A stretch of DNA of 64,000 nucleotides from Anaerolineae bacterium (GTDB lineage: Bacteria > Chloroflexota > Anaerolineae > Aggregatilineales > Phototrophicaceae): the NCBI GenBank assembly GCA_022822545.1, contig JAJEBE010000040.1:124001-188000 (forward strand), given 5' to 3'. The notes below the pieces were generated by a model. That model made no database searches, was not told the origin of the DNA, and saw nothing but the letters and a program-made list of their open reading frames with translations. Position numbers and translations under genes: made by a program. Of the stretch, positions 1-64,000 are shown piece after piece. Position 1 is the stretch's first letter; the number at the start of each line of letters is the position of its first letter.

Positions 1-416
1 TCGAAATCCGCGTCGTCAATCGCGCTGGTGGGGCGCCGGGTCGGGCTGGGCGGCGGATCGGTCGCGAGGGGCGTCGGACTGACGACCGTCGCGATGGTTT
101 GGGCGGGGATCGCTGTCGGCGGCAGAAATTGCACCGGTGTGCGAATCGGCTGTCCGAGCGGCGTGAAGGTGGCGAGGGCCGGCGGCGCATCGGTGGCGGC
201 GGGGGAGGCGAACAGATTTGCGCCCAAAGGCGTGAAAGTGGGCGCGGGCGAGGCGGTCTGCGGGATAGCCGTGGTGTAACCTTCGGGCGGCGCGCTGCCG
301 ATAAAGTAGATGGCGAAGCAATAGAAGGGGAAGGTGCCGGCGATGATCAGAAGCATCAAGAGGCGCAAGCTTTGATTGCGATTGCTTTGGCTTTGAATGA
401 CGTCAATCGTTCTCAT
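1..416 (-). CDS. Membrane-anchored Thr/Pro-rich protein (partial, runs off window start)
   Basis: On the minus strand an open frame starts at an ATG at 416 and stays open to the window edge, so at least 138 residues are seen and the C-terminus is missing. The product begins with a polar stretch rich in Ser, Asn and Gln. One strong membrane segment follows at about residues 18-40 (LRLLMLLIIAGTFPFYCF), and then a long tail rich in Pro, Thr and Ala, with TFTPLG occurring twice. Such Thr/Pro linkers are common in Chloroflexota surface proteins that carry an outer domain beyond the linker. It lies 63 bases downstream of elp3 on the same strand and could be cotranscribed. No Shine-Dalgarno is evident. 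The function is unknown. The call rests on amino-acid composition and the absence of stops. Confidence 0.6.
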   Translation of the reverse strand, partial: MRTIDVIQSQSNRNQSLRLLMLLIIAGTFPFYCFAIYFIGSAPPEGYTTAIPQTASPAPTFTPLGANLFASPAATDAPPALATFTPLGQPIRTPVQFLPPTAIPAQTIATVVSPTPLATDPPPSPTRRPTSAIDDADF

Positions 417-479
417 TGGCGGGCTTGCTGCGCAGGCTGCTCGAAGGCGCGCCGCGTGATTGCAACGCGGGCGTCACGC

Positions 480-2354
480 TTATTCTAGCGGAAGCCTTGA
501 ATCTTGCGCCGCGGGCTTTGGCAGATCGCGCAACTGATACAGGTCGCCATCGACGAAGCCGCGCCGGCGATAATACTCGCGCGTGCCGATGGCCGAGATG
601 ACGGCAAGCCGCCGGTAGCCGCGATCGGCCGCGATTGCCGCAGCGCGTTCGATCAGACCTGTGCCCAGCCCGGCGTGTTGCGCCCGGCCCGCTTGCGCCG
701 CGCCGATGCCGAGCGCCAAGCCATAGACGTGCACTTCGCGGATCATGGCGCAGCCCCGCAGTTCGGCAAGCAGGGGCGCTTCGTCTTGGTCGGGCAGCGA
801 CAGGCGCAGGAAGCCGGCGATATCGCGCTCGTCGGTAATGAGTTGCAGGAATATCTCGTCGCCGATGCTTGAGCGATAGCTGAGGCAATGCAAATGCAGG
901 TCATCGCGCGTGACCTGTTTCTTGCGGATTTCACGGGCGCGAATGTCGACGGAGGTTTCACCGCGCCGGTCCAATTCACGCTCGACCAATTGGCGGAAGT
1001 TGGTCACTTTGTTGCCGTCCACGATATCGGTGCCCGGTATGTCGCGGATGACGCGGGTCAGCCGGCAGTATTCCGGCGTGCGCTTGAAACAGTTCAGCAA
1101 TAGCTCCAGCAATTCAGCGCGAGTGTAAGGCCGCCACTGGCCGGCTTGATACTGCTGCATCAGCTCGGCGCTTTCAATCAAGGAGCAGGGGTAGATTTTC
1201 AGTTCGTCCGGCCGGAAATCCGGGTCGCCGAAAAGCGTCTCGTAATCGGCCAAGTCAGCTTCCGGCGACGAGCCGTAGAGGTTAGGCATCCAGTGGGCGT
1301 GAATTTTGAAGCCGGCTTTGCGCAAAAGCCGCAGAGCGCGCCGCGTCGCCGCAACATCGTGTCCGCGTTTGTTAAGCGCCAGCACGCGGTCATTCAAGCT
1401 TTGGAAGCCGATCTGCACTTTGGTGCAACCCAGCCGCCGCACGCGGATCATCTCTTCCTCACTGATGTGGTCGGGCCGCGTCTCGATGACCAAACCGACC
1501 GAGCGACAGGCGGCCGTCTCGTTCTCGCGTTGCGCCGCTTCCAGTTCGTCCCACGCAGCGTATTCGTCGACCGGGCCCCGTCCCCGCCGGCCGGCGGCGA
1601 TAGCTTCAGCCAGCCCGCGCGAGCGGAAAATCTCGTCGGCGTAAATGCTCTGCACAGTCTGATTGTAAGACGCCTCCGGCGCAAGACCTTGAATCGTCGC
1701 CTGGCTGACCGGCTCGCCGGTGAATTGGGATGCTTCGCGCAGAGCAGCGCGGACGTCGGCGCGGCGGTCGATGCCTTTGCCAAAATCATGCAGCGCGTCC
1801 AGGATGCGCTTGACAAACCAGATTTGATAGGTCTCCGGATAAAATGACCAGGTGCCGCCCAAGATGATGATCTCGATTTTGTCGGTCGAATGCCCCAGGT
1901 TGTGGTAAGTCTGCAAGCGCATCCAGGCCTGCAAGTAGGGATCAAAGGCGTTCTTCTCGGCGCGTTGCGCGCCCGGTTCATCGGCGAGGTAACTCTTCGG
2001 CATGCGAATATCGTTCGGGCAGAAGATGCAGGTACCGGGGCAGGGAAAGGGTTTGGTCAGCACGGTCAGGGGCGTCACGCCGGACATGGTGCGGACGGGC
2101 TTGCGGCGCAGCTTGTAGAGCAGGGCTTCGTCGTAGTCCGGCAGTCCGTTTTGACCGGCGAAGAGGCGCCAGGCGTCAACCAGATTGGCGAGGCTATAGA
2201 AGCCTTCACCAGCCGGCTTGGGATAGCGGCGCATCAATTGTTGATGCTCGCGAGAACTGAGGCGTTTCGGCGCAGCCAGGATGATTTTGAGCAGGGGGAT
2301 CAACTGCTCTCGGTGCACTTCCGCGTCAAAGTCGTATTTGCGGTCGGTCAGCAT
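480..2354 (-). CDS. elp3: Elp3-like tRNA uridine-34 radical SAM/acetyltransferase
   Basis: The 624-residue product has the full Elp3 architecture. A radical-SAM core carries the CX3CX2C cluster motif at Cys105, Cys109 and Cys112 (CPGTCIFC). A GNAT acetyltransferase domain occupies the last ~150 residues, with GLGTGLIERA and a YYRRRGF end. Elp3 enzymes use SAM radical chemistry with acetyl-CoA to modify the wobble uridine of tRNA (cm5U family). Bacterial Elp3 occurs patchily, including in Chloroflexota such as Dehalococcoides. The ATG at 2354 has an AGGA six bases upstream. The start is divergent from the DDAH-like gene, leaving a 138-base promoter region. Length is slightly above the usual ~550 because of an N-terminal extension. 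The call is secure. Confidence 0.93.
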   Translation of the reverse strand: MLTDRKYDFDAEVHREQLIPLLKIILAAPKRLSSREHQQLMRRYPKPAGEGFYSLANLVDAWRLFAGQNGLPDYDEALLYKLRRKPVRTMSGVTPLTVLTKPFPCPGTCIFCPNDIRMPKSYLADEPGAQRAEKNAFDPYLQAWMRLQTYHNLGHSTDKIEIIILGGTWSFYPETYQIWFVKRILDALHDFGKGIDRRADVRAALREASQFTGEPVSQATIQGLAPEASYNQTVQSIYADEIFRSRGLAEAIAAGRRGRGPVDEYAAWDELEAAQRENETAACRSVGLVIETRPDHISEEEMIRVRRLGCTKVQIGFQSLNDRVLALNKRGHDVAATRRALRLLRKAGFKIHAHWMPNLYGSSPEADLADYETLFGDPDFRPDELKIYPCSLIESAELMQQYQAGQWRPYTRAELLELLLNCFKRTPEYCRLTRVIRDIPGTDIVDGNKVTNFRQLVERELDRRGETSVDIRAREIRKKQVTRDDLHLHCLSYRSSIGDEIFLQLITDERDIAGFLRLSLPDQDEAPLLAELRGCAMIREVHVYGLALGIGAAQAGRAQHAGLGTGLIERAAAIAADRGYRRLAVISAIGTREYYRRRGFVDGDLYQLRDLPKPAAQDSRLPLE

Positions 2355-2492
2355 GCGCTGTCCTGATGGTCTTTGCTTCTGCCTATTTTAATGGCGAAGG
2401 CGGGAAAGTTGAACGCTGCGCCTTGACGATATTTATCGAATTGTCTTTTCCGCTACACTTAGACTGACTCAACCCGGGAGACGAGCCGGTCC

Positions 2493-3275
2493 ATGACTCA
2501 TTTGCTGCCGCCATTCAAGCGCGCCTTGCTGCGCCGCCCGGCCGATAACTTCGCCGATGGCATCACCGCTGCCGGTCACTTGGGGGCACCCGATTTCGAC
2601 CGGGCGATGCGCCAGTACGAGACCTACACGCAGGGGCTGCGCGATTGCGGTCTCGCGGTCACTGTCTTGCCGGCCGACGAGCGATATCCCGATGGGCATT
2701 TCGTGGAAGACCCATTCGTGATCTTTCATGAGCTCGCCTTTCACTGCCGCTCGGGCGCGCCTTCCCGGCAGGGCGAAGGGGAATCGCTGAAGCCGCATCT
2801 TTCCCATCTCCGCATGGTTGACGCGCCGGCTGGCGCCTATATTGACGGCGGCGATGTGCTCTTCTGCTATGACCGGGTCTTGGTCGGCATTTCGCGCCGG
2901 ACGAACCGCGCCGGTTACGAGGCGCTGCGGTCCGCCCTGCGATCGGCAATGGCTGGAATCCGCGTGGAGGCCGTGCCCTTTAGCGGCGTCCTGCATCTCA
3001 AAAGCGGCTTGACCGAGCTGGCGCCGGGCGTTCTGCTTCATGACCCGGCGCTGCGGACGGAATACGATCTGTCCTGGGCGCGAGTCATCACGCTGCCGCC
3101 GGAGGAGGGCTATGCCGCCGATGTCATGCCGGTGAAGGACACGGTGTTCGTGGCGGCGCATTGCCCAGTTGTCTACAAAGCGGCGGCCGAATGTTGCGAA
3201 CGGGTTATCGCCCTGGATATGAGCGAATTCGTCAAAATGGATGGTGGTTTGACATGTCTGTCTCTGCGCTATTGA
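2493..3275 (+). CDS. Dimethylarginine dimethylaminohydrolase-like (amidinotransferase superfamily)
   Basis: The 260-residue product matches the DDAH/arginine deiminase fold. An early segment has FVEDPFV (acidic substrate-binding residues near 72-73), the YIDGGDV strand lies near 117, and the catalytic His168 sits in LHLKSGLT. The nucleophile Cys255 sits five residues before the C-terminus in GGLTCLSLRY. This His/Cys arrangement is that of enzymes that cleave methylated arginine to citrulline and methylamines. Substrate choice (dimethylarginine or another guanidino compound) cannot be fixed from sequence. The downstream dehydrogenase gene starts inside its last codons, so the two are probably translationally coupled. 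Confidence 0.88.
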   Translation: MTHLLPPFKRALLRRPADNFADGITAAGHLGAPDFDRAMRQYETYTQGLRDCGLAVTVLPADERYPDGHFVEDPFVIFHELAFHCRSGAPSRQGEGESLKPHLSHLRMVDAPAGAYIDGGDVLFCYDRVLVGISRRTNRAGYEALRSALRSAMAGIRVEAVPFSGVLHLKSGLTELAPGVLLHDPALRTEYDLSWARVITLPPEEGYAADVMPVKDTVFVAAHCPVVYKAAAECCERVIALDMSEFVKMDGGLTCLSLRY

Positions 3276-4561
3276 GTCGTCGCCTGGGCAAGCTTATGCT
3301 TTTGCTTTGGCTGGCGTTCGTCGCTGCCGCCGCAAGCCAGGCGCAGCAGCCGGAATTGCCGGAGTGCGCCGACCGCCCGGCAGCCGTTTCGGGCGAGCTA
3401 TACGTTGACAATATCCGCTGGTGCGTGGAGCAGATCGCGCATGAGCCGGAGCTTGAGCCGCTGTCTTTTACAGCGCTGGAAGCGGCGCCCGATGGCAGGC
3501 TCTACGCGACGCGTCCGCTGGCCGGCAAGGTCATGGTCCTGCGCGATACGGATGGCGATACGCTGCCGGATACGATGGCGACATTCGCTGAGGGCTTAAG
3601 CTTCCCCAACGGCTTGGCTTATCACGAGGACAATCTTTATGTGGCTGGCGGCAGCACGATCACGCGGATTTCGCCGGCCGGCGATGTGACAGTGTTGGTT
3701 GAGGACCTGCCGGTCGGCACGGGGTTCGGGGCCGGCGGCATCGCGATCGGCGCCGATGATCGTCTCTACCTGGCGATTGGCGCGCCCTGCAGCTTCTGCG
3801 AGTTCGACGAGGCCGAACGCGGCATCATTCTGAGCATGGGCCTTGATGGCGGGGACCGGCAGGTGGTCGCCTCCGGCTTCCGCAATCCGGCTGACGTCGC
3901 CTTCTTTCGCGGGGGGCTTTGGACGCTCGATAGCGCGCCGCGGCAGCGTGACCGGGTGGCGCTGGACGAGTTGAATCGAGTAGAAGCGGGCGGCTGGTAT
4001 GGCTTCCCCTATTGCCTCGGCAGCGATACCGTTGGCATCGCTTCGGGCGCGCATGGTTGCAATGGGAGCATCGCGCCTGTCATGCGGTTCGGCAGCGGCG
4101 CCGTGCCGAGCAATTTGGCGGCTTATTCACATGATGTCTTGCCTGGCACGAAGGACACTCTGATCGTCGTCCTCCGCGGCGAGCCGGGCCAAGTCGATAT
4201 CGTCGGCCACAAGGTGATCATGATCAGTTTTGACGATGCCGACCAGCCGCTCGGCGCAACTGTTGTGATTCCCATGCGCCTGCAGTTTGGCCGGAACGCC
4301 TATCTGCCGTATCAAGGCGAAGGACTGTTTTGGGAGACCTTCATTCACATCAACGAACTCGGTTTCGGTTTCTATCCACAGCAGCCACTGGCGGTCGCCG
4401 TCAGTCCCTTGGGCTGGATTTACATAAGCATGACCGGCGGTCGGATCATCGCCTTGCGCCCAAGGTACGATCAGACAGATTACGACCGCTTCTACCCGAT
4501 TTGGACGCCGATGCACCCGAACTTCGACCCGGCCGCCCGGCCCCAAACAGACACAGGCTAG
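3254..4561 (+). CDS. Secreted glucose/sorbosone dehydrogenase-like beta-propeller
   Basis: I take the start at the ATG at 3254 rather than the upstream in-frame codon at 3161. The 435-residue product then opens with a clean signal peptide (basic MSVSALLSRRLGKL, then LMLLLWLAFVAAAASQA). The body repeats propeller-blade elements such as DGRLYATRPLAGKV, FPNGLAYHEDNLYVAGG and GFRNPADVAF, and ends near the PLGWIYISMTGGRI blade. These are typical of the PQQ-dependent glucose/sorbosone dehydrogenase superfamily. It is probably exported and may oxidise a sugar or serve only as a binding propeller. Bound cofactor is not evident from sequence. The start overlaps the DDAH-like gene by 22 bases. Confidence 0.82.
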   Translation: MSVSALLSRRLGKLMLLLWLAFVAAAASQAQQPELPECADRPAAVSGELYVDNIRWCVEQIAHEPELEPLSFTALEAAPDGRLYATRPLAGKVMVLRDTDGDTLPDTMATFAEGLSFPNGLAYHEDNLYVAGGSTITRISPAGDVTVLVEDLPVGTGFGAGGIAIGADDRLYLAIGAPCSFCEFDEAERGIILSMGLDGGDRQVVASGFRNPADVAFFRGGLWTLDSAPRQRDRVALDELNRVEAGGWYGFPYCLGSDTVGIASGAHGCNGSIAPVMRFGSGAVPSNLAAYSHDVLPGTKDTLIVVLRGEPGQVDIVGHKVIMISFDDADQPLGATVVIPMRLQFGRNAYLPYQGEGLFWETFIHINELGFGFYPQQPLAVAVSPLGWIYISMTGGRIIALRPRYDQTDYDRFYPIWTPMHPNFDPAARPQTDTG

Positions 4562-4633
4562 CGAGCCTCCTGCGCCAGACATTTGACGCCGAGCCATACC
4601 TCTGCGCTACCGAGGCGCGCTTTGCGCTTGGGC

Positions 4634-4639
4634 TATAAT
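4634..4639 (+). promoter_or_regulatory. Candidate -10 hexamer close to a start codon
   Basis: A consensus TATAAT ends seven bases before the ATG at 4647, which would place the transcription start on or next to the start codon. No good -35 element is visible 17 bases upstream. Confidence 0.3.
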
Positions 4640-4646
4640 GAGGAGA

Positions 4647-6161
4647 ATGGAACTGCTGAGGAAATCGACCGCGATGCTCAAGCAAGTCCGCCTCTTCCTG
4701 CTTGTCGCTCTGCTCGGTCTGCTCACCTGCGGAGCGGCCTTCGCGCGCGGCATAGAACAGGGCGAAACTTGCAGCGTGCCGGCCGACGCCGTGATACAAG
4801 GCGCTCTCTTCGCCTTTTGCCAAACCCTGGACATTGCGGGCAGGGTCGAAGGCAATGTGATCGGCATCGGGTTGCGGGCGACGATCAGCGGTGATGTGAG
4901 CGGGAATGTCTACCTGGCCGGCCTGGAGCTGGACGTGACCGGCGCCGTCGATGGCGACTTGCACTATGTGGGTTTGATGCTGGAATTGGCAAGCGCCGAT
5001 ACAGCGCAGCGCCATGTCGTCCGCGGCCAATTGATCTTCGCCGCTTTATCCTTCGCCCTCGGTAGCGAGACGCAATTCTTCGGTCCTATCACCGGCGTCG
5101 GCTATCAGGCGCTTATCAACGGCGAAGTTCGCGGCGAGGTCAATTATTGGGGTTCCGCCTTCCTGCTCAATAACAAGCTTGATGGCGATGTCTACACCAC
5201 GGTCGGCAATCCCGGATCCGATGTCAGCGATGTGGAGACATTGCTGCTGCCGCTGGGCATTGAGTTTTCGCCGGCGACGCCGGGCCTTGTCATCACCGGC
5301 AGAGGCAGCATCCGCGGAGATCTGGAATACAGCGGGCCGGCCGAAGCGGTGATAGAAGGCCAGATCAGCGGCGATGTGACGCATTATTCGACCATGACGG
5401 TCTTTATTCCCGAGCTCCCGCAACGGGGTTTGGCAACGCTGATTTATGACAATTTCAAACGCGAGTTTACCGTGCTGCTCACAGTTGGAATTCTTGGAAT
5501 CGCCTTTGCCGGCAGGCGCTTTCCTTACCCGCTGACACAAATGCGACGGCGCCCGGCGCACAGTTTTGTCATCGGCATGCTGCTCTTCATCATTTCATTT
5601 CCGATTACGCTGCTGCTGCTGCTGGCTACGCTGGTCATCGTCTTGCTGCTGCTGGTCCTAAATCTCGAGGGGGTCGCGCTGCCGGTGGGCGTATTTCTGG
5701 GGCTGGTTGATGTGGGCTTGATCGGAAGCTTTTATTTCTGCGCCATATTCGCGGCGCGGGCGGTCTTCGCTTTGGGCTTGGGGCGCCTGGTCATGCAAGT
5801 GGCGACGGGGCGAGCCAATGCGCGGCGGCGGCCACGCCTCAGCATGCTCATCGGCGTCGCGCTGCTGGCGCTGCTCACGGCCGTGCCCGGCCTCGGCTTC
5901 CTCTTTAATGCCGGCGCCTTGTTTCTGGGTTTGGGCGCTATAGCCAGTTCAATAATGGGCTGGCTGCGGGCCATGCGCCGCAGTCGCTCAGGCGGAGCGT
6001 CGCCGGCGGGGGGCGTCGGATGGTCGGTGGAAGACGAGCCCCAGTCGGCAAATATCGCGCCTACAGCGCAGGCCGAACTTCCGCCGCTTCTGCCAGCGAA
6101 TCTCGGGCTCGAAGATTTACCAGTCGGCTTTGATCCCGATTTCTTTTTCTCCGATGACTAA
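4647..6161 (+). CDS. Polymer-forming (bactofilin-like) membrane protein
   Basis: The product is 504 residues from the ATG at 4647. An alternative start at 4674, with GAGGAA ten bases upstream, gives MLKQVRLFLLVALLGLLT as a compact signal sequence. After the signal comes a right-handed beta-helix-like region of short repeats (GRVEGNVIGIG, GDVSGNVYLAG, GAVDGDLHYVG, GEVRGEVNYWG, GSIRGDLEY). This pattern is seen in polymer-forming cytoskeletal proteins. Around residues 265-440 there are four to five hydrophobic segments, followed by a low-complexity cytoplasmic tail ending in FDPDFFFSDD. An exported bactofilin-like head joined to a polytopic anchor suggests an envelope scaffold role. The precise function is unknown. 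Confidence 0.7.
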   Translation: MELLRKSTAMLKQVRLFLLVALLGLLTCGAAFARGIEQGETCSVPADAVIQGALFAFCQTLDIAGRVEGNVIGIGLRATISGDVSGNVYLAGLELDVTGAVDGDLHYVGLMLELASADTAQRHVVRGQLIFAALSFALGSETQFFGPITGVGYQALINGEVRGEVNYWGSAFLLNNKLDGDVYTTVGNPGSDVSDVETLLLPLGIEFSPATPGLVITGRGSIRGDLEYSGPAEAVIEGQISGDVTHYSTMTVFIPELPQRGLATLIYDNFKREFTVLLTVGILGIAFAGRRFPYPLTQMRRRPAHSFVIGMLLFIISFPITLLLLLATLVIVLLLLVLNLEGVALPVGVFLGLVDVGLIGSFYFCAIFAARAVFALGLGRLVMQVATGRANARRRPRLSMLIGVALLALLTAVPGLGFLFNAGALFLGLGAIASSIMGWLRAMRRSRSGGASPAGGVGWSVEDEPQSANIAPTAQAELPPLLPANLGLEDLPVGFDPDFFFSDD

Positions 6162-6263
6162 AGCCGCAGGTATTGTCTCGTCCCCAAGCACACGCTCTAC
6201 GGATTGCCACCGAGCGGGACGTTTTGGTATATTTGCTTCACGCGACAAGGAAAATATAATCCG

Positions 6264-6887
6264 ATGACCGCTCTGGACATCATCGCCAAACATAAAATCG
6301 TCGCCATCGTCCGCCTGGATGACCTCTCGGCAGCCGGGAATATCACCAAGGCCCTGATTGCGGGCGGCATTCGCGCGATCGAATTCACCTTGACCAACGA
6401 GGCGGCCGTGTCAACTATCGCGGAGATCGTCAACCTGGTTGATGAGTCAGTCGCGATCGGCGCCGGCTCAGTTGTCAACGCGGATCAAGCGCGGGCGGTG
6501 GCGGAGGCCGGCGCCCAATTCGTGGTTTCGCCCGTATGCAAACGGGAAGTGATTGAGGCCTGCCTGGCGCTCGATTTGCCGACCATGCCGGGCGCATTCA
6601 CACCGAGCGAGATTCAGCAGGCTTGGGAATGGGGCGCGGCGGTTGTCAAGGTCTTCCCCGCCAACCACCTGGGAAAACGCTACATCAAGGATGTTATGGC
6701 GCCGCTGCCGCATCTTCGCCTGATGCCGACCGGCGGGGTGAACGCGGACAACCTGCGCGAGTTCCTCGATTTCGGCGCTTTTGCTTTGGGCGTGGGATCG
6801 GCATTGATCAACAAAGAGGCGGTCGCCGGTCGCGATTGGAAGCGCCTGGAAGCGGAAGCCCGGCGCTATGTTGATCAATTGCCCTGA
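6264..6887 (+). CDS. eda: 2-keto-3-deoxy-6-phosphogluconate aldolase family
   Basis: The start is taken at the ATG at 6264 (MTALDIIAKHKIVAIVR), giving 207 residues, the normal length for class I KDPG/KHG aldolases. The upstream in-frame extension looks non-coding. Family features are AIEFTLTN with the catalytic Glu, GAGSVVNADQA, FVVSPV, MPGAFTPSEI, VVKVFPA with the Schiff-base Lys, and the LMPTGGVN phosphate-binding loop. The enzyme splits KDPG (or a related 2-keto-3-deoxy phosphosugar) to pyruvate and an aldehyde phosphate in the Entner-Doudoroff or sugar-acid pathways. No edd or kinase gene lies beside it. It ends tail to tail with the DUF1697 gene, overlapping by 13 bases. A TATAAT ends three bases before the start. 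Confidence 0.9.
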   Translation: MTALDIIAKHKIVAIVRLDDLSAAGNITKALIAGGIRAIEFTLTNEAAVSTIAEIVNLVDESVAIGAGSVVNADQARAVAEAGAQFVVSPVCKREVIEACLALDLPTMPGAFTPSEIQQAWEWGAAVVKVFPANHLGKRYIKDVMAPLPHLRLMPTGGVNADNLREFLDFGAFALGVGSALINKEAVAGRDWKRLEAEARRYVDQLP

Positions 6888-7435
6888 GCCTCAATTTCGC
6901 CCAACAGTTTCAGCAGGCGCTGGCAAGTATTCCAGTTTCGCGCGGTCGAGACGACATTGAGGGCGCGCTCAATGCGCTTGTTATCTAGTTTTGAGCGGGC
7001 GGCGCCATCGGTGTAAAAGATGTAGAGCGCATCCCCGGCGGAGTGAATAACTTCGCGCCCCGGATTATTCTCGCCTAGCGCTTCAACGGCGGCCGGGGCA
7101 GGCAGGGCGGAGAGGAAAGCAATCAGCGCATGGTTGCCACGATCGAGTTGGGCCGCGGTGAAAGGATGGCGATCAAGCGCGGCTTTGAAATCTTCCGCCC
7201 CGCGCAGTATGATTCCGGCCTCGAATCCAAAGCGCTCGCGTATAGCCGTCTCGAGTTGCTGCTGGAGCCGGGCGAGGTCGGTCTCGTCGGCAGCGAAAAC
7301 AGCATTGCCGCTCTGCAAGACGGTGCGGACTTGACGCAAGCCCAGCGAAGTGAAAAGCTCGCGCAGGTCGGCCATCTTGATTTTCTTGTGACCGCCGACG
7401 TTGATGCCGCGAATCAAAGCGATGACTGCCGACAT
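6875..7435 (-). CDS. DUF1697 family protein
   Basis: The start is set at the internal Met at 7435 (MSAVIALIRGINVGGHKKI) because the family begins there. This gives 186 residues. Diagnostic DUF1697 segments are LIRGINVGG, MADLRELFTSLGL, VRTVLQSGNAVF near residue 45, and the C-terminal NWNTCQRLLKL. Members are small cytosolic proteins of unknown function found across bacteria. The gene is convergent with the aldolase and divergent from cobS. Nothing in the context points to a pathway. Confidence 0.88.
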   Translation of the reverse strand: MSAVIALIRGINVGGHKKIKMADLRELFTSLGLRQVRTVLQSGNAVFAADETDLARLQQQLETAIRERFGFEAGIILRGAEDFKAALDRHPFTAAQLDRGNHALIAFLSALPAPAAVEALGENNPGREVIHSAGDALYIFYTDGAARSKLDNKRIERALNVVSTARNWNTCQRLLKLLGEIEAQGN

Positions 7436-7621
7436 TGTTGTTCTCCTCCCGTCGTCATGAAGCGCGCTTGGGAAATGCCGCGCCACTTTAACACCATCCG
7501 TCTTTGGATTACACTCTCATCATACCGCCGCAGTTGAACATTAGCTGGTAAAGGCAGGTTGCGTGACTCGCCGCTACAGCATTTTGAAGCGATACGATTA
7601 TAGCGTCAGGCGACTGGTCTG

Positions 7622-8329
7622 ATGTTCTCGGACATTCGCACTGCCTTTTCCTTCCTCACGATCCTGCCGCTCGGCGCAGCCGACTGGGGAAAGCCCGGTC
7701 GCGCATTCGCCTGGTTTCCGCTGGTCGGCTTGTGCATCGGCGCCTGTCTGGTCGCTATCGCGCGCTTCTCGCCTTTTGATCGCGATCTCAGCGCCTTTCT
7801 CATCCTGCTCGCCTGGGTCGTCATCAGCGGGGGCCTGCATCTGGACGGCTTCGGCGACTGCTGCGATGGCTTGCTGGCGAGCAAAAGGCCGGAAGAGCGC
7901 CGCCAAATCATGAAAGACCCGCGCGTCGGCGTCTGGGCTGCCGCCGGCTTGATTCTCCTGCTGCTCGGCAAATGGCTGGCGATACGCGCCGTCCCGCTTG
8001 AGATGTTGATTTTAGCGCCAGTGCTGGGGCGTTGGGCGATGGTCTGGGCGGTTCACCGGTTTCCCTCTGTCACTAGCGACGGCCTAGGCGCGGCCTTTCG
8101 ACAAGGATTGGGCTGGCAACAGGTTTTCATCGCTTCCGCCACTGTGACCCTGCTGGTCACGACCGTAGAAATCGTCGCCCTCTGGCTATCCATCTACTGC
8201 TGCACAATGTTGTTGGGACGTTGGGCGGCGAGGCGGCTCGGCGGCGGCATCAGCGGCGATGTCTGCGGCGCGATCTGCGAGTTGAGCGAGTTGCTATGTC
8301 TGCTGGCGCTGGCTGTGATTCATGGCTAA
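7622..8329 (+). CDS. cobS: Adenosylcobinamide-GDP ribazoletransferase
   Basis: The 235-residue polytopic membrane protein carries the CobS signature: FLTILPLG near the N-terminus, GGLHLDGFGDCCDGL with its metal-binding acidic residues near 75-88, and KDPRVGVW. CobS joins adenosylcobinamide-GDP with alpha-ribazole (phosphate) to complete the nucleotide loop of cobalamin at the membrane. It overlaps cobU by eight bases, so the two are cotranscribed and coupled. The presence of just cobS and cobU suggests late assembly or salvage rather than full de novo synthesis here. I looked for a cobalamin riboswitch in the 135 bases upstream and saw no B12 box. Confidence 0.93.
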   Translation: MFSDIRTAFSFLTILPLGAADWGKPGRAFAWFPLVGLCIGACLVAIARFSPFDRDLSAFLILLAWVVISGGLHLDGFGDCCDGLLASKRPEERRQIMKDPRVGVWAAAGLILLLLGKWLAIRAVPLEMLILAPVLGRWAMVWAVHRFPSVTSDGLGAAFRQGLGWQQVFIASATVTLLVTTVEIVALWLSIYCCTMLLGRWAARRLGGGISGDVCGAICELSELLCLLALAVIHG

Positions 8330-8864
8330 ACGGCTGATCTTCCTGCTCGGTGGCGCGCGTAGCGGCAAGAGCCGCTATGCCGAGCAATGGGCGCGGAGAA
8401 ATGCCGAGCGCGCGCTCTTCGTCGCCACCGCCGAGGCGCATGATGAAGATATGCGGCGGCGCATCGCCGAGCACCGTCAGGAGCGCCCGGCACACTGGCA
8501 TACGCTGGAAGCGCCACGCGATACCGCGCGGCAGATAGCGGCTTGCAGCGCGGGGCATGATACGCTCTTGCTCGATTGCCTGACGCTTCTGACGAGCAAT
8601 ATCCTGCTCACGCTGCCGGAGGGCGCGACACAGACTGAGGCGAATGATGCTGTCCTGCGCGAAGTCGAGCGCCTGCTGGCGGTCTACGCCGATTCAGACG
8701 CGACCTGGCTGGTGGTCAGCAACGAGGTGGGGATGGGCGTCGTGCCGCCGACGCGATTGGGGGTCCTGTATCGGGATATGCTGGGGCGGGCGAATCAGCG
8801 GTTGGCCGAGGCGGCGGATGAGGTGCTGCTGTTGGTGGCGGGGATTCCTTGGCGGTTGAAGTGA
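8322..8864 (+). CDS. cobU: Bifunctional adenosylcobinamide kinase/guanylyltransferase
   Basis: The 180-residue product has the CobU P-loop GGARSGKSRYAE near residue 10, ALFVATAEAHDEDM with the catalytic region around residues 35-48, RRRIAEHRQERP, LLLDCLTLL near residue 87, VVSNEVGMGVVP, and the C-terminal GRANQRLAEAADEV. It phosphorylates adenosylcobinamide and transfers GMP, producing the substrate of CobS, encoded just upstream with an eight-base overlap. The length is typical. The AT-richer defence block begins immediately downstream. Confidence 0.94.
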   Translation: MAKRLIFLLGGARSGKSRYAEQWARRNAERALFVATAEAHDEDMRRRIAEHRQERPAHWHTLEAPRDTARQIAACSAGHDTLLLDCLTLLTSNILLTLPEGATQTEANDAVLREVERLLAVYADSDATWLVVSNEVGMGVVPPTRLGVLYRDMLGRANQRLAEAADEVLLLVAGIPWRLK

Positions 8865-8938
8865 AATGGGAGCAATACTATTCAAGCTAACCCATGCTAA
8901 AATGGGAAACTCAACGAAATCAAGGAAATCACTAATTG

Positions 8939-11900
8939 ATGAAACATGATCCATTCTACGGAAAGATTATTGAACGTCTCAATGGACAGCTTGATCCAAA
9001 TACGTTTGAGGCTTGCGTCGTAGATCTGCTTCGCACACAAGACGGACTATTTGCTGTACCCATCCCAGGCGGCAGCGATAGTGGAATGGACGGTGCGGTC
9101 GCCGATTTTGAAGGTGAGCCGTTTCCCGTGGTTACAACAACTGCCAAGGACGTTATCGGTAATCTAAGAAAAAACTTAGATCGATACAAGGCAGATGGTG
9201 GATCGAAAAGAACGTGTATCGTAGCTACATCACAAAAACTTACACAGGAAAGACTTGACAATCTTACAGACCGCGCCGCTAAACGTGGATTCACGCTAAT
9301 TCAGAGACTAGAACAATCTGCTATCGCGTCGCGACTTTACCATGCGTCTTATTGGTGCAAAGAACTTCTTCATTTGACGGGTAAACCCTCGGCGTTGTCG
9401 GTTATCCCTGTGACTCACCGACCGTTACCAGGATTTGAACTCATCGGACGTACCGAGGCGAGGGATTGGCTCCGAAACTCTGATGGAGACAGACTGCTTG
9501 TTGGTGAACCCGGTGCAGGAAAGACTTCGCTGCTTCATGAGTTTGCGATAGATGAAGAAAATCGAGCCTTGTTTGTAGTCAGCCACGACGAAGGCGAAAT
9601 TGCCAATGCGGTTCGGGATCAAGAGCCTAAAGTACTAATCGTAGATGACGCCCATGCAGACATTAATTTCCTCACCAAACTCAAGCAGCTACGCCAAGAA
9701 ATCTCTGCTGACTTTGATATCTTGGCCACGAGTTGGAAGGGAGACGGGCCAGAGATAGCGCATAAATTATATGCCACGCCAGAGAAAGTACACGAGTTGA
9801 AGCGATTGACACAAGATGAGATTGCGGAAATCGCAATTAACGCGGGCATAACCGGAAATCACTGGCTCGTTAACGAAATTGTGCGACAAGCTGCAGGTTT
9901 GCCTGGACTTGCCGGAACCCTGGCTTATTTCGCTTTACAAGGTCGATGGCGGGAAATTTACACCGGAGAAGCCTTAGCAACCGATATCACTACATTCTAT
10001 AAGAACAGAGTCAGCGGCGATGTTGCAGGTTTGCTAGCGTGTTTTGCGCTTGGTGGAAATTCTGGGATGGGCAAAGACACTGTTTCCAAAACGATAAATA
10101 TGCCGATACTTCAACTGCGACAAGACCTTTCAAATCTTGCACACGGTGGCATTATTGCGGAAGTGCCAATCAGAAAAGATTTCATAAAAGTTCGCCCATC
10201 TGCGCTGCGGCATGCTCTTATTCGAGACATCTTTTTCTCAGGCCCCGATACATTGCCTGAAACTTGCCTTCAAGACTTAATTGCTGCTGCACCAGATGAC
10301 GTTGATACCGTCAGAGAACTCATCGACGTAAGACGACGCTGGGGAAATGTGCCGCCAAACCTGATTCAGAAACATCTAAAAGAGTTCATAGCAGAAATGA
10401 TGCGTTGGATTCCTATACTACCGTCTTCTCCCTTGGGGTACAGCACTCCTTCACTTAAAGCTGTGAGAGAGTATGCTTGGCTGGGATCCGAAGAAGCGAA
10501 TTGGGTTACTGATAATTTCACTGCAAACCTTTCAAACGTAGCAAGACCCTTACTGCAAAATGTACCTGAGCGTGTCATTCCCTGCTTACTCACTGAAGCA
10601 ATTGGTGACAATCGCCCTTTGAACTCTAACACGGAGCATCCACTTCGGCTTCTTCAGGACTGGATAAAGCAGGCGCATCCGGGAACAGCGGAGCCGCTCC
10701 AACGCCGCGCGAAGATCTTGCACGCTACCAAAACTTGGTTGTCCGGTGGCCATGACACCGCCATCGGTTACAGCGCTATGCTCTTGGCAGTACTACCGCA
10801 TTTTGACTTTTCCGAAAATCAACCAGGAATCGACGGTTCGATTAGAATCTACAGCGGTTTCTTGATCCATGAACATCTGGTAAAGCTACAGGAATATTGG
10901 GAAGAGATAATCGAATGTGCGCGAGTTTACACGGCGTCAAACTGGGAGGAATTCCTTAGTACGGTCGGCAGTTGGGCATACCCGTATCATGGAAACGGTC
11001 CAGACGAGAACACTCGAAAAATGATGACTGACTTTGCGCAAAGAATGGCGTTTGATGTCGCAGAAGTGGCTTCTGAACACGTTGGTGTTCTTCATCGACT
11101 TAAGGCTTTAATGGACAGATCATATCCCGATTTTGAGATCGTTACAGATGATGCAATTGAAATTCTTTATCCGATTGAAAGGCTGGAAAACGACTGGGAG
11201 AAACAGGAGAGTAACTGGAAAGAAGATGCCGACAAACTCGCTGATCAATGGGCTTTACGTAAGCCAATAGAAGTTGTCGCACAAATTGAGCATATTGAAT
11301 CTGAGATAAGCAAGGCGGGCAAGAGTTGGCCTCGATTGACACCTCATTTGTGTTGTCGACTCGCAGAAAAGACGTCTGATCCTTTAAGGTGGTTCGAGGC
11401 CATGTTGCCAACAACTTTACCAGTAGATACGGTTTTTCCCTTCTTGCTTGAAGCAGTCGAGCAAAATATAGCAGGATGGGAACACGCTTTAGAATCAGCT
11501 TTCGATACAGCCAGACTTAAGGCAAGCGCTATGTCCATCATCCTGACAAAAGATGACGTTACGATGAATCTCAAACTCAATGCAATGCGAGATGCAGCCC
11601 AGTTTCCCAATTTGATTGAACAATTGGTTCGCTCAAATCGTCTGTCGAAGGCAGTCACTGTTGAATTGTATGAACACGCAGATAAATCGCTAGCCAGTAA
11701 AGTCGCATTATCGCAGTGGAAACAGAATGACAGTGGCGGAATACCAAGCTGGATTCGATCGCAATGGGAAGAAGCCATTATTAATCACGCAGCTGCAGAT
11801 TATCAGGGGGAAGACTTTCAACTGGGAGAGATCTTTGCCTCTGAGCCCTCGCTAGGAAAGAAATGGCTTGTACAAAATTTCAAGGACGATTCCTTTGAGC

Positions 11901-12379
11901 CTTTCAAATTTGAAAAGAGCATAGATAGTGTGATTGCAAGCTTGACCGGACCGTCGCGCCAAGAGTTACTTGAGTTAATTCCGGAGGGCTACCGTTGGCG
12001 CTCGACTGCGGCAGCATTAGTAGGTGACAGCCCCGAGCTATTTGAAAAACTCTTAAGCTTACCGCGTAACGAACTTGATGTTCTTGCGCCTCTCTCTCGA
12101 TCCATGATTGATTCGGTGTGGATGGCGTTCGCTAAACTAGCATTTCAACATGGACATTCGGAGGCAAGTATCGCTTCTTGTGCGTTCACTAATTCTTCTA
12201 CCTGGTCAGGAAGATACTCTGACATTGTGAAAAGTCAGTACAAGCAGTTTGAGCGATTTTGTAGCGACAATGACGAAATAGTGCGGCGAATAGCCAACGC
12301 TGGAAACGAATATTTTTCCCAACAGTATGAGTACTGGCGCAAAAGAGAGAGAGACGAAGATGTATTCGGCCGGGATTAA
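8939..12379 (+). CDS. STAND/NACHT-like NTPase with N-terminal nuclease-like domain (putative defence protein)
   Basis: This 1146-residue protein starts at the ATG at 8939, with AAGGAA 11 bases upstream. Residues ~15-140 resemble a restriction-endonuclease-like domain: a helix (FEACVVDLL), GGSDSGMDGAV, then VVTTTAKDVIGNLRKN in place of the usual E-x-K strand. A P-loop NTPase follows, with Walker A GEPGAGKTS near 190-198 and Walker B VLIVDDAH near 233-240. The rest is helical and repeat-like, as expected for a sensor domain. This nuclease-ATPase-sensor layout is that of STAND-type anti-phage proteins. Base composition is clearly more AT-rich than the flanking genes, a sign of transfer. It runs convergently into an Mrr gene 20 bases away. 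Function is inferred from architecture. Confidence 0.75.
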   Translation: MKHDPFYGKIIERLNGQLDPNTFEACVVDLLRTQDGLFAVPIPGGSDSGMDGAVADFEGEPFPVVTTTAKDVIGNLRKNLDRYKADGGSKRTCIVATSQKLTQERLDNLTDRAAKRGFTLIQRLEQSAIASRLYHASYWCKELLHLTGKPSALSVIPVTHRPLPGFELIGRTEARDWLRNSDGDRLLVGEPGAGKTSLLHEFAIDEENRALFVVSHDEGEIANAVRDQEPKVLIVDDAHADINFLTKLKQLRQEISADFDILATSWKGDGPEIAHKLYATPEKVHELKRLTQDEIAEIAINAGITGNHWLVNEIVRQAAGLPGLAGTLAYFALQGRWREIYTGEALATDITTFYKNRVSGDVAGLLACFALGGNSGMGKDTVSKTINMPILQLRQDLSNLAHGGIIAEVPIRKDFIKVRPSALRHALIRDIFFSGPDTLPETCLQDLIAAAPDDVDTVRELIDVRRRWGNVPPNLIQKHLKEFIAEMMRWIPILPSSPLGYSTPSLKAVREYAWLGSEEANWVTDNFTANLSNVARPLLQNVPERVIPCLLTEAIGDNRPLNSNTEHPLRLLQDWIKQAHPGTAEPLQRRAKILHATKTWLSGGHDTAIGYSAMLLAVLPHFDFSENQPGIDGSIRIYSGFLIHEHLVKLQEYWEEIIECARVYTASNWEEFLSTVGSWAYPYHGNGPDENTRKMMTDFAQRMAFDVAEVASEHVGVLHRLKALMDRSYPDFEIVTDDAIEILYPIERLENDWEKQESNWKEDADKLADQWALRKPIEVVAQIEHIESEISKAGKSWPRLTPHLCCRLAEKTSDPLRWFEAMLPTTLPVDTVFPFLLEAVEQNIAGWEHALESAFDTARLKASAMSIILTKDDVTMNLKLNAMRDAAQFPNLIEQLVRSNRLSKAVTVELYEHADKSLASKVALSQWKQNDSGGIPSWIRSQWEEAIINHAAADYQGEDFQLGEIFASEPSLGKKWLVQNFKDDSFEPFKFEKSIDSVIASLTGPSRQELLELIPEGYRWRSTAAALVGDSPELFEKLLSLPRNELDVLAPLSRSMIDSVWMAFAKLAFQHGHSEASIASCAFTNSSTWSGRYSDIVKSQYKQFERFCSDNDEIVRRIANAGNEYFSQQYEYWRKRERDEDVFGRD

Positions 12380-12399
12380 GAAGAGAATCAAGACCAAAG

Positions 12400-13296
12400 T
12401 TATAGGTCATTGAAGAACTTTACATTGACCATTACACGCTCGGCGATGAACCGCACCGTTTTCACACCAATCCCAAGTTCCTTCAGCTTTTCGATTAATT
12501 GCTCACCGTCAACAAGATCAATTTCAGGTGCGCCATCACGTGTAGCTTCACGTGTCGCGGCTGGTGTAAAGTTTCCGGTAGTAACAATCAAGCCCTTGTC
12601 GGTGCGCCCAACCATAGCACCGCGAAAATCGCGAACAACGCCTGCCCCGATGGATCCCTTGTACCGTTTGCATTGAAAGAGCACCTTGAACGAAAGGAAA
12701 CCACCGATTCGCATAACACCAATGCCGTCAATACCACCATCTCCGCTTCGTCCAGTGACCTCAACCTGAGTAAAGCCGCTTTCTCGCAGAATCCGCTGGA
12801 ACAGTCGCTCGAAGGCAGATGGATCCATTTCCGAAAGCACGGTATAAAGCTGTTCCTGCCAGGACTCGTCGCCGGCAGATTCATCGATTTCGATTAAGTT
12901 TTCCGCATCGTTAATCGAAACGGCTGACTTCTTTTTGGATTCTTTTTCTTGTCTTATCTGCTCACTGACGACGCGATCAACTTCCTTGTGATCAACTTCG
13001 GTTGTGCCACGACCCTGGAGCGTAAGCGACCAAACGCCCTTGCGGGAGTTTTCAAGCAAGCCATATCGCTTTAGCCAGGTTCGTACCCACCCAAGCCGAT
13101 ATTTGATATCAGTCGGACTGTTCGGGCGGGGGCCATGCGGCAAGGCAATCTCTTCCTCGGTGAGCCCCAGGCTGGTTACCACTTCATCATGAATCTCGTG
13201 AATTGTGGCCGAGCCGCCCAGCTTGTGGAGAGCCTGCAATGTGCCATCATATAGTTGCTGATATGAGACTTTGTTCATGGCTCGGTCACGATCCAT
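12400..13296 (-). CDS. mrr: Mrr-type restriction endonuclease
   Basis: The product is 298 residues from the ATG at 13296, which has GGGGA eight bases upstream inside the end of the preceding gene. A later Met at 13278 is also possible. The N-terminal ~90 residues form an Mrr_N winged-helix region (LYDGTLQALHKLGG, then GWVRTWLKRYGLL). A charged linker follows, and then the Mrr catalytic PD-(D/E)xK domain: FERLFQRIL, GRSGDGGIDGIG with the catalytic Asp, FQCKRYKG with the Q-x-K motif, and GLIVTTGNFT. Mrr enzymes cut modified DNA (type IV restriction). It is coupled to a degenerate paralogue upstream and faces the STAND gene convergently. Confidence 0.9.
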   Translation of the reverse strand: MDRDRAMNKVSYQQLYDGTLQALHKLGGSATIHEIHDEVVTSLGLTEEEIALPHGPRPNSPTDIKYRLGWVRTWLKRYGLLENSRKGVWSLTLQGRGTTEVDHKEVDRVVSEQIRQEKESKKKSAVSINDAENLIEIDESAGDESWQEQLYTVLSEMDPSAFERLFQRILRESGFTQVEVTGRSGDGGIDGIGVMRIGGFLSFKVLFQCKRYKGSIGAGVVRDFRGAMVGRTDKGLIVTTGNFTPAATREATRDGAPEIDLVDGEQLIEKLKELGIGVKTVRFIAERVMVNVKFFNDL

Positions 13297-13297
13297 T

Positions 13298-13870
13298 TCA
13301 TACATCCCCAAACCAATCGCGCTCAATAATTACCCGCTCGACGACGACCTGCTCCGTCCGCACGCCCAACTCCAACTCCTTCAACTTCCCGACCAACTCC
13401 TCGCCATCGATCAGCCGGATCTCCGGCGCGCGCTCATTGGCTGCTTTCAAGACCGCCTCCTGCGTGAAGCGCCCCGTGGTGATGAGCAAGCCCTTGTCCG
13501 CCCGGCCGACCATCACGCCGCGCCGAAAATCATCCACCTGCGCCGAGCTAATCCGTCCGCCACCGCGGATGCAGCGGAAGGACACACGGAAGGACAAGAA
13601 GCCGCCGCCGCCAAAGACGCCCATCCCCTCAATCGTATCATTGGCGTGGCTGACATCGATATCGCTGACGCCATCCTTGCCCAGCACGCGCAGGATCAAG
13701 CGCTCAAAAGCCTCGGTCGGCATCTGCTCCAGGACATCCGTCAACTCATCGCGCCAGCGCAGAATGCTTTCCAACAACTCTTGCGCGTCGACCGGCGCCT
13801 CGTCCGCCCCCGCCTGCGGCGCCTCGGCTGCTTCGATAATCTCCATTTGCTGTCCATCTTGTTCGCTCAT
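13298..13870 (-). CDS. Mrr catalytic-domain paralogue with degraded active site
   Basis: The start is taken at the ATG at 13870 with AGGAAAGG five bases upstream, giving 190 residues. The body aligns over its whole length with the catalytic half of the neighbouring Mrr (EAFERLILRVL, GGGGFLSFRV, MVGRADKGLLITTGRFT, LIDGEELVGKLKELELGVRT). It lacks the winged-helix domain. At the active site, GDGGIDG has become NDTIEG and QCKR has become RCIR. The catalytic Asp and Lys are therefore replaced (D to E, K to I), and nuclease activity is unlikely. It may be a regulatory or structural partner of Mrr. The mrr start codon lies one base beyond its stop codon. Its composition is GC-rich like the host. Confidence 0.82.
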   Translation of the reverse strand: MSEQDGQQMEIIEAAEAPQAGADEAPVDAQELLESILRWRDELTDVLEQMPTEAFERLILRVLGKDGVSDIDVSHANDTIEGMGVFGGGGFLSFRVSFRCIRGGGRISSAQVDDFRRGVMVGRADKGLLITTGRFTQEAVLKAANERAPEIRLIDGEELVGKLKELELGVRTEQVVVERVIIERDWFGDV

Positions 13871-13905
13871 AAGACCTTTCCTCATCTCTCATACATTTTG
13901 TCGTT

Positions 13906-14904
13906 TCATTCGTTCGCCAGGCTTGTCACCAGCAGGTCAAGCGCCAGACGCGGCTCGATCCGCCCGGTCTTGATATCTTGATCGTAGCGCTGCAGCCGCT
14001 TGAGTATCGCATCCAATTGCTCGGCTTGAAAGCGCCGAGCCTGCGCCGGCAACTTGCGCGCGGCGAAGGGATGCGCCCCCACCGCTTTGGCAAGGACCGA
14101 AGGTTGGGCGCCGCCGCCCCGATCCAGGTGATCGCGGGTCATGAGCAGGAGGCGAAACTGCCGCGCGATCAGCATGAACAAGCCGAAGCCGGGATCACGC
14201 GGATTGTCGCGCAGCGATTGCTGAATCAACTCCAGCGCCCGCTTGCCATTGCCGACCGCGAGCGCGTCGACCATTTCAAAGACATTCGCCTCGGGCACGT
14301 AGGGCGTCAAGACCGCGACATCCTCCTCGCTGATGGGCCGCTCGCCATCGACATAGGCGACCAGCTTGCACAGTTCGTTATCGGCGCGCAGCAGATCGTC
14401 ATTGACGACATCGGCAATGGCATGGGCGGCGCGCGGACTGATCTCGGCCTCATATTCAGCCTTCGCCCGTTGCTGTATCCAGCGCGTCAGATTCTGCGGC
14501 TTTTTGAACTCGCCGATGAAGCCGTTGCTCATCTCCCGCGCCGCTTTGAGAACGCGATTGCTACCGGACAGCGTATCATCTTCCACCAGCACGAGCCGCG
14601 CAAACTCGGGCAAGCGCGGCAATTCCTCGATCAGCCGGTCGGCGGCCAGCCGGCCCGCTTGGCCCGCCCCTTTGCGGGTGATATGACCGATCAAGCCGCG
14701 GGCGATCACCAGGCGTTTATCCGCCAGAAATGGCAGTGACCTGGCCGCCGCCAGCACTTCGGGCAGGGGCGTCACAGCCCCATCGAATTCCGAGCGGTTG
14801 AGATCGCCGTCCTCGCCCAGCGAGCGCCGCATCCGCGCCAGCGCTTCACCACGCCGGATGAGATCATCGCCGTGAAAGATGTAGAATTGCGGCGTCGCGC
14901 TCAT
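13906..14904 (-). CDS. holA: DNA polymerase III subunit delta
   Basis: The 332-residue protein matches the HolA clamp-loader family. It has an N-terminal FYIFHGDD, a FLADKRLVIARGL strand-turn region, LVLVEDDTLSGSNR, an EYEAEISPRAAHAIADVVNDD segment, ADNELCKLVAYV, VFEMVDALAVGNGKRALELI and the C-terminal helical collar ending in GRIEPRLALDLLVTSLA. Delta opens the beta sliding clamp as part of the clamp loader. It is directly downstream of the DUF6391 gene (six-base gap), on the same strand. Confidence 0.92.
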   Translation of the reverse strand: MSATPQFYIFHGDDLIRRGEALARMRRSLGEDGDLNRSEFDGAVTPLPEVLAAARSLPFLADKRLVIARGLIGHITRKGAGQAGRLAADRLIEELPRLPEFARLVLVEDDTLSGSNRVLKAAREMSNGFIGEFKKPQNLTRWIQQRAKAEYEAEISPRAAHAIADVVNDDLLRADNELCKLVAYVDGERPISEEDVAVLTPYVPEANVFEMVDALAVGNGKRALELIQQSLRDNPRDPGFGLFMLIARQFRLLLMTRDHLDRGGGAQPSVLAKAVGAHPFAARKLPAQARRFQAEQLDAILKRLQRYDQDIKTGRIEPRLALDLLVTSLANE

Positions 14905-14910
14905 GAGCCC

Positions 14911-15459
14911 TTAGGCCTGCGCGGTCACGATGCGATGCACGGTCAATTGCTGGCCGTTTAGAGGCAGGTTGATCGTCTCGCGCGTGACGCTGACCAGTTC
15001 CATTTCGCCGAGGTCGCCCTCGGTGGTGAAATGCCGCTGCAAGCTCATGCCCAGCGGCGTCGAGAGCAAGATCACCGCCATCATGAGAATCATCATGGTC
15101 GGAAAGCGTTCCCAGGCGCGCCGCCAGCGGCGTCCGGCAAAGCCGAAGAAAGCAATCGCCGTGACCAGAAATCCGCTGGTCACCAGGTTCGTGCCGCAAT
15201 TCGGATGCAGCGCCAATTGGCGTTCGCCCGCCTTCATCCGCGCCAGCGCCTCACGAACGGCGCTCTCAATATCTTCCGTCGGCGCTTCGCCCAAGAGGAC
15301 AAATCCGGTTTCGCTGCTGCGCCCGGAGAGCTTGTAGCGCTGACGATTCAGGATATGGATCGTGGCGTGTTCCAGGCCATGGTTGCGCCTGACCTTGAGG
15401 ATCACGGGCTGCCGCAGCAGGGGCGCGCAATAATCCGCCAACTGTTCGATGGGTGACAT
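14911..15459 (-). CDS. DUF6391 family membrane protein
   Basis: The 182-residue protein has the conserved N-terminal segment LKVRRNHGLEHATIHILN, a GRSSETGFVLLG strand, an LALHPNCGTNLVTSG motif near residue 85, and then two membrane segments (FLVTAIAFFGFAG and MMILMMAVILLSTPLGM). This is the layout of DUF6391, found mainly in Chloroflexota and Cyanobacteria. The function is unknown. The conserved His, Cys and Asn residues ahead of the membrane segments suggest a catalytic or metal site, which is inference. The TATAAT element at 15559 belongs to the divergent phosphatase gene. Confidence 0.8.
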   Translation of the reverse strand: MSPIEQLADYCAPLLRQPVILKVRRNHGLEHATIHILNRQRYKLSGRSSETGFVLLGEAPTEDIESAVREALARMKAGERQLALHPNCGTNLVTSGFLVTAIAFFGFAGRRWRRAWERFPTMMILMMAVILLSTPLGMSLQRHFTTEGDLGEMELVSVTRETINLPLNGQQLTVHRIVTAQA

Positions 15460-15553
15460 CGGCCGCCCTTCCTTAACGTGAAAACTGCCTCTTAACTTAG
15501 CACAAAGCGCCCCCCTTGCGAACGGTCAGTGGCAATTCGTCGGCATGGGGGCC

Positions 15554-15564
15554 TGTGATATAAT
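15554..15564 (+). promoter_or_regulatory. Extended -10 promoter element for a probable leaderless mRNA
   Basis: TGTGATATAAT contains a TGn extension and a perfect TATAAT (15559-15564). The hexamer ends six bases before the ATG at 15571, so the predicted transcription start coincides with the start codon. No Shine-Dalgarno is present in the gap. Confidence 0.45.
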
Positions 15565-15570
15565 GCCGCC

Positions 15571-16155
15571 ATGTCCAGTCAACTCAAGGTGCCAAGTCAA
15601 CTGCGGCGCGCGGCAAGTCATCTGGCCACGGGTCCGCGCGCCATCGCCCTTCGCTGGTACGACGTGTTTCACCGGCGCTCCCGGGGAAGTCCCGTCTGGC
15701 AGTTGAGCGCGATCACGCCGCAACTGTATGTCGGCGGCCAGCATTACAAGCAGGGCTATCAGCGTATGCTTGACTTCGGCATCACGGCGATCGTCAACAT
15801 GCGGCGCGAACATTGCGATCGCGAAAAGGGCATCGCCTGCGAGCGCTATTTGCAATTGGCGACGGTTGATAACACCCCGCCCCGCGTTGAAGACTTGCTG
15901 CGCGGCGTCGACTTCATCGACGCGGAGATCGCGCGCGGCGGCAAGGTCTACGTTCATTGCGCCGTCGGTTGCGGACGCGCCCCGACTATGGCCGCCGCCT
16001 GGCTCATTTCGAGCGGAGAGTCGCCAACGCAAGCGCTAGGGCGCATCCGGCAGGTTCGCCCCTTTATCAACCCGACCAGACAACAGAAACGCGTCCTCGA
16101 AGACTTTGCCGCGGCCTGGGTAGCAAACCAGGGTGCAGTCCCATGCTCAAGCTGA
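15571..16155 (+). CDS. Dual-specificity/tyrosine-like protein phosphatase
   Basis: The 194-residue protein carries the CX5R phosphatase loop VHCAVGCGRAPTM, with the nucleophile Cys at about residue 130, and an upstream general-acid region (DNTPPRVEDL). The N-terminal part includes ITPQLYVGGQHYKQGYQRM and a GITAIVNMRREH strand, as in DSP/PTPMT-type enzymes. It removes phosphate from phosphotyrosine/serine or from a phospholipid or inositol substrate; the substrate is unknown. The deacetylase gene starts within its last codons (13-base overlap), so they form one unit, apparently read from a leaderless promoter. Confidence 0.87.
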   Translation: MSSQLKVPSQLRRAASHLATGPRAIALRWYDVFHRRSRGSPVWQLSAITPQLYVGGQHYKQGYQRMLDFGITAIVNMRREHCDREKGIACERYLQLATVDNTPPRVEDLLRGVDFIDAEIARGGKVYVHCAVGCGRAPTMAAAWLISSGESPTQALGRIRQVRPFINPTRQQKRVLEDFAAAWVANQGAVPCSS

Positions 16156-16925
16156 TCATCACCGCCGACGACTGCGGCTTAACCGAAGGCATCAACCAGA
16201 CCGTCTATGACCTGCATCAGCGGGGGTACATCACTGCCGCCAGCGTCATGACCAACTTCCCGGCGCATGCCTCCGCGCTTGAGCGTTTCCGCGCCTGCCC
16301 GGATCTTGACCTCGGCATCCACCTGTCCTTGACCGACGGCCATCCGGTGACTGCTTTTGACGACCATCATCCCCATCTGCTGAACGAAGACTTCAGCTTT
16401 CGCAGCAATCTCAGTTTGTACATTCGTTCCCATTTCTTCAGCGCCGTCGCGGTCGACTGGATTCGGAACGAGCTGGACGCGCAGTTGCGCCGTTTCAGCG
16501 ACCTGGGCATTCGGCCCGACCATATTTCCACCCATCATCACTTCCACGCCATTCCGCTGCTGCGCCGCATCGTGCACGAGCTGGCCGAGCGATACGCTGT
16601 GAAATGGGTGCGCAGTCATGACTTCCGCGCCTCGGTCTCGTCGCATAATTTCTTCCTGCGCTGCCAGAGAAAACTCCCGCATGACCGCTTCGTTATGCCG
16701 GACTACGTCAGCGCGATACAGGCTTGCATGTCGCTTTCCATCGACGACTATTGCGCGCGCATCGCCCGCTTGACCGGCACGGTGGAAATCATCGTCCATC
16801 CGTCGCCGGCCCGCGACCCGGACTTCCCCTCCGACATGCATTACGGGCCGGCGCAACGCTATGCCGAGACGCAGTACCTCATCCGCGCCATTGACCGCCT
16901 GCGCGAGCTCGGCATCACCACTTGA
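16143..16925 (+). CDS. ChbG/YdjC-family carbohydrate deacetylase
   Basis: The start is set at the ATG at 16143 (MLKLIITADDCGLTEGINQ), giving 260 residues; the upstream in-frame extension lies in the phosphatase gene. Family signatures are ITADDCGL with the metal-binding Asp pair, GIHLSLTDG with a His near residue 60, STHHHFHAIPLL with the metal-binding His cluster near 130, and EIIVHPS near 220. ChbG/YdjC enzymes remove N-acetyl groups from chito-oligosaccharides and related sugars using a divalent metal. It is translationally coupled to the phosphatase and followed by mutS2. Confidence 0.86.
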   Translation: MLKLIITADDCGLTEGINQTVYDLHQRGYITAASVMTNFPAHASALERFRACPDLDLGIHLSLTDGHPVTAFDDHHPHLLNEDFSFRSNLSLYIRSHFFSAVAVDWIRNELDAQLRRFSDLGIRPDHISTHHHFHAIPLLRRIVHELAERYAVKWVRSHDFRASVSSHNFFLRCQRKLPHDRFVMPDYVSAIQACMSLSIDDYCARIARLTGTVEIIVHPSPARDPDFPSDMHYGPAQRYAETQYLIRAIDRLRELGITT

Positions 16926-17013
16926 GCGCAGCAACGCCATAGCCTACAATGGCAGACGCTCCCGACCGGACGCGACTGACACGGTCGCGAATTGCCAGCG
17001 AGCCTGTAGTTTG

Positions 17014-19416
17014 ATGATCAGCGAAAAGACGCTCGCCACACTGGAATTGCACAAGATCCTGCAAGCTCTTTCGGCCTACACCACTTTCGGCGCCGGCGAA
17101 GAATTTGCCATTGAGCTTTACCCGTCGACCGAGCTGGAAGAAGTGCAGCTTTGGCAGCGCGAAACCGCCGAAGCCGTTGCCTTGCTCGAGGAGCGCTCCA
17201 ATATCACCTTGCGCGGCGCCCGCGATGTGCGCGATCCGGTCGTGAAATCCCTGCGCGGCGTCATCATCGAGCCGAGCGCGCTGCTGGATATCCGCTACAC
17301 TTTGCGCCGCGGCACGACGCTCAAGCGCACGCTGGGGCGCATGAGCGCGGCCTTCCCGCTCCTGGCCGAGCTGGCCAACGAGATTGAAGACTGCCTCGAA
17401 TTGCAAAACTCCATCGAGAAGGCGGTCGACGATAACGCCGAGATCAAAGACAGCGCCAGCGCCCGCCTGGCGATTATCCGACGCGACCTCAAAGTCGCCT
17501 TCGAGCGCTTGCAGACCAAACTCAATCGCATCGTCACGAACAAGGCGAACCAGGACAAGCTGCAAGAAGCGATCGTCACTATGCGCCACGGCCGCTACGT
17601 CATCCCGCTCAAAGCCGAGCATAAGGGCAAGATCAAAGGCATCATGCACGATTCCTCCGCTTCCGGCGCTACCATCTTCATTGAGCCGTTGGAGACGGTC
17701 GAGCTCAACAACAAGTGGCGTGAATTGCAGGTCGAGGAGGAAAAGGAGATCCGCCGCATCCTGGCCGACCTCACCGAAGAAGTCGCCGGCGAATGCGAGC
17801 ATATCGTGCGCACAGTGCAGTTGCTGGGCTACCTCGATCTCACCTTTGCCAAAGCGCGCTACGCTCTCGATCACAGTTGCATTCAACCCAAAATGGTCGC
17901 CATCCAATCCAAACTGCCCTCCACCGGGCATCCTGGCAGCACCATCAACCTGCAAGCCGCGCGTCACCCCCTGCTCACAGACCATGTCGTGCCGCTTGAC
18001 CTTCACTTTGACGACGACTGCTGGGTCCTGGTCGTGACCGGCCCCAACACCGGCGGCAAAACAGTTGCCCTCAAGACCGTCGGCTTGATGATCCTGATGG
18101 CGCAATGCGGTTTGCATATCCCGGCGGACGCGGCCGAGCTTTCGGTCTTTCAAGGCATATTCGCCGATATCGGCGACGAGCAAAGCATCGAGCAATCGCT
18201 CTCGACCTTTTCCTCGCACATGACCAATATCATCGACATCCTCGCCCAGGCCGACAGCCGCTCGCTGGTCATCCTCGATGAAGTCGGCGCCGGCACCGAC
18301 CCGGCAGAAGGCTCGGCCTTGGCGCGGGCCCTGCTCAATAACTTCAAGAATCGCGGCGTCACCACCATGGTCACGACCCATCACCCCGAGCTCAAGATCT
18401 ACGGCGTGGAGACGCCGGGCGTGCGCAATGCCAGCGTCGAATTCGACCTGGAAACGCTGCAGCCCACCTACCGCCTGATCGTCGGCTTGCCCGGCCGCTC
18501 CAACGCCCTGGCGATCGCCGAGCGGCTGGGGCTGGATGAGGCGATCGTCGCCGATGCTCGCGGCATGGTGGCCACGGAAGACCTGACCGCCGATGACTTG
18601 CTGGACGAGATCCAGCGCACCCGCGCCGAAACGCGTTTGCAGCATGAAGAGATCGTCCATTTGCGCGAACAAGTTTCGACCCAGCGCGATGACCTGCAAG
18701 CCCGCCTCGACAATATCGAAGACGAGCGCCGCGATGTCATCCGCGCCGCCCGCCGCCACGCCGAAGAGGATCTGAGTGATTTCAACAAACAACTGCGCAA
18801 GATGCGCAACGAACTGCGCTCAGCCGGCATGCCCGCCGAGACACTCAACGCCCTCAAGGCAGCCGCCGATAAAATGGCCAGTTGGACCAAGGCCCCGCTT
18901 GATGACGCGGAAGAAGTTCAGCGGTTGGACGATGTCGATTGGCTGCCGCGCATCGGCGATACCGTCTTCCTCGACACGCTGAACGCCGAGGGCGTCATCG
19001 TCGAGCTGGATGCGAGAGCGGCGCAAGTGCAAGTCGGCTCGCTGCGCGTCCGCGCCAAGTACAGCGATATGCGCCGCCGCAACCGCAGCGAAAGGCGCGC
19101 CGCCGAACGCGGGCACGTCCGCCAATACGAGCCGGCTGATATCCCGCCGCCGCAAGCATCCTCGCCGGGCATGGAGCTCGACATCCGCGGCAAACGCGTC
19201 GACGAAGCGCTGGAAATCCTCGACCGTTACATCAACGCCGCCTACAACGCGGGCCTGCCCTTCGGCAAGATCGTGCATGGCAAGGGCACCGGCCGTCTGC
19301 GCCAGGCCGTGCGCATGTACCTCAAGGATCACGCCCTGATCAGCAAGGTCACGCAGGGCTTGCAGAACGAAGGCGGCGCCGGCGTCACCGTCATTCACAT
19401 GGTGCCGATAACGTGA
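17014..19416 (+). CDS. mutS2: Endonuclease MutS2
   Basis: The start is taken at the ATG at 17014 (MISEKTLATLELHKILQAL), giving 800 residues, typical for MutS2. The upstream in-frame extension overlaps the deacetylase and lacks family similarity. In order there are the MutS core helices, the Walker A GPNTGGKTVALK near residue 343, a Walker B LVILDEVGAGTDPAEG near 420, and a long coiled coil near 530-600 (EIVHLREQVSTQRDDLQA). The C-terminal Smr nuclease domain runs from ~719 to 800, with LDIRGKRVDEAL and HGKGTGRLRQ. MutS2 acts on branched DNA or collided ribosomes and suppresses recombination, unlike mismatch-repair MutS. Confidence 0.95.
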   Translation: MISEKTLATLELHKILQALSAYTTFGAGEEFAIELYPSTELEEVQLWQRETAEAVALLEERSNITLRGARDVRDPVVKSLRGVIIEPSALLDIRYTLRRGTTLKRTLGRMSAAFPLLAELANEIEDCLELQNSIEKAVDDNAEIKDSASARLAIIRRDLKVAFERLQTKLNRIVTNKANQDKLQEAIVTMRHGRYVIPLKAEHKGKIKGIMHDSSASGATIFIEPLETVELNNKWRELQVEEEKEIRRILADLTEEVAGECEHIVRTVQLLGYLDLTFAKARYALDHSCIQPKMVAIQSKLPSTGHPGSTINLQAARHPLLTDHVVPLDLHFDDDCWVLVVTGPNTGGKTVALKTVGLMILMAQCGLHIPADAAELSVFQGIFADIGDEQSIEQSLSTFSSHMTNIIDILAQADSRSLVILDEVGAGTDPAEGSALARALLNNFKNRGVTTMVTTHHPELKIYGVETPGVRNASVEFDLETLQPTYRLIVGLPGRSNALAIAERLGLDEAIVADARGMVATEDLTADDLLDEIQRTRAETRLQHEEIVHLREQVSTQRDDLQARLDNIEDERRDVIRAARRHAEEDLSDFNKQLRKMRNELRSAGMPAETLNALKAAADKMASWTKAPLDDAEEVQRLDDVDWLPRIGDTVFLDTLNAEGVIVELDARAAQVQVGSLRVRAKYSDMRRRNRSERRAAERGHVRQYEPADIPPPQASSPGMELDIRGKRVDEALEILDRYINAAYNAGLPFGKIVHGKGTGRLRQAVRMYLKDHALISKVTQGLQNEGGAGVTVIHMVPIT

Positions 19417-19448
19417 AGTCCTTTTCCCGTTTTCTACCCCACCCCCAG

Positions 19449-19518
19449 CCCCTCCCCGAAGCATCAGGGAGGGGAGTTTCGCACGATGCGACAAGTCTCC
19501 CCCATCGCGATGGGGGAG
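19449..19518. repeat. Two G/C-rich hairpins, dispersed-repeat type
   Basis: Two hairpins sit just after mutS2. The first has arms CCCCTCCC (19449-19456) and GGGAGGGG (19467-19474) with a ten-base loop. The second, 19497-19518, is a perfect 22-base palindrome with arms CTCCCCCAT and ATGGGGGAG around CGCG. A related arrangement ending in GGGGAGTTTC occurs near 40460-40485. These look like short dispersed repeats and could also terminate mutS2 transcription, although no U-run follows. Confidence 0.65.
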
Positions 19519-19609
19519 GTTTAGAGGGGGTTAAATTTGCACGACTGACCTGGAACTACTTCTGTGTACCTGGTGATTCAATTCTATAAGCCGTCAGTTG
19601 CATAATGAC

Positions 19610-20194
19610 ATGACTGAAGACCGCCAGCCAATGTTCAGCCAGCGCTACGCCGACGGCGACATGCCTTGGGATAGCGGCATCACCCCGCCCGAGATCATCG
19701 ACATCCTCGCCGAGTTGTCGCCGGGCAAGGCGCTCGATCTCGGCTGCGGCACTGGCACCGTCATCCGCGATCTTCTGAATCAGGGCTGGCAGGCCGATGG
19801 CATCGACTTCGTGCCGCGCGCGATCGAACTGGCGGCCGCCAAACTTGCCGACTGCCCGCCCGATTCATACCGCCTCGTCTGCGGCGATGTCACGCGCCTG
19901 GCTGATCTGCCCGAACTGCGCCGGCCCTACGATCTCATCATCGATATCGGCTGCGGCCACAGCATCGACAAGGCGCTGAACGAAGCCTACGCCGCCGGCA
20001 TCACAAATCAACTCAAGCCGGGCGGCAGCTTCATGCTCTACGCCAGCCATCCCCGTCCCGAATCGACAGTCGGCTGGACGCCCATGCAGCTTGCGCGGCT
20101 CTTCAACGGCAAGCTCGACTTGTTCTGGGAGCAGCGCAGCTATGATGCGGGACTTGGCGTCGCCGCGAGTTGGTATCGCTGGCGGAAGCGCTAA
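19610..20194 (+). CDS. Class I SAM-dependent methyltransferase
   Basis: The 194-residue product from the ATG at 19610 (MTEDRQPMFSQRYADG) has the Rossmann methyltransferase motifs. Motif I is ALDLGCGTGTVIRDLL near residue 40, motif II is DGIDFVPRAIELA with the acidic ribose-binding residue, YDLIIDIGCGHSI forms motif IV, and LKPGGSFMLY is motif VI. The opening MPWDSGITPPEI resembles thiopurine or tellurite-resistance-type small-molecule methyltransferases. The substrate is unknown. A TTG 12 bases upstream is a possible but less likely start. Confidence 0.85.
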   Translation: MTEDRQPMFSQRYADGDMPWDSGITPPEIIDILAELSPGKALDLGCGTGTVIRDLLNQGWQADGIDFVPRAIELAAAKLADCPPDSYRLVCGDVTRLADLPELRRPYDLIIDIGCGHSIDKALNEAYAAGITNQLKPGGSFMLYASHPRPESTVGWTPMQLARLFNGKLDLFWEQRSYDAGLGVAASWYRWRKR

Positions 20195-20207
20195 AGGCGC
20201 TTAAAAC

Positions 20208-20213
20208 TATAAT
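20208..20213 (+). promoter_or_regulatory. Candidate -10 hexamer ahead of the glycosyltransferase
   Basis: TATAAT ends seven bases before an ATG at 20221 that opens a four-codon frame (MIKF, stop at 20233). The real gene starts 11 bases later at 20245. The element could drive transcription with the tiny frame as a leaderless leader peptide. The evidence is the hexamer and its spacing only. Confidence 0.3.
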
Positions 20214-20244
20214 TAGCGGCATGATCAAATTCTAAGATCAGCTT

Positions 20245-21456
20245 ATGCCATTTGAATCGACAATACACAAACCGATACTCCCTCGCTCAAGACTGTGGTG
20301 GCTTGGTCTTGTGCTACTGCTATTGTTGGCCGGCTGGCTCTATTTCCGCGGCTACAATGCGAGCTTGCCCTTTATTAAGCACGTCGACGAACCACATCAT
20401 CTGCTAGCAGCGCAGCTGACGATAGACGATGGCAGCGCGCGAAGAGTCAACCACGAAGCCTATCCGCCAGGTGTGAGGACTCTCAACTATTTACTGCTCA
20501 AGCATGTCAAGCCCCCAGAAGCCCATCACGGCACGATGCTGCCCGCCCTTCGCCTCATTACCATTACAGCCTGGATGCTGGTCGTGGTGGTCATTGCGCT
20601 TCTAGGTTCAATGATAAGTCATCCCTTGACCGGACTGATGTCGGCAGCAATTTGGATTGTCAATCCTTGGGTCGTCGAGCGAGCGCGCTGGGCGCTGCCA
20701 GATGGCTTTTTGACGCTTTTCACGTTACTGGCATTGTGGCTGGCATTAGTCGGCTGCTTGCGGTGCCGCCGCAGTTTCAGCACAGCGGCGGTCTACAGTA
20801 TCATGTTGGCGATTGTATTTAAGACGCAGGCGCTTTTTGTCGCACCACTTATTCTGTTGCTGCCGCTCATAAACTTGTCGAGAATGCCAGAACGGCGCAA
20901 AGATGTATGGCAGTTGACTTTCTGGAACAGTTTGCGATTTGCTGTATTCCTATTTTGGCTGCTTCTGATATACCCAACGCTAGAAGCCAATAACATTCCA
21001 TATTGGGCTGCGCCAACAGACAGCGTTTCGCTCCCTTCTGTTCAGGTGATTTTGCATAATCTGCTGCCGGTGTTACAGAGTTTTCAATCGCTCCACGTCT
21101 GGATGGGACAACTATTGCTAACCGCTCTTTTTTGGCGCTATAGGCAACGCATAAACGGCATCGTTCTTATCGTCCTGATTGTTAGCGGACTATGCTGGCT
21201 CATCGGCATCAGCCTATTTGGAATGCAGGACTTGCGCCAATTTTTCGTGTTAGGCGCTATGCTGGCACTGCTTTACGCAATGGGTTTTACTGTATTGAGT
21301 TACTTGCTTGAAGAAGCATTAACACACCTGCCCCCCCCCCGCCGCGCAACAATTATTGCTGCGTTTTCGCCTAGTCTTAGCCACAAGCATCATTACCATA
21401 TTTTTCGCCATCTGTCTGCTGCCCTCTTATCGCGAATCGGATGCGCTAGCGCATAA
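20245..21456 (+). CDS. Polytopic glycosyltransferase, N-terminal part before a frameshift
   Basis: This 403-codon frame is the membrane part of a larger enzyme. It has a signal-anchor (LWWLGLVLLLLLAGWLYF), an acidic loop motif KHVDEPHHLLAA like the D-E catalytic loop of GT39/PMT-type glycosyltransferases, and about nine membrane segments. In the last 40 residues the reading frame leaves the hydrophobic pattern just after ALTHLPPP. The cause is a run of ten C at 21331-21340. With nine C the frame continues directly into the downstream 284-codon frame, giving a single protein of about 654 residues. Composition is somewhat AT-richer than its neighbours. It may be phase-variable, inactivated, or an assembly artefact. 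Confidence 0.72.
   Translation: MPFESTIHKPILPRSRLWWLGLVLLLLLAGWLYFRGYNASLPFIKHVDEPHHLLAAQLTIDDGSARRVNHEAYPPGVRTLNYLLLKHVKPPEAHHGTMLPALRLITITAWMLVVVVIALLGSMISHPLTGLMSAAIWIVNPWVVERARWALPDGFLTLFTLLALWLALVGCLRCRRSFSTAAVYSIMLAIVFKTQALFVAPLILLLPLINLSRMPERRKDVWQLTFWNSLRFAVFLFWLLLIYPTLEANNIPYWAAPTDSVSLPSVQVILHNLLPVLQSFQSLHVWMGQLLLTALFWRYRQRINGIVLIVLIVSGLCWLIGISLFGMQDLRQFFVLGAMLALLYAMGFTVLSYLLEEALTHLPPPRRATIIAAFSPSLSHKHHYHIFRHLSAALLSRIGCASA
21331..21340 (+). repeat. Homopolymer C10 tract inside a glycosyltransferase gene
   Basis: Ten consecutive C residues lie exactly where the two halves of the glycosyltransferase gene change frame. Removing one C joins the frames (Leu-Pro-Pro-Pro then Ala-Ala-Gln-Gln-Leu-Leu). 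Tracts of this kind are classic slippage sites and also classic sequencing-error sites. Confidence 0.9.
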
Positions 21457-22210
21457 CTTCACGCTGCACGACCGCCGCAATGACCTGGCAACATATATGG
21501 ACACATCTCTTCCACCAGGCATGTATATCGCCAATTATGACAATCACAAAACATTTAACCGCGCTTGGGGCGGTTACAACGGTCAACATGACTTCCTATG
21601 GTTAAAGCCCTCGGCTGCGCTGTCCGACAAGCCCATTTCAGAGTGGCGCGAATTAGGGGTTGAATACGCTATTATGCCGCATCTGCCGCTGTTGGTGGAC
21701 GCCGATATTTATTCTCCGAACGAAACTACTCTGCTGAAGACCTATCCCATAGACCCCAACTTCCGCGGACCCGATATGGTCGTCCTTCGCCTATACCCGA
21801 TGCAATTCGCTGCGACCGGACAACTCGGCCCCATCCACCTCGTCGGCTATGATCTCAATGCCACTCAGCTACCGCCCGGGGGCGACCTCGTCTTCCGCCA
21901 CTATTGGCGCGCCGACTCTCCCACCGCTGCCCCCAAGCGGGTCTTCAACCACTTGCTGGACAGCAAGGGCGAACTTGTCGCTCAAGTCGACTACATCCCT
22001 TTATTCGACGAGCGCCGCTCCACCAGCACTTGGGACGACCCCGACGAGATCCTGCTAGGGCGCGAATTCATCCTAAACCTGCCCGCCGACTTAAGACCCG
22101 GCCACTATACGCTGACGAGCGGCTTAAACGATGCGGAGACCGGCATACTGCTGGCGCCCGACGGCAGCGATCGTCTCCATATCGCCACGATCACCGTCAT
22201 TGACGCCTAG
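21356..22210 (+). CDS. Glycosyltransferase C-terminal part (after the frameshift)
   Basis: This frame has no convincing start of its own (the first candidate is a TTG at 21356) and is best read as the second half of the gene beginning at 20245. It opens with a final membrane helix (TSIITIFFAICLLPSY). A soluble domain follows (YMDTSLPPGMYIANYDNHKTF, EWRELGVEYAIMPHLP) and then a C-terminal beta-sandwich with HLVGYDLN, FNHLLDSKGELVAQVD and LPADLRPGHYTLTSGL. That last pattern is widespread in large membrane glycosyltransferases of Chloroflexota. Both the hydrophobic and the soluble part are intact once the frame is restored. Confidence 0.72.
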   Translation: MLRFRLVLATSIITIFFAICLLPSYRESDALAHNFTLHDRRNDLATYMDTSLPPGMYIANYDNHKTFNRAWGGYNGQHDFLWLKPSAALSDKPISEWRELGVEYAIMPHLPLLVDADIYSPNETTLLKTYPIDPNFRGPDMVVLRLYPMQFAATGQLGPIHLVGYDLNATQLPPGGDLVFRHYWRADSPTAAPKRVFNHLLDSKGELVAQVDYIPLFDERRSTSTWDDPDEILLGREFILNLPADLRPGHYTLTSGLNDAETGILLAPDGSDRLHIATITVIDA

Positions 22211-22311
22211 CCCGCATCCCAACAACCATTATCACTTTCCCGCCCACCCGTCGCGCCCAATTCCACGATTCCACTATAATGAAGGCGCAATCCCGAGCAT
22301 CCAAGGTCTCC

Positions 22312-24483
22312 ATGCGCCGTCTCGCCCTACTCTGCCTACTCTGCCTGCTCACAGTCAGCGGTTGCCGCCAGGCTGCCGATCAGTCAGCCGCCGCCATCGC
22401 GACCGCCGCGCCAAAGCGTCAAGCGGCCGATCTTGAAGCCGCCAGCGCTGTGGCCAGCCGCTTCCTCGAAGCCTGGCAAAGCGGCGACTTCGCGGCCATG
22501 CACGACTTGCTCACCTTCCGCAACCGCGAGTTGACATCGTTCACCGAATTCCGCGATCTCTATCAAAATGCGCAGGACACGATGGCGCTCGATAGCATGG
22601 AGTTTCGCCCGCGCACACTGACCGGCGACGGGCGCGTGCTCACCTTCCAATACGCGATGACCTTCAAATCCCGCATCCTGGGCCGATTCAGCGACCCCGA
22701 CCGGCGGCTGCAACTGGTCATTGATCCCGGCGCCGACGCCTGGCGCATCGCCTGGTCGCCCGCCGATGTCTTCGCCGAGATGGGCCAGGGCGCGCGCCTC
22801 ATCTTCGAAGAGCAGGTGCCCGGCCGCGCCAACATTTATGATCGATACGGCAAGATACTGGCGGACCAAAACGGGCGCGTTGTGACTGTCCTGGTCGATA
22901 ACCGGCACATCCCCGATCGTGAGATCTGCTTTGGCGCCCTGGCCGAGGCAAGCGGCAAATCAGTCGAGTTCTTCCGCGATCTTTTTAATGTTCGCTCCGG
23001 CGCCGACTGGATCGTCGATGCCGGCATCCTGGAAGCGACCGACTACATCGAAACCGGCGATCGCCTCAAGAGCGACTGCGGCGCCGAATTCCAGCAGCAG
23101 CCGACCCGCCGCTACCTTGACGGGGCTTTGCTGCCGCATGTCATCGGTCATGTCGGTTATCCCGATCCCGAAGAAATCGCGGGGCTGGAAGCCATCGGCT
23201 TCGACGCCGAGACCATCATCGGCAAAGCCGGCATTGAAGCCAGCATGAATCGCACGCTGGCGGGCCAGCCGGGCGGGCGGCTCTCCCTGGTCGGCGCGGA
23301 CGGACGCCGTATCCGCGTATTAAGCGAAGTTCGCTCGCGCATCCCCGAAAGCCTGTGGCTCACGATCGATGCCGGCCTGCAAGCTGCGGTCGTCCGTTTA
23401 CTGACGGCAGCCTACGAAAACGGCACATGGGCGGCTGACTCGCCCGGCGCGGCTGTCCTCGTCATGGACGTGCACAACGGCGAAATCCTGGCGCTGTTCA
23501 GCCACCCGACATTCGACGCCAACATCCTCAATCCCTTCCCCATTGTGGGGCGCGCCACCGCGACGGAAGCGCTGGAGGCGCTGACCGAGGACGAACGCCT
23601 GCCCATGCTCAACCGCGCCGCGCAAGGCGCATACCCAACCGGCTCGGTTATGAAAGGGATGACCGCTATCGCCGCGCTGGAGAGCGGCGTCTACGATGAT
23701 GACACGCGTTATCACTGCATCGGCAGTTGGGCTTATGGCGCCGATATACGTTATGACTGGCTTCGCAGCGGCCACGGCATCATGTCGGTTCAGACCGGCA
23801 TCACCAATAGCTGCAACCCTTTCTTCTATGAAGCCGGCTTCCGCCTGAACGCCAAAGACCCCTGGCTCCTGCCCTCCTACGCCGTCAAACTTGGCTTGGG
23901 AAACAGCACCGGCATTAACCAGATTCCCGAAGTCACCGGCATCGCGCCCAGCCCCGATAACGTCACGCGTTATACCGGCTTGCCCTGGTCCTACGCCCAT
24001 GCCGTCAATCTGTCCATCGGTCAAGGCGAGGTCCTGGCGAGCCCCTTGCAGATGCTGCGCCTCTACGCCGTCATCGCCAATGGCGGCTATCTCCTGCGGC
24101 CGCATCTCGTGCGCGAGCGCGGCATCCTCGATCAGCGTACACGCGTCGCCGAGCGCGAGGTCATGCTGGATACGCAATTTGATCCCGCCAACCTCGCCAT
24201 CATCCGCCGCGGCATGTGCGATGTCGTCAGCAGCTACACCGGCACCGCCGCGCACCAATTCTACAATTCGCCACTGCGCGATGTGGGCGTCTGCGGCAAG
24301 ACCGGCACGGCGCAGGTGCCCGGCGACGACAAGCGGCCGCATAGCTGGTTCATTGCCTACGCGCCAGCCAAAGAGCCGCAAATCGCTATTGTCACCATGG
24401 TGGAAAACGCGGGCGAGGGCTCAGCAGTGGCGGCGCCGCTGACGCGCGAGATCCTGGAGTATTATTACTTCGGCTCGTCTTGA
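22312..24483 (+). CDS. Penicillin-binding protein 2-like transpeptidase lipoprotein
   Basis: I choose the ATG at 22312 because it gives a lipoprotein signal with a lipobox (MRRLALLCLLCLLTVSGC), for 723 residues. An AAGG lies seven bases upstream. The ATG at 22279 overlaps a TATAAT and is less likely. Domains in order are an NTF2-like MecA_N region (~35-150), a PBP dimerisation domain (~160-330, RANIYDRYGKILADQNG), and a transpeptidase domain with the SxxK nucleophile SVMK near 445, SCN near 500 and KTGTAQ near 662. It cross-links peptidoglycan outside the membrane. Lipid anchoring in place of the usual transmembrane anchor is a variation. Confidence 0.92.
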   Translation: MRRLALLCLLCLLTVSGCRQAADQSAAAIATAAPKRQAADLEAASAVASRFLEAWQSGDFAAMHDLLTFRNRELTSFTEFRDLYQNAQDTMALDSMEFRPRTLTGDGRVLTFQYAMTFKSRILGRFSDPDRRLQLVIDPGADAWRIAWSPADVFAEMGQGARLIFEEQVPGRANIYDRYGKILADQNGRVVTVLVDNRHIPDREICFGALAEASGKSVEFFRDLFNVRSGADWIVDAGILEATDYIETGDRLKSDCGAEFQQQPTRRYLDGALLPHVIGHVGYPDPEEIAGLEAIGFDAETIIGKAGIEASMNRTLAGQPGGRLSLVGADGRRIRVLSEVRSRIPESLWLTIDAGLQAAVVRLLTAAYENGTWAADSPGAAVLVMDVHNGEILALFSHPTFDANILNPFPIVGRATATEALEALTEDERLPMLNRAAQGAYPTGSVMKGMTAIAALESGVYDDDTRYHCIGSWAYGADIRYDWLRSGHGIMSVQTGITNSCNPFFYEAGFRLNAKDPWLLPSYAVKLGLGNSTGINQIPEVTGIAPSPDNVTRYTGLPWSYAHAVNLSIGQGEVLASPLQMLRLYAVIANGGYLLRPHLVRERGILDQRTRVAEREVMLDTQFDPANLAIIRRGMCDVVSSYTGTAAHQFYNSPLRDVGVCGKTGTAQVPGDDKRPHSWFIAYAPAKEPQIAIVTMVENAGEGSAVAAPLTREILEYYYFGSS

Positions 24484-24484
24484 C

Positions 24485-24883
24485 TCAACCGGCGATCACC
24501 AACTGCAATCCGATAATCGCCAACTCAACCGCCAATGCCCGCAGATACAGCCGGCGCATCCCGAAGGTCCGCCAGCGCTTCATGCCGTAATCCAGCAGAT
24601 ATATCACGATGCCCACCATGACAGCGCCGCCAGCCAGCAAAAAGAAATTTCGTACCGTGGCCAAGGCATAGCGGCTGCTCACCGGACTGTCGTTCGTCGT
24701 GATAATGACATAGGCGGCCGCAAATTGCACCAAGTCCAGCAGCGCGAAAAATGACACCAGCGCCAAGGCCATAACGCAAGCGATAAGAACCAGATTCAGC
24801 AGCATGTCCGCCGGTCGCGGCGCTTTTTCTCGCTTTGCCGCCCCGCGCTGCCTTCCTGTCGCCACGTTCTTCTCTTTCTTCAT
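24485..24883 (-). CDS. Small polytopic membrane protein, unknown function
   Basis: The start is taken at the Met at 24883 (MKKEKNVATGRQRG), giving 132 residues; the longer upstream frame is low-complexity and lacks hydrophobic pattern. A basic N-terminus of ~30 residues is followed by three membrane segments (LLNLVLIACVMALALVSFFALL, VRNFFLLAGGAVMVGIVIYLL and YLRALAVELAIIGLQLVIAG). No family is recognised. It is convergent with the PBP gene, one base apart, and divergent from coxB. Confidence 0.6.
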   Translation of the reverse strand: MKKEKNVATGRQRGAAKREKAPRPADMLLNLVLIACVMALALVSFFALLDLVQFAAAYVIITTNDSPVSSRYALATVRNFFLLAGGAVMVGIVIYLLDYGMKRWRTFGMRRLYLRALAVELAIIGLQLVIAG

Positions 24884-25159
24884 ACCTGCCAGTAGCTCAC
24901 ATTGACGCATCCACGCAACTCCAATACTACCGTAAACGGACCAGGAGACCAACGGGCAGCCCGCCAAGCCCTCTCTCACGATTCGCAACTCTTGCGCAGA
25001 CATGCGCTTGAAATGAATGGGGCTCTTCGCTACAATTGTGACAAATTGAACAAGCGCCTGTGGTGCGCCATTCGCGACTGCGAAGGGCTGGCCAGGCGAC
25101 AGCAAATTGCCTTGTGATATCAGGTTCTCGTGGCTCTAAATTGCAGGTGGTAGTCCAGT

Positions 25160-26443
25160 ATGGAAGATAATCGTTCCAATACCCCATCGATTAGCCCGGC
25201 CGCCATTGTCGTCGCCGCCGTCTTCATCGTCGTCAGCGCCATCGGCATCAACTGGTTCACGAGCTTTGTCCCGGTCGTTTTGCCAGCGCAGGCTTCGGCT
25301 GAATCCAAGAGCGTCGACGAGCTCTTCTACATTCTGGTCATTATCGGCGGCGTGGTCTTCTTTCTCATCCAGGGTATGCTGCTCATCTCCGTGATATTCT
25401 TTCGCGCCCGCGGCGATGACCGCAGCGACGGCCCCACCTATCACGGCAATCCTCTGCTGGAACTGGTCTGGACCATCATCCCGTCGCTGGTCGTTGTATT
25501 CCTGGCGGTGGTCAGCTTCAATGTTTGGAGCCAAAACTCCGAGCCGAAAGCGGCTGTCAACATGATCAACGGCGAAGAGATCGCCATCAAAGTGACCGGC
25601 GCGCGTTATGCCTGGACGCATACCTACGAGACCGGCCAGCTCGATCCCGATGGCGACCCGATCGTCATCAATAGCGGCGACGCGCTGCATACCTACATCG
25701 GCCAGAATGTCGATCTCGAATTGCGGACGCAAGACGTGATCCATTCCTACTGGGTGCCGGCCATGCGCGTCAAGCAAGACCTGCTGCCCGGCAATCCCGC
25801 GACCGGCGGCCGACCGACCGAAATCCGCTTTACTCCCATCCGCGTCGACGGCGCCGAATACCCGGCCACTTATCCCATCGTCTGCGCCGAGCTCTGTGGC
25901 GACGGTCACGGACGAATGCGCGGCACGGTCGTCGTCTATGAGGATGAGCAACAATTCCTCGAGCAATTCTACGATCCCGCCATCCACGCGATTTTGAATC
26001 CGCCGGCTGATCCCGTCCTCCGCGGCGAGATCATCATTCAAGAATATGTCTGTCACAGTTGCCACGTCCTCGATAGCCTGGGCTGGACGAGCCGCACCGG
26101 GCCATCTCTCAACGGCATCGCTGACCGGGCCGGGGAGCGCGTCCCCGGGCAATCGGCCGAAGAATACATCGTCACTTCGGTTTGGGATGCGGCCGCTTTC
26201 GTCGTCCCCGGTTATACCGAGCAGATGGCGCAATTCGGTCCTGACCAGCCCGATACCTATCAGATGGACGCGGAGCAACTCTATTCCATCGTGGCCTACC
26301 TCTGCACACAGGGCGAGCAGTCGGACTGCGATTTGGAAAACAGCACGACCGCCATCCCCGAGGCGATCCAAACTGTCTTCGGCTTGGAGGTCGATATCAC
26401 CTTCGGCCAGGGCGATGACGAAGCGACCGACGCGGAGGTCTAA
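25160..26443 (+). CDS. coxB: Cytochrome c oxidase subunit II with fused cytochrome c (caa3-type)
   Basis: The 427-residue protein begins with two membrane segments (~10-40 and ~55-85) and the LLELVWTIIPSLVV signature. The CuA cupredoxin domain has VCAELCGDGHGRM near 242-253, supplying the Cys, Glu, Cys, His and Met ligands of the dinuclear copper site. A class I cytochrome c domain follows, with the haem motif CHSCH near 297 and a candidate distal Met in YTEQMAQFG. This is the caa3-type layout, where cytochrome c is built into subunit II. It is first in a six-gene oxidase cluster. The acidic tail EATDAEV is followed, beyond the stop, by more in-frame acidic low-complexity codons. Confidence 0.95.
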   Translation: MEDNRSNTPSISPAAIVVAAVFIVVSAIGINWFTSFVPVVLPAQASAESKSVDELFYILVIIGGVVFFLIQGMLLISVIFFRARGDDRSDGPTYHGNPLLELVWTIIPSLVVVFLAVVSFNVWSQNSEPKAAVNMINGEEIAIKVTGARYAWTHTYETGQLDPDGDPIVINSGDALHTYIGQNVDLELRTQDVIHSYWVPAMRVKQDLLPGNPATGGRPTEIRFTPIRVDGAEYPATYPIVCAELCGDGHGRMRGTVVVYEDEQQFLEQFYDPAIHAILNPPADPVLRGEIIIQEYVCHSCHVLDSLGWTSRTGPSLNGIADRAGERVPGQSAEEYIVTSVWDAAAFVVPGYTEQMAQFGPDQPDTYQMDAEQLYSIVAYLCTQGEQSDCDLENSTTAIPEAIQTVFGLEVDITFGQGDDEATDAEV

Positions 26444-26548
26444 GCGAGCGATGCCGAGGCGAATCAAGAAGAGGGCTCGGCCTCAAGCAAAGACGAGCAA
26501 AAGACCAGCTATGGATAACTAGGCGAATCCGAGAGAAAAGGCGCAAAC

Positions 26549-28237
26549 ATGGCAACAATCGCCGTCCCCTTGGGGGGACAAGCAGAAGGTCACCAAGCGG
26601 ACGCGGTTCAGCGCCCGGCCTTAAGCGAATACCTGCGCTGGAGCGTCGATCACAAGATCATCGGCGTTCAATACGGCGTGGCGTCTTTCCTGTTTTTCAT
26701 CATCGGCGGCGCCATGGCGATGCTCATTCGCCTCGAGCTTTGGACGCCTGAGCTCGATGTCATGGTATCGGGTGCGGCTTATAACAGCCTTTTTACCATG
26801 CACGGCACCGTCATGATCTTCCTTTTCATCATTCCGATGTGGGCTGCTTTCGGCAATTTCGTCGTACCCTTACAGTTGGGCGCCAAGGATATGGCTTTCC
26901 CCTGGCTCAACGCCTTCGCCTTCTGGTTGATTCCGCCGGCGGCCATCGTGGTGCTGCTGGGTTACTTCGTCACACCCGCCGAAGCCGGCTGGACCTCTTA
27001 CCCGCCGCTCTCGACGCTTTTCAGCGGTGACGGCCAGACGCTCTGGGCCCTCGGCGCGCACCTGCTGGGCATCTCCTCCATCATGGGCTCGATCAATTTT
27101 ATCGTCACCATCTTTAATATGCGTCCGCCGCAGATGACACTCTGGCGCATGCCCCTGCTCTGCTGGGCCGTCCTGGCCACCAGCATCATCGCTGTCATGG
27201 CGACGCCCTTCCTGGCCGGCGCTTTGACCCTGCTGCTGCTCGATCGCGTCGCCGGCACCACCTTTTTTGACGCGGCCGGCGGCGGCGATGTCCTGCTCTG
27301 GCAGAATATCTTCTGGTTCTACAGCCACCCGGCCGTCTACATCATGGTGCTGCCGGGCATGGGTGTCTTGTCCGAGGTGCTTTCGGTGCACAGCCGCAAG
27401 CCAGTCTTCGGTTATCGCATGGTGGGCTTGTCCAGCATGGGCATCGCCTTCGTCGGCTTCACCGTCTGGGCGCATCACATGTTCACCAGCTTGCAGCCCG
27501 AACTGCGCATCCCCTTCATGATCACGACCATGATCATCGCCGTGCCGACCGGCATCAAGATGTTCAGTTGGCTGGGCACCATCTGGGGCGGCAAGATCCG
27601 CTTCACCAGCGCCATGCTCTTCGCCTTGGGTTTCATGTCGATGTTTGTCATCGGCGGCATCACCGGCGTCATGCTGGCGGCCCTGCCCTTCGATATCCAC
27701 GTGCACGATACCTACTTTGTCGTCAGCCACTTCCACTTCGTGCTCTTCGGCGGCAGCGTCTTCGCCATCTACGCCGCGCTCTATCATTGGTTCCCGAAGA
27801 TCACCGGGCGCATGATGAACGAGCGCCTCGGCCGGATCCACTTTGCCTTCACCTACTTTGGTTTCCTCTTCACCTTCTTCCCCATGCACATCGTGGGCAT
27901 GTTGGGCATGCCGCGGCGCGTCGCCGTCTATGACGAGGCCTTCGCCAACTGGAATCAGCTCATCAGCTTTTCCGCCTTTGTGTTGGGCTTCTCGACCTTT
28001 ATCGTCATCTACAACATCATCCGCTCCTACTATCGCGGTCCGGTCGCCGGCGCCAATCCTTGGCGCGCCTTGACGCTGGAATGGGCGACCACTTCGCCGC
28101 CGCCCGTCACCAACTTCGCCGATGATCCTATTCCCTTTGAAGATCCTTATGGCTACGGCACCGAGGCTTCCGTCGCCTATCTGAACGCCGTGGAAGCCGC
28201 CTTTGACGGCCGCGAAAACCGGACAATTTTAGACTGA
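26549..28237 (+). CDS. coxA: Cytochrome c oxidase subunit I
   Basis: The 562-residue, twelve-helix catalytic subunit of a haem-copper oxidase. Visible landmarks include YNSLFTMHGTVMIF with a haem a ligand His, FWFYSHPAVYIMVLPGMG with the CuB His and cross-linked Tyr, VWAHHMFT with the two further CuB His, and HDTYFVVSHFHFVLFGG with the haem a3 and haem a His ligands. It reduces O2 to water and pumps protons. It lies 105 bases after coxB and ahead of the subunit III-like gene. Confidence 0.97.
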   Translation: MATIAVPLGGQAEGHQADAVQRPALSEYLRWSVDHKIIGVQYGVASFLFFIIGGAMAMLIRLELWTPELDVMVSGAAYNSLFTMHGTVMIFLFIIPMWAAFGNFVVPLQLGAKDMAFPWLNAFAFWLIPPAAIVVLLGYFVTPAEAGWTSYPPLSTLFSGDGQTLWALGAHLLGISSIMGSINFIVTIFNMRPPQMTLWRMPLLCWAVLATSIIAVMATPFLAGALTLLLLDRVAGTTFFDAAGGGDVLLWQNIFWFYSHPAVYIMVLPGMGVLSEVLSVHSRKPVFGYRMVGLSSMGIAFVGFTVWAHHMFTSLQPELRIPFMITTMIIAVPTGIKMFSWLGTIWGGKIRFTSAMLFALGFMSMFVIGGITGVMLAALPFDIHVHDTYFVVSHFHFVLFGGSVFAIYAALYHWFPKITGRMMNERLGRIHFAFTYFGFLFTFFPMHIVGMLGMPRRVAVYDEAFANWNQLISFSAFVLGFSTFIVIYNIIRSYYRGPVAGANPWRALTLEWATTSPPPVTNFADDPIPFEDPYGYGTEASVAYLNAVEAAFDGRENRTILD

Positions 28238-28281
28238 ATTGGACATTCCCGGCGCAAAATTGGGACATCAATGGGCAAAAG

Positions 28282-28896
28282 ATGATGACCAGCTACGTTG
28301 ATCGACAAGAAAAACCAAAGATCGGCCTCGACCGCGATGCCGCTTTGCGCCTGAAGAACAACCGCCTCGGGATGACGATCTTCCAGGCGAGTTGGATCAT
28401 GGTTTTCTTCGCGATAATCGTAGTGAATTGGCAACTGCGCTTCAGCTATGTGCAGTGGCCGCCGGCAGGCGTCGCGCCTTTCGACTTGCTGCTGCCCAGC
28501 ATCGCCACCCTGGCGCTGCTGCTGAGCGCGCTGCTGGCCCGCCGCGGCTGGGCTGGCTTGCGACGCGGTCGGCTCGGCGAGTTTCTTGCGAGTTGGCGGC
28601 TGGCGATTTTCCTCGGCGTCGGCTTCATGGCGATCATCGTTTACGAATTCGCGACGGTTTCCGAGGCGGCGCTGGCGACGCAATATGGCATTACCCTCCG
28701 CCTGATGACCGGCTTCCACTTTGTGCATGCCCTGGCGATTCTGGCGGTGATGCTACACGTCTACCGGGGCGCCGGCGCGGGCGCTTACCGCGGCGGCGAG
28801 CACGACGCCTGGGCGATCGAAGGCGCGGCGAAGCTATGGTACTTCGTGGCGGTCGCCTGGATATTATTTTATGTGGTGCTGTATTGGATCCGCTGA
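28282..28896 (+). CDS. Haem-copper oxidase subunit III-like protein
   Basis: The 204-residue protein has about five membrane segments and resembles subunit III in its second half: GFHFVHALAILAVMLHVY near 145 and the terminal WYFVAVAWILFYVVLYWIR, the same closing pattern as CoxC. The first half is divergent (FQASWIMVFFAIIVVNWQ). A second, more typical subunit III is encoded 1.1 kb downstream, so this could be a paralogue with an assembly role. It starts at ATGATG (28282/28285), shortly after coxA. Confidence 0.75.
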   Translation: MMTSYVDRQEKPKIGLDRDAALRLKNNRLGMTIFQASWIMVFFAIIVVNWQLRFSYVQWPPAGVAPFDLLLPSIATLALLLSALLARRGWAGLRRGRLGEFLASWRLAIFLGVGFMAIIVYEFATVSEAALATQYGITLRLMTGFHFVHALAILAVMLHVYRGAGAGAYRGGEHDAWAIEGAAKLWYFVAVAWILFYVVLYWIR

Positions 28897-28933
28897 GAGC
28901 GGGATTCTAGCTATCGGCGCGGCTGGGCTTTGG

Positions 28934-28939
28934 TATACT
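28934..28939 (+). promoter_or_regulatory. Candidate extended -10 inside the oxidase cluster
   Basis: TGGTATACT (TGn extension plus TATACT) lies 31 bases before the start of the unknown membrane-protein gene, which has GGGAG upstream. It could be an internal promoter of the oxidase cluster. No clear -35 is visible. Confidence 0.3.
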
Positions 28940-28970
28940 CGGCGCGCGGCAGAAAAGGGAGTAGCGGGAC

Positions 28971-29981
28971 ATGGATAAACCGGGACTTGGCAGGGCGATA
29001 CCGGCGTTAATCGTGGGATTTGTCGCATCGCTCGCCTTCGTCTATGCCATGCGGTCCCTGCAGCAGATGGATCCGGTCTGGATGAATGCCGAATCGAGTG
29101 AAGGCGCGCAGGTCGGCTTGGTCTTGGCGGCCTTTGTCTGCATGGGCACGTTCATGTGGGGCGTCGGCGCCTTTGACCCCAAGATGAGCGAGCACGGCGA
29201 GCACGCGGATGAGCACGAGGACGAAGCGCCGGAGAAAGACTTTGCCTTAAGCACATCGGGACCGGTATTCCGCGCCGGCATGTGGCTTTGGGATGCGGCC
29301 TGGAGCCTCATCAACGACAGTCCCAAGCCCTGGCGCTTCCCCTATCTGAATGTCAGTTTCTTCCTGGTCAATTGGATCGTGAATGTCGTCTGGTTCTTGA
29401 TCTGGTTCCCGCTGCTTTTCACTGCCTGGCGCCTGCTGCTCATCACCGTGGCCGGGATACCGGGCACGCTGGGCGTGTTGCTGATGACCGTTTCCTGCCT
29501 GTGGCAGGTGATCGCCTTTTACGCCGGTCAACTCTTCCTGGTGCTGACGATCGCCGTGATCGTGACGATTGTGCTCTTCACCTTCGCGCTGCTGCCGCAT
29601 GGCCTGGGCCTGCAAGTGGCGACTGAACCGAATGCCGATTTTTTCGCCAACGGCTTCGGCGACTTCATCATCCCGATTCAGGACATCCTGGGTTTAGTTT
29701 TGCCGCCTGATGATTTCGCCAACCAAACGATTGAAGGCACGAGTCAATTCACCGTGCTGCTGGGCTTTATCCTGATTATGTTTGTCTCCCTGGCATTGGC
29801 CGCTGGCGGCATCGCCTTGTTCTTCTATCTGGCGAACCGCGGTGTGCGCGAAGTGAAAGAGTTGGAACCGACCGACGGACAGCGGACGCAGATACTGCCG
29901 ATCCGCGAGGCGGGCAAGATCGCCGGCGGCGTCATCAGCGTTATCCGCGCCATCCCCCGCGCCATCGGCTATCAAAAGTAA
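28971..29981 (+). CDS. Uncharacterised polytopic protein within the oxidase cluster
   Basis: The 336-residue protein has about six hydrophobic segments: ~9-27, ~45-65, ~125-165, two between ~165 and 205, and one at ~260-285. A hydrophilic loop at ~72-92 is rich in His and acidic residues (MSEHGEHADEHEDEAPEKD). After the last helix comes a basic tail with GVISVIRAIPRAIGYQK. I do not recognise a family. Its place between the two subunit III-like genes suggests a role in oxidase assembly or copper handling. The His/Glu/Asp loop would fit metal binding, but that is inference. Confidence 0.7.
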   Translation: MDKPGLGRAIPALIVGFVASLAFVYAMRSLQQMDPVWMNAESSEGAQVGLVLAAFVCMGTFMWGVGAFDPKMSEHGEHADEHEDEAPEKDFALSTSGPVFRAGMWLWDAAWSLINDSPKPWRFPYLNVSFFLVNWIVNVVWFLIWFPLLFTAWRLLLITVAGIPGTLGVLLMTVSCLWQVIAFYAGQLFLVLTIAVIVTIVLFTFALLPHGLGLQVATEPNADFFANGFGDFIIPIQDILGLVLPPDDFANQTIEGTSQFTVLLGFILIMFVSLALAAGGIALFFYLANRGVREVKELEPTDGQRTQILPIREAGKIAGGVISVIRAIPRAIGYQK

Positions 29982-29996
29982 AGCGAGAAAACAAGC

Positions 29997-30629
29997 ATGG
30001 CGGAACTGACAGCCAATCAGCTTCATGCGGTCGCCCACGATGATCACGGGCATCTCAGCGAGGAAGAAAAGAATGACAACCTCAAGCTGGGCGTCTGGCT
30101 ATACCTGGCATCCGAGATCGTCATCTTCTCCATCATGATCGTAGGTTACATCCTGCTGCGCATCAACGAGCCGGACGTCGTGGCGCATGCGCATGAGCAG
30201 CTCGGCGTCGGCCTGGTCACGGCCAACACATTCGTCTTGCTGGCGAGCAGTTATTTCATGGTTATGGGCTTGCGCGCCATGCAGCAGGGCAATCGCGCCG
30301 GCATGCTGCGCTGGATTGGGGCGACCGCGCTTGGCGGCACGGTCTTTTTAATCGGCCAATACATCGAATATAGCGAACTGGCGCACTTGGGAATCGTGCT
30401 CGGCTATTCCGAATCTCAATGGAGCACGCTGGGCATGCGCTTTTACGCGCCGACTTTCTTCCACGGCGCGCACGTCTTTGTCGGCGTGATATGGGCGCTG
30501 GAGGTGCTGCGGCGCGGCGCTCAGGGGCGCTACGATCATAACCCGATCGGCATCGAAATGTTCGGCTTGTACTGGCACTTTGTTGATGTGGTCTGGATCA
30601 TGCTGTTCACGCTGATCTACCTGGTATAG
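29997..30629 (+). CDS. coxC: Cytochrome c oxidase subunit III
   Basis: The 210-residue, five-helix protein matches the bacterial caa3/cytochrome o subunit III family: LGVWLYLASEIVIFSIMIVGY, NTFVLLASSYFMVMGLRAM, and the closing FFHGAHVFVGVIWALEVL and YWHFVDVVWIMLFTLIYLV with the conserved His, Glu and Trp residues. It has no catalytic metal and stabilises the oxidase core. It is 15 bases after the unknown membrane protein and 11 bases before subunit IV. Confidence 0.93.
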   Translation: MAELTANQLHAVAHDDHGHLSEEEKNDNLKLGVWLYLASEIVIFSIMIVGYILLRINEPDVVAHAHEQLGVGLVTANTFVLLASSYFMVMGLRAMQQGNRAGMLRWIGATALGGTVFLIGQYIEYSELAHLGIVLGYSESQWSTLGMRFYAPTFFHGAHVFVGVIWALEVLRRGAQGRYDHNPIGIEMFGLYWHFVDVVWIMLFTLIYLV

Positions 30630-30640
30630 GAGCGCAACCG

Positions 30641-31024
30641 ATGGCAGAAGCGACCCGCGACGAAGGACATCACAGTCACAGCAACACTGTTCGGCTGCTC
30701 GGCCGTGAAATCACGGTCGAAGGCGGCGTTTACACCGTAGTCTTTGTCGGCCTGGCGATCCTGACGGTCATCGAAGTGCTGAGCGCCGAGTACCTCAAAG
30801 GCGCGATCCACGATGCGCCCAGCGCGGCCGCGACCTTGCAGGCGATCAAAGCTGTGTTGCTGTTGGGCATCGCCATCATCAAGGCGGGCTTGGTGATTTG
30901 GTTCTATATGCACCTGCGCGATGAGAAGCCGCTGCTGGCGGTTGTCTTGCTCTTGCCCCTGCTCATCGCCACCCTGTCGATCATGTATCTGCTGGCGATT
31001 CCTCCGGGCGGTTATGCCCTCTGA
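30641..31024 (+). CDS. coxD: Cytochrome c oxidase subunit IV (prokaryotic)
   Basis: The 127-residue protein has a His-rich N-terminus, three membrane segments and the family hallmark IIKAGLVIWFYMHLRDEKP near 85-103. TAGGAG lies ten bases before the ATG. Subunit IV is a small accessory subunit of caa3- and bo3-type oxidases. It closes the cluster. Confidence 0.88.
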   Translation: MAEATRDEGHHSHSNTVRLLGREITVEGGVYTVVFVGLAILTVIEVLSAEYLKGAIHDAPSAAATLQAIKAVLLLGIAIIKAGLVIWFYMHLRDEKPLLAVVLLLPLLIATLSIMYLLAIPPGGYAL

Positions 31025-31112
31025 AACGCGCATCCGCCTTCCCTTAAGTTAATCAGAGTCGCGGCAGGCTGTGTTATACTTGGTCAACGATGGGGCTTAA
31101 GGCAGGAACATA

Positions 31113-31697
31113 ATGACTGTCAAAGAGAAGCTATATACGGTCGACGACCTGTGGGCGATGGAGCATGATCCAGCCTATGAAGGCCGCTACTTTTATCTAA
31201 TAGACGGAATGCTTTTCGAGGATGAGATGCCGGGCAGGACACACGGACGGCTGGCGATTAAGCTCGGTCGCTACTTGGATGAATTTGTGGAATCTCACGA
31301 CCTGGGCGAAGTAACTTCAGAAACAGGCTATTATCCCGACGAGGATACGCGCGATACCCTGCTTCTGCCTGACATCGCGTTTCAGCGCTCTGAGAGCGTA
31401 CCGCAGCCGGAGCCCGCAGGATACGTTCAAGCCATGCCGGATCTAGCCGTAGAGATTGTGTCGCCAAATGACACGTTGGCAAAAGCGCGAAGAAAGGCGC
31501 AAGTCTATCTCCACAACGGGACATCGCTGGTCTGGATCGTTCGACCAAATCAACGAGGCATTGATGTCTGCCGGGCAGCTGACGATGGCGGCTTGCAGAT
31601 AGATTTTGTCGGGCAGGGAGATAGGCTGAGCGGCGAAGATATCCTGCCCGGTTTCGAACTGGAAGTCAGCAAGATATTCGCGGTTATTCGTGATTAG
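31113..31697 (+). CDS. Uma2 family (PD-(D/E)xK nuclease-like) protein
   Basis: The 194-residue protein matches the Uma2/DUF820 family, with YTVDDLWAME, RYFYLIDGMLFED, HGRLAIKLGRYLDEFV, LLPDIAFQRSES with the catalytic-position Asp, and PDLAVEIVSPND with the Glu of the E-x-K-like strand. Uma2 proteins are abundant in Chloroflexota and Cyanobacteria, often in many copies. They have a nuclease fold but uncertain function. A seven-codon frame (31090-31113) precedes it, its stop overlapping the start codon as TAATG. A TATACT with TG extension lies at 31075. Confidence 0.9.
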   Translation: MTVKEKLYTVDDLWAMEHDPAYEGRYFYLIDGMLFEDEMPGRTHGRLAIKLGRYLDEFVESHDLGEVTSETGYYPDEDTRDTLLLPDIAFQRSESVPQPEPAGYVQAMPDLAVEIVSPNDTLAKARRKAQVYLHNGTSLVWIVRPNQRGIDVCRAADDGGLQIDFVGQGDRLSGEDILPGFELEVSKIFAVIRD

Positions 31698-31734
31698 CGC
31701 CCTATGATTCCGATCCAAAGTTGAGGAACAGCCC

Positions 31735-32166
31735 ATGCCAGTAGATATCGTCCTTAGCGAAGGCGTCCGCGCCACCATCAACATCCGGCATCACGAATGG
31801 CATGCCGATGAGCCGCTGGACGCGGGCGGCACGGATACGGCGCCGACGCCGGGCGAACTGATGTTGGGCGCGCTTGGCTCCTGCATGGCGATCACCTGCA
31901 AGCTATACGCCGAACGCAAGGGCTGGGACTTGCAGGGCGTGGAAGTGAAACTGGATTATGAGCGTTTTCGCGGGCGCGATTACCCGGCGCATGAAGGGGA
32001 CGATCTATATGTGCATGAAGTGCGGGAGGCGTTGGTCTTCCACGGCGATTTGGACGATAAACAACTGACGCGCTTGCGCGATATCGCCGGCAAATGTCCA
32101 GTGCACCGTCTATTGAGCAGCCCGACTTACTTCGTCGATATGGCGCTGGCGGAAGAACGGGACTAA
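31735..32166 (+). CDS. OsmC/Ohr family protein
   Basis: The 143-residue product has the OsmC fold signatures: PTPGELMLGALGSCMAITCKLYAERKG with the first redox-active Cys near 47, and a second conserved Cys in IAGKCPVHRLL near 123. These two cysteines reduce organic hydroperoxides in OsmC/Ohr enzymes. It is nearer the YhfA-like OsmC branch, where substrates are unclear. TTGAGGA lies ten bases upstream. Its end overlaps the convergent UPF0316 gene by four bases. Confidence 0.88.
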   Translation: MPVDIVLSEGVRATINIRHHEWHADEPLDAGGTDTAPTPGELMLGALGSCMAITCKLYAERKGWDLQGVEVKLDYERFRGRDYPAHEGDDLYVHEVREALVFHGDLDDKQLTRLRDIAGKCPVHRLLSSPTYFVDMALAEERD

Positions 32167-32693
32167 CGCCGGTGCGCGCGGATCCAGCCGCCGCGAATAA
32201 ACTCCGAATGCTCCACCGTCACGAAGACATCTTCCTTGATGCTGTGGATGATTTGCAGCACCTGGTGCAAATCCCGCCGATGCACGATGATGCGCAGCTC
32301 CTCGACTTGGCCATGCGCGCCCTCCCCCATGATTTCGGTGACGCCATGGCCGCGTTCGCGCAGTGCCAGCGCCATCGCGTGTGAGACATCGCGCGAGGCG
32401 ATGACGGTCACGCTTTCGTAGGCTTTGACATAACGATTCTCCACTTGCATGCCGACAATGCCGCCGACGGCGAAGCCGAAAACGTAAGCCGCCAGATTCG
32501 GCAAGTTGTTCAGGTCGGTGATGACCTGGCCCGCGGTGTAGGCAAAAAGCAGCGACTCCAGCGAGGCAAAGGCGAAACCCCAGACGCGCTGCCCGCGGGA
32601 TACAAGTATCAGCCGGACGGTGCCGATGACATTATTAGTGACGCGCAGGGCGAAGATTAGAATTGGCAGAAACTGAGGATCAAACAGGGTCAT
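32163..32693 (-). CDS. UPF0316/DUF2179-type membrane protein
   Basis: The 176-residue protein has an N-terminal part with three membrane segments, including LPILIFALRVTNNVIGTVRLILVSRG and VFGFAVGGIVGMQVENRY. A cytosolic C-terminal domain follows with VTVIASRDVSHAMALALRERGHGVTEIMGEG and VHRRDLHQVLQIIHSIKEDVFVTVE, which is the DUF2179-like ligand-binding domain. The function is unknown. It is convergent with the OsmC gene and divergent from rsmA. Confidence 0.87.
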   Translation of the reverse strand: MTLFDPQFLPILIFALRVTNNVIGTVRLILVSRGQRVWGFAFASLESLLFAYTAGQVITDLNNLPNLAAYVFGFAVGGIVGMQVENRYVKAYESVTVIASRDVSHAMALALRERGHGVTEIMGEGAHGQVEELRIIVHRRDLHQVLQIIHSIKEDVFVTVEHSEFIRGGWIRAHRR

Positions 32694-32828
32694 GGCTCGC
32701 GCTGTGATGTTTTTCCGACTCGCTCATTTTAGCAGAGCCTGCGCAAGAGTATGGCGGCAACCCTACTCAAAAGCGCCGCCCTGTGGTCAACTGAAAGCCC
32801 GGCAAACACGACGTGACGCAGGCGCGCG

Positions 32829-33665
32829 ATGTCAATCAGCCCAAAGGCGCTGCTCGATAGCTATGGTGTGCAGCCCAAGAAGAGCCTCGGGCAGAACTTC
32901 ATGCACGACCCGAATATGCTGGAGAAGGTCGTCAAAGCCGCAGAAGTGCGGAGCGGCGATATCGTGGTCGAGGTAGGCGCGGGCGCTGGCGCCTTGACTG
33001 ATGTCTTGGCGGGCCTGGAGACGCAGGTCTTCGCGATAGAGATCGACGAGCGCATGCGGCTGCTGCTCGAAGAGCGCTTCGAGGAGCGCGATAATGTCTA
33101 TCTCGTTTTCAGCGATATTCTCAAGACGGATATTGATGCGCTCTTGGGCGATGACGAGTATCTGGTGGTGGCGAATGTTCCTTATTACATCAGCAGCGCG
33201 ATTCTCTGGCGCTTCCTGGAGGCGCGACGGGCGCCGCGGCGGATGGTCATGACGATGCAATATGAGGTGGCGGAACGGATCATCGGGACGCCGGGCACGA
33301 TGAATTTGCTGTCGATCGCAGTGCAGTTTTACGGCCGACCGCGTATTATCGGCAAGTTAAGCCCGGCGGTGTTTTGGCCGCGCCCCAATATCCATAGCGC
33401 GATCTTACGCATCGAAACGCACCCCGAGCGGCCAGTGCGCGTGCCATCACAGGAAGCATTCTTCAAGGTGCTGCGAGCCGGCTTCAGCCTAAAGCGCAAG
33501 CAGTTGAAGAATTCTTTGGGGAGCGGGCTGGGCATCAAAGCGCGCGAAGCCGCTTCGCTGTTAAAAGCAGCCGACATTGATCCGCAGCGCCGCGCCGAGA
33601 CATTGTCCCTGCAAGAGTGGGCACAACTGAGTTGGATGGCGGCAGAGAAACATGCGGCGCTCTGA
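32829..33665 (+). CDS. rsmA: 16S rRNA dimethyladenosine transferase
   Basis: The 278-residue protein has the KsgA/RsmA hallmarks: KKSLGQNFMHDPNMLEKVV at the N-terminus, the SAM-binding VVEVGAGAGALTDVL near 47, FAIEIDERM, the catalytic NVPYYISS near 117, and the C-terminal FWPRPNIHSAILRIE and SLKRKQLKNSL. It dimethylates the two adjacent adenines in the 3' hairpin of 16S rRNA during late 30S assembly. It is a single gene with its own upstream region. Confidence 0.95.
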   Translation: MSISPKALLDSYGVQPKKSLGQNFMHDPNMLEKVVKAAEVRSGDIVVEVGAGAGALTDVLAGLETQVFAIEIDERMRLLLEERFEERDNVYLVFSDILKTDIDALLGDDEYLVVANVPYYISSAILWRFLEARRAPRRMVMTMQYEVAERIIGTPGTMNLLSIAVQFYGRPRIIGKLSPAVFWPRPNIHSAILRIETHPERPVRVPSQEAFFKVLRAGFSLKRKQLKNSLGSGLGIKAREAASLLKAADIDPQRRAETLSLQEWAQLSWMAAEKHAAL

Positions 33666-33749
33666 TGTTAGATTTATGCTGCCGTAGCAATTCGGCAAGA
33701 TTCATCGACGATGCTGGTCTTGTGCCGGTATGGTAGAAGGATGGAGATC

Positions 33750-34286
33750 ATGGGTAAGGAACTGGCGACATTAGGCGGTGGATGCTTCTGGTGCGTGGAA
33801 GCGGTCTTCAATCAGTTGGACGGCGTTGAATCGGCGATCTCAGGCTATATGGGCGGGCATGTCGATAACCCGACGTATGCGCAGGTCTGCACGAAGACGA
33901 CCGGGCATGCCGAGGTGGTCAACGTGACCTTCGACAATGAAGTCATCAGTTTTGAAGATGTCTTGAACATTTTCTTCGCGACGCACGACCCTACCACCTT
34001 GAATCGGCAAGGCAACGATGTGGGACCACAGTATCGCTCGGGTATTTGGTATCACGATGAGCGGCAACGACAACTCGCCAAAGACACGATCGCGGGCCTC
34101 GATGCCGAAGGTCTCTTCGGGCGGAAGATCGTCACGGAAGTGACGCCGGCGAGCGCGTTCTGGGTAGCGGAGGATTATCATCAAGACTACTTCGCCAATA
34201 ATCCGCGCCAGGGCTATTGCGCAGTTGTAATCGCGCCGAAGGTGGCGAAGTTCCGCAAGCGATATTTTCAGAAGCTGAAGCGCTAG
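33750..34286 (+). CDS. msrA: Peptide methionine-S-sulfoxide reductase A
   Basis: The product is 178 residues from the ATG at 33750, which has AGAAGG nine bases and GGAG three bases upstream. The ATG at 33741 is an alternative. The catalytic motif GGGCFWC is near residue 8. Other family segments are SGYMGGHVDNPTYAQVCTKTTGHAEVV, FATHDPTTLNRQGNDVGPQYRSGIWY, and FWVAEDYHQDYFANN near 138. MsrA reduces methionine-S-sulfoxide in damaged proteins. It is convergent with the ribosomal operon across a 121-base gap holding a hairpin repeat. Confidence 0.95.
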   Translation: MGKELATLGGGCFWCVEAVFNQLDGVESAISGYMGGHVDNPTYAQVCTKTTGHAEVVNVTFDNEVISFEDVLNIFFATHDPTTLNRQGNDVGPQYRSGIWYHDERQRQLAKDTIAGLDAEGLFGRKIVTEVTPASAFWVAEDYHQDYFANNPRQGYCAVVIAPKVAKFRKRYFQKLKR

Positions 34287-34352
34287 ACTGGCCGTGATAG
34301 GAATATCGGGCTGAGCGAGTGGATCGCGCCTGAGATTCTCGTTGCATTCTGC

Positions 34353-34377
34353 GGGCGACCTGAAAAGCCGCCCTACA
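34353..34377. repeat. Short hairpin repeat between convergent msrA and rplA
   Basis: GGGCG and CGCCC arms (34353-34357, 34369-34373) surround an eleven-base loop, followed by TACA. The flanking pattern GCGGGCGA...CGCCCTACA recurs at 42359-42385 between sdhA and sdhCD with a different loop, marking a dispersed family. It may also act as a bidirectional terminator between the two genes. Confidence 0.5.
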
Positions 34378-34407
34378 TTGCACCGTTTTTGGAGAAATGC
34401 TAATCAA

Positions 34408-35094
34408 CTAAATGGCGGCTTCGACGCGGACGCCGGGCCCCATGGTCGATGTCAGGACCATACGGCGGACGTAGCTGCCTTTCTGCGATTCCGGCTTGGA
34501 ACCTCGTATGGTGTCGACAACCGCTTGCAGATTATCGGTCAACTGCTCGTGCGAGAAGCTGGCTTTGCCGACGGGCACGTGCACATTGCCGGTGCGGTCG
34601 TTGCGAAATTCGACGCGGCCGGCTTTCAGTTCGTTGATGACGCGAGGAATATCATCGGGCGGCACGACCGTACCCGCTTTGGGATTGGGCATCAAGCCGC
34701 GCGGGCCAAGGATGCGGGCGATCTGCCCGACCTTGCGCATCATCGGCGGGGTGGCGATCGTCGCGTCAAATTCCAGCCAGCCGTCGTTGCGTATCTTGTT
34801 GATAACATCGTCCGTACCGATGATGTCAGCGCCGGCCTCGAGCGCTGCCGCTTCATGCTGCTCATCGACAAAGGCCAAAATGCGGACGGTCTTGCCGGTG
34901 CCGTGCGGCAGCATGACCGTGCTGCGGACCTGTTGATCGCTGTGACGCGGGTCAATGCCGAGGCGGAAGTGAACTTCAATGGTCTCATCGAACTTGGCTT
35001 TGGCGTTGCTTTTGACGATTTTCAGCGCTTCGTCCATCGGATAATTCTGCTGCCGATCAAAAGCCTTAAGCGCGTTTTTGTATCTCTTTCCCAT
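34408..35094 (-). CDS. rplA: 50S ribosomal protein L1
   Basis: The 228-residue protein is a standard bacterial L1: YKNALKAFDRQQNYPMDEALKIVK, HFRLGIDPRHSDQQVRSTVMLPHGTGK, FDATIATPPMMRKVGQIARILGPRGLMPNPKAGTVV in the middle, and VPVGKASFSHEQL near the end. L1 binds 23S rRNA at the L1 stalk and represses its own operon in many bacteria. It is the last gene of the secE-nusG-rplK-rplA unit. The usual rplJ-rplL genes do not follow. Confidence 0.97.
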   Translation of the reverse strand: MGKRYKNALKAFDRQQNYPMDEALKIVKSNAKAKFDETIEVHFRLGIDPRHSDQQVRSTVMLPHGTGKTVRILAFVDEQHEAAALEAGADIIGTDDVINKIRNDGWLEFDATIATPPMMRKVGQIARILGPRGLMPNPKAGTVVPPDDIPRVINELKAGRVEFRNDRTGNVHVPVGKASFSHEQLTDNLQAVVDTIRGSKPESQKGSYVRRMVLTSTMGPGVRVEAAI

Positions 35095-35188
35095 TTCGTT
35101 TTCTCCTCGTGGTCAACGGGCAGGCACGCCCTCCCACAATCTTCGGACTAAGCAAACTGCAACTCGCGATAGCATCCCCGCCGGCGTA

Positions 35189-35614
35189 CTAGTCGGCGAC
35201 CTTGATACCCATCTGGCGCGCGGTGCCTTCGACTTGCCGCATCGCGCCTTCAATGTCGATAGCATTCATGTCTTTCAGCTTGACTTGGGCGATCTCCCGC
35301 ACCTGGTCGCGATCGAGTACAGCGACAGTTTCGACGAGCGGGTTGGAGGCCGCCTTGTCAATGCCGGCCGCTTTTTTGATAAGGAAGGAGGTCGGCGGGC
35401 TCTTGAGGGCGAATTTGAAGGAGCCGTCAGCGAAAACGGTGATTTCCGCCGGCACGATCTCGCCCATGCGACTGGAGGTACGGCCGTTGTATTCCTTGCA
35501 GAATTGCATCAGGTTGATGCCGTGCTGGGCCAGCGCCGGTCCAATTGGCGGGGCCGGGTTGGCTTTGCCCGCGGGAATCTGCAATTTGACGATCGCCTTA
35601 ACTTTCTTTGCCAT
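35189..35614 (-). CDS. rplK: 50S ribosomal protein L11
   Basis: The 141-residue protein carries the L11 hallmark [25 protein letters not shown], then FCKEYNGRT, a [20 protein letters not shown] segment and the C-terminal RNA-binding domain ending in [16 protein letters not shown] lies six bases before the start. L11 forms the GTPase-associated centre with 23S rRNA. The gene order nusG-rplK-rplA is the ancestral bacterial one. Confidence 0.97.
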
Positions 35615-35693
35615 GTCTTACCTCGCTCGCTTTCATAGTGAACCCGGCCGCGCCGGAACTGTCTTGCCTTTATCAAATGCGACTTTCGCCCGG

Positions 35694-36389
35694 CTACATG
35701 CGTTCCACTTCCATGAAGCTGAGCACAACGGCGGTCTCGCGGCCGAAGAAGTCGACCATCACGCGGACTTTTTCCCGACCGGAATCGATCGTGGCGACAG
35801 TACCGGGGAAGTCGTTGAAGGGACCGCCGACGATGCGAATGCGCTCGCCGATCTTGTAATCGACCTTGACGACCTTGTCTTCGGAATCCATACGGTCCAT
35901 GATGCGCTTGACTTCTTCGGCGCGCAGGGGCGTGGCCTGGATGCTGGCATCATGATCGGCGCCGACGAAACCGACCACGCCGGGCGTATTCCGCACGGTG
36001 TACCAGGCGTCGTCATCCAGGCGATTCCTGCCCTCGCCTTCGTCCCAGACCCAGCGCATTTGCACCATGACGTAGCCGGGGAAGACGCGCTTCTCGACCG
36101 TGCGGCGCTTGCCGTCCTTGACTTCGATCTCGTCTTCGGTCGGGATGAGCACATCGTAGATTTGATCCTGCATGCCCATGGTCTCGATGCGCTGGCGCAG
36201 GGCGTGCTCGACCTTTTTCTCGTAACCGGAATAGCAATGGATGAAGAACCAACTGCGTTCGGTGTCGTCCTCGCCGGTCCCGTCATCCAGGGTGATATTC
36301 AAGCCCTCGACCTCGTCATCGTCATCAATATAGACGGGGGCGGGATCGTAGTCGGTCAGTTGTTGCGTGTCTTGCGTCTGTTCGCTCAT
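35694..36389 (-). CDS. nusG: Transcription termination/antitermination protein NusG
   Basis: The 231-residue protein has an acidic N-terminal extension of ~45 residues not found in Escherichia coli NusG. The NGN domain follows (SWFFIHCYSGYEKKVEHALRQRI, FPGYVMVQMRW, YTVRNTPGVVGFVG), and then the KOW domain near 175-231 (KIGERIRIVGGPFNDFPGTV, KVRVMVDFFGRETAVVLSFMEVER). NusG couples RNA polymerase to ribosomes or Rho. It sits 33 bases downstream of secE and 79 bases upstream of rplK. Confidence 0.96.
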   Translation of the reverse strand: MSEQTQDTQQLTDYDPAPVYIDDDDEVEGLNITLDDGTGEDDTERSWFFIHCYSGYEKKVEHALRQRIETMGMQDQIYDVLIPTEDEIEVKDGKRRTVEKRVFPGYVMVQMRWVWDEGEGRNRLDDDAWYTVRNTPGVVGFVGADHDASIQATPLRAEEVKRIMDRMDSEDKVVKVDYKIGERIRIVGGPFNDFPGTVATIDSGREKVRVMVDFFGRETAVVLSFMEVERM

Positions 36390-36422
36390 AAGATTTTCTT
36401 GTCTATGTTACAGGGAAAGGCG

Positions 36423-36824
36423 CTAAATCGAGCCGCGGCGGATCATGTAGAAGGCGCCGCCAACCATGGCCACGATGACCGCGAGCAGCATCCAGGCGTT
36501 GCCCGGGTTCAAGCCGACGCGCATGAATTCGGACCAGATCACGGCGAGAATACCGAGAAAGATGGCGGAAGCGATAGTGACATTGATGCAGAGGATGGTC
36601 AGGCGGCGGGTGTCCTCGCGGTTGGGCCAGGCGACCTTGTTCAACTCCGAGCGCACATTGCTAAAATAATCGACCGTCGTGTAAAGCGGGCGCGTTATTG
36701 CGTTGCCTTGCGGCTCGGCCTTGGTGTTTTTGACCTTGCGACTGCGCCGACCAGGCGTCGCCTTGCCTTTTTTCTCGGTGATGGCGCCGGTGGATCGTTT
36801 TTCAACTGTTTTGTCTACCGCCAT
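36423..36824 (-). CDS. secE: Preprotein translocase subunit SecE
   Basis: The ATG at 36824 (MAVDKTVEKRS) has GAGGAG nine bases upstream and gives 133 residues; a TTG two codons earlier is less likely. After a basic, disordered N-terminus of ~50 residues comes the SecE signature NVRSELNKVAWPNREDTRRL near 57-76, then the core membrane helix (~77-100). A second hydrophobic segment near 108-127 (AWMLLAVIVAMVGGAFYMI) is additional to the usual single-helix SecE core. SecE clamps SecY in the translocon. It is cotranscribed with nusG. Confidence 0.92.
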   Translation of the reverse strand: MAVDKTVEKRSTGAITEKKGKATPGRRSRKVKNTKAEPQGNAITRPLYTTVDYFSNVRSELNKVAWPNREDTRRLTILCINVTIASAIFLGILAVIWSEFMRVGLNPGNAWMLLAVIVAMVGGAFYMIRRGSI

Positions 36825-36875
36825 TGGCAAACGCTCCTCACTAAAATCTTCGGGGCTTGTCGCTCCCGATAACTA

Positions 36876-36899
36876 AACACCGCCGCGGCGGACGGTGTT
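36876..36899 (-). promoter_or_regulatory. Stem-loop between tRNA-Trp and secE
   Basis: A seven-base stem, AACACCG (36876-36882) with CGGTGTT (36893-36899), encloses a loop containing the palindrome CCGCGG. It lies in the short spacer between the tRNA-Trp gene and secE. It could be a partial terminator or an RNA-processing site separating the tRNA from the mRNA. No U-run follows. Confidence 0.4.
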
Positions 36900-36912
36900 C
36901 AGGCTACTTCGA

Positions 36913-36985
36913 CAGGGGCAGAAAGACTCGAACTCTCGACCTACGGTTTTGGAGACCGTCGCTCTACCAACTGAGCTATACCCCT
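36913..36985 (-). tRNA. tRNA-Trp (anticodon CCA)
   Basis: The minus strand folds into a 73-base cloverleaf. The acceptor pairs AGGGGTA with TGCCCCT, the D-arm is GCTCAGTTGGTAGAGC, the anticodon loop CTCCAAA is on an ACGGT/ACCGT stem, and the T-arm contains GTTCGAGTC. The discriminator base is G, as expected for tRNA-Trp. CCA is not encoded. It lies between rpmG and secE. Confidence 0.95.
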
Positions 36986-37035
36986 ATGCTATCTGCGCGT
37001 CCTGCCCGTACTATACACCAATACGCGGCGCAAAT

Positions 37036-37197
37036 CTACTTCGTTTCGCGATACAGCACATGGCGGCGGACGTGCGGATCATACTTCCGCAGCTCGAGGC
37101 GACCCTGCGTATTGCGGCGGCTCTTCTCCGTGATGTAGATATGACCGCTCTCGGTGCTGCGCATTTTGACGACAATGCGCTGTCCTTTTTTTGCCAT
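37036..37197 (-). CDS. rpmG: 50S ribosomal protein L33
   Basis: The 53-residue frame begins [18 protein letters not shown], continues with [21 protein letters not shown] and ends with HVLYRETK. This is L33 of the form lacking the zinc-binding cysteines. The length and the basic composition fit. It occupies the place between tRNA-Thr(GGU) and tRNA-Trp, where tuf often sits in other bacteria, and leads into secE-nusG as in many genomes. Confidence 0.95.
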
Positions 37198-37247
37198 TCT
37201 ATTCCCTCGTCACACTCTTTCAGGTCTCTGTGTCGCTCCTGGTGTAG

Positions 37248-37319
37248 AGCCTCCGATGAGATTTGAACTCATGACCTCGCCCTTACCAAGGGAGCGCTCT
37301 ACCCCTGAGCTACGGAGGC
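37248..37319 (-). tRNA. tRNA-Thr (anticodon GGU)
   Basis: A 72-base cloverleaf on the minus strand: acceptor GCCTCCG/CGGAGGC, D-arm GCTCAGGGGTAGAGC, anticodon loop TTGGTAA, T-arm ATGAG/CTCAT with TTCAAAT. The anticodon stem (CTCCC/GGGCG) has one T-C mismatch at the second pair, 28-42. CCA is not encoded. Confidence 0.93.
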
Positions 37320-37361
37320 AATCATCCGCGCGCCGCTCAAGCGCAGCGGATCATGAAACAG

Positions 37362-37444
37362 TGGGCCGGACTGGATTCGAACCAGTGTAGGCTCTCGCCA
37401 GCGAATTTACAGTCCGCCCCCTTTAGCCACTCGGGCACCGACCC
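37362..37444 (-). tRNA. tRNA-Tyr (anticodon GUA)
   Basis: An 83-base class II tRNA on the minus strand with a long variable arm. The acceptor is GGGTCGG/CCGGCCC with one T-G pair and an A discriminator. The anticodon loop CTGTAAA is on GCGGA/TTCGC, and the T-arm is ACTGG/CCAGT around TTCGAAT. It sits between the two tRNA-Thr genes. Confidence 0.94.
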
Positions 37445-37467
37445 ATGCTTTAAGGCTGTTAAGCTAG

Positions 37468-37540
37468 AGCCACCACTGGGACTCGAACCCAGAACAACCT
37501 GTTTACAAAACAGGTGCTCTGCCAATTGAGCTATGGTGGC
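37468..37540 (-). tRNA. tRNA-Thr (anticodon UGU)
   Basis: A 73-base cloverleaf on the minus strand: acceptor GCCACCA/TGGTGGC, D-arm GCTCAATTGGCAGAGC, anticodon loop TTTGTAA on CCTGT/ACAGG, T-arm CTGGG/CCCAG around TTCGAGT. It is the first gene after the strong promoter at 37611-37639. Confidence 0.95.
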
Positions 37541-37610
37541 ATAGCCGAAGCAGTTTACCACGCGGGCAGAGCTTGCTCAAGGATGTTTCCTGTGGCGGAC
37601 AAGTCGCGTC

Positions 37611-37639
37611 ATTTTACGACGGCAGATGCTTAATGTCAA
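37611..37639 (-). promoter_or_regulatory. Sigma-70-type promoter of the tRNA-rpmG-secE-nusG unit
   Basis: On the minus strand TTGACA (37639-37634) is separated by exactly 17 bases from TAAAAT (37616-37611). The predicted start near 37604 lies about 65 bases ahead of the first tRNA-Thr. This is the best promoter match in the window and fits a highly expressed stable-RNA/ribosomal unit. Confidence 0.8.
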
Positions 37640-38424
37640 GACAGCGCATACTCGGAACCAGGGCCAATCGCTTCAAATTTTTTCTTAGCGCTGAGTACAG
37701 CGATGGTCGCGCAGACACTGATCGTCGGTCGCGCGACACCCACTAGGCCTTCGACGCAACCCGCCGGCACTGAATGTTAATATTTGCCAGCGAAGTTATC
37801 ATGCAGCCACTCTCAGAGGGTATTTGTTTTCGGTTTGTTTATTGTCCGACTTTGTCCGTTTCGGACAATAAAATATATTGTTCGGACAATAGACACGGTT
37901 TTCTGGGCGAAACGGCGGAAAGGCAGGCGGCTGCCGGTATGATTTTGGTATGCCGGCGCAACGGCGCAACCGCCAGCATACAGGCGGGCATCGGTTGGGC
38001 GCCGCGATTGAGAGGCTGCGATAATTGATCCATAGAGGAAGTGTATCATGATTTTGCATAGAAGAAAAGAACAAATATTCCCCATTTTCGAGGTCGGCGA
38101 AATGCGATTTCGGGCATCTGGCAGGGTTGCGTAGGTCGCGTAGACATTGACCTTCGGCGCGCTCGGCGGCGAATTGAATTTGAATGTAGTCTTCGCGGCG
38201 GATGTCAATTCTGATGCGATTGCCCTGTACTCGGAACATCATCCGTCTTTGCGCCCGCAACTGCCGATTCTCGTTCTGTGACCGGTCGCTGGCTCCATCA
38301 CCTTCTCTTTCCAAGACAAAACGAACTCGCTACAACGAGGTAGCGAGCCCGCTTGAAGTCCTCTATTTGGTTTTCACGCGATCGGAAAAGGTCAACTTGC
38401 GATCACGCCACCGCAAAGACCGAT
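37640..38424. other. Gene-poor region with AT-rich stretches and no convincing gene
   Basis: Nearly 800 bases lie between the tRNA promoter and the coiled-coil protein gene. The longest frames (for example 37799-38314 on the minus strand) change character several times, have Pro/Arg/Cys-rich tails and no Shine-Dalgarno. A segment of the frame near 38150-38230 (RIDIRREDYIQIQF) looks protein-like and may be a remnant of a decayed gene. The clearest structure is the inverted-repeat cluster at 37839-37891. Confidence 0.5.
37839..37891. repeat. Cluster of four TTGTCCG half-sites in nested inverted repeats
   Basis: TTATTGTCCGA (37839-37849) is the exact reverse complement of TCGGACAATAA (37861-37871). 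A further TTGTCCG lies between them (37852-37858), and another TCGGACAATA follows at 37882-37891. Two half-sites point each way within 53 bases. The layout resembles a multi-site operator, or a hairpin element with an 11-base stem. Confidence 0.6.
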
Positions 38425-39249
38425 CTAGCGACGCCTGCCGGGACGCCGACCACGCCGCCGGTCAACCAACAGCGTTTCTTCGCTGCTGTATTGGGCCTGA
38501 TAGGCGTAGGCCTGCATCTGCGCGGCGCTGTACTGTGCCGCGAGAACCATGCCGCAGCCGGCGTTGAGGCACTCAAGCACGTCGCGCCCGGGCGCGGTCT
38601 GCGTCACGATCGTTTGCGTCCGCTCGGCATAGAGCGTGCTGGTCTCGACTTCGTGCAGCATTTCCTGCCCATCGTAGAACATCATGCCGCCATCGCCCTC
38701 GGCGAACATGCGGACATGCGAAGCGGCGAAGCGTTCGCTGTAGCTCGTGTGGTAGACGCGCTCGCTGGTCGTGATGACGCTGATCTGCGGCTGCGACAAC
38801 TGCCGCTCCAACTCGGTTGCGACTTCGCGCAGGGCGTTTTCGGCATCCCTGAGCTGACGATTGCTCTGCGCCAACTGGCCAGCAGCTTCGCCAAGCGCGC
38901 GCTTGAGATCCCACTGTTCATTGACCATGGCTTGAATCAGCCGGTTCTTTTCGACATGCTGACGCTGAGCCAAGTCCAGCGCGCCCGACTTGCTGGCGAG
39001 TATCTCTTCCGTGGTGGAAAGCTCGCTCTGCGCGCTGTCGAGTTCCCGCTGCGTATCGGCAAGCTCGTACTTGGCAACGGCGAGCTCGCTTTGGCTGGCG
39101 GCCAAGGCTTCATGCACGGCCGACAATTCGCCCAGCAAATTCTTCACACCGCCGAAGACCATAACAGCGGCAATTGCGAAGGCGATCAAAGTACCAAGAA
39201 GGCGCGACCAAAATAGCGACCTTCTCCCTACGCTTCCTGTTTGCTTCAT
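38425..39249 (-). CDS. Membrane-anchored coiled-coil protein, unknown function
   Basis: The start is taken at the ATG at 39249 with GGAGGT five bases upstream, giving 274 residues. One membrane segment lies at ~17-38 (LLGTLIAFAIAAVMVFGGV). A long heptad-rich coiled coil spans ~42-155 (LAASQSELAVAKYELADTQ). A compact C-terminal domain of ~90 residues follows with SERVYHTSYSERFAASHV, FYDGQEMLHEVETSTLY, two Cys in LECLNAGCGMV, and a final Arg/Gly-rich tail. No family is recognised. It probably has a cytoplasmic N-terminus and an external coiled coil. Confidence 0.72.
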   Translation of the reverse strand: MKQTGSVGRRSLFWSRLLGTLIAFAIAAVMVFGGVKNLLGELSAVHEALAASQSELAVAKYELADTQRELDSAQSELSTTEEILASKSGALDLAQRQHVEKNRLIQAMVNEQWDLKRALGEAAGQLAQSNRQLRDAENALREVATELERQLSQPQISVITTSERVYHTSYSERFAASHVRMFAEGDGGMMFYDGQEMLHEVETSTLYAERTQTIVTQTAPGRDVLECLNAGCGMVLAAQYSAAQMQAYAYQAQYSSEETLLVDRRRGRRPGRRR

Positions 39250-39323
39250 AACGACCTCCAAAGAAATTAACTTACTCGACGTATGGATCGCGGACGTTCA
39301 CCGTAGTATAACGCTCTTCTGCA

Positions 39324-40067
39324 TTAGTGTGCCACATTTGGCTGAACAATGCCAACAGTTTTGCCTTTTCGGATGGCGAGTTTCACCTCGCCGATGGCTT
39401 TGGTCACTTCAATTTCGCGCGGGCAAGCGGGCGTGCAGTTAAAAATGGTGCGGCAACGCCAGACCCCGTTCGGCTCGCTGAGGATATCGAGCCGCTCTTT
39501 GCCGGCTTGATCGCGCGTATCAAAGATGAAGCGGTGAGCTTGCACGATGGCGGCCGGTCCCACATAATGGCCGTTCGCCCAAAAGCTCGGACAAGATGTC
39601 GTGCAACAAGCGCAGAGGATGCACTTGGTACTGTCGTCGAAAAGCTCGCGGTCGGCTTGAGTTTGCAGGCGCTCGCGCCCGTCGGCCGGCAGCGGATCAT
39701 CATTGACGAAGAAAGGCATCACCTGTCGGTAATGATCGAAGAAGGGTTCCATATCGACGATCAGATCCTTGATGACGGGCATACCGAGGATGGGCTCGAC
39801 TTGAATCCGCTCGCCCAGATCGCGGACGAGAATCTTGCAGGCCAGACGGTTGACGCCGTTGATGCGCATGGCGTCCGAGCCGCAGATGCCGTGAGCGCAA
39901 GACCGCCGCAGCGACAGCGAGCCGTCCTGCTCCCATTTGATGCGATGCAGCATCTCAAGGACGCGATCGGTGGGGTCGACATCCTGCAAAACAAATTCCT
40001 GCCAGTAGGGTTTCTCCTTGCCAGGAAGCTCCGGATTCTGCCGTCTGATTTTGAAAGTCACGTCCAT
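39324..40067 (-). CDS. sdhB: Succinate dehydrogenase iron-sulfur subunit
   Basis: The 247-residue protein has the plant-type [2Fe-2S] region SCAHGICGSDAMRINGVNRLAC near 55-76. C-terminal ferredoxin motifs follow: CILCACCTTSCPSFW near 149, and the last cluster FNCTPACPREIEV near 208, supplying the [4Fe-4S] and [3Fe-4S] ligands. It relays electrons from the SdhA flavin toward quinone. The gene order sdhCD-sdhA-(gap)-sdhB is on the minus strand. The gap to sdhA holds a truncated copy of this gene's own start. Confidence 0.95.
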   Translation of the reverse strand: MDVTFKIRRQNPELPGKEKPYWQEFVLQDVDPTDRVLEMLHRIKWEQDGSLSLRRSCAHGICGSDAMRINGVNRLACKILVRDLGERIQVEPILGMPVIKDLIVDMEPFFDHYRQVMPFFVNDDPLPADGRERLQTQADRELFDDSTKCILCACCTTSCPSFWANGHYVGPAAIVQAHRFIFDTRDQAGKERLDILSEPNGVWRCRTIFNCTPACPREIEVTKAIGEVKLAIRKGKTVGIVQPNVAH

Positions 40068-40082
40068 TCGTTCACGTCCAGT

Positions 40083-40346
40083 CTACATGCGGATAAGCGT
40101 GATAAGCGCCAGGCCATAAATCGATACTGCGATGCAGGCCGCAAAAGCGACGCGGTGCTCGTTTGACATCGATTTGATGGAGTACCACAATTCCACAGCT
40201 TCAATAAGCGCCGCTCCCGCTGCTTTGAGGAGATAATACTTAATATGTAAATAAATGTATACAACATGCAAATAGATGTAACGAACAAGCAAGCTAAATA
40301 ATCGAACTTGACCAATGATGATTCTCACAGCCGGTCTATCCATCAT
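40083..40346 (-). CDS. Possible small membrane protein between sdhA and sdhB
   Basis: An 87-codon frame whose start overlaps the stop of the truncated sdhB-like frame (TGATG). It encodes two hydrophobic stretches (RLFSLLVRYIYLHVVYIYLH and AFAACIAVSIYGLALITLI) and ends 15 bases before sdhB. The DNA is more AT-rich than the sdh genes. It may be a real small subunit-like membrane protein or an accident of decayed sequence. Confidence 0.4.
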   Translation of the reverse strand: MMDRPAVRIIIGQVRLFSLLVRYIYLHVVYIYLHIKYYLLKAAGAALIEAVELWYSIKSMSNEHRVAFAACIAVSIYGLALITLIRM

Positions 40347-40435
40347 ATCGGTCTACTCAAGATCCGCCATGAAGATGATTTCCGCTTGCCCGGCGCATCC
40401 AGATTCTGTCGTCTGATTCTGAATGTGACTTCCAT
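40343..40435 (-). pseudogene. Truncated second copy of the sdhB N-terminus
   Basis: This 30-codon frame has a good GGAGG six bases before its ATG. It begins MEVTFRIRRQNLDAPGKRK, which matches the start of SdhB (MDVTFKIRRQNPELPGKEK) at 13 of 19 positions; the underlying DNA also aligns. After that the similarity is lost and a stop follows. It sits directly downstream of sdhA, where sdhB would normally begin. It is therefore a relic of a duplication or rearrangement, possibly still translated. Confidence 0.7.
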
Positions 40436-40448
40436 GGTTTGCCTCCAT

Positions 40449-40485
40449 CCCCTGCTCCCCAAAATGAGGGAAGGGGAGTTTCAGT
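40449..40485. repeat. G/C-rich hairpin repeat after sdhA
   Basis: CTCCCC and GGGGAG arms flank AAAATGAGGGAA, followed by TTTCAG. The arrangement resembles the first hairpin after mutS2 (also ending GGGGAGTTTC), so it is probably the same dispersed family. Confidence 0.5.
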
Positions 40486-40500
40486 GTTCTATATTGGCCG

Positions 40501-42345
40501 CTAATAGACACGCTCTATCGGGCGGAACTTCTGCTGGTCTTCCGGCAGGCCTTGAGCGATCTCCTCTTCCCAAAGGGAAAGATCAACTTTGCGGTCGAAG
40601 TTTAGCTCGAAATGAGGAGCGCTCATCTCGCCGCTCATGCTCACCAGCGAATGCGCCATCCAGTTTTCATCATCGCGCGCCTTGAAGTCTTCGCGGCTGT
40701 GGGCGCCGCGGCTCTCTTTACGCTCGAAGGCGGCGCGGGCGGTGACATCGGCCAGGTCAAGCAGGCAGCCCAGTTCCCAGGCTTCCATCAAGTCGGTATT
40801 GAAGACGCGCGATTTGTCGTCGATTTGCAGATCCTTGTGGAAGCGGTCGCGCAGTTCCGCCAGGTCGTCGATGCCTTGCTGTAAGGTCTCCTCACTGCGG
40901 AAGACGCCGACATTCTCCATCATCGTCTGCTGCATCAACTGTCGCAGCTCGCCCGGGCGCGACGCGCCGGAGCCGCCGCGAATGCGATCAAACTCGGCGC
41001 GAATCTCGTTGCCGGCATCGCCAGGCAGGGCGACCCAATCCGCCCCTTTGACATATTCCGCCACTTTCATCCCGCCGCGCCGTCCGAAGACAACGAGATC
41101 GACAAGCGAGTTGGTGCCCAGGCGATTGGCGCCGTGGACACTGACGCAAGCGGTTTCGCCGGCGGCATAAGCGCCCGGCATGATCGCGCCGGCGGCGTCG
41201 ATGACAACTTCGGCATCAACATTGGTCGGGATGCCGCCCATGGCGTAATGCGCGGTCGGCTGCACCGGCATCGGCTCATGGACCGGATCGACGCCCAGAT
41301 AGGTGCGGCAGAAATCGAGGATATCGGGCAGTTTGCGCTCAATGGTAGCGTCGTCGATGAAGTCGCCCCGGTCGCGCCCCTCTTCGGCGAAGTAGCGATT
41401 CACGGTACCTGGGCGGACGTCCAGATGCACATAGCCGCGATTCTTGATGCTGCGTCCGGCGCGCGTCTCGAGATAGATGGCGCGGCTGACGACATCTCGG
41501 CTGGCGAGGTCCTTGGCGCTGGGCGCATAACGCTCCATGAAGCGCTCGCCCTGGCTGTTGATGAGCACGCCGCCTTCGCCCCGCACGCCTTCGGTGATGA
41601 GGATGCCCATGCGATAGATACCGGTGGGATGAAACTGGAAGAACTCCATATCTTCCAGGGGCAGGCCCCGGCGCAAGGCAATCGCCGCCCCGTCGCCCGT
41701 CAAAGAATGAGCGTTGCTGGTGACGGACCAGCAGCGGCCCCAGCCGCCGGTGGCGAAGAAGCTGGCCTTGCCGTGGAATATGTGGAATTCGCCACTGCCC
41801 AGTTCGATGGCGACAACGCCGGCGCAGACGCCATCCACGACGATCATATCGACTACTTGAAACTCGTCGAAAAAGGAAACTTCATTTTTGATGCACTGCT
41901 GGTAAAGCGTCTGCAAGATCATGTGTCCGGTGCGGTCGGCGGCGTGACAGGCGCGGCGGACAAGCTCCTCGCCGAAGTTGCGCGTATGCCCGCCGAAACG
42001 ACGTTGGCTGATGCGCTTGGCCGAGGTGCGGTCGAAGGGCAAGCCCATGTGCTCAAGCTCAATGACGGCATCGACAGCGTTCTCCGCCAGGATCTTCGCC
42101 GCCGCCTGATCGGTCAGGTAATCGCCGCCTTTGACCGTGTCATAGGTGTGATAGATCGGCTTGTCTTCATCGAGGTTGCCCAGAGCCGCGCCGATGCCTC
42201 CCTGCGCGGTGCCGGTATGGCTGCGGGTCGGGTAGAGCTTGCTGACGACCGCGACATCCGCGCCGCCTTTGCTGGCATAGAGCGCCGCCATCAATCCAGC
42301 GCCGCCGGCGCCAATGATAATCGCATCGTGTTTGTGAACTTTCAT
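40501..42345 (-). CDS. sdhA: Succinate dehydrogenase flavoprotein subunit
   Basis: The 614-residue protein has the FAD-binding N-terminus AIIIGAGGAGLMAALYAS, the flavinylation region SHTGTAQGGIGAALGN with its His, FHPTGIYRMGILITEG, the active-site region HYAMGGIPTN, and the late FAD-binding HGANRLGTNSLVDLVVFGR. The C-terminal helical domain ends in LRPIERVY-like residues. It oxidises succinate to fumarate in the citric acid cycle. GGGGG lies a few bases before the ATG. A hairpin repeat separates it from sdhCD upstream. Confidence 0.96.
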   Translation of the reverse strand: MKVHKHDAIIIGAGGAGLMAALYASKGGADVAVVSKLYPTRSHTGTAQGGIGAALGNLDEDKPIYHTYDTVKGGDYLTDQAAAKILAENAVDAVIELEHMGLPFDRTSAKRISQRRFGGHTRNFGEELVRRACHAADRTGHMILQTLYQQCIKNEVSFFDEFQVVDMIVVDGVCAGVVAIELGSGEFHIFHGKASFFATGGWGRCWSVTSNAHSLTGDGAAIALRRGLPLEDMEFFQFHPTGIYRMGILITEGVRGEGGVLINSQGERFMERYAPSAKDLASRDVVSRAIYLETRAGRSIKNRGYVHLDVRPGTVNRYFAEEGRDRGDFIDDATIERKLPDILDFCRTYLGVDPVHEPMPVQPTAHYAMGGIPTNVDAEVVIDAAGAIMPGAYAAGETACVSVHGANRLGTNSLVDLVVFGRRGGMKVAEYVKGADWVALPGDAGNEIRAEFDRIRGGSGASRPGELRQLMQQTMMENVGVFRSEETLQQGIDDLAELRDRFHKDLQIDDKSRVFNTDLMEAWELGCLLDLADVTARAAFERKESRGAHSREDFKARDDENWMAHSLVSMSGEMSAPHFELNFDRKVDLSLWEEEIAQGLPEDQQKFRPIERVY

Positions 42346-42358
42346 TCAGCCCCCACTA

Positions 42359-42385
42359 GGCGGGCGATACAAGTATCGCCCCTAC
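42359..42385. repeat. Palindromic repeat between sdhCD and sdhA
   Basis: GGGCGATAC (42362-42370) and GTATCGCCC (42373-42381) form a nine-base stem with a two-base loop, followed by CTACAGG. The flanks GCGGGCGA and CGCCCCTACA are shared with the hairpin at 34353. Confidence 0.65.
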
Positions 42386-43470
42386 AGGTCCTCACTCAAA
42401 AACGCTTTTAATTCCTCCGGGACTTCTTCGCCGCGCAACTCATAAATCTCGGCGGTGGCAGCCATAGCTTCGTTGATGATGTCTTTTTCCAGCGGGACGA
42501 AGAGCGCGGCCGCGCCTACCGCCAGCAGAACCGCCGCAGTCACGGTGCAGAGCGCGACGGACGTGCGGCGAGCGAAGTCGTTGAAGCTGGTGTAATCGGT
42601 CAAGACATAGCGCAAACCGTTGAAGCCGTGCAAGGTGACCAGCACCAGCAGGAAGAGATCGTAAACGCGCCAGACGAAGACGCCGCCGGCAGCATAAGAC
42701 CAGCGATGGAAAACAAATTCGACCGCGCTCGGCACAACGCCGATTGTGCCATTGGTCGCCAAAGTACCGGCGACTTCTTGCGCGGCGGTGATATCAAAGA
42801 CGCCTTGCACGACGTGCATCAGCGCCAGGTGACCGAAAACCAGGGGCAAGATCAAGATGCCGCTGAGGCGCATGAAGCCCCACCAGAAGCGTTCGACCGG
42901 ACTAGCCTGCGGGTATTTGCCGCGCTGAGAGGCGTCGCCCCTGACCAGGCTGAAAAGCGCCGCCAGGACAATCGCCGCGGCCAACACGCCAACGAAGCCG
43001 GCGATGAAAGGAAGTTGCTCGATAATCGAGAAAACCACCACATCCATGATCTTGCTGCCGGCGATGGCTTGCTCGGTGACGTAGAAATCAATGACGTGGG
43101 ATGCCATCCCGAGGAAAACCGGGGCGAGGACCAGCAGCGTCAGGGCGAGTACGACGACCGCCGCTTGCGCTTGATGACGCCAGAGCTCCGGCTTGTAATC
43201 GAAGATGACGATGCGGATGCCATTAAAGGCGTGATAAACCACGGCGAAGACCAAGCCGAATTCGCCCAAGGTGAAGATGGGCGATTGATAAGCGGCGATG
43301 GCTTTGACATAGAGATCGGGATAGAAGACCGCCCATGAGGTGTCGATGACGTGGAGGGCGAGGAAAAGCACGACGCCGACGCCGGTCAGCCGATGCAAAA
43401 CCCAACTCCACTGGCCGATCGCGCCGCGGTAGCGCAATGTTTCTCTCACGGTTAGAACAAGAGACGTCAC
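42382..43470 (-). CDS. Fused succinate dehydrogenase membrane subunits SdhC-SdhD
   Basis: The 362-residue protein starts at a GTG (43470) with AAGGGC upstream. It contains two cytochrome b-type modules. Residues ~15-125 hold QWSWVLHRLTGVGVVLFLALHVIDT and VYHAFNGIRIVIFDY, the SdhC pattern. Residues ~195-335 hold FWWGFMRLSGILILPLVFGHLALMHV and LVTLHGFNGLRYVLTDY, the equivalent SdhD-like pattern. Each has its quinone-site Arg/Ser or His and potential haem His. Together they anchor SdhAB and reduce quinone. Most bacteria encode two separate anchors or a single five-helix SdhC; this one is a tandem fusion ahead of sdhA. Confidence 0.85.
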   Translation of the reverse strand: MTSLVLTVRETLRYRGAIGQWSWVLHRLTGVGVVLFLALHVIDTSWAVFYPDLYVKAIAAYQSPIFTLGEFGLVFAVVYHAFNGIRIVIFDYKPELWRHQAQAAVVVLALTLLVLAPVFLGMASHVIDFYVTEQAIAGSKIMDVVVFSIIEQLPFIAGFVGVLAAAIVLAALFSLVRGDASQRGKYPQASPVERFWWGFMRLSGILILPLVFGHLALMHVVQGVFDITAAQEVAGTLATNGTIGVVPSAVEFVFHRWSYAAGGVFVWRVYDLFLLVLVTLHGFNGLRYVLTDYTSFNDFARRTSVALCTVTAAVLLAVGAAALFVPLEKDIINEAMAATAEIYELRGEEVPEELKAFLSEDL

Positions 43471-43642
43471 AGCTTGCCCTTTCTCAATCGCTTCGGTGTT
43501 TTAAGCTTGACCTCAGACTTGGGCGGACAACGCCGCTAATTATAGCACGGGCGCGCAGCCGCGAAAAGGCAAGCCGGAACGCGCCCGTTGACAGGTTAGC
43601 GATTCTGGGTAAGCTGGATGTGACTGCACCGGGAGGTTGTCG

Positions 43643-45016
43643 ATGAATGATTTCGCTGTCCTGATAGATGGGCTGCATGGCTTCAGTATCGTGCTGGGCT
43701 TGGGTATTGGCTTGGTGGGCGGATTTGTCTTCGCCATGCTTACTTACCGCTTTTACGGGAAGAACTTCCGCAATACCTTCGAGCGGCTTTCGGATGAGAT
43801 GAAGAAGACTTTTGACGGTTTGTCAGCGGAAGCCTTGAATAAGAATCAAGAGCGATTCCTGAATCTGGCAAACGACAAATTCACCCATCAGGCGGAGCGA
43901 CACAACATCGAACTCGAAGGCAAGGAAAAGCAAATTGATACGAGACTCCAGCAAATGAAGGATACACTTGATACAGTGCCCGCCGAACTAGAGAAGAATC
44001 AGCAAAATGTCGGCGACGTTATCGAAAAGTCAACGAAGAATCTCGAAGAATCCAACAAGACCCACCTGACGCGGCTGCAAGAGCGCTCCGACAATCAGAC
44101 GAAGGAGCATATCGCCAAGCTGGACGAGAAGGAACTGCTGATCAACCGGCGACTAACAGATATGGACGAGAAGCTGAGCAAAGTTCAAAAGCTGATTGAC
44201 GAATTTGAAAAAGCGCGTGAGAACAAGCTGGGAGCTCTGGATGATCAACTCAAGAATCTGACGCAGACCACGTCGGAATTGCATCGGGCGCTGGCGGACA
44301 ACCGAGCGCGCGGGCAATGGGGCGAGCGCATTGCGGAAGACTTGCTGAAACTCATGGGATTCGTCGAAGGCATCAATTTCTTTAAGCAAATGACGCTGGC
44401 GTCTGGAGAACGCCCCGACTTCACCATTTCACTGCCGACCGGGATCTACGTACATATGGACGTTAAGTACTCATTCGACAATTACGATATGTATCATAAG
44501 GCGGACAATAATCATGACCGCGCCAAGTATGCTGATGCGTTTGGCCGGAACGTGAAAAATGTTATCAGAGATGTCGCGAACAAAGGCTACATCAATGAAG
44601 AAACCGTTGACTGTGTGGTTCTGCTCATCCCGAATGAACCAGTCTATCGATTCATGCACGAAAAAGATCACAGCATGATGGACTTTGCTATGCAAAATAG
44701 AGTTGTCTTGTGTTCGCCGATGAATTTGTATCCCGTGCTTGCCGTGATCCACCAAGCAGCGCAGAGCCTCGCCTTCGAGAAAAGATCGCAACAAGTGTTC
44801 GCAGTGCTTACCGAAATCAAAACAGAATGGGCAAAGTACACCGATCACATGGACGGCATGGAAAAGAATTTTGCGACGCTAGAGCGAAAGTTCCGCGATC
44901 TGACTGGTGCGCGAACTCGTCAGTTGGATAAGAAGTTCGACAAGATTGACACGATTTTGGACAGCAACGAGTCTGATGCTGACGCAGAAATTTTGTTCCC
45001 ACAACTCCCAGGCTAA
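43643..45016 (+). CDS. rmuC: DNA recombination protein RmuC
   Basis: The ATG at 43643 has GGGAGG six bases upstream and gives 457 residues. An N-terminal membrane anchor (~8-32, GFSIVLGLGIGLVGGFVFAML) is followed by ~180 residues of coiled coil. The RmuC nuclease-like domain follows, with NRARGQWGERIAEDLL near 220, DVKYSFDNYDMY near 275, and CVVLLIPNEPVYRFM near 325. RmuC limits inversions and rearrangements between short inverted repeats. The call is firm; the activity is inferred from the family. Confidence 0.92.
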   Translation: MNDFAVLIDGLHGFSIVLGLGIGLVGGFVFAMLTYRFYGKNFRNTFERLSDEMKKTFDGLSAEALNKNQERFLNLANDKFTHQAERHNIELEGKEKQIDTRLQQMKDTLDTVPAELEKNQQNVGDVIEKSTKNLEESNKTHLTRLQERSDNQTKEHIAKLDEKELLINRRLTDMDEKLSKVQKLIDEFEKARENKLGALDDQLKNLTQTTSELHRALADNRARGQWGERIAEDLLKLMGFVEGINFFKQMTLASGERPDFTISLPTGIYVHMDVKYSFDNYDMYHKADNNHDRAKYADAFGRNVKNVIRDVANKGYINEETVDCVVLLIPNEPVYRFMHEKDHSMMDFAMQNRVVLCSPMNLYPVLAVIHQAAQSLAFEKRSQQVFAVLTEIKTEWAKYTDHMDGMEKNFATLERKFRDLTGARTRQLDKKFDKIDTILDSNESDADAEILFPQLPG

Positions 45017-45021
45017 TCCAC

Positions 45022-46029
45022 CTACTTCAGGACCGCCTGCCGCTCCCCCATCAACTCCATCAGCGTATTCGCGATCAACTCCGGGCTGTGGCGGATGGTA
45101 TCCTGCTTCTGCCAAAGCGCGCGCTTGCCCGACTTGGTATCGGCGACATCGGCTTTGACCGGCGTCACGTTCATCGTCAGGATATTATGCACCTCGTGCA
45201 TCGTCGGCAGCAGCACATCAACCCTCTCCCGCGCGTACAATTCCATCAGCTCCGCGCTCGGCTCGGACGAGTTGAGCACCACATAATTGAGCACGCCAAT
45301 GCCGAGGTAGGAGATGACCTGCCGGACATGATCGGACAGGGTATAACCGTCGGTCTGGCCCGGCTGGGTGGTGGTATTGCAGATGTACACTTTCACGGCT
45401 TGGGAATCGCGAATCGCTTGCGTGATCTCTTTGAAAGCGAGACAAGCGATCACAGTTGTGAATAGACTGCCCGGACCGATCGTGATGAGGTCGGCTTCGC
45501 GCAGGGCATCGAGGCAGGGACCGTAAGCGGTCGCCTCGGGATTCTGCACGAAGATGCGCTTGATCGCGGCTTTGTCCAATTGCCGCACGTTGAATTCCTG
45601 CTCGACGATGGTGCCGTCCACCAGTTCGGCGCAGATATGCGCGTTCTCCTCAGTGACCGGATAGATATTCGCCTGCACATCGAGAAATTCGCTGATCTGC
45701 TCGATGGCGGTGACGAAGCTGTCCGACATTTGCGTCAGGGCGGCGATGAAAAGATTGCCGAAAGCCATGCCATCAAGCTTGGGATCGTCCGGCGCCGTGA
45801 TGCGATGCTGCATGACCCGCGTGAGCAGAGAATCGTCATCGAGAGCCAGCGTGGCCAGGGCATTGCGGATGTCGCCCGGCGCGGGAATCTGAGCGAATTC
45901 GCGGACGATGCCAGTGCTTCGACCGGTGTCGGTGACAGCGATGATGCCAGTTAGACTGCTGGTATGGCGCTGCATGCCTTGCATGACTTGCACCGCGCCC
46001 AAGCCGCCGCCGATGGAAACCACTTTCAT
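45022..46029 (-). CDS. YvcK/CofD-like gluconeogenesis factor family protein
   Basis: The product is 335 residues from the ATG at 46029 (MKVVSIGGGLGAVQVMQGM), with GAGAGG ten bases upstream. An in-frame ATG at 46062 lies six bases after a TATACT and could be a leaderless start adding 11 residues. Family features are the N-terminal SIGGGLG nucleotide loop, the GIIAVTDTGRSTGIVRE segment, APDDPKLDGMAFGNLFIAALTQM, EADLITIGPGSLFTTVIACL and NTTTQPGQTDGYTL. YvcK-type proteins bind UDP-sugars and influence central carbon metabolism and cell shape. A fragment of its 5' end is duplicated near 48851. Confidence 0.88.
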   Translation of the reverse strand: MKVVSIGGGLGAVQVMQGMQRHTSSLTGIIAVTDTGRSTGIVREFAQIPAPGDIRNALATLALDDDSLLTRVMQHRITAPDDPKLDGMAFGNLFIAALTQMSDSFVTAIEQISEFLDVQANIYPVTEENAHICAELVDGTIVEQEFNVRQLDKAAIKRIFVQNPEATAYGPCLDALREADLITIGPGSLFTTVIACLAFKEITQAIRDSQAVKVYICNTTTQPGQTDGYTLSDHVRQVISYLGIGVLNYVVLNSSEPSAELMELYARERVDVLLPTMHEVHNILTMNVTPVKADVADTKSGKRALWQKQDTIRHSPELIANTLMELMGERQAVLK

Positions 46030-46068
46030 CCCGCATTGTCCTCTCGATATGTGGCCAAACATTGTTCT

Positions 46069-46074
46069 AGTATA
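46069..46074 (-). promoter_or_regulatory. Candidate -10 hexamer for the yvcK-like gene
   Basis: On the minus strand TATACT ends six bases before an in-frame ATG at 46062. The same hexamer and ATG spacing survive in the duplicated relic near 48895, which argues that the element was functional when duplicated. Confidence 0.4.
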
Positions 46075-46179
46075 GCCCAGAATCGGTATGGCGATGGCTG
46101 AAACCTGGTCATTGGCAGCCGACCATGGGCGCATCGTTGACAACTCGAATCGGGCGCTGAATCAAGCCGTTCCGCAGCA

Positions 46180-48699
46180 TCAAACTTCAATCGTCGCCAG
46201 TTCCAGTTCGCGCTCGAAGCGTTCATTCGTCCCCGTCAGAATACCGCCCTGGCTGACCTGTGTCTCGAAATCATAAACGATCAGCTTCGCCGTATATGCG
46301 CCGGCCGGCAGGGACTGCGTATCCACGTCATGGATGGCCAGCAGACGCGGCCAGATCGGATGATCATACTGCGCTACTTTTTGGCCGGCTTGGTCAAACA
46401 ATTGAATCGAGAATGCGTAAGGCCTGTCTACCAGACTGGTCCAGGCGAAGTAGAATCGGATCTGCTTCGGCTCAACGTTGAACGAAGCGTTATGCAGATG
46501 CACGCCGCTATCGTATCGAACCTCGAACGCGCTCTCTTCACCTATTGCGCCGCAGGGTATTTCGCGCCTCAAATATAGGTCTAGCGCCGTGTCTTCATCC
46601 TCATGGACGCGTTGGCAAAATTTGAATCGCGCCAATAACCAAGCGAAGTTGCTGTCCGTCCGCTCCGGGATGAAATCATTCCGGTCCTGCACCAGCCATA
46701 TTGCGCTTTGCGCTTCAAGGTCAACCGATCCTGTGCTGCGAATGACCATGTTTCCCGCGTCATCGTTTGAAAGCGCAACAGCTTCAATCTCGGCTAGATC
46801 ATTGTGTCGAAGGTACCGCAGGAAATGGTCGGCGATCTGGGAGGTCGGCGCAAGGATGACCGCCGCGCCATGCCGCTCTGACAAGATCCTATTCTGGCTC
46901 AGGACCTCAGCGAATGTCGCCGCGAAGAAATGCCGCGCGCTTAAGACCTCCGGGCAACTCGCGCGCAGGTCGTCCAAACGGTACACAGATACGTAGCCGT
47001 CTTCAAACGACGCCTGAACCCCGTCGAAGCTCTCCGCGACATCTGCCGATTTAGCATATACGCGATGGAAAACGATGTGGCTGAATCCGTCCGCTTCCAA
47101 TGTCGCCAGCGCAGCGAGGTAGGTGTCTCGATCGGCGGTTTCGCAATGGATTGGGCGATGATTGTACCAAGCATTTAACACATAGTTCGATTTGATGTAG
47201 TCGTAGGCGTCGTCCGGTGTGCGGCTGATAGCGCCTTCGACTTGCGGGTAGCCGCTCAGTATCTGGAAATAGAGGTAGTCTCTGGCGTGGATCCAACGAA
47301 AGGGCAAATTCACGAGCGCAATATCGGATTCGTCTTCTTGCTCCAGCCAATCGAGATAGGCGGTGCGGTCGGCCAAGACATCACCGGCCCAAGTTGGCTC
47401 GACAGTCTCATCGATCGGATAATAATAGTCCAGAGCGACAATTGCGATCAGCGCCAGGACGAAAGCCGGTCGCGCCGCAAATGTTACTCGCTCGCGCAGC
47501 GCCAGGAGACCGAAGCAGGCCGATACCGCCAGCGGCAGCCAGGCCCCTGCCACGAATACGAGCACGCGATAAAATGCTCCAAACACAAAGGGCAACAATT
47601 GGTTCAGGTAGTATTTCGGCAGTATTATGCCGTCGAACGTGGTTCCACTGACCACGAGCGCCGTGTCTAGCGACAACAAGAGGAACAACAGCAGAAGCGC
47701 TGCCCAGGGCAACATTTTCCGCCGGACGCCCCTTGTCAGCAGTCCAATTGCCACAAGCGCCAACGGCGCCAAGCCGAGATAGCGTTTTCTCTTGATGCGC
47801 GCGTCTTCCGGGATTTGAAACACTGTATCAGCAAGCGGACCCACGACCGGATTCTTGCGGTCAATGAAGAAGGACATCACATCAACGCCGGCCGGCGTGG
47901 CGCTAACGTAGTTATTGGCGCGCGCAAGCGCCTCCTGATCCTGCAACATTGGGATGACCCGCCAGGAGCTCGCCAGCGTCAATGTCGCCATCAGCAACAC
48001 AACATGACGCCAAAACGCGCGGTCGCGCCAGCGCGAAACGCCCAAGCCAGTGATGAACAAGACTAAAGTAATCAGGACGCATACGAAGAGATACATTAGC
48101 ATTGCGCTCGTAAAGCCGGCAATTAAGCCAGCGAACAAAACCAGAGCGGTTCGCTTTTCCTTTATGCCGCGGTGAGCGCAATAAATAACCAGCGGTATCG
48201 GCGCGATCCAGATAATGGACGGCCAAGCCGTATGGCCAACCACGAACGGACTGAAGCCAAATATGACAACTCCAAACGACGCGAGCCATTTGTCCTTGAA
48301 CAACCACCACAGATAGACATATGCGGCAAAGGCGTTCGACAAAATAATGAGAAGATAAGCAAGGCTGAAAGCATTGGAGATCGGCATCAAACGGTGTAGC
48401 AGGTTCATTACAAAAACGTACGGGATGTTTATGTGGTGGTAGGTCAGCGATACGCCATCAGGAAAAAATATGAACTCGGTATGATGACGATCCGCCTGTC
48501 CCGCCAGAACTTTTCCGCCGTACCAGACATTCCATAACTCAATATAGACATCATTATTCAACTTCTCCGGCAACCAGAAGACATCCGGCTTGAAGACGTA
48601 TACGATCGTCGGGAAGGTCATCACAATCGTGAGGACTGCGGTGACCATTATGAAGTGAAGATGTCGGCGGAGAGCTTCGAGCATGTTCATTTCGTCCAT
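46180..48699 (-). CDS. Large polytopic membrane protein with C-terminal beta-sandwich (glycosyltransferase-like), copy 1
   Basis: The 839-residue protein has about eleven membrane segments in the first ~480 residues, beginning HLHFIMVTAVLTIVMTFPTIVY. An early loop reads VFWLPEKLNNDVYIELWNVWYGG, and TEFIFFPDGVSLTYH follows. The C-terminal ~330 residues are soluble and end in a beta-sandwich (VHLHNASFNVEPKQIRFYF, AYTAKLIVYDFET). It resembles GT-C/YfhO-type envelope glycosyltransferases, but no catalytic motif can be named with confidence. The gene at 49006-51510 is its tandem paralogue, with near-identical N-terminal segments. Confidence 0.72.
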   Translation of the reverse strand: MDEMNMLEALRRHLHFIMVTAVLTIVMTFPTIVYVFKPDVFWLPEKLNNDVYIELWNVWYGGKVLAGQADRHHTEFIFFPDGVSLTYHHINIPYVFVMNLLHRLMPISNAFSLAYLLIILSNAFAAYVYLWWLFKDKWLASFGVVIFGFSPFVVGHTAWPSIIWIAPIPLVIYCAHRGIKEKRTALVLFAGLIAGFTSAMLMYLFVCVLITLVLFITGLGVSRWRDRAFWRHVVLLMATLTLASSWRVIPMLQDQEALARANNYVSATPAGVDVMSFFIDRKNPVVGPLADTVFQIPEDARIKRKRYLGLAPLALVAIGLLTRGVRRKMLPWAALLLLFLLLSLDTALVVSGTTFDGIILPKYYLNQLLPFVFGAFYRVLVFVAGAWLPLAVSACFGLLALRERVTFAARPAFVLALIAIVALDYYYPIDETVEPTWAGDVLADRTAYLDWLEQEDESDIALVNLPFRWIHARDYLYFQILSGYPQVEGAISRTPDDAYDYIKSNYVLNAWYNHRPIHCETADRDTYLAALATLEADGFSHIVFHRVYAKSADVAESFDGVQASFEDGYVSVYRLDDLRASCPEVLSARHFFAATFAEVLSQNRILSERHGAAVILAPTSQIADHFLRYLRHNDLAEIEAVALSNDDAGNMVIRSTGSVDLEAQSAIWLVQDRNDFIPERTDSNFAWLLARFKFCQRVHEDEDTALDLYLRREIPCGAIGEESAFEVRYDSGVHLHNASFNVEPKQIRFYFAWTSLVDRPYAFSIQLFDQAGQKVAQYDHPIWPRLLAIHDVDTQSLPAGAYTAKLIVYDFETQVSQGGILTGTNERFERELELATIEV

Positions 48700-49005
48700 G
48701 CTGTCCGGAATATAAAATACATTACTAACTGTACTGGCATCTCACTCAATATTCATTCATTGTCAATCCAGTTCGCTATTATCAGTCAAAGGACAGGGTT
48801 AAACTGAACCCGAGCATGGCAACGCAGCGGGTCATAGCGATGTGAAGGGCGCGAGAATCTGAGCGAATTCGTGGTCAAAACATCGCTCCAGTATAGCGCA
48901 GAAAAAATATGACGATGGCTGAAAACAGGGCGCTGGCAGGCGAGAATCTGCGACCGTAGGCTCATCGTAGCCGGCTGGAATTGGACGCTGGGTGAACAAG
49001 CGGTG
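48700..49005 (-). other. Intergenic relic of the tandem duplication
   Basis: This 306-base gap has no intact gene. The part from about 48851 onward repeats the sequence upstream of copy 1. GCGAGAATCTGAGCGAATTC near 48851-48870 matches the yvcK coding sequence near 45881-45900. After an internal deletion, the region around 48873-49005 parallels 46052-46180, including the AGTATAGC element and the GACGATGGCTGAAA stretch. Confidence 0.7.
48851..48905 (-). pseudogene. Fragment of the yvcK 5' end
   Basis: Two blocks match the yvcK 5' region: the coding block near 45881-45905 and the start-codon/promoter block near 46052-46080. About 144 bases between them are missing. It was copied together with the downstream membrane-protein gene. 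Confidence 0.65.
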
Positions 49006-51510
49006 TCAAACTTCAATCGTCGCCAATTCAAACACGCGTTCAAAGCGTTCCGTCGTCGCCGTTGGCACGCCGCTCTGGCTGACTTGTGTCTCGAAATCAT
49101 ATACGATCAACTTCGCCGAGTACGCGCCCGCAGGAAGCGAAGATGTATCGACTTCATGGACCGCCAGCAGATCAGGCCAGATCGGGTGATCATACTGCGA
49201 TACTTTTTGGCCGGCTTGATCAAACAATTGAATCGAGAATGCGTAGCGCCTGTCAGTTTGGTTGGTCCAGGCAAAGTAGAATCGGACCAGGTTCGGCTCA
49301 ACTGTGAACGAAGCGTTTTGCAGACGTACGCCGCTATCGTAACGAACATCGAGCGCGCTCCCTTCGCTCATTGCAGTGCAAGGTATTTCCCGCCTCAAAT
49401 ATATGTCTAGCGTCGTGTTTTCATCCTCATGGACGCGCTGGCAGAATCGAAATCGCTGCAAGAGCCAGGCGTAGTTTGCGTCCGTCCGCGCCGGCATGAA
49501 ATCGTGTCGGTCCTGCATCAGCCACACCGCATTTTCCGCTTCTAGGTCAATCGATGCCGTGCTTCGCATTGCGATGTTTCCCTCTCCATCGCTTGAAAGC
49601 GCCACAACTGTTTTCTTAGCCTGACCATTGTGACGAAGAAATCGTATGAAATGGTCGGCGATTTCGAATGTAGGCGCAAAGATGACCACCGCGCCCTGCC
49701 GCTCTGACAGGATCGAATTCTGGACCAGAGCATCAGCATAAGCCACCGCGAAGAAATGCCGCGCGCTTAATGCGTCCGGACAGCTCGCGCGCAAGTCTTC
49801 CAATCGGTACACCGATACATAGCTGTCTTCATACGACGCCTGAACGCCGTCGAAGCTCTCCGCGACCTGCTTCGCATCCACATGCGCTCGATGAAGAACG
49901 ATGTGGCTGAATCCGTCCGCTTCCAGCGCCGCCAGCGCAGCCAGATAGGCGTCGCGGTCGGCCGTCTCGCAGTGGATAGGGCGGTAGCTGTGCCAGGCAG
50001 CGAGCATGTAGTTCGCCTTGATATAGTCATACGCTTTATCCGTTATGCGGCTGATAGCGCCTTCAGCTTGAGGATAGCCCCTTAGCGTCTGGAAGTAGGA
50101 ATAAACTCGTGAATATGACCAACCAAAGGGCAAATTGACGAGCGCTATCTCGCCTTCTTCCTGCCCAAGCCAATCGAGATACTCGGTCCGACCGTCAAGT
50201 ACATCGTTTGTCCACGTTGGCTTGGAAGACTCATCAATCGGACTGTAGTATTCCAGCGCGACGATTGCGATCAACGCCAGGACGAAACCGGGCCGCGCCA
50301 CTGTAGCAAAGCGCCCGCGCAGCGCCAGGAGGCCGAAGCAGGCCAATACAGCCAGCGGCAACCAGGCGCCGGCCATATAAATGTTCAAGCGAGTGAATGT
50401 AGCAAAAGCAAAGGGCAACAGCCGATTCAGGTAGTGCTTTGGCAGTTTAATACTTTGGAGCCAGACGCCATTGACCGAAAGCTCCAAGCCTAGCGACAAT
50501 ACGACGAAAACCAGCAAAAGCGCCATCCAGGGCAACATTTTACGCCGGTCGCTTTTCTTCAGCAGTCCGATGGCAATCAGCACGAGCGAGACTAAACCGA
50601 GATAACTATTGTCGTTGAGAAAATCGTTGTCATTGATATTTAGAATTGTAGCGGCGAGCGGACCCAACAGCGGATTCTCTTCGTTCACAAAAAAAGAAAT
50701 GACGTCACCGCTCCTAAACACTCTGCTTGGCTCGCTGTAAGGCTCGTCGCGCTGCGCTTCGGCCCGCGTCAAGGGCAGCACGCGCCAGGAAGAAGAAAAC
50801 GCGAGTACCGCAACCAACAACAGAACGTGACCCCAAAACATGCGGTCGCGCCAGCGTGAAGCAGCCAAGCCACAGATGAACAGTCCCAGCGTGATCAGTA
50901 CACATACAAACATGTACATGATGGTCACGCTCGTCAACCCGGCAAATAAGCCGGCGAGAAACACGAGAATGGCGCGCTTTTCCTTGATGCCGCGATGCAC
51001 GCAATATATGACCAGCGGCATCGGCATGATCCAAGCGATTGAAGGCCAGGCCGGGTAGCCGGTTACGAACGGGCTAAAGCCGAAAACTATAGCGCCGAAG
51101 AGCGCGATCCACTTGTCCTTGAAAAGCCATAATAGATAGGCATACGCGGCAAGGGCATTCGAAATTATGATGAGCAAATAAGTCAGGCTGTAGGCGTTTG
51201 ATATAGGCATCAAGGCAACAAGCGCGTTCATCACAATAATGTAGGGGAAGTTCAGCGGTTGATTGATCAGCGACACGCCATCAGGGTAGAAGATCAGGTC
51301 GGTGTAGAAACGATCCGCCCGTCCCGTGAGCACTTGCCCGCCATACCAGACATCCCAGAAGCTGATGAAGACATCCCGATTTGTTTTCTCCGGCAGCCAA
51401 AAGACATCCGGCTTGAAGACGTATACGATCGTCGGGAAGGTCATCACGATCGTGAGGACAGTGGTGACCACTATGAAGTGAAGATGGCGGCGCAGTGTTT
51501 CAAGCATCAT
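49006..51510 (-). CDS. Large polytopic membrane protein with C-terminal beta-sandwich, copy 2
   Basis: I set the start at the ATGATG at 51510 (MMLETLRRHLHFIVV) because copy 1 begins at the equivalent place. The frame extends upstream but that part has no hydrophobic pattern. The 834-residue product parallels copy 1 throughout: VLTIVMTFPTIVYVFKPDVF, then VWYGGQVLTGRADRFYTDLI, KDKWIALFGAIVFGFSPFV, and the C-terminal RLQNASFTVEPNLVRFYFAW and AYSAKLIVYDFETQVSQ. The role is probably transfer of a sugar from a lipid carrier outside the membrane, as in GT-C enzymes. This is inferred from topology only. Confidence 0.72.
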   Translation of the reverse strand: MMLETLRRHLHFIVVTTVLTIVMTFPTIVYVFKPDVFWLPEKTNRDVFISFWDVWYGGQVLTGRADRFYTDLIFYPDGVSLINQPLNFPYIIVMNALVALMPISNAYSLTYLLIIISNALAAYAYLLWLFKDKWIALFGAIVFGFSPFVTGYPAWPSIAWIMPMPLVIYCVHRGIKEKRAILVFLAGLFAGLTSVTIMYMFVCVLITLGLFICGLAASRWRDRMFWGHVLLLVAVLAFSSSWRVLPLTRAEAQRDEPYSEPSRVFRSGDVISFFVNEENPLLGPLAATILNINDNDFLNDNSYLGLVSLVLIAIGLLKKSDRRKMLPWMALLLVFVVLSLGLELSVNGVWLQSIKLPKHYLNRLLPFAFATFTRLNIYMAGAWLPLAVLACFGLLALRGRFATVARPGFVLALIAIVALEYYSPIDESSKPTWTNDVLDGRTEYLDWLGQEEGEIALVNLPFGWSYSRVYSYFQTLRGYPQAEGAISRITDKAYDYIKANYMLAAWHSYRPIHCETADRDAYLAALAALEADGFSHIVLHRAHVDAKQVAESFDGVQASYEDSYVSVYRLEDLRASCPDALSARHFFAVAYADALVQNSILSERQGAVVIFAPTFEIADHFIRFLRHNGQAKKTVVALSSDGEGNIAMRSTASIDLEAENAVWLMQDRHDFMPARTDANYAWLLQRFRFCQRVHEDENTTLDIYLRREIPCTAMSEGSALDVRYDSGVRLQNASFTVEPNLVRFYFAWTNQTDRRYAFSIQLFDQAGQKVSQYDHPIWPDLLAVHEVDTSSLPAGAYSAKLIVYDFETQVSQSGVPTATTERFERVFELATIEV

Positions 51511-51773
51511 GGCATCGTCGATTGTTTTCGCCCCGCAGGATATATAGGCGCGGGCCTGATTGCAATAATACACACTGAGCTTCAAACTTGCTCGCATGTT
51601 TGGATTTACTGGCGGACCGCGACTGAAACTTGTCACAGCAGCGCGTCGGCAGCTTACGCGATCCCGTCCGTGAAGATGACAGCCGAGGGCAATGGCGCCG
51701 CAGCAACTGACAAAATGCGCGAACTGTGCCATGATGATATTTGTCTTCGCCTTCAAAACTGGATGCGTAGTTG

Positions 51774-53084
51774 ATGTCACTTGAAAGACGCCTGTGTCTG
51801 ACGATCTTGCTCGGTTATCTGGTCGCCGGCGCATTATTCGCGCGGTATTCACCGGCCTGGCAATTGCCAGACGAGCCGGCGCATTACAACTACATTCGGC
51901 AAGTGGTCGAGGCTGGCTGCTGCCCGCGCATAGAGGCGGGAGACTGGTCGAGCGAATATCTCGCGCAGTTGACAAGCGGCCGGTTCAAGCCGGACCTGCT
52001 CGGCGAACTTGATAGCGTGCAATACGAGGATCATCATCCGCCTCTGTATTACTTGCTGGCGTCGCTCGTTTACAGATTAAGCGGAGGCGAACTTGTGCCG
52101 CTGCGTCTCTTCAGCGTCCTTCTCGGCGCCGGCGTCGTGATCTTGAGCTACCTGATTAGCCGCCGTATAGCGCCGGACCAGCCGCTGGTCGCGCTGGGAA
52201 CGATGGCGCTGGTCGCCTTCTTGCCCCAACACTTGCACATGATGAGCGCGGTTAACAACGATGCGCTGGCGGAGCTGATTGTCGGGTTGGCTTTGTTCTG
52301 GTTTCTGCGTCGCCTGGAGTCCGACACGGTCCCGATCTGGCAGCTGGGGCTGATCGTCGGGCTCGCCTTTCTCACCAAGCTCACGATCTATTTTCTCGCC
52401 TTTCCGGCAATACTGACGATCTGGCTAAAATGGCGCCGAAGCGGCCAGCCAATATATGAGTTGCTGCGATCTCTGGCCGTTTTCGCGCTTGCGGCTGGCA
52501 TAATCGGGGGCCTTTGGTGGCTGCGCAATATTGCTGTCTACGGCTTTCCCGATTTCCTTGGTCTGGCGGCGCATGATCTTGTGGTTGCCGATCAGCCGCG
52601 CACGACGGATTACATCGCCTCGCAGGGCATTATCGCCTTCGCGAGTGATTTGGCGGGTACGACCTACAAAAGCTTTTGGGGGCAATTCGGCTGGATGGCG
52701 CTACCCCTGGACACGGCGCTCGGAGGCTGGATCTATCGGGGATTCGGACTGCTATTGCTTGCAGGATTGTCTGGCGCGCTTCTGGCAAGCCGCCGTGGTG
52801 AGATAGCCGCTGCGTCCTGGGTCCTTCTGCTTGCCACTGTCTTGATCGTGCTGCTGCAATTCGCTTACTACAACATCGAGTTTCAGCAGTGGCAGGGGCG
52901 TTATCTATTCCCGGCGTTGATCCCGATCGCTTTCCTGCTGGCTTACGGCGTCGATCACTGGCGGGCGCGGTTGCCGCAGAACCGGGGCTGGACGCGCTGG
53001 CTGACGCCGCTAGGCATGATGGGCTTGTTCGCGCTGGATATCTACTTGCTGTTTCGCGTCATCGTACCCGGGCTGTCGCCATAG
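51774..53084 (+). CDS. DUF2142-like polytopic membrane protein (putative glycosyltransferase)
   Basis: The product is 436 residues from the ATG at 51774, with about ten membrane segments. The N-terminal loop carries WQLPDEPAHYNYIRQVVE near 32-49, matching the conserved D-E-x-x-H/Y loop of DUF2142 and GT39-like enzymes. YEDHHPPLYYLLASLVYR follows near 87. The C-terminal half has EFQQWQGRYLFPALIPIAFLL, another DUF2142 hallmark. Such proteins are thought to transfer sugars in wall or O-antigen synthesis. It is divergent from copy 2, with a 263-base gap between them. Confidence 0.8.
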   Translation: MSLERRLCLTILLGYLVAGALFARYSPAWQLPDEPAHYNYIRQVVEAGCCPRIEAGDWSSEYLAQLTSGRFKPDLLGELDSVQYEDHHPPLYYLLASLVYRLSGGELVPLRLFSVLLGAGVVILSYLISRRIAPDQPLVALGTMALVAFLPQHLHMMSAVNNDALAELIVGLALFWFLRRLESDTVPIWQLGLIVGLAFLTKLTIYFLAFPAILTIWLKWRRSGQPIYELLRSLAVFALAAGIIGGLWWLRNIAVYGFPDFLGLAAHDLVVADQPRTTDYIASQGIIAFASDLAGTTYKSFWGQFGWMALPLDTALGGWIYRGFGLLLLAGLSGALLASRRGEIAAASWVLLLATVLIVLLQFAYYNIEFQQWQGRYLFPALIPIAFLLAYGVDHWRARLPQNRGWTRWLTPLGMMGLFALDIYLLFRVIVPGLSP

Positions 53085-53085
53085 G

Positions 53086-53649
53086 CTACTTGCTGACGCG
53101 AGTGACGTAAGCCAATTCTTCGAGATTGATTTTAACCATGTCGCCGACGTTGATAAACATCGGCGCGCTGACCTCGAAGCCGCTTTCAAGTTTGATTTTC
53201 TTGGTCGGGCTGTTGGCCGTGTCGCCGGCGACCGCCGCTTCGACTTCGATGACCTCATACTCCATCGTCTTGGGCAATTCGTAATCGATGATTTCGCTTT
53301 CATAACTGAGCAGCTTGATCTCCATGCTGTCTTTGATGTACTGCAAGTCATCGCCGAAGATTGCGCGGTTGAGTTGCGGCTGCTCATACGTTTCAGTGTT
53401 CATGAACGTGACGAAGTCATCATCGGCATAGAGGAATTCGACCCGGCTGGCTTCTACGCGAATGTCCTCGACCCGCTCGCCCGAGTTGAATGTCATCTCG
53501 GTGGTGGAGCCGCTGCGCAGGTCCCGCACGGTTACGCGGATGGTGGCTTTGCCGCGCCCGGGTTTGTGATGCCGATACTCAAGCACGCGGTAAAGACTGC
53601 CGCTTGCGGTGAAGGTCGTGCCTTTGCGCAACTGGTTGACATCAATCAT
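53086..53649 (-). CDS. efp: Elongation factor P
   Basis: The 187-residue protein has the three EF-P beta-barrel domains: MIDVNQLRKGTTFTASGSLYRVLEY, HKPGRGKATIRVTVRDLRSG, FNSGERVEDIRVE, then DDFVTFMNTETYEQ and the C-terminal GFEVSAPMFINVGDMVKIN. EF-P rescues ribosomes stalled on polyproline. The loop tip that reaches the peptidyl-transferase centre reads KPGRG, with Arg32 where Escherichia coli has the modified Lys34. The gene is convergent with the DUF2142-like gene, one base apart. Confidence 0.96.
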   Translation of the reverse strand: MIDVNQLRKGTTFTASGSLYRVLEYRHHKPGRGKATIRVTVRDLRSGSTTEMTFNSGERVEDIRVEASRVEFLYADDDFVTFMNTETYEQPQLNRAIFGDDLQYIKDSMEIKLLSYESEIIDYELPKTMEYEVIEVEAAVAGDTANSPTKKIKLESGFEVSAPMFINVGDMVKINLEELAYVTRVSK

Positions 53650-53728
53650 TGGGGCTGATTCCCTTGTTCACGATAGTCCAAGTCTCTAGCGACCATTGTA
53701 GCAAAAGCGGCAAAGCCTGCGTAGCCCA

Positions 53729-54112
53729 TTACTCAAGCAGCGCGACCGCTTCGATCTCCACCAGCGCGCCAACCGGCAAACCGCCGGCCTGGATCGTCGA
53801 CCGCGCCGGCGGATCCGCTTTGAAGAACTCGGCGTAAACCGCGTTGAACTCGGCGAAGTCCTTGATATCAGCCAGGAAAACGGTGGTCTTGACGACCTTG
53901 TCCAGGCTGCTGCCCGCCGCTTCTAGCACGCCCTTGATATTGGTCAGCGACTGCCGCGTCTGCGCCTGGATGCCGCCCTCGCGCAGATTAGACGTGCCCG
54001 GGATGAGCGGGATCTGCCCGGCAGTGAAGACGAAGCCATTGGCGATGATGCCCTGCGAATAAGCGCCGACAGCCGCCGGCGCGTTCTTGGTGGAGATAAC
54101 TTGTTTTGGCAT
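53729..54112 (-). CDS. ridA: RidA/YjgF family enamine/imine deaminase
   Basis: The ATG at 54112 (MPKQVISTKNAPAAVGAYSQ) has GGAGAAGG and AGGA upstream and gives 127 residues, the family length. Hallmarks are GAYSQGIIANGFVFTAGQIPL near 16-36, QTRQSLTNIKGVLEAAGSSLDKVVKTTVFLAD, and the end PPARSTIQAGGLPVGALVEIEAVAL with the catalytic Arg. RidA hydrolyses reactive 2-aminoacrylate-type intermediates. The upstream extension of the frame is non-family sequence. Confidence 0.95.
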   Translation of the reverse strand: MPKQVISTKNAPAAVGAYSQGIIANGFVFTAGQIPLIPGTSNLREGGIQAQTRQSLTNIKGVLEAAGSSLDKVVKTTVFLADIKDFAEFNAVYAEFFKADPPARSTIQAGGLPVGALVEIEAVALLE

Positions 54113-54193
54113 GAGTCCTACCTTCTCCATACATAGAATTTGTACAGACATTGTGGTATCTTTAGGTCGAGTGTCAAGGGAGAGGATGCTCTG

Positions 54194-54415
54194 ATGGATC
54201 CCATTGAACGCAAGACTCCGACTAAGGCGATGGAAGAGAGCAGCGAGTTCATCACGGCGATAGATGACGACGAGCCGACAGAAGAAGAATTCCGGGCAAG
54301 CATTCGGCGCAGCATGCGGCAAGCGCTAGCGGGTGAAACGCGCCCAGCAGACGAAGCCCTGGAAGAGATTCGTCGAGAGCTAGCAGGTTATGCCGACGCG
54401 CGTCAGGACCACTGA
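54194..54415 (+). CDS. Putative antitoxin of a type II toxin-antitoxin pair
   Basis: The 73-residue acidic protein starts at the ATG at 54194, with GAGAGGATG just upstream. Its C-terminal part (EEEFRASIRRSMRQALAGE, ALEEIRRELAGYA) is helical and charged, as expected of a toxin-binding antitoxin. The RelE/ParE-like toxin frame starts within its last codons (26-base overlap), the usual antitoxin-toxin order. No DNA-binding family is recognised. Confidence 0.65.
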   Translation: MDPIERKTPTKAMEESSEFITAIDDDEPTEEEFRASIRRSMRQALAGETRPADEALEEIRRELAGYADARQDH

Positions 54416-54730
54416 AGACTTTGATAAGCAAGTGGCGAGAATCGCTCGCAAATTCCCAGCAGTACTCGACGAAGTTGCCACATTCATTTCGCGGTTGAAA
54501 AGCGCTGATATTACACAACTTCCGGGCCGTAGGGTTCGCCGTATAGGTTATACCGTGTACAAAGAAGACTGCCAAATCCATCCGCACGTCGGGGAAAACG
54601 GGGCGGATTCCGCGTCTATTATTGGGTCCCGGGTCAAGATCACCTTGTGCTTGTTGCCATTTGTTCCAAGACGGAGCAAGAAGGTATTGTCGAATCTGAA
54701 TTGCGCCACATGATCAAAGATATTGATTAG
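54390..54730 (+). pseudogene. RelE/ParE-family toxin, frameshifted
   Basis: The first ~57 codons (MPTRVRTTEDFDKQVARIAR ... RRIGYTVYK) match the start of a RelE/ParE toxin. The family ending appears in a different frame: RLPNPSARRGKRGGFRVYYW, then LVLVAICSKTEQEGIVESEL, stopping at 54728-54730. The switch is near 54560 at TACAAAGAAGACTGCC, where one base seems to be missing. In the original frame the protein continues as unrelated sequence to 54713. So the toxin is probably inactivated while the antitoxin remains intact. A sequencing error at this point is the alternative. Confidence 0.72.
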
Positions 54731-54752
54731 ATATTCGCTACGCTGTCGGTTG

Positions 54753-56051
54753 TCATCGCCCCCGCCGACCATGGCAGCGCTTGAACTTCTTCCCGCTGCC
54801 ACAGGGGCAGAGATCGTTGCGCCCGGCCTGCGCGAAAGCCCGCTCCAGCTCGGCATCGTAACGCGCCATCTCCAGCATCACATTCGCCGGCGGACGCCGC
54901 CCCGCTAACTCAGCCGCCATGAAATTCATCGTCGGCCGCACATGGTTGAAAAAGGCGCGATATCCGGCGCAGAGGTAATTCAAGCCGGGCTCGCCGTCCG
55001 GCGTCTCGATGAAGCGGTTCTTGGGGCAGCCGCCATTGCAGACGAACTTGACCTCGCAATCCAGGCAATACTGCGGCAGCGTATCGCGCTTGTCTTGGCC
55101 GAACTTGATCTGCCCGTCCATGACCACAATCTCGCTCAAGGGCACATCCATGATATTGCCCAGCTTGTAATCCGGCTCGACATAATGATCGCAGGAGAAG
55201 ACATCGCCGTTGTGCTCCATCGCCAGCGCCAAACCGCAGGTCTCGTCAAAGATGCAGAGCCCGGGCGGCGCGCCGGTCCAGGCCGCCAGCGCGATATCGA
55301 AGATCTGCACGAAGACTTTACCGACATCTCGCCGCACCCACTCCTCGTACATGTCAATGAGGAATTGCCCATAACCCGCCGCTGTGATCGAGCGGTCCGT
55401 GACCTGATCCCCCTCCTGATAACCCGTGTCGTTGTCGCGCTCCACGATGGGGATGAACTGCATGAAGGCCGTGCCGACCTCATCACGCAAGAATCTGTAA
55501 ACGCGCGCGCCTTGCCCTTCGTTGGCGGCGTGCACGGTGGTCAGGATGTTGTATTCGGCGTTGTGCTTCTGCAAGAGGCGGATGCCCGCCATAACCTTGT
55601 GAAAGGTCGGGTTGCCGCCTTTGTCGACGCGGTAGTAATCATGCATATCAGCCGGCCCGTCCAGGCTGACGCCCAGCAGGAAATCGTTGGCGGCGAAGAA
55701 TTCGCACCAGTCGTCATCCAGCGTCACGGCGTTGGTTTGCAAGGCGTTGGTGATGCGCATGCCCGGCCGCTTGTGCTTCTGCTGATAGCGAACCGCTTGG
55801 CGGAAGAAATCCAAACCCATCAGCGTCGGTTCGCCGCCCTGCCAGGCGAAGTTGATGTCATTCACCTGCTGCGCCTCAATGTACTGGCGGATGTACTCCT
55901 CGAGCAGATTGTCCGACATGCGGAACTTGCTGCCCGGATACAGCGCTTCTTTGGAGAGGAAATAGCAATACTTGCAATCGAGGTTGCAGATGGCGCCTCG
56001 CGGCTTCGTCATCAGGTGGAAGGCGGTGGGTTGTTGCGTGGTCGCTTGCAT
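54753..56051 (-). CDS. Anaerobic sulfatase-maturase-type radical SAM enzyme with SEC-C tail
   Basis: The 432-residue protein begins its radical-SAM core with CNLDCKYCYF (Cys22, Cys26, Cys29), then FAWQGGEPTLMGLDFF and GVSLDGPADMHDYYR, as in anaerobic sulfatase-maturating enzymes. A SPASM region with auxiliary Fe-S cysteines follows (CGLALAMEHNGDVFSCDHYV, YCLDCEVKFVCNGGCPKNRF). It would convert a Cys or Ser of a sulfatase to formylglycine. The last ~22 residues form a SEC-C zinc motif (GRNDLCPCGSGKKFKRCHG), an uncommon appendage here. No sulfatase gene is nearby. The TATACT at 56059-56064 is seven bases before the ATG. Confidence 0.9.
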   Translation of the reverse strand: MQATTQQPTAFHLMTKPRGAICNLDCKYCYFLSKEALYPGSKFRMSDNLLEEYIRQYIEAQQVNDINFAWQGGEPTLMGLDFFRQAVRYQQKHKRPGMRITNALQTNAVTLDDDWCEFFAANDFLLGVSLDGPADMHDYYRVDKGGNPTFHKVMAGIRLLQKHNAEYNILTTVHAANEGQGARVYRFLRDEVGTAFMQFIPIVERDNDTGYQEGDQVTDRSITAAGYGQFLIDMYEEWVRRDVGKVFVQIFDIALAAWTGAPPGLCIFDETCGLALAMEHNGDVFSCDHYVEPDYKLGNIMDVPLSEIVVMDGQIKFGQDKRDTLPQYCLDCEVKFVCNGGCPKNRFIETPDGEPGLNYLCAGYRAFFNHVRPTMNFMAAELAGRRPPANVMLEMARYDAELERAFAQAGRNDLCPCGSGKKFKRCHGRRGR

Positions 56052-56058
56052 GGTGGGG

Positions 56059-56064
56059 AGTATA
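56059..56064 (-). promoter_or_regulatory. Candidate -10 hexamer for a leaderless maturase mRNA
   Basis: TATACT on the minus strand ends seven bases before the ATG at 56051 and there is no Shine-Dalgarno in between, so the mRNA would begin at the start codon. No -35 match is visible. Confidence 0.35.
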
Positions 56065-56087
56065 GCTTAATTCGCGATATAGGGACA

Positions 56088-56131
56088 GGATTCACCACAG
56101 AGACACAGAGAGCACAGAGAGCACAGAGATA
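56088..56131. repeat. CACAGAG-type dispersed repeat, left copy
   Basis: GGATTCACCACAGAGACACAG begins a run of AGAGCACAG units ending in AGATA. Its reverse complement occurs at 57263-57288, so the pair forms an inverted repeat around the first HsdR_N-like gene. Confidence 0.7.
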
Positions 56132-56199
56132 TTTTGTCCAAAATGTTGCGCTATGCTAAACTTTCGTTGATATAGGATTGAACGGCAAAGGTAAGGGCG

Positions 56200-57255
56200 A
56201 TGAGCCTGTTTGATGCCTTGAGCAAGATTTCGGAACAAATTCAAAGTCAGCGTCACCTGATGAGAAATGAAGAAGCGACCCTACAGGTCTCTATCCGACC
56301 TTTCATTGAAGCTCTAGGTTACAATACCCGCAATTTAGCTGAAGTTGCGCCACAATTTACCGCCGATCCTCGCCCAAGCGGGACTGACCGCGTCGATTAT
56401 GCGATTCTACGTGATAGTAATCCTGTTATCTTGATTGAAGCCAAACCGGCCAATACGAACCTTACGGAAAACAATTGGAAACAACTCCATGACTACTTTA
56501 ATGCGGAAGAAGTTCGCTTTGGTATTCTGACGAACGGTATTGAGTACCGATTCTATACCGACCTCAACAAACGCAACATCATGGACAAGGATCCATTTTT
56601 AACCATCGACATGCTAATACTCGATGAACAGTTGGTGGAGGAACTCGCACCGTTTACACGTAAGGGCTTCAATTCCGAGCGGATTATTGCCAGCGCACGA
56701 AAGTTGGCGGTTGTCCGCTTGCTTGAAGATGAGTACCGACAACCAACTACGGAGTTTGCTGGATATTTTGCCAGACAAGTCTATCCGGGGCGCATAACGC
56801 AATCGGTTATTGAAGAATTTATGCCCGTCTTCAGACAAGCATGGAGGCAGTTTGTAAATCAGCAGATTCTCAGTCATCCGCAACTTGTCGTTCAAACCGA
56901 GAAAGCTATTGTAGAACGTAAAACTCAACTTATCGCCGAAGAGATGCCGGCAACATTCACTACCGAACTTAGCAGGGAAATCCCTGTATACGCTGAATGG
57001 CGGGGTCGCTCATTTGAAGCAACGCTAGTATTCGACGAATCTCATCATCGTAGATCCCGAGTAACGTTTAATGGGTTGACCGCAACGCCTTCCAAAACTG
57101 CATTGAAAGCAACTCGCTCTGTTGTGCCCGATTTTAAGGCAATAAATGGATGGGACTTTTGGAAACTTCGCGATCCTAATGGGAATCAAGAACGGTCTAT
57201 AAGTGATTTGCGAAATGACGATGCTTTGGTGCGCCGACTGCAAGGCAAAACCTAG
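56200..57255 (+). CDS. HsdR_N-like nuclease-fold protein with RAMA/DUF4357-like C-terminus (copy 1)
   Basis: The 351-residue protein has an N-terminal type I restriction HsdR_N-like domain: MRNEEATLQVSIRPFIEALGY, RVDYAILRDSNPVILIEAKP with the PD-(D/E)xK residues Asp66, Glu80 and Lys82, and FGILTNGIEYRFYTDL. The C-terminal ~90 residues (VYAEWRGRSFEATLVF, VTFNGLTATPSKTAL, NGWDFWKLRDPNG) match the RAMA/DUF4357 pattern found in modification-linked proteins. No helicase domain is present, so it is not a full HsdR. The DNA is AT-richer than its surroundings. A paralogue follows, and dispersed repeats flank both. Confidence 0.8.
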   Translation: MSLFDALSKISEQIQSQRHLMRNEEATLQVSIRPFIEALGYNTRNLAEVAPQFTADPRPSGTDRVDYAILRDSNPVILIEAKPANTNLTENNWKQLHDYFNAEEVRFGILTNGIEYRFYTDLNKRNIMDKDPFLTIDMLILDEQLVEELAPFTRKGFNSERIIASARKLAVVRLLEDEYRQPTTEFAGYFARQVYPGRITQSVIEEFMPVFRQAWRQFVNQQILSHPQLVVQTEKAIVERKTQLIAEEMPATFTTELSREIPVYAEWRGRSFEATLVFDESHHRRSRVTFNGLTATPSKTALKATRSVVPDFKAINGWDFWKLRDPNGNQERSISDLRNDDALVRRLQGKT

Positions 57256-57262
57256 CCAGTCT

Positions 57263-57288
57263 TATCTCTGTGCCTCTGTGGTGAATCC
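57263..57288. repeat. CTCTGTG-type dispersed repeat, middle copy
   Basis: TATCTCTGTGCCTCTGTGG continuing to TGAATCC is the inverse of the repeat at 56088 and in direct orientation with 58453-58488. The following CCCCCTGCCGTAACTTCC resembles the last codons of rluD. Confidence 0.7.
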
Positions 57289-57390
57289 CCCTGCCGTAAC
57301 TTCCCCAAGCGCTCGCCCGAGACGGAAACCAGCTCGACCCGAACATGCTATACTTGCACAATCAATGACGCAGCACTTACGAGGCGTGAT

Positions 57391-58404
57391 ATGAATTTGT
57401 ACGACGATTTAAGCAAGATTTCAAAACGGGTGAAAAGTCAACTCCAACAAATGAAGAATAACGAGGCGGCTACAATAAACGTCTCCGTCCAGCCAGTCAT
57501 CCGCGCCTTAGGTTACGACATGGAAAACCTCAGCGAGGTGTATCCCGAATACCCGATACTCAATATGGACGCGGTCGATTACGCCATCATGCGCGATGGA
57601 AAGCCGAAAATATTTATTGAAGCAAAAAACGCCAATCTCGCGCTTGATAAACACTGGAAACAACTATTTCAGTATTTTAATGCTGACGATGTGATCGTTG
57701 GTATTTTGACGAATGGCATCGAGTATCGCTTCTACACTGACCTCAAGAAAAGCAATATCATGGACAAAGAGCCGTTCATGACGATTGATATGCTGAATCT
57801 CGATAAGCGGCTGGTAAAAGAACTGGAAGGTTTTGCTAAGTCCAGCTTTGATCCTGAGCGAATAATTGCAGGCGCGCAAAGACGAGTGTTGATGCAATTA
57901 TTGCGACAAGAAATGGAACGACCCTCTGATGAATTTGTCCGGCACTTTGCCAGACTGGTGCATTCGGGGCGGCTGCCTAATTCGGATATTCAGCGATTTG
58001 CGCAGTTAGTGAAAGAGGCGTGGCTCGAATTAATGGAGCAGAAGATTGCGGATCGAATGCAGCCAGAGCCAGATAAAGAGGACAGCGACAATGGTGCGGG
58101 ACCAGTATTATCTGGCACGGAAGTTCCAGTATTTGGGACGTACAAAGGACGGCGATTTAAAGCGACGCTAATGATTGACGATAGTATGCGGTTGCAGAGG
58201 GAAGACAATATGTTGTTCGATGGTAAACCCATGAATCATGCCGTCGCTGCTTTTGAGGCGGTGAAGAAAGTCGACCCATTGATGAAAAAGTGGCCTACGG
58301 GCTGGATATTCTGGCGTTTCATCGACTCCGATACCGGTGAAGAACGACCAATTAAAGAAATCTTTGAAGAAGTATGGACTCGTAATTCAAGCAACGGTTA
58401 TTAG
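57391..58404 (+). CDS. HsdR_N-like nuclease-fold protein with RAMA/DUF4357-like C-terminus (copy 2)
   Basis: The 337-residue protein is a clear tandem paralogue of the preceding gene. Shared segments include the MNLYDDLSKISKRVKSQ start, AVDYAIMRDGKPKIFIEAKN (Asp63, Glu77, Lys79), VGILTNGIEYRFYTDLKK and TIDMLNLDKRLVKELEGF. The C-terminal RAMA-like part has VFGTYKGRRFKATLMIDD, NHAVAAFEAV and GWIFWRFIDSDTG. A nine-codon frame (57365-57394) precedes it, its stop overlapping the start codon (ATGA), and a TATACT lies at 57349. Candidate nuclease and modified-DNA recognition domains in one protein suggest restriction-type defence. Confidence 0.8.
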   Translation: MNLYDDLSKISKRVKSQLQQMKNNEAATINVSVQPVIRALGYDMENLSEVYPEYPILNMDAVDYAIMRDGKPKIFIEAKNANLALDKHWKQLFQYFNADDVIVGILTNGIEYRFYTDLKKSNIMDKEPFMTIDMLNLDKRLVKELEGFAKSSFDPERIIAGAQRRVLMQLLRQEMERPSDEFVRHFARLVHSGRLPNSDIQRFAQLVKEAWLELMEQKIADRMQPEPDKEDSDNGAGPVLSGTEVPVFGTYKGRRFKATLMIDDSMRLQREDNMLFDGKPMNHAVAAFEAVKKVDPLMKKWPTGWIFWRFIDSDTGEERPIKEIFEEVWTRNSSNGY

Positions 58405-58452
58405 GCTGCCAGATCGAGAGATTCCTTAAATGAGCGCAACACAACGTACAGA

Positions 58453-58507
58453 ATCTCTGTGCCCTCTGTGCCTCTGTGGTTAATCCCCTACCGCAACTTC
58501 TCCATCA
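58453..58507. repeat. CTCTGTG-type repeat with rluD-end relic
   Basis: ATCTCTGTGCCCTCTGTGCC runs on to GGTTAATCCCC. It is followed by CCCCTACCGCAACTTCTCC (from 58485), the complement of a sequence encoding LMEKLR and a stop, nearly identical to the true rluD terminus at 58887-58909. Confidence 0.7.
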
Positions 58508-58599
58508 ACGCCCGCAGCGAAACAATTGTTGACAGCACTCGCCTTTTGCACGATACTCCATGTTAAGATTCTGCAAACATCACGCATCAAGGAACTGGC

Positions 58600-58860
58600 A
58601 TGACAGCGCGAACTGAATCGGAAGAGCGTCTTTTGACCGAGACTGTGAACCGGCATGCGCAACAAATCGCGAGACTGGAAGCGAGCCAAGAGCATGCGGC
58701 CACCAAGGCTGATGTGGCGATGGTGCAAACCGACATTGAGAGACTCCGCGCTGATATGGAAAAGCTGAAATCGGACTTGACTTGGCGCATCGTCATCGCC
58801 ATGAGCATTATGACGGCCATTTTCGCCGCAATCGTAAGGCTGACGCCGCCAGCCGCGTAG
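58600..58860 (+). CDS. Small coiled-coil protein with C-terminal membrane anchor
   Basis: The 86-residue protein has a helical, charged N-terminal two-thirds with heptads (VNRHAQQIARLEASQEHA and VQTDIERLRADMEKLKSDL) and one C-terminal membrane segment (RIVIAMSIMTAIFAAIVRLT). This tail-anchored layout is frequent in small Chloroflexota and cyanobacterial proteins of unknown function, and superficially resembles DUF1640. It lies between the HsdR_N/RAMA pair and rluD. Confidence 0.7.
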   Translation: MTARTESEERLLTETVNRHAQQIARLEASQEHAATKADVAMVQTDIERLRADMEKLKSDLTWRIVIAMSIMTAIFAAIVRLTPPAA

Positions 58861-58889
58861 CCCCCTCTGTAGTCCAAACCAAAAACCCC

Positions 58890-59813
58890 CTACCGCAGCT
58901 TCTCCATCACACTCCTCAAGCCCACCGGCAACTCGCTCACAAAACTCATCCGCTCCCCGCTGACCGGATGCTCAAAAGCCAGTTCATGCGCGTGCAAGAA
59001 CTGCCGCTTCATCTTCACCCGCTGCTTCCTGCGCCCATAGACCGTATCCCCCAGCACCGGACAACCGATGAAGGCCAGGTGCGCGCGAATCTGATGCGTC
59101 CGCCCGGTCAACAGCTTCAACTTCACCAGCGCCCGGTCGCCTTGAAAATCGTCATCCAGCACCTCGAATTCGGTCTGCGCCGGCTTGCCATCCCGCCGGA
59201 CCGCCATGCGTTTGCGCTGTCGCGGATCGCGGGCGATCGGCGCGTCGATGAGGCCCGTATTTGACGCCGGCCGCTTCTCCAGCAGCGCCAGGTAGACCTT
59301 GTCCACCGTCCGCGCCTGAAACTGCCCCATCAGCGCCAGCAGGGTCGCTTTGTCCCGCGCAATCACAAGCAAGCCGCTCGTGCCCCGGTCGAGCCGATGG
59401 ACGATGCCGAGCCGGTCCCCCGTCTCCGGATCGTCCATCATATCCGCCAGTTCCGGGTAGCGCGCCAGCAAGGCGTTGACCAGCGTGCCGCTTTCGTTGC
59501 CCGGTCCCGGATGCACCACCATGCCGGCCGCTTTGTCGATGACAGCGAGATGCTTGTCCTCGTACACAATGTCAAGCGGGATGGCCTCCGGCTCAATCGT
59601 GGCATTCTCCCGCGGCGGGATGCAAACGCTCACCGTTTCGCCGCCTTTGAAGCGATAGCCGCTCTTCTGGACGACGCCGTCAACGAGCACATGCCCATCG
59701 CGGATTAGCGCCTGCGCCTGCGTCCGCGAATAGCCGGGCAGATGCGCCAGCAGGAACTTGTCCAGCCGCTGCTGGGGTTTATTTGCGCTGAGGGTTAAGG
59801 ATTGCTCTGGCAC
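58890..59813 (-). CDS. rluD: RluD-type 23S rRNA pseudouridine synthase
   Basis: The 307-residue protein has an S4-like RNA-binding domain at the N-terminus (QRLDKFLLAHLPGYSRTQAQALI, VLVDGVVQKSGYRF) and the RluA/RluD catalytic domain with HRLDRGTSGLLVIARD, whose Asp is the nucleophile, then KVYLALLEK and LLTGRTHQIRAHLAFIGCPVLGD. It forms pseudouridines in 23S rRNA helix 69 or related sites. The start is a GTG overlapping the end of the HNH gene by 19 bases. Copies of its last codons occur at 58485 and, weaker, at 57283. Confidence 0.93.
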   Translation of the reverse strand: MPEQSLTLSANKPQQRLDKFLLAHLPGYSRTQAQALIRDGHVLVDGVVQKSGYRFKGGETVSVCIPPRENATIEPEAIPLDIVYEDKHLAVIDKAAGMVVHPGPGNESGTLVNALLARYPELADMMDDPETGDRLGIVHRLDRGTSGLLVIARDKATLLALMGQFQARTVDKVYLALLEKRPASNTGLIDAPIARDPRQRKRMAVRRDGKPAQTEFEVLDDDFQGDRALVKLKLLTGRTHQIRAHLAFIGCPVLGDTVYGRRKQRVKMKRQFLHAHELAFEHPVSGERMSFVSELPVGLRSVMEKLR

Positions 59814-60217
59814 GGGTAATTGTCCAGCAGCCTTTCGCCGTAGCGCTGCTCGACGCGCGGCGCTTCGTTCATTCGCGGCACAGCGACCGTCGCCCGTCCT
59901 TCTGGACTAAGCCCGACAAGCGACGCATCCGGATTGACTTGAAAATGCTCATGCCAGTTCTGCTGCCGTGGGTTAAAGAGCTTGGTCGCCTCGTCAGTGA
60001 GAGGATCAATCGCGGCGATTTCAGAACCTTTGTAGCGATTGCACTCGGCGCAAGATAGGCAAAGATTGTCGATTAAATCTTCACCGCCATGTTTAATTGG
60101 GATAATGTGATCGATTTGGAATGCGATAGGTTCTCTGCCATCTCCAACACGGCAGTATTCACAGCATCTGCCTGCCCGTTCAAATACGTATCGCCGTTGT
60201 TGTGCAGAGATTGTCAC
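59795..60217 (-). CDS. HNH endonuclease
   Basis: The 140-residue protein starts at a GTG. The HNH module is in the first ~75 residues: AGRCCEYCRVGDGREPIAFQIDHIIPIKHGG and LIDNLCLSCAECNRYKGSEIAAIDP, with zinc-binding Cys pairs and the catalytic His in IDHIIP. The C-terminal part has FNPRQQNWHEHFQV, as in the free-standing HNH family of Cyanobacteria and Chloroflexota. It overlaps the small upstream gene by four bases, forming a conserved two-gene unit. Confidence 0.9.
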   Translation of the reverse strand: MTISAQQRRYVFERAGRCCEYCRVGDGREPIAFQIDHIIPIKHGGEDLIDNLCLSCAECNRYKGSEIAAIDPLTDEATKLFNPRQQNWHEHFQVNPDASLVGLSPEGRATVAVPRMNEAPRVEQRYGERLLDNYPCQSNP

Positions 60218-60471
60218 GCTTCCAAGCCCCGCATCCGAAGCTCGGTTCTGATTTTCAGTGTGCTTATCATGCGATTGGCGCGCATGTAATCATCGAGCTC
60301 ATGCCGCTGTTCACAGGTCAGTTCAGACTCCCGGTTGAGGTACAGCAGATGGCTCACGCGCTCTTGCAGATCCTCCGGCAGCTTATAGGCGAGCAACTCT
60401 TCATCCGTCGGGTCTTCCGCTAAAAAGTCGGTGATGACGGCAAAAACATCGCGTACTTGCGCTTCTTTCAT
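60214..60471 (-). CDS. Small partner protein of the HNH endonuclease
   Basis: The 85-residue protein begins MKEAQVRDVFAVITDFLAE and ends in an alpha-helical segment (LQERVSHLLYLNRESELTCEQRHELDDYMRANRMISTL) typical of the short proteins encoded just before HNH nucleases of this type. It overlaps that gene by four bases. It may be an inhibitor or specificity partner; this is inferred from gene pairing only. Confidence 0.75.
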   Translation of the reverse strand: MKEAQVRDVFAVITDFLAEDPTDEELLAYKLPEDLQERVSHLLYLNRESELTCEQRHELDDYMRANRMISTLKIRTELRMRGLEA

Positions 60472-60536
60472 AATTGCTTCTCCTCCGCCCTTGCCGCATT
60501 ATACCCCGAATCCCCCCGCGAATCACGCAGTGCGAA

Positions 60537-60683
60537 TCAAAGCGTCCCCAGCGCCGAACTGAGCAGCGCGGCGATGGCGCCGGCCGCGATGATCGCCAGC
60601 AGCATGATCAAAGCCATGCGGATCAGCTTGCGCAGCGCCGCCCGCTCGGCCTCGGTCCATTGCCCCTTGCGCTCGTCCGTCAT
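60537..60683 (-). CDS. Short single-pass membrane protein
   Basis: A 48-codon frame with GGAGAGG three bases before the ATG at 60683. The N-terminal ~22 residues are charged (MTDERKGQWTEAERAALRKL), followed by one strong membrane segment (MALIMLLAIIAAGAIAALLS) and a short tail. The Shine-Dalgarno and the clean topology support a real gene. No family is recognised. It is divergent from galE. Confidence 0.65.
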   Translation of the reverse strand: MTDERKGQWTEAERAALRKLIRMALIMLLAIIAAGAIAALLSSALGTL

Positions 60684-60819
60684 GTCCTCTCCAGCAATTG
60701 CGCGCTCGTTCAAGATTAAACCATAATCCGCCCCCGCTCCACAATACGGCGGCCGGCCCCTGGAGTCGCGATTTCTGATGACAAGCGAGCAGTTGCGCCA
60801 GTTCTGAATCGTGATTCCA

Positions 60820-60834
60820 CTAAGGTGACCTTAG
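60820..60834 (+). promoter_or_regulatory. Palindromic operator candidate upstream of galE
   Basis: CTAAGGTGACCTTAG is a perfect inverted repeat of seven bases each side around a central G. It ends three bases before the -10 hexamer TATAAT, so a bound dimeric regulator would cover the -35/-10 spacer. Confidence 0.5.
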
Positions 60835-60837
60835 GAC

Positions 60838-60843
60838 TATAAT
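60838..60843 (+). promoter_or_regulatory. Candidate -10 element of galE
   Basis: A consensus TATAAT with a leader of about 20 bases to the galE start, which has GAAGGGAG upstream. The -35 region is poor, as expected where an activator or repressor acts at the adjacent palindrome. Confidence 0.5.
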
Positions 60844-60868
60844 CGGCGGTTGAAGGGAGTGCCGCGAC

Positions 60869-61855
<987 letters not shown>

Positions 61856-61912
61856 CTGCGGAATACACCCGTCATCGCTGTATCAGCTTCTGTTAGCTTA
61901 AGGAGGACTGAT

Positions 61913-62794
61913 ATGACGCGATTGGCGGTTCTGGCCGATATCCACGGCAACCTACCCGCCTTGGAGGCGGTCATCGACGACATGGCCCAGTTCAATGTGG
62001 ATCATGTGGTCCTGGCTGGCGACAGCATAAATTGGGGTCCATTTTCCCGCGAAGTGATTGAAATAATTGCCGCGCGGGGCTGGAAGGCAATCCGCGGCAA
62101 CAATGAACTGTACGTCCTGGATTACTGTACTGAGCGCGCGCCGGCGCATTGGTCAACCTTCACCATGCCGCCATACCTGCACGCACAGCTTGGCGATCGG
62201 TGGGTCAACACCATAGCGACCATGCCCGATACGCTCCAGCTTCGCTTTCGTGATGCGCCGCCGCTGCGCCTCTTTCACGGTATTCCTGACGACCCCTGGA
62301 CCGCAATCTATCCGAGCGACTCAGGGGCTCGAATCCGCCGCTGGCTTGATGGCGTCGCCGAACATACTGTTATCGCCGCGCACAGCCATGTCGCGATGGA
62401 GCGCCATGTGGCCGACTGGCAGATCTTCAATCCGGGCTCGGTTGGCGTACCGCTGGATGGCGAACACAGCGCGAGTTATATGATCCTGGAGAGCGACCAA
62501 CGCGGCTGGGAACTGATTGCGCACCGCCGCGTGGACTTTGACCCGGCCCGCCTGATTGACGAGTTCGAGCGGCAGGACTTCGTCGCTCGCTGCGGTGTCA
62601 CCGGCTGCCTGGTCATCGAAGAGTTCCGCGCCGCCCGCTTGTACCTGGCGCCATTTATCATCTGGAAAGGGAAACATTATCCCGAGCAAGAGGACAGCTT
62701 CGCGCTTTTGCGGGAGTTTCTCGCTCTGGATGACATTGATGACTATCTGCCAGCGCCCTATCGCGGTTTGACGCCTGAGCTATACCGAGACTGA
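61913..62794 (+). CDS. Metallophosphoesterase (YfcE-like)
   Basis: The 293-residue protein has the calcineurin-like metal motifs: LAVLADIHGNLPALEAV, VVLAGDSINWGP, IRGNNELYV (the GNxE/H site), and the C-terminal AAHSHVAMERHV and FNPGSVGVPLDGE. AGGAGG lies a few bases before the ATG. Such enzymes hydrolyse phosphomonoesters or phosphodiesters with two divalent metals. A C-terminal extension (~215-293) lies beyond the normal domain. The substrate is unknown. Confidence 0.92.
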   Translation: MTRLAVLADIHGNLPALEAVIDDMAQFNVDHVVLAGDSINWGPFSREVIEIIAARGWKAIRGNNELYVLDYCTERAPAHWSTFTMPPYLHAQLGDRWVNTIATMPDTLQLRFRDAPPLRLFHGIPDDPWTAIYPSDSGARIRRWLDGVAEHTVIAAHSHVAMERHVADWQIFNPGSVGVPLDGEHSASYMILESDQRGWELIAHRRVDFDPARLIDEFERQDFVARCGVTGCLVIEEFRAARLYLAPFIIWKGKHYPEQEDSFALLREFLALDDIDDYLPAPYRGLTPELYRD

Positions 62795-62850
62795 AACGCT
62801 CGCCAATGCTATACTTCCCTGACAGGCGCGACTTTGATAAGGATAGGACG

Positions 62851-63123
62851 ATGTGCCGAAACATCCGCACGCTCTACAATTACGACCCGCCGAGCACCAG
62901 AGACGATATTGAAGCCGCCGCCCTGCAATATGTGCGCAAGGTCAGCGGCTACCAGAAGCCATCGGCCATCAACCAAGCCGCTTTTGACCGCGCCGTCGCT
63001 GATGTCGCGCGGACGACAACTGCCCTGCTCGCCTCCTTGCATACAACCGCGCCGCCACGAAATCGCGAGGCGGAAATCGCCAAGGCCCGCGCACGCAACG
63101 CCAAACGCTTCGGCCGCGCCTGA
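62851..63123 (+). CDS. DUF2277 family protein
   Basis: The start is set at the ATG at 62851 (MCRNIRTLYNYDPPSTRDD) with AAGGAT upstream, giving 90 residues. The MCRNI start, YDPPST and AALQYVRKVSGYQKPS are the DUF2277 hallmarks. Members are small cytosolic proteins of unknown function in many bacteria. The upstream in-frame extension is non-family. Confidence 0.9.
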   Translation: MCRNIRTLYNYDPPSTRDDIEAAALQYVRKVSGYQKPSAINQAAFDRAVADVARTTTALLASLHTTAPPRNREAEIAKARARNAKRFGRA

Positions 63124-63192
63124 GCCGTTTACAGCTACAACGCCTTGCATTAGACTATGCCCGATTCACAGCGACAGTGATGAGGAAACATC

Positions 63193-64000
63193 ATGGCGCA
63201 AACCAGCGGCAGCATGCGCGCCGTCATCATGGAGAGAATAGGCAAAGCCCGCGTCCTCAAGCCGACCCGGCTTCCGCGTCCGCAACCCGCTCCCGGCGAA
63301 GCGCTGGTGAAAGTTCACGCGGCATCGGTAAATGCATCGGACTTGCTCCTCCGCAGCGGCCGCCTGGTCATACGCCAGCCCTTGCCGCATATCCTGGGCT
63401 CGGACCTGGCCGGCGAGATTGCGCAAATCGGCGACGATGTGACCGGCTGGCGAACCGGCGACCGCGTCTGCGCCGCTTTCGAGCAGCTCGGCTCCGAGAT
63501 CAACGGCGGCTATGCCGAGTATTGCGCCCTGCCGGCTCATCAACTTATCCGCCTGCCAGACGACCTGGGCTTCCAATCGGCGGTCGCGGCCGGCGCGTCT
63601 TTTGCCGCCGCCTTCCTGGCCCTGGTGACGCAGGGCAAGCTCAAGAAAGCCGATACAGTGGTGGTTCGCGGCGCGGCCGGCAGCATCGGCGCCTCTGCCG
63701 TGCAGATTGCCGCTGTCCGCGGCGCCAAGGTCATCGCCATCTGCGAAGAAGCATTCGCCGCCGACTTGCATGACATCGGCGCGGATATCGTGTTGGAAGA
63801 CGCCGGCGGCGATCTCATCCGCCAGGTGAAAGTGGCTACCGATGAAAATGGCGCCAGCCTCGTCCTGCATTGCAGCGAGGCGCTTGACCTGCAAGGCTCC
63901 CTCGATATGCTCCGCGCCGGCGGACGGCTGGTCATCGCCAGCGCCCTCGCCAAGCCCAGCGCCAGGCTGAACGCGATGGAATTGTATCTGCGGAATCTCA
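63193..64000 (+). CDS. MDR/quinone-reductase-type oxidoreductase (partial, runs off window end)
   Basis: The frame opens at the ATG at 63193 with GAGGAA seven bases upstream and stays open to the window end, so at least 269 residues are seen. The GroES-like domain has MRAVIMERIGKARVLKPTRL, VNASDLLLRSGRL, LGSDLAGEIAQIGDDVTGWRTGDRV, GGYAEYCALP and LPDDLGFQSAVAAGASFAAAF. The cofactor domain has VVVRGAAGSIGASAVQIA and AGGRLVIASAL. It lacks the structural-zinc Cys cluster, so it is nearer NADPH:quinone reductases than zinc alcohol dehydrogenases. Confidence 0.85.
   Translation, partial: MAQTSGSMRAVIMERIGKARVLKPTRLPRPQPAPGEALVKVHAASVNASDLLLRSGRLVIRQPLPHILGSDLAGEIAQIGDDVTGWRTGDRVCAAFEQLGSEINGGYAEYCALPAHQLIRLPDDLGFQSAVAAGASFAAAFLALVTQGKLKKADTVVVRGAAGSIGASAVQIAAVRGAKVIAICEEAFAADLHDIGADIVLEDAGGDLIRQVKVATDENGASLVLHCSEALDLQGSLDMLRAGGRLVIASALAKPSARLNAMELYLRNL

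What the first reader, a model, noticed from the sequence alone, without database searches (positions are those of the whole stretch)
8939..13870. AT-rich defence block: STAND NTPase facing an Mrr nuclease and a catalytically dead Mrr paralogue
A 1146-residue nuclease-domain/NTPase/helical-sensor protein ends 20 bases from a convergent Mrr gene. The Mrr is translationally coupled to a shorter paralogue with the active-site changes GDGGIDG to NDTIEG and QCKR to RCIR. A paired live and dead Mrr module beside a STAND protein looks like a composite anti-phage locus. The dead copy could bind DNA or inhibit or activate Mrr. The first gene and mrr are AT-richer, the dead copy is GC-rich, so they may have different origins.
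Basis: partly seen in the sequence, partly recalled or inferred. Interest (0 to 1): 0.62.

Follow-up and report, generated by a model that had tools for sequence, protein, structure and literature searches.

The report
Dead Mrr guarding a swappable Mrr
In a genus of Chloroflexota bacteria, many of them from marine sponges, every species keeps the same inactive copy of a DNA-cutting defence enzyme next to a spot where working versions of that enzyme are constantly swapped, which suggests, but does not prove, that the dead copy keeps the live ones in check.

Summary
A 1146-aa STAND-type ATPase (8939-12379, +) meets a live wH-Mrr endonuclease (12400-13278, -) 20 bp apart. Behind Mrr lies a dead, wH-less Mrr paralogue (dMrr, 13298-13870, -), directly 3' of holA. 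The composite STAND+Mrr+dMrr system is not supported. dMrr is a genus-specific core gene: present and intact in 32/32 congeners where holA was recovered, always dead, always beside holA, omega 0.132 (holA 0.141), and tracking holA (Mantel r 0.82). Live Mrr lies in a variable slot between dMrr and cobU: intact in 22/32, AT-rich, and unrelated to species phylogeny (r 0.00). Its wH and catalytic domains do not even track each other (r 0.06). STAND is an independent, occasional occupant: beside Mrr only here, replacing Mrr in two congeners, elsewhere in three. Best reading: a defence-exchange slot anchored by a vertically inherited pseudo-nuclease that most likely restrains whichever Mrr allele arrives, by mixed oligomers. 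The architecture is well supported (about 0.9); the brake mechanism is inference (about 0.4). A test for relaxed dMrr evolution where live Mrr is missing was negative, so a Mrr-independent role stays open.

The parts
8322..8864 (+). cobU, conserved left anchor of the variable slot
   Evidence: Pfam CobU 1e-56; flanks the slot in nearly all congeners
8939..12379 (+). STAND-type protein, 1146 aa: REase-like N-domain without conserved Lys, P-loop GEPGAGKTS, long helical C-terminal part; occasional slot occupant
9503..9529 (+). P-loop (Walker A) GEPGAGKTS of the STAND protein
   Evidence: invariant G189, P191, G192, G194, K195 in 6 relatives
12400..13278 (-). live Mrr endonuclease, 292 aa; alternative ATG at 13296
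   Evidence: Pfam Mrr_N and Mrr_cat; intact D-D-Q-K residues
13003..13263 (-). Mrr_N winged-helix domain of live Mrr (residues 6-92)
12490..12837 (-). Mrr_cat domain of live Mrr (residues 148-263), with D180, D184, Q202 and K204
13298..13870 (-). dMrr: dead Mrr catalytic domain without winged helix, 190 aa from ATG 13870 (195 aa from ATG 13885); genus core gene
13628..13630 (-). dMrr Glu86, in place of the second catalytic Asp (D184 of Mrr)
13568..13570 (-). dMrr Ile106, in place of the catalytic Lys of QxK (I, L, V or M in all congeners)
13906..14904 (-). holA (DNA polymerase III delta), conserved right anchor, 35 bp upstream of dMrr
   Evidence: NCBIfam holA 2e-62; beside dMrr in all congeners

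Best explanation
The locus is a defence-exchange slot between two conserved anchors, holA-dMrr on one side and cobU on the other. Live AT-rich Mrr alleles (type IV, modification-dependent restriction) come and go by recombination in this slot, and other defence genes such as this STAND protein occasionally enter it. The fixed anchor gene dMrr is an old, vertically inherited Mrr catalytic domain that has lost its active site and its winged helix but keeps the fold. Proposed mechanism (inferred): dMrr joins the catalytic domain of whichever Mrr is present to form mixed, inactive oligomers. This holds a new allele back from the host's own methylated DNA until modified foreign DNA recruits the enzyme. 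Shown here: fold, dead active site in every congener, fixation, purifying selection, position, and allele swapping of the live partner. Inferred: binding to Mrr and inhibition of it.
For: dMrr is present and intact in 32/32 congeners whose holA was found; the two without it also lack a holA match. Its active site is dead in all of them: Lys replaced by I/L/V/M and the second Asp by Glu (one Asp), while W44, the DFR/GRxDKGL/TTGxFT core and the C-terminal end stay shared with live Mrr. AlphaFold2 gives an intact alpha-beta-beta-beta-alpha-beta core (pLDDT 79, pTM 0.68), nearest to the MspJI and AspBHI nuclease domains. omega is 0.132 against 0.141 for holA. dMrr distances track holA (r 0.82, p 0.0002); live Mrr does not (r 0.00, p 0.48), nor do its two domains track each other (r 0.06). 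The species nearest by holA (94%) has a Mrr only 54% identical, while a more distant one (69%) has 79%. Mrr GC3 is 0.53 against 0.80 for dMrr, genus-wide. In E. coli, Mrr activity is proposed to be set by oligomeric state, inactive tetramer to active dimer, and Mrr is host-toxic when triggered (PMC12707154), which gives an inactive catalytic-domain subunit an obvious point of action.
Against: dMrr persists in 7 congeners with no live Mrr in the slot (2 with STAND only, 4 with winged-helix-only remnants, 1 with a second dead Mrr) and 2 with broken Mrr, without detectable relaxation (7 vs 22 terminal branches, p 0.67). No co-variation between dMrr and the live allele (r 0.01), although a brake on a conserved surface need not co-vary. 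The spacing dMrr-Mrr varies, so co-translation is not general. No complex was modelled and no protein was tested.
Confidence: 0.4

Rival explanations
1. dMrr is a domesticated housekeeping protein that no longer has to do with Mrr, for example a DNA or replisome-associated factor co-transcribed with holA. Its neighbourhood merely happens to be a recombination hotspot.
For: Fixed next to holA in all congeners with a holA-like rate; not relaxed where live Mrr is absent; not adjacent to holA in the sampled sister genera, so a lineage-specific innovation.
Against: The slot beside it is filled with Mrr-family genes rather than random genes, and these keep arriving next to a Mrr paralogue. No housekeeping role is known for a wH-less Mrr domain.
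Confidence: 0.33
2. dMrr is a partner subunit rather than a brake: a mixed Mrr/dMrr enzyme has one working active site and so nicks, or changes its target choice; or dMrr is a decoy for phage anti-restriction proteins aimed at Mrr.
For: Live and dead REase copies are paired in known conflict systems (iREase plus active REase beside Orc/CDC6; PMC10853773), and inactive enzyme copies are proposed as decoys or dominant negatives (PMC7159879). Core surface residues are shared between dMrr and Mrr.
Against: A required subunit should be lost when the enzyme is lost; it is not. No anti-Mrr protein of phages of these hosts is known.
Confidence: 0.15
3. One reading: STAND, Mrr and dMrr form one composite anti-phage system.
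For: Adjacency in this window; STAND sits next to dMrr in three congeners counting the window. In a fourth, STAND is preceded by a degraded cobU 3' end, so it once lay in or copied this slot.
Against: STAND and live Mrr are together only here; elsewhere STAND replaces Mrr or lies at unrelated loci without Mrr. 28 of 34 congeners lack STAND. The genes are convergent, not co-transcribed.
Confidence: 0.05
4. dMrr is a decaying pseudogene or a neutral relic.
For: Active site lost; winged helix lost.
Against: omega 0.132; catalytic-domain identity 0.77 across the genus; fold predicted intact; intact in 32/32.
Confidence: 0.01

Closest known systems
Mrr type IV (modification-dependent) restriction endonuclease, EcoKMrr
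   Same: Live gene has the same Mrr_N winged helix plus Mrr_cat with PD-QxK site (PMC12707154)
   Different: E. coli mrr is not described with a dead paralogue in the passages read; here a wH-less dead copy accompanies it in every congener
Enterobacterial immigration control region (ICR) between yjiA and yjiN
   Same: Conserved anchors with swapped restriction genes, mrr among them (PMC12707154)
   Different: Here the slot is small, almost always Mrr-family, and one anchor is itself a dead paralogue of the cargo
Inactive REase domains (iREase) in conflict systems, such as the Orc/CDC6 systems and Pfam NA-iREase1 (PF22722)
   Same: Dead REase fold paired with an active REase (PMC10853773); dMrr matches PF22722 at 6e-7 and live Mrr at 9e-13
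   Different: dMrr is a standalone, vertically inherited core gene, not a domain of a mobile system or a NACHT protein
MspJI / AspBHI nuclease domain
   Same: Nearest solved folds to the dMrr model (Foldseek E 4e-6 and 2.7e-4)
   Different: Those are active and fused to an SRA-like domain
STAND NTPases with REase-like N-domains
   Same: N-domain, P-loop, helical C-terminal part
   Different: No Pfam, PADLOC or NCBIfam family above cut-off; no conserved ExK/QxK lysine

Membership tests
Mrr type IV endonuclease (gene 12400-13278) | Mrr_N winged helix + Mrr_cat domain | tested here: met
   Pfam 5e-16 and 2e-31, both above gathering score
Mrr type IV endonuclease (gene 12400-13278) | intact PD-QxK active site | tested here: met
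   GDGGIDG...FQCKR, conserved in relatives
Mrr type IV endonuclease (gene 12400-13278) | cuts modified DNA | not testable with these tools
   needs biochemistry
Mrr endonuclease (dMrr, 13298-13870) | Mrr_cat fold | tested here: met
   Pfam 5e-13; AlphaFold2 REase core
Mrr endonuclease (dMrr, 13298-13870) | catalytic residues | tested here: not met
   second Asp to Glu, Lys to I/L/V/M in 32/32
Mrr endonuclease (dMrr, 13298-13870) | winged-helix domain | tested here: not met
   no Mrr_N match, 190-195 aa
Toxin-antitoxin or immunity pair (dMrr as inhibitor) | inhibitor always present where the toxic partner is | tested here: met
   no slot Mrr without dMrr, but dMrr is universal so this is weak
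Toxin-antitoxin or immunity pair (dMrr as inhibitor) | inhibitor lost or relaxed when the partner is lost | tested here: not met
   dMrr kept in 7 genomes without live Mrr, no relaxation (p 0.67)
Toxin-antitoxin or immunity pair (dMrr as inhibitor) | binding and inhibition | not testable with these tools
   needs complex modelling or experiment
STAND NTPase | P-loop and conserved Asp of Walker B | tested here: met
   invariant GxPGxGK and D236 in 6 relatives
STAND NTPase | match to a curated STAND/NACHT model | tested here: inconclusive
   nSTAND3 22.7 bits, below the 27.2 cut-off
STAND NTPase | active nuclease effector domain | tested here: inconclusive
   weak Mrr_cat-like N-domain, E 0.013-0.11; no conserved Lys; structure model poor
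Defence hotspot with conserved anchors (ICR-like) | conserved flanks, variable defence cargo | tested here: met
   holA-dMrr and cobU flanks; Mrr alleles, STAND, winged-helix-only genes or decayed copies inside

The most novel reading that the evidence does not exclude
A lineage has turned a dead nuclease paralogue into a permanent universal immunity protein at a defence-exchange slot, so that foreign Mrr alleles with new specificities, even new domain combinations, can be taken in without killing the cell. The anchor gene makes the swapping safe.
Probability: 0.3. Interest if true: 0.8.

Novelty: new variant of a known kind. Interest (0 to 1): 0.55.

Why it matters
Defence hotspots are usually bounded by housekeeping genes that have nothing to do with the cargo. 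Here one boundary is a fixed dead paralogue of the cargo, under holA-like constraint. If it tames incoming Mrr alleles, it would explain how toxic modification-dependent nucleases can be swapped freely, and would give a direct test of how cells survive a new restriction specificity.

Tried and rejected
(1) Composite STAND-Mrr system: rejected on distribution. (2) Recent duplication of the neighbouring mrr: not supported; dMrr is one clade outside all live copies, which mix with live Mrr of other Chloroflexota (two long branches make the deepest order unsure). (3) Dead copies elsewhere: a phylum sample of 400 genomes gave only live QxK copies, and the genome-contig scan gave 31 loci, matching the 31 congeners. 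(4) Relaxed selection on dMrr without live Mrr: no effect, p 0.67. (5) STAND structure: poor model, pLDDT 54 with 3 sequences, no fold search made. (6) STAND in plasmids and viral contigs: none. (7) dMrr family profile against PDB sequences: none. (8) First IQ-TREE runs failed on the thread setting and were repeated. (10) Literature searches found no description of a fixed dead Mrr paralogue; the library is open-access only.

Full report
What is there. The window holds cobS-cobU (+), a 1146-aa STAND-type gene (+, 8939-12379), a convergent Mrr (-, 12400-13278), a short Mrr paralogue (-, 13298-13870, here called dMrr) and holA (-, 13906-14904). Mrr has a winged helix (Mrr_N) and a catalytic domain with GDGGIDG...QCKR; dMrr has only the catalytic domain with NDTIEG...RCIR.

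Where it comes from. Related loci are Chloroflexota/Anaerolineae metagenome-assembled genomes. Some isolate names (COS, RHO, CAR, APA) fit the sponges sampled in PMC8163846, but that link is my inference from the names.

dMrr is a core gene of the genus. A search of the own genome and 60 relatives found dMrr in 32 of 34 genomes of the genus; the two without it also lack a holA match, so the region may be missing or divergent. In all 32 it lies directly downstream of holA. Six genomes of other genera (three of the same family) have holA without dMrr beside it. A phylum sample of 400 genomes gave only live copies (QCKR, QAKR, QSKR) outside the genus. The tree of catalytic domains puts all dMrr in one clade apart from all live copies (100/99 support; the deepest order is unsure because of long branches).

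dMrr is dead but not decaying. The catalytic Lys is I, L, V or M and the second Asp is Glu (one Asp) in all 32. Its omega is 0.132, that of holA 0.141. AlphaFold2 gives a confident core with the REase order of helices and strands, residues 1-29 being disordered; Foldseek's best matches are MspJI and AspBHI.

The live gene is swapped. Between dMrr and cobU there is a slot of about 0.7-3.6 kb (13.5 kb in one genome). It holds an intact live Mrr in 22 of 32 genomes; a broken one in G004 and G015; a contig break in G018; STAND only in G001 and G019; winged-helix-only or fragmentary Mrr in G002, G012, G020 and G032; and a second, wH-bearing dead Mrr in G007. Live Mrr is AT-rich genus-wide (GC3 0.53 against 0.80 for dMrr). 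Among 21 genomes, protein identities of dMrr and holA go together (r 0.82, Mantel p 0.0002); those of live Mrr and holA do not (r 0.004, p 0.48), and the winged-helix and catalytic domains do not go with each other (r 0.058, p 0.23). The closest pair by holA with the window (94%) has Mrr at 54%, while a species at 69% in holA has Mrr at 79%. This is allele and module exchange at a fixed place.

STAND is a guest. Relatives occur in 6 of 34 congeners: in the slot in three (with Mrr only here), and in three at other loci without Mrr. In G029 the gene, on a contig with ParA-like and replication-like genes, is preceded by a degraded cobU 3' end (LSTRLGNLYRDILECSDQKTAERANEVRSLAAEFSWRLQ*), so this copy came out of a cobU-STAND arrangement. 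Two distant relatives in the phylum have no Mrr near. Its N-domain is weakly Mrr_cat-like, with an invariant GMD but no conserved lysine, and the poor structure model still shows a helix, three strands, helix, strand order, so it may be an inactive REase domain too. No STAND-Mrr functional unit is needed.

How it most likely works. E. coli Mrr is proposed to switch from inactive tetramer to active dimer, and is self-harming when triggered by host methylation (PMC12707154). A dead catalytic domain of the same family, expressed constantly from the holA side, could form mixed oligomers with any Mrr allele through the shared core (shared residues listed) and keep it quiet until modified foreign DNA recruits it. 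This would let the cell accept new alleles. Shown: anatomy, fixation, constraint, swapping. Inferred: contact and inhibition. Counter-evidence: dMrr stays where live Mrr is lost, without measurable relaxation, so a function apart from Mrr is a serious rival (0.33). Mrr losses may be recent and reversible at such a slot, which would leave the brake under selection; this was not tested.

What is known. Swapping of mrr and other restriction genes between fixed anchors is known from the enterobacterial immigration control region. Inactive REase domains paired with active ones, and inactive enzymes as decoys or dominant negatives, have been proposed (PMC10853773; PMC7159879). A fixed dead Mrr paralogue as slot anchor was not found in the held literature.

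Verdict. Observation confirmed; composite reading not supported; the live/dead pair is more interesting than claimed, as a genus-wide fixed pseudo-nuclease beside a swapped live one. New variant of a known kind, interest 0.55.

Noticed in passing
L026:7903-8124, L029:4498-4722, L031:1574-1804, L032:8553-8768, L038:3585-3812, L044:7717-7944, L040:9401-9640: A conserved 65-90 aa protein (MxxxDTDALxFExRLSALEERSxSxATKEDL...KADLIKWFIGTQIALAALIIYLLQ), predicted coiled coil plus membrane helix, lies in the slot, mostly between dMrr and Mrr, in several congeners but not in the window.
   Followed up: partly
L043:8374-9330 and L045:3202-4524: Further dead Mrr proteins: G007 has a winged-helix Mrr with S-E-Q-L instead of D-D-Q-K; G027 has two Mrr_N domains plus a divergent dead catalytic domain.
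   Followed up: partly
L035:4194-4967, L042:11609-12013, L038:2777-3202: Winged-helix-only (Mrr_N) genes without nuclease sit in the slot next to dMrr; G002 has two Mrr_N domains in one ORF.
   Followed up: partly
L066:6416-6535: Degraded 3' end of cobU directly upstream of a STAND gene on a contig with ParA-like and replication-like genes in G029.
   Followed up: yes
L024:6481-18872: In G013 a roughly 12.5 kb block that looks metabolic by its ORF sequences (ABC transporter, phosphorylase-, amidohydrolase- and dehydrogenase-like) separates dMrr from Mrr.
   Followed up: no
L042:8824-9759: IS1595-type transposase inside the slot of G012.
   Followed up: no
L067:2665-12899: STAND relative in G011 near a recombinase-like ORF and a patatin-like ORF; possibly a second defence cluster.
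   Followed up: no
window 20001-21500: A second AT-rich patch (GC about 0.51) against about 0.60-0.63 around it.
   Followed up: no

Follow-up and report, generated by a model that had tools for sequence, protein, structure and literature searches.

Behind the 3' end of a gene for an RluD-like pseudouridine synthase (rluD) lies a row of small genes, interspersed with sequence that resembles the last codons of rluD itself. The question raised by this locus, which is situated in a stretch of 64,000 nucleotides (the window), is how such a row came to stand at the end of a housekeeping gene. An earlier note on the same DNA had suggested that defence genes inserted there repeatedly and regenerated the rluD terminus, as happens at tRNA ends.

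The array behind rluD in the window

The rluD gene occupies positions 58890..59813 of the minus strand (Pfam PF00849, PseudoU_synth_2, E 2e-35, and S4); its final 33 nt are 58890-58922 and its C-terminus reads ...VMEKLR-stop. In the sense of rluD, the order is rluD, cc86, a tail copy at 58488-58520, an HsdR_N gene, a doubtful copy at 57285, another HsdR_N gene and the divergent gene rSAM. The cc86 ORF (58600..58860, plus strand), a third small gene of the block, encodes an 86-aa protein with a coiled coil and a TM segment and a weak CCDC90-like match below the cut-off. It is transcribed convergently with rluD and is preceded by a promoter-like sequence, TTGACA-17-GATACT at 58529-58557, identified by eye. 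HsdR_N-type nuclease gene 2, of the PD-(D/E)XK class and with a RAMA-like C-terminus, lies at 57391..58404 of the plus strand (Pfam HSDR_N 7e-12). Nuclease gene 1 (56200..57255, plus strand, HSDR_N 1.7e-12) adjoins rSAM and is outside the region covered by the earlier note. The radical SAM/SPASM/SEC-C gene rSAM (54753..56051, minus strand, assigned by Pfam) is the conserved far boundary of the array.

The reported recurrence of the terminal rluD codons at 58485 is borne out: the segment 58485-58507 has one mismatch in 23, and 100 shuffles gave no match. The best alignment of this copy, 29 nt with 2 mismatches, is with the rluD end of a relative and is equalled by none of 200 shuffles. Copies were counted above 12 bits with a position matrix of the last 33 nt of rluD from the same genus; by this matrix the copy at 58488..58520 (minus strand) scores 31 bits, against a background maximum of about 10. 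It is directly followed, in the sense of rluD, by GGGATTAACCACAGAG. The weaker copy proposed near 57283 did not hold up. The candidate, a possibly decayed tail at 57285..57310 of the minus strand, has 3 mismatches in 19 and is not significant alone, its alignment score being equalled by 32 of 200 shuffles. It does stand where a tail copy would be expected. Genome-wide, a 19-mer tail pattern at up to 3 mismatches has 4 matches, 3 of them within 1.6 kb at the rluD locus; the reversed pattern has 6 in the whole genome.

A CTCTGTG repeat was said to precede each tail copy directly. It is present in both places (CACAGAGGCACAGAG, 57266..57280 and 58464..58478, both on the minus strand), and there is a further, previously missed copy in inverted orientation at 56096..56110 (CACAGAGACACAGAG, plus strand). 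However, the repeat is dispersed and not specific to rluD: it has 57 sites in the genome at no more than one mismatch, versus 2 for the reversed control, and was therefore rejected as a specific insertion signal. The papers listed for it in a literature search were all unrelated.

The nucleases belong to a family in which D63, E77 and K79 of nuclease gene 2 are invariant. All 39 family members have the HSDR_N match in Pfam; RAMA is matched in 2 of 39 and HEPN_Swt1 in 1 of 39. In the predicted model of the product of nuclease gene 2 (pLDDT 88.5), residues 3-164 match DrdV with Z 12.3 and HsdR with Z 11.7, and residues 240-332 match the MPND RAMA domain with Z 7.0 and the C-terminal domain of CcrM with Z 6.3; a Z near 7 may reflect just a common arrangement. 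Sequences differ much more in the C-terminal part than in the N-terminal part (median identity 18% vs 45%). The HsdR_N assignment given earlier for the genes beside the repeats is thus upheld by Pfam, and the RAMA-like domain is backed by the structure and by the two Pfam matches. The N-terminal nuclease domain is as in type I HsdR (HSDR_N in 39/39, catalytic pattern, fold). On the other hand, the helicase/translocase motor is absent from these proteins of 337-351 aa, which have HSDR_N as their sole Pfam match and no room for a motor in the model, and no methylase or specificity gene (HsdM/HsdS) was recognised among the ORFs of the array. The folds are the same as in type IIG/HsdR nucleases (DrdV and HsdR, Z 12) and RAMA reader domains (MPND, Z 7.0). 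Because the fold joins a nuclease domain to a RAMA-like C-terminus, the array nucleases are predicted to be modification-dependent restriction enzymes, and such a role is likely. According to the part of PMC11037411 consulted, it could not be confirmed that the RAMA domain of MPND prefers methylated DNA. The same part mentions GIY-YIG-RAMA and RAMA-Mrr fusions but does not name stand-alone HsdR_N-RAMA nucleases. HsdR_N relatives occur in 57 plasmid and 18 phage records, but every one of them has less than 60% identity and covers less than 80% of the query, and thus no direct vector was found.

Tail copies and cargo in related genomes

The rluD gene was found in 57 of the 61 genomes searched, the window's own included. 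The comparison covered 31 loci, 30 of the same genus and that of the window; all genomes are drafts (Chloroflexota/Anaerolineae MAGs) and are referred to by our own numbers. We take the genus to be sponge-associated, from the isolate names of the closest contigs. In 28 of the 31 loci, one to three HsdR_N genes stand behind rluD, as far as rSAM (85-96% identity in relatives) wherever the contig extends to it. The exceptions are G013, where the contig ends after 171 nt; G023, where rluD is elsewhere and two HsdR_N genes remain beside rSAM without any rluD tail; and the distant G033, where rSAM is on a different contig. There are 45 HsdR_N matches in 30 of 34 genomes of the genus, and all but one (44/45) adjoin rluD and/or rSAM.

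The matrix search found 20 rluD tail copies in 16 of 30 loci searched, every one in the orientation of rluD. They score 13-53 bits, 16 of the 20 exceeding 20 bits, against a background maximum of about 10 bits both in shuffles and in real DNA beyond rSAM, and they are from about 27 nt to about 70 nt long. Variants peculiar to a lineage occur among them, the ADVMGKLR type in G016 and the ADLMKKLR type in G032 and G017. In several cassettes the left border of the copy is constant at about -66. In a search of 34 genomes, matches to the tail pattern with 0-1 mismatch lie on rluD-bearing contigs with one exception, in G027; rluD was not found in that genome. No viral contig contains the pattern. 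The tail copies are thus specific to the locus, and only CTCTGTG is common throughout the genome without association with rluD. In only 6 of 15 cases is no other tail nearer to the distal copy than the rluD tail of its own genome. The distal copy of G000 is better matched by 18 of 30 tails than by the tail of G000 itself, and in G028 the distal remnant has kept the clade-type GGGAAGTTGCGG and the proximal end is GCGAAGTTGCGCTGA, followed by cc86.

The cargo between the tails varies. Behind rluD, cc86 occurs in nine genomes of the genus including that of the window, in one of them second in the row, and a 70-aa coiled-coil gene, X, also occurs between tails. The orders include X-cc86-HsdR_N (G014), HsdR_N-X-HsdR_N (G005), X-HsdR_N (G010, G018) and cc86-HsdR_N-HsdR_N (G000, G006, G024). 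On a tree of rluD (minus its end) and rSAM, 9 changes are needed for cc86, 4 for X and 8 for the number of HsdR_N genes. N-terminal identity between adjacent HsdR_N genes of one genome is 39-61%, rising to 73-74% for one neighbour pair each in G017, G022 and G032; for the best relative in another genome it is 57-99%. Among sister species with 89-92% identical core genes, the best HsdR_N match is 46-54% identical in five of seven comparable pairs, and 93-96% identical in the other two (G032-G022 and G017-G032). As judged by these identities, adjacent nucleases are not sisters; on the species tree, the cargo is patchy. The comparison of relatives suggested earlier, which looked for changing cargo bordered by repeats of the final rluD codons, was thus positive, and copies and changing cargo together support repeated insertion of defence genes at the rluD terminus.

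The history of cc86 may differ. Its cassettes are less similar than the core genes in 35 of 36 pairs and more similar in one, so that an old presence with repeated loss is possible. The idea that cc86 is tail-flanked everywhere was rejected: its homologues elsewhere in the genomes have no flanking direct repeats scoring at least 15, except in G027, where a 62-nt repeat scores 59.5.

Tail copies at hisD, rSAM and other genes

Copies of gene tails are not restricted to rluD. The target named in the earlier note is right, but the same has happened to rSAM, hisD and further genes. The 3' tail of rSAM is duplicated in 7 of 26 loci of the genus, the window's genome not being one of these. In the five of these genomes that were read (all but G010 and G024), an HNH endonuclease and a partner of 134-148 aa have an rSAM tail copy of 61-147 nt behind them.

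The clearest case is hisD. In 10 of 30 loci, a copy of its tail flanks a toxin-antitoxin cassette of DUF5615/DUF433 genes; a literature search for the two domains together found no paper. Between G000 and G032 the cassette is 92.9% identical over 751 nt, compared with 78.9% for hisD, 79.0% for core genes and 43% (unrelated) for the DNA beyond the copy. In the same comparison with G014, the cassette has 94.5%, against 83.8% and 51.5%. The hisD genes of all four carriers end in the same cassette-derived codons, ...AAGTAG followed by gcaaaa. In G032, the distal copy with its flank corresponds to the native end of hisD and the adjoining DNA in G017, a genome without a cassette directly at this place; for G014, G005 and G024, too, the distal flanks match those of relatives. 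These alignments show a cassette that has moved horizontally, with collinear empty and filled sites. The left border of the hisD copies is constant at about -84, and two different cassette ends join there. Finally, the two tail copies of one genome have private variants in common in G013 and in G020 (72/72), which we read as gene conversion.

A scan for tail copies within 4 kb covered 1.264 Mb of the window's genome and 400 kb of G014, with 1,119 mechanically called genes. The unfiltered result consisted mostly of tandem paralogues and gave no clear excess (8 tails versus 4 and 5 internal segments at score at least 15). A filter that sets aside copies inside ORFs of at least 120 aa was added after this result; with it, intergenic copies were found for the tails of 10 of 1,119 genes, whereas three internal segments gave 0, 1 and 1 and gene heads gave 2. 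The window's genome contributes 9 tails versus 0, 1, 1 internal and 1 head, and G014 contributes 1 tail versus 0, 0, 0 and 1. Two of the nine, C27:27086 and C27:32125, are the two sides of one event with three genes between two duplicated tails. The C23 match has no convincing cargo, and the cargo at C56 is an ABC-type gene, not a defence gene. The cargo otherwise includes DUF5615 and DUF433 behind hisD, a Uma2 nuclease, a cc86-like coiled coil, a protein with a deoxyribosyltransferase match below the cut-off, and a DUF2281/Phd-like gene behind an isopropylmalate/isocitrate dehydrogenase. Among 30 loci of this dehydrogenase, only G000 (86 nt) and G013 (39 nt, score 32.1) have a tail copy, the others scoring at most 11.

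The proposed joining of cassettes

Tail copies, a fixed site and orientation, patchy and changing cargo and non-sister neighbours are plain observations. The explanation that we consider the probable one is that single-gene cassettes were joined at the rluD 3' end one by one through recombination in the tail, and not by a dedicated integrase. The array would consist of cassettes for HsdR_N/RAMA-type nucleases and the small coiled-coil protein, each with a promoter-like start and convergent with rluD. Each incoming cassette would bring its own version of the last codons of rluD and thereby leave the gene intact, and the older terminus would be pushed outward as a remnant of 30-70 nt. The joining would be homologous recombination with the DNA of related species through the common tail, either by single-crossover insertion of a cassette-tail circle or by one-sided homology-facilitated recombination of linear DNA. 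The same repeats would permit excision and gene conversion, and insertion would favour the 3' end, where duplication of the tail does no harm to the gene. Neither a circle nor an excision junction was seen.

Alternatively, a tyrosine or serine recombinase encoded elsewhere could use the gene tails as attachment sites. The fixed site, fixed orientation and regenerated 3' end agree with site-specific integration, as do the constant left borders within cassette families and the two cassette ends joined to hisD at one position, and 33 of 34 genomes have weak matches that resemble tyrosine recombinases. However, the cassettes consist of one or two genes, no recombinase was seen among the ORFs read in the rluD-rSAM intervals, and no 7-mer occurs in three or more of the six target tails compared. 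An IntI-type integrase (TIGR02249) above the cut-off was found in none of the 34 same-genus genomes, nor in 14 control genomes, so that the search has no positive control; the viral contigs, as noted, have no rluD tail. We therefore regard an enzyme of this kind as unlikely, and recombination through the tail is favoured for these reasons and because the copies converge. The comparison with tRNA ends accordingly holds for the anatomy but not for the enzyme, no integrase being seen in the intervals read.

Tandem duplication of a unit of tail and gene within the genome, with fast divergence or allelic replacement afterwards, would leave the order tail-gene-tail-gene, and adjacent genes at hisD and rluD often belong to one family. 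But neighbouring HsdR_N genes are non-sister even where there is hardly a difference between their tails, the genes between tails (cc86, X, HsdR_N) include some without homology to one another, and the hisD cassette has passed between lineages that are far apart and whose flanking DNA is unrelated, which makes this origin quite improbable. It is hardly credible that the copies are mere noise, produced by overlap of convergent genes and by mis-assembly of MAGs. The genomes are indeed drafts, and chance may account for the weakest copies (57285 and those scoring 13-17 bits); still, 16 of 30 loci, from different genomes, have copies at this one place that score well beyond shuffles, and empty and filled sites are collinear.

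Some observations speak against recombination through the tail as well. Constant left borders within cassette families are what a site-specific enzyme would also give. The distal hisD copy of G032 looks native from end to end, which a single crossover would not account for unless gene conversion followed. The small share of distal rluD copies nearest to, or tied with, their own tail, the divergence of most cc86 cassettes and the tail-less array of G023 do not fit easily, and the genome-wide excess of tails depends on the filter chosen post hoc.

Several known systems are similar in part. Integrases use the 3' ends of tRNA genes or of trmE and icd as attachment sites, and e14 and phage 21 insert at the 3' end of icd. 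At rluD and hisD, a direct repeat of the target gene end likewise stands at both borders. According to the part of PMC8409611 available, SGI1, an island of 43 kb with its own integrase, inserts at the trmE 3' end and regenerates it, with att repeats at both borders. Genomic islands of these kinds share with our cassettes the insertion at, and regeneration of, a conserved gene 3' end, but are far larger and bring an integrase, whereas the cassettes have one or two genes, several unrelated targets and no visible recombinase. Integron cassettes also form rows of single-gene units added at one end, variable in order and content; here, in contrast, the repeat is the end of a housekeeping gene, and each unit seems to have its own promoter. 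The integrase-free transfer hotspots described in the portion of PMC5635113 consulted, which are maintained by homologous recombination at flanking core genes, have the same conserved flanks, rapid turnover of cargo and lack of a visible mobility gene, but here the core gene tail is itself duplicated at each addition as a visible record. Homology-facilitated illegitimate recombination, in which one-sided homology traps foreign DNA in the chromosome, has been described in the laboratory (PMC3240628, in part) and resembles the joining proposed here; recurrent tail-regenerating insertion at the same genes was not found in that part of the paper. Literature searches found no paper on rluD as a genomic-island integration site and, among the papers listed for toxin-antitoxin genes, direct repeats, cassettes and hotspots, none that describes small tail-regenerating cassettes.

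Many gene-transfer hotspots of bacteria have no recognisable mobile element (half of them, according to the part of PMC5635113 consulted). In the loci described here every addition is marked by a duplicated gene tail, so that the sequence reveals the order of additions, the donors and the crossovers. Looking behind a gene for a repeat of its final codons is also an easy search strategy for small defence and toxin-antitoxin genes. A wider possibility, which we put forward tentatively and with some doubt, is a recombinase-free, genus-wide economy of cassettes, in which the last 30-150 nt of one housekeeping gene serve each cassette family as an address tag, the addresses being rluD, hisD, rSAM, the isopropylmalate/isocitrate dehydrogenase gene and a trmB-like gene. 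If this is true, the cells' own homologous recombination would insert, convert and excise cassettes at the tagged gene, and nuclease and toxin-antitoxin genes would circulate among related species without a transposase or integrase.

Accretion at hisD, and two further duplicated gene ends

A second site of accretion is the 3' end of hisD in genome G000 (contig C27, 92327-93613 and downstream; locus L297), where cassettes encoding DUF5615/DUF433 toxin-antitoxin pairs accrete and the hisD tail is regenerated. On the same contig, at 28171-32125 (L294), the ends of two convergent genes are both duplicated, and between the copies lie three genes, to which the names serine hydrolase-like, AraC-like and SDR-like were assigned by eye.

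Gene pairs around rSAM and rluD

In loci L075, L086, L087, L088 and L089, the radical SAM gene rSAM is followed by an HNH endonuclease gene with a partner gene and then by a copy of the rSAM tail. A pair of an HNH gene and an 85-aa gene lies immediately upstream of rluD in the window (59795-60471, minus strand), and its layout resembles that of the relatives' HNH pair behind rSAM. The relE-like/DUF gene pair (54140-54713), situated between rSAM and a ridA-like gene, differs in copy number among relatives.

The dispersed repeat

The CCACAGAG-type repeat occurs in the window at 56096-56110, 57266-57280 and 58464-58478, and at about 50 more sites in the genome. Its common setting is intergenic DNA, and relatives carry CACAAAG/CACGAAG variants.

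Variants of the cargo

One member of the HsdR_N nuclease family contains a HEPN_Swt1 domain. Because of protein length, this member is taken to be the 503-aa HsdR_N protein encoded at the rluD site of genome G002 (L079, 980-2491). In genome G027 (L240), a nearly perfect 62-nt direct repeat lies on both sides of a gene similar to cc86, the cassette gene for an 86-aa coiled-coil and TM protein.
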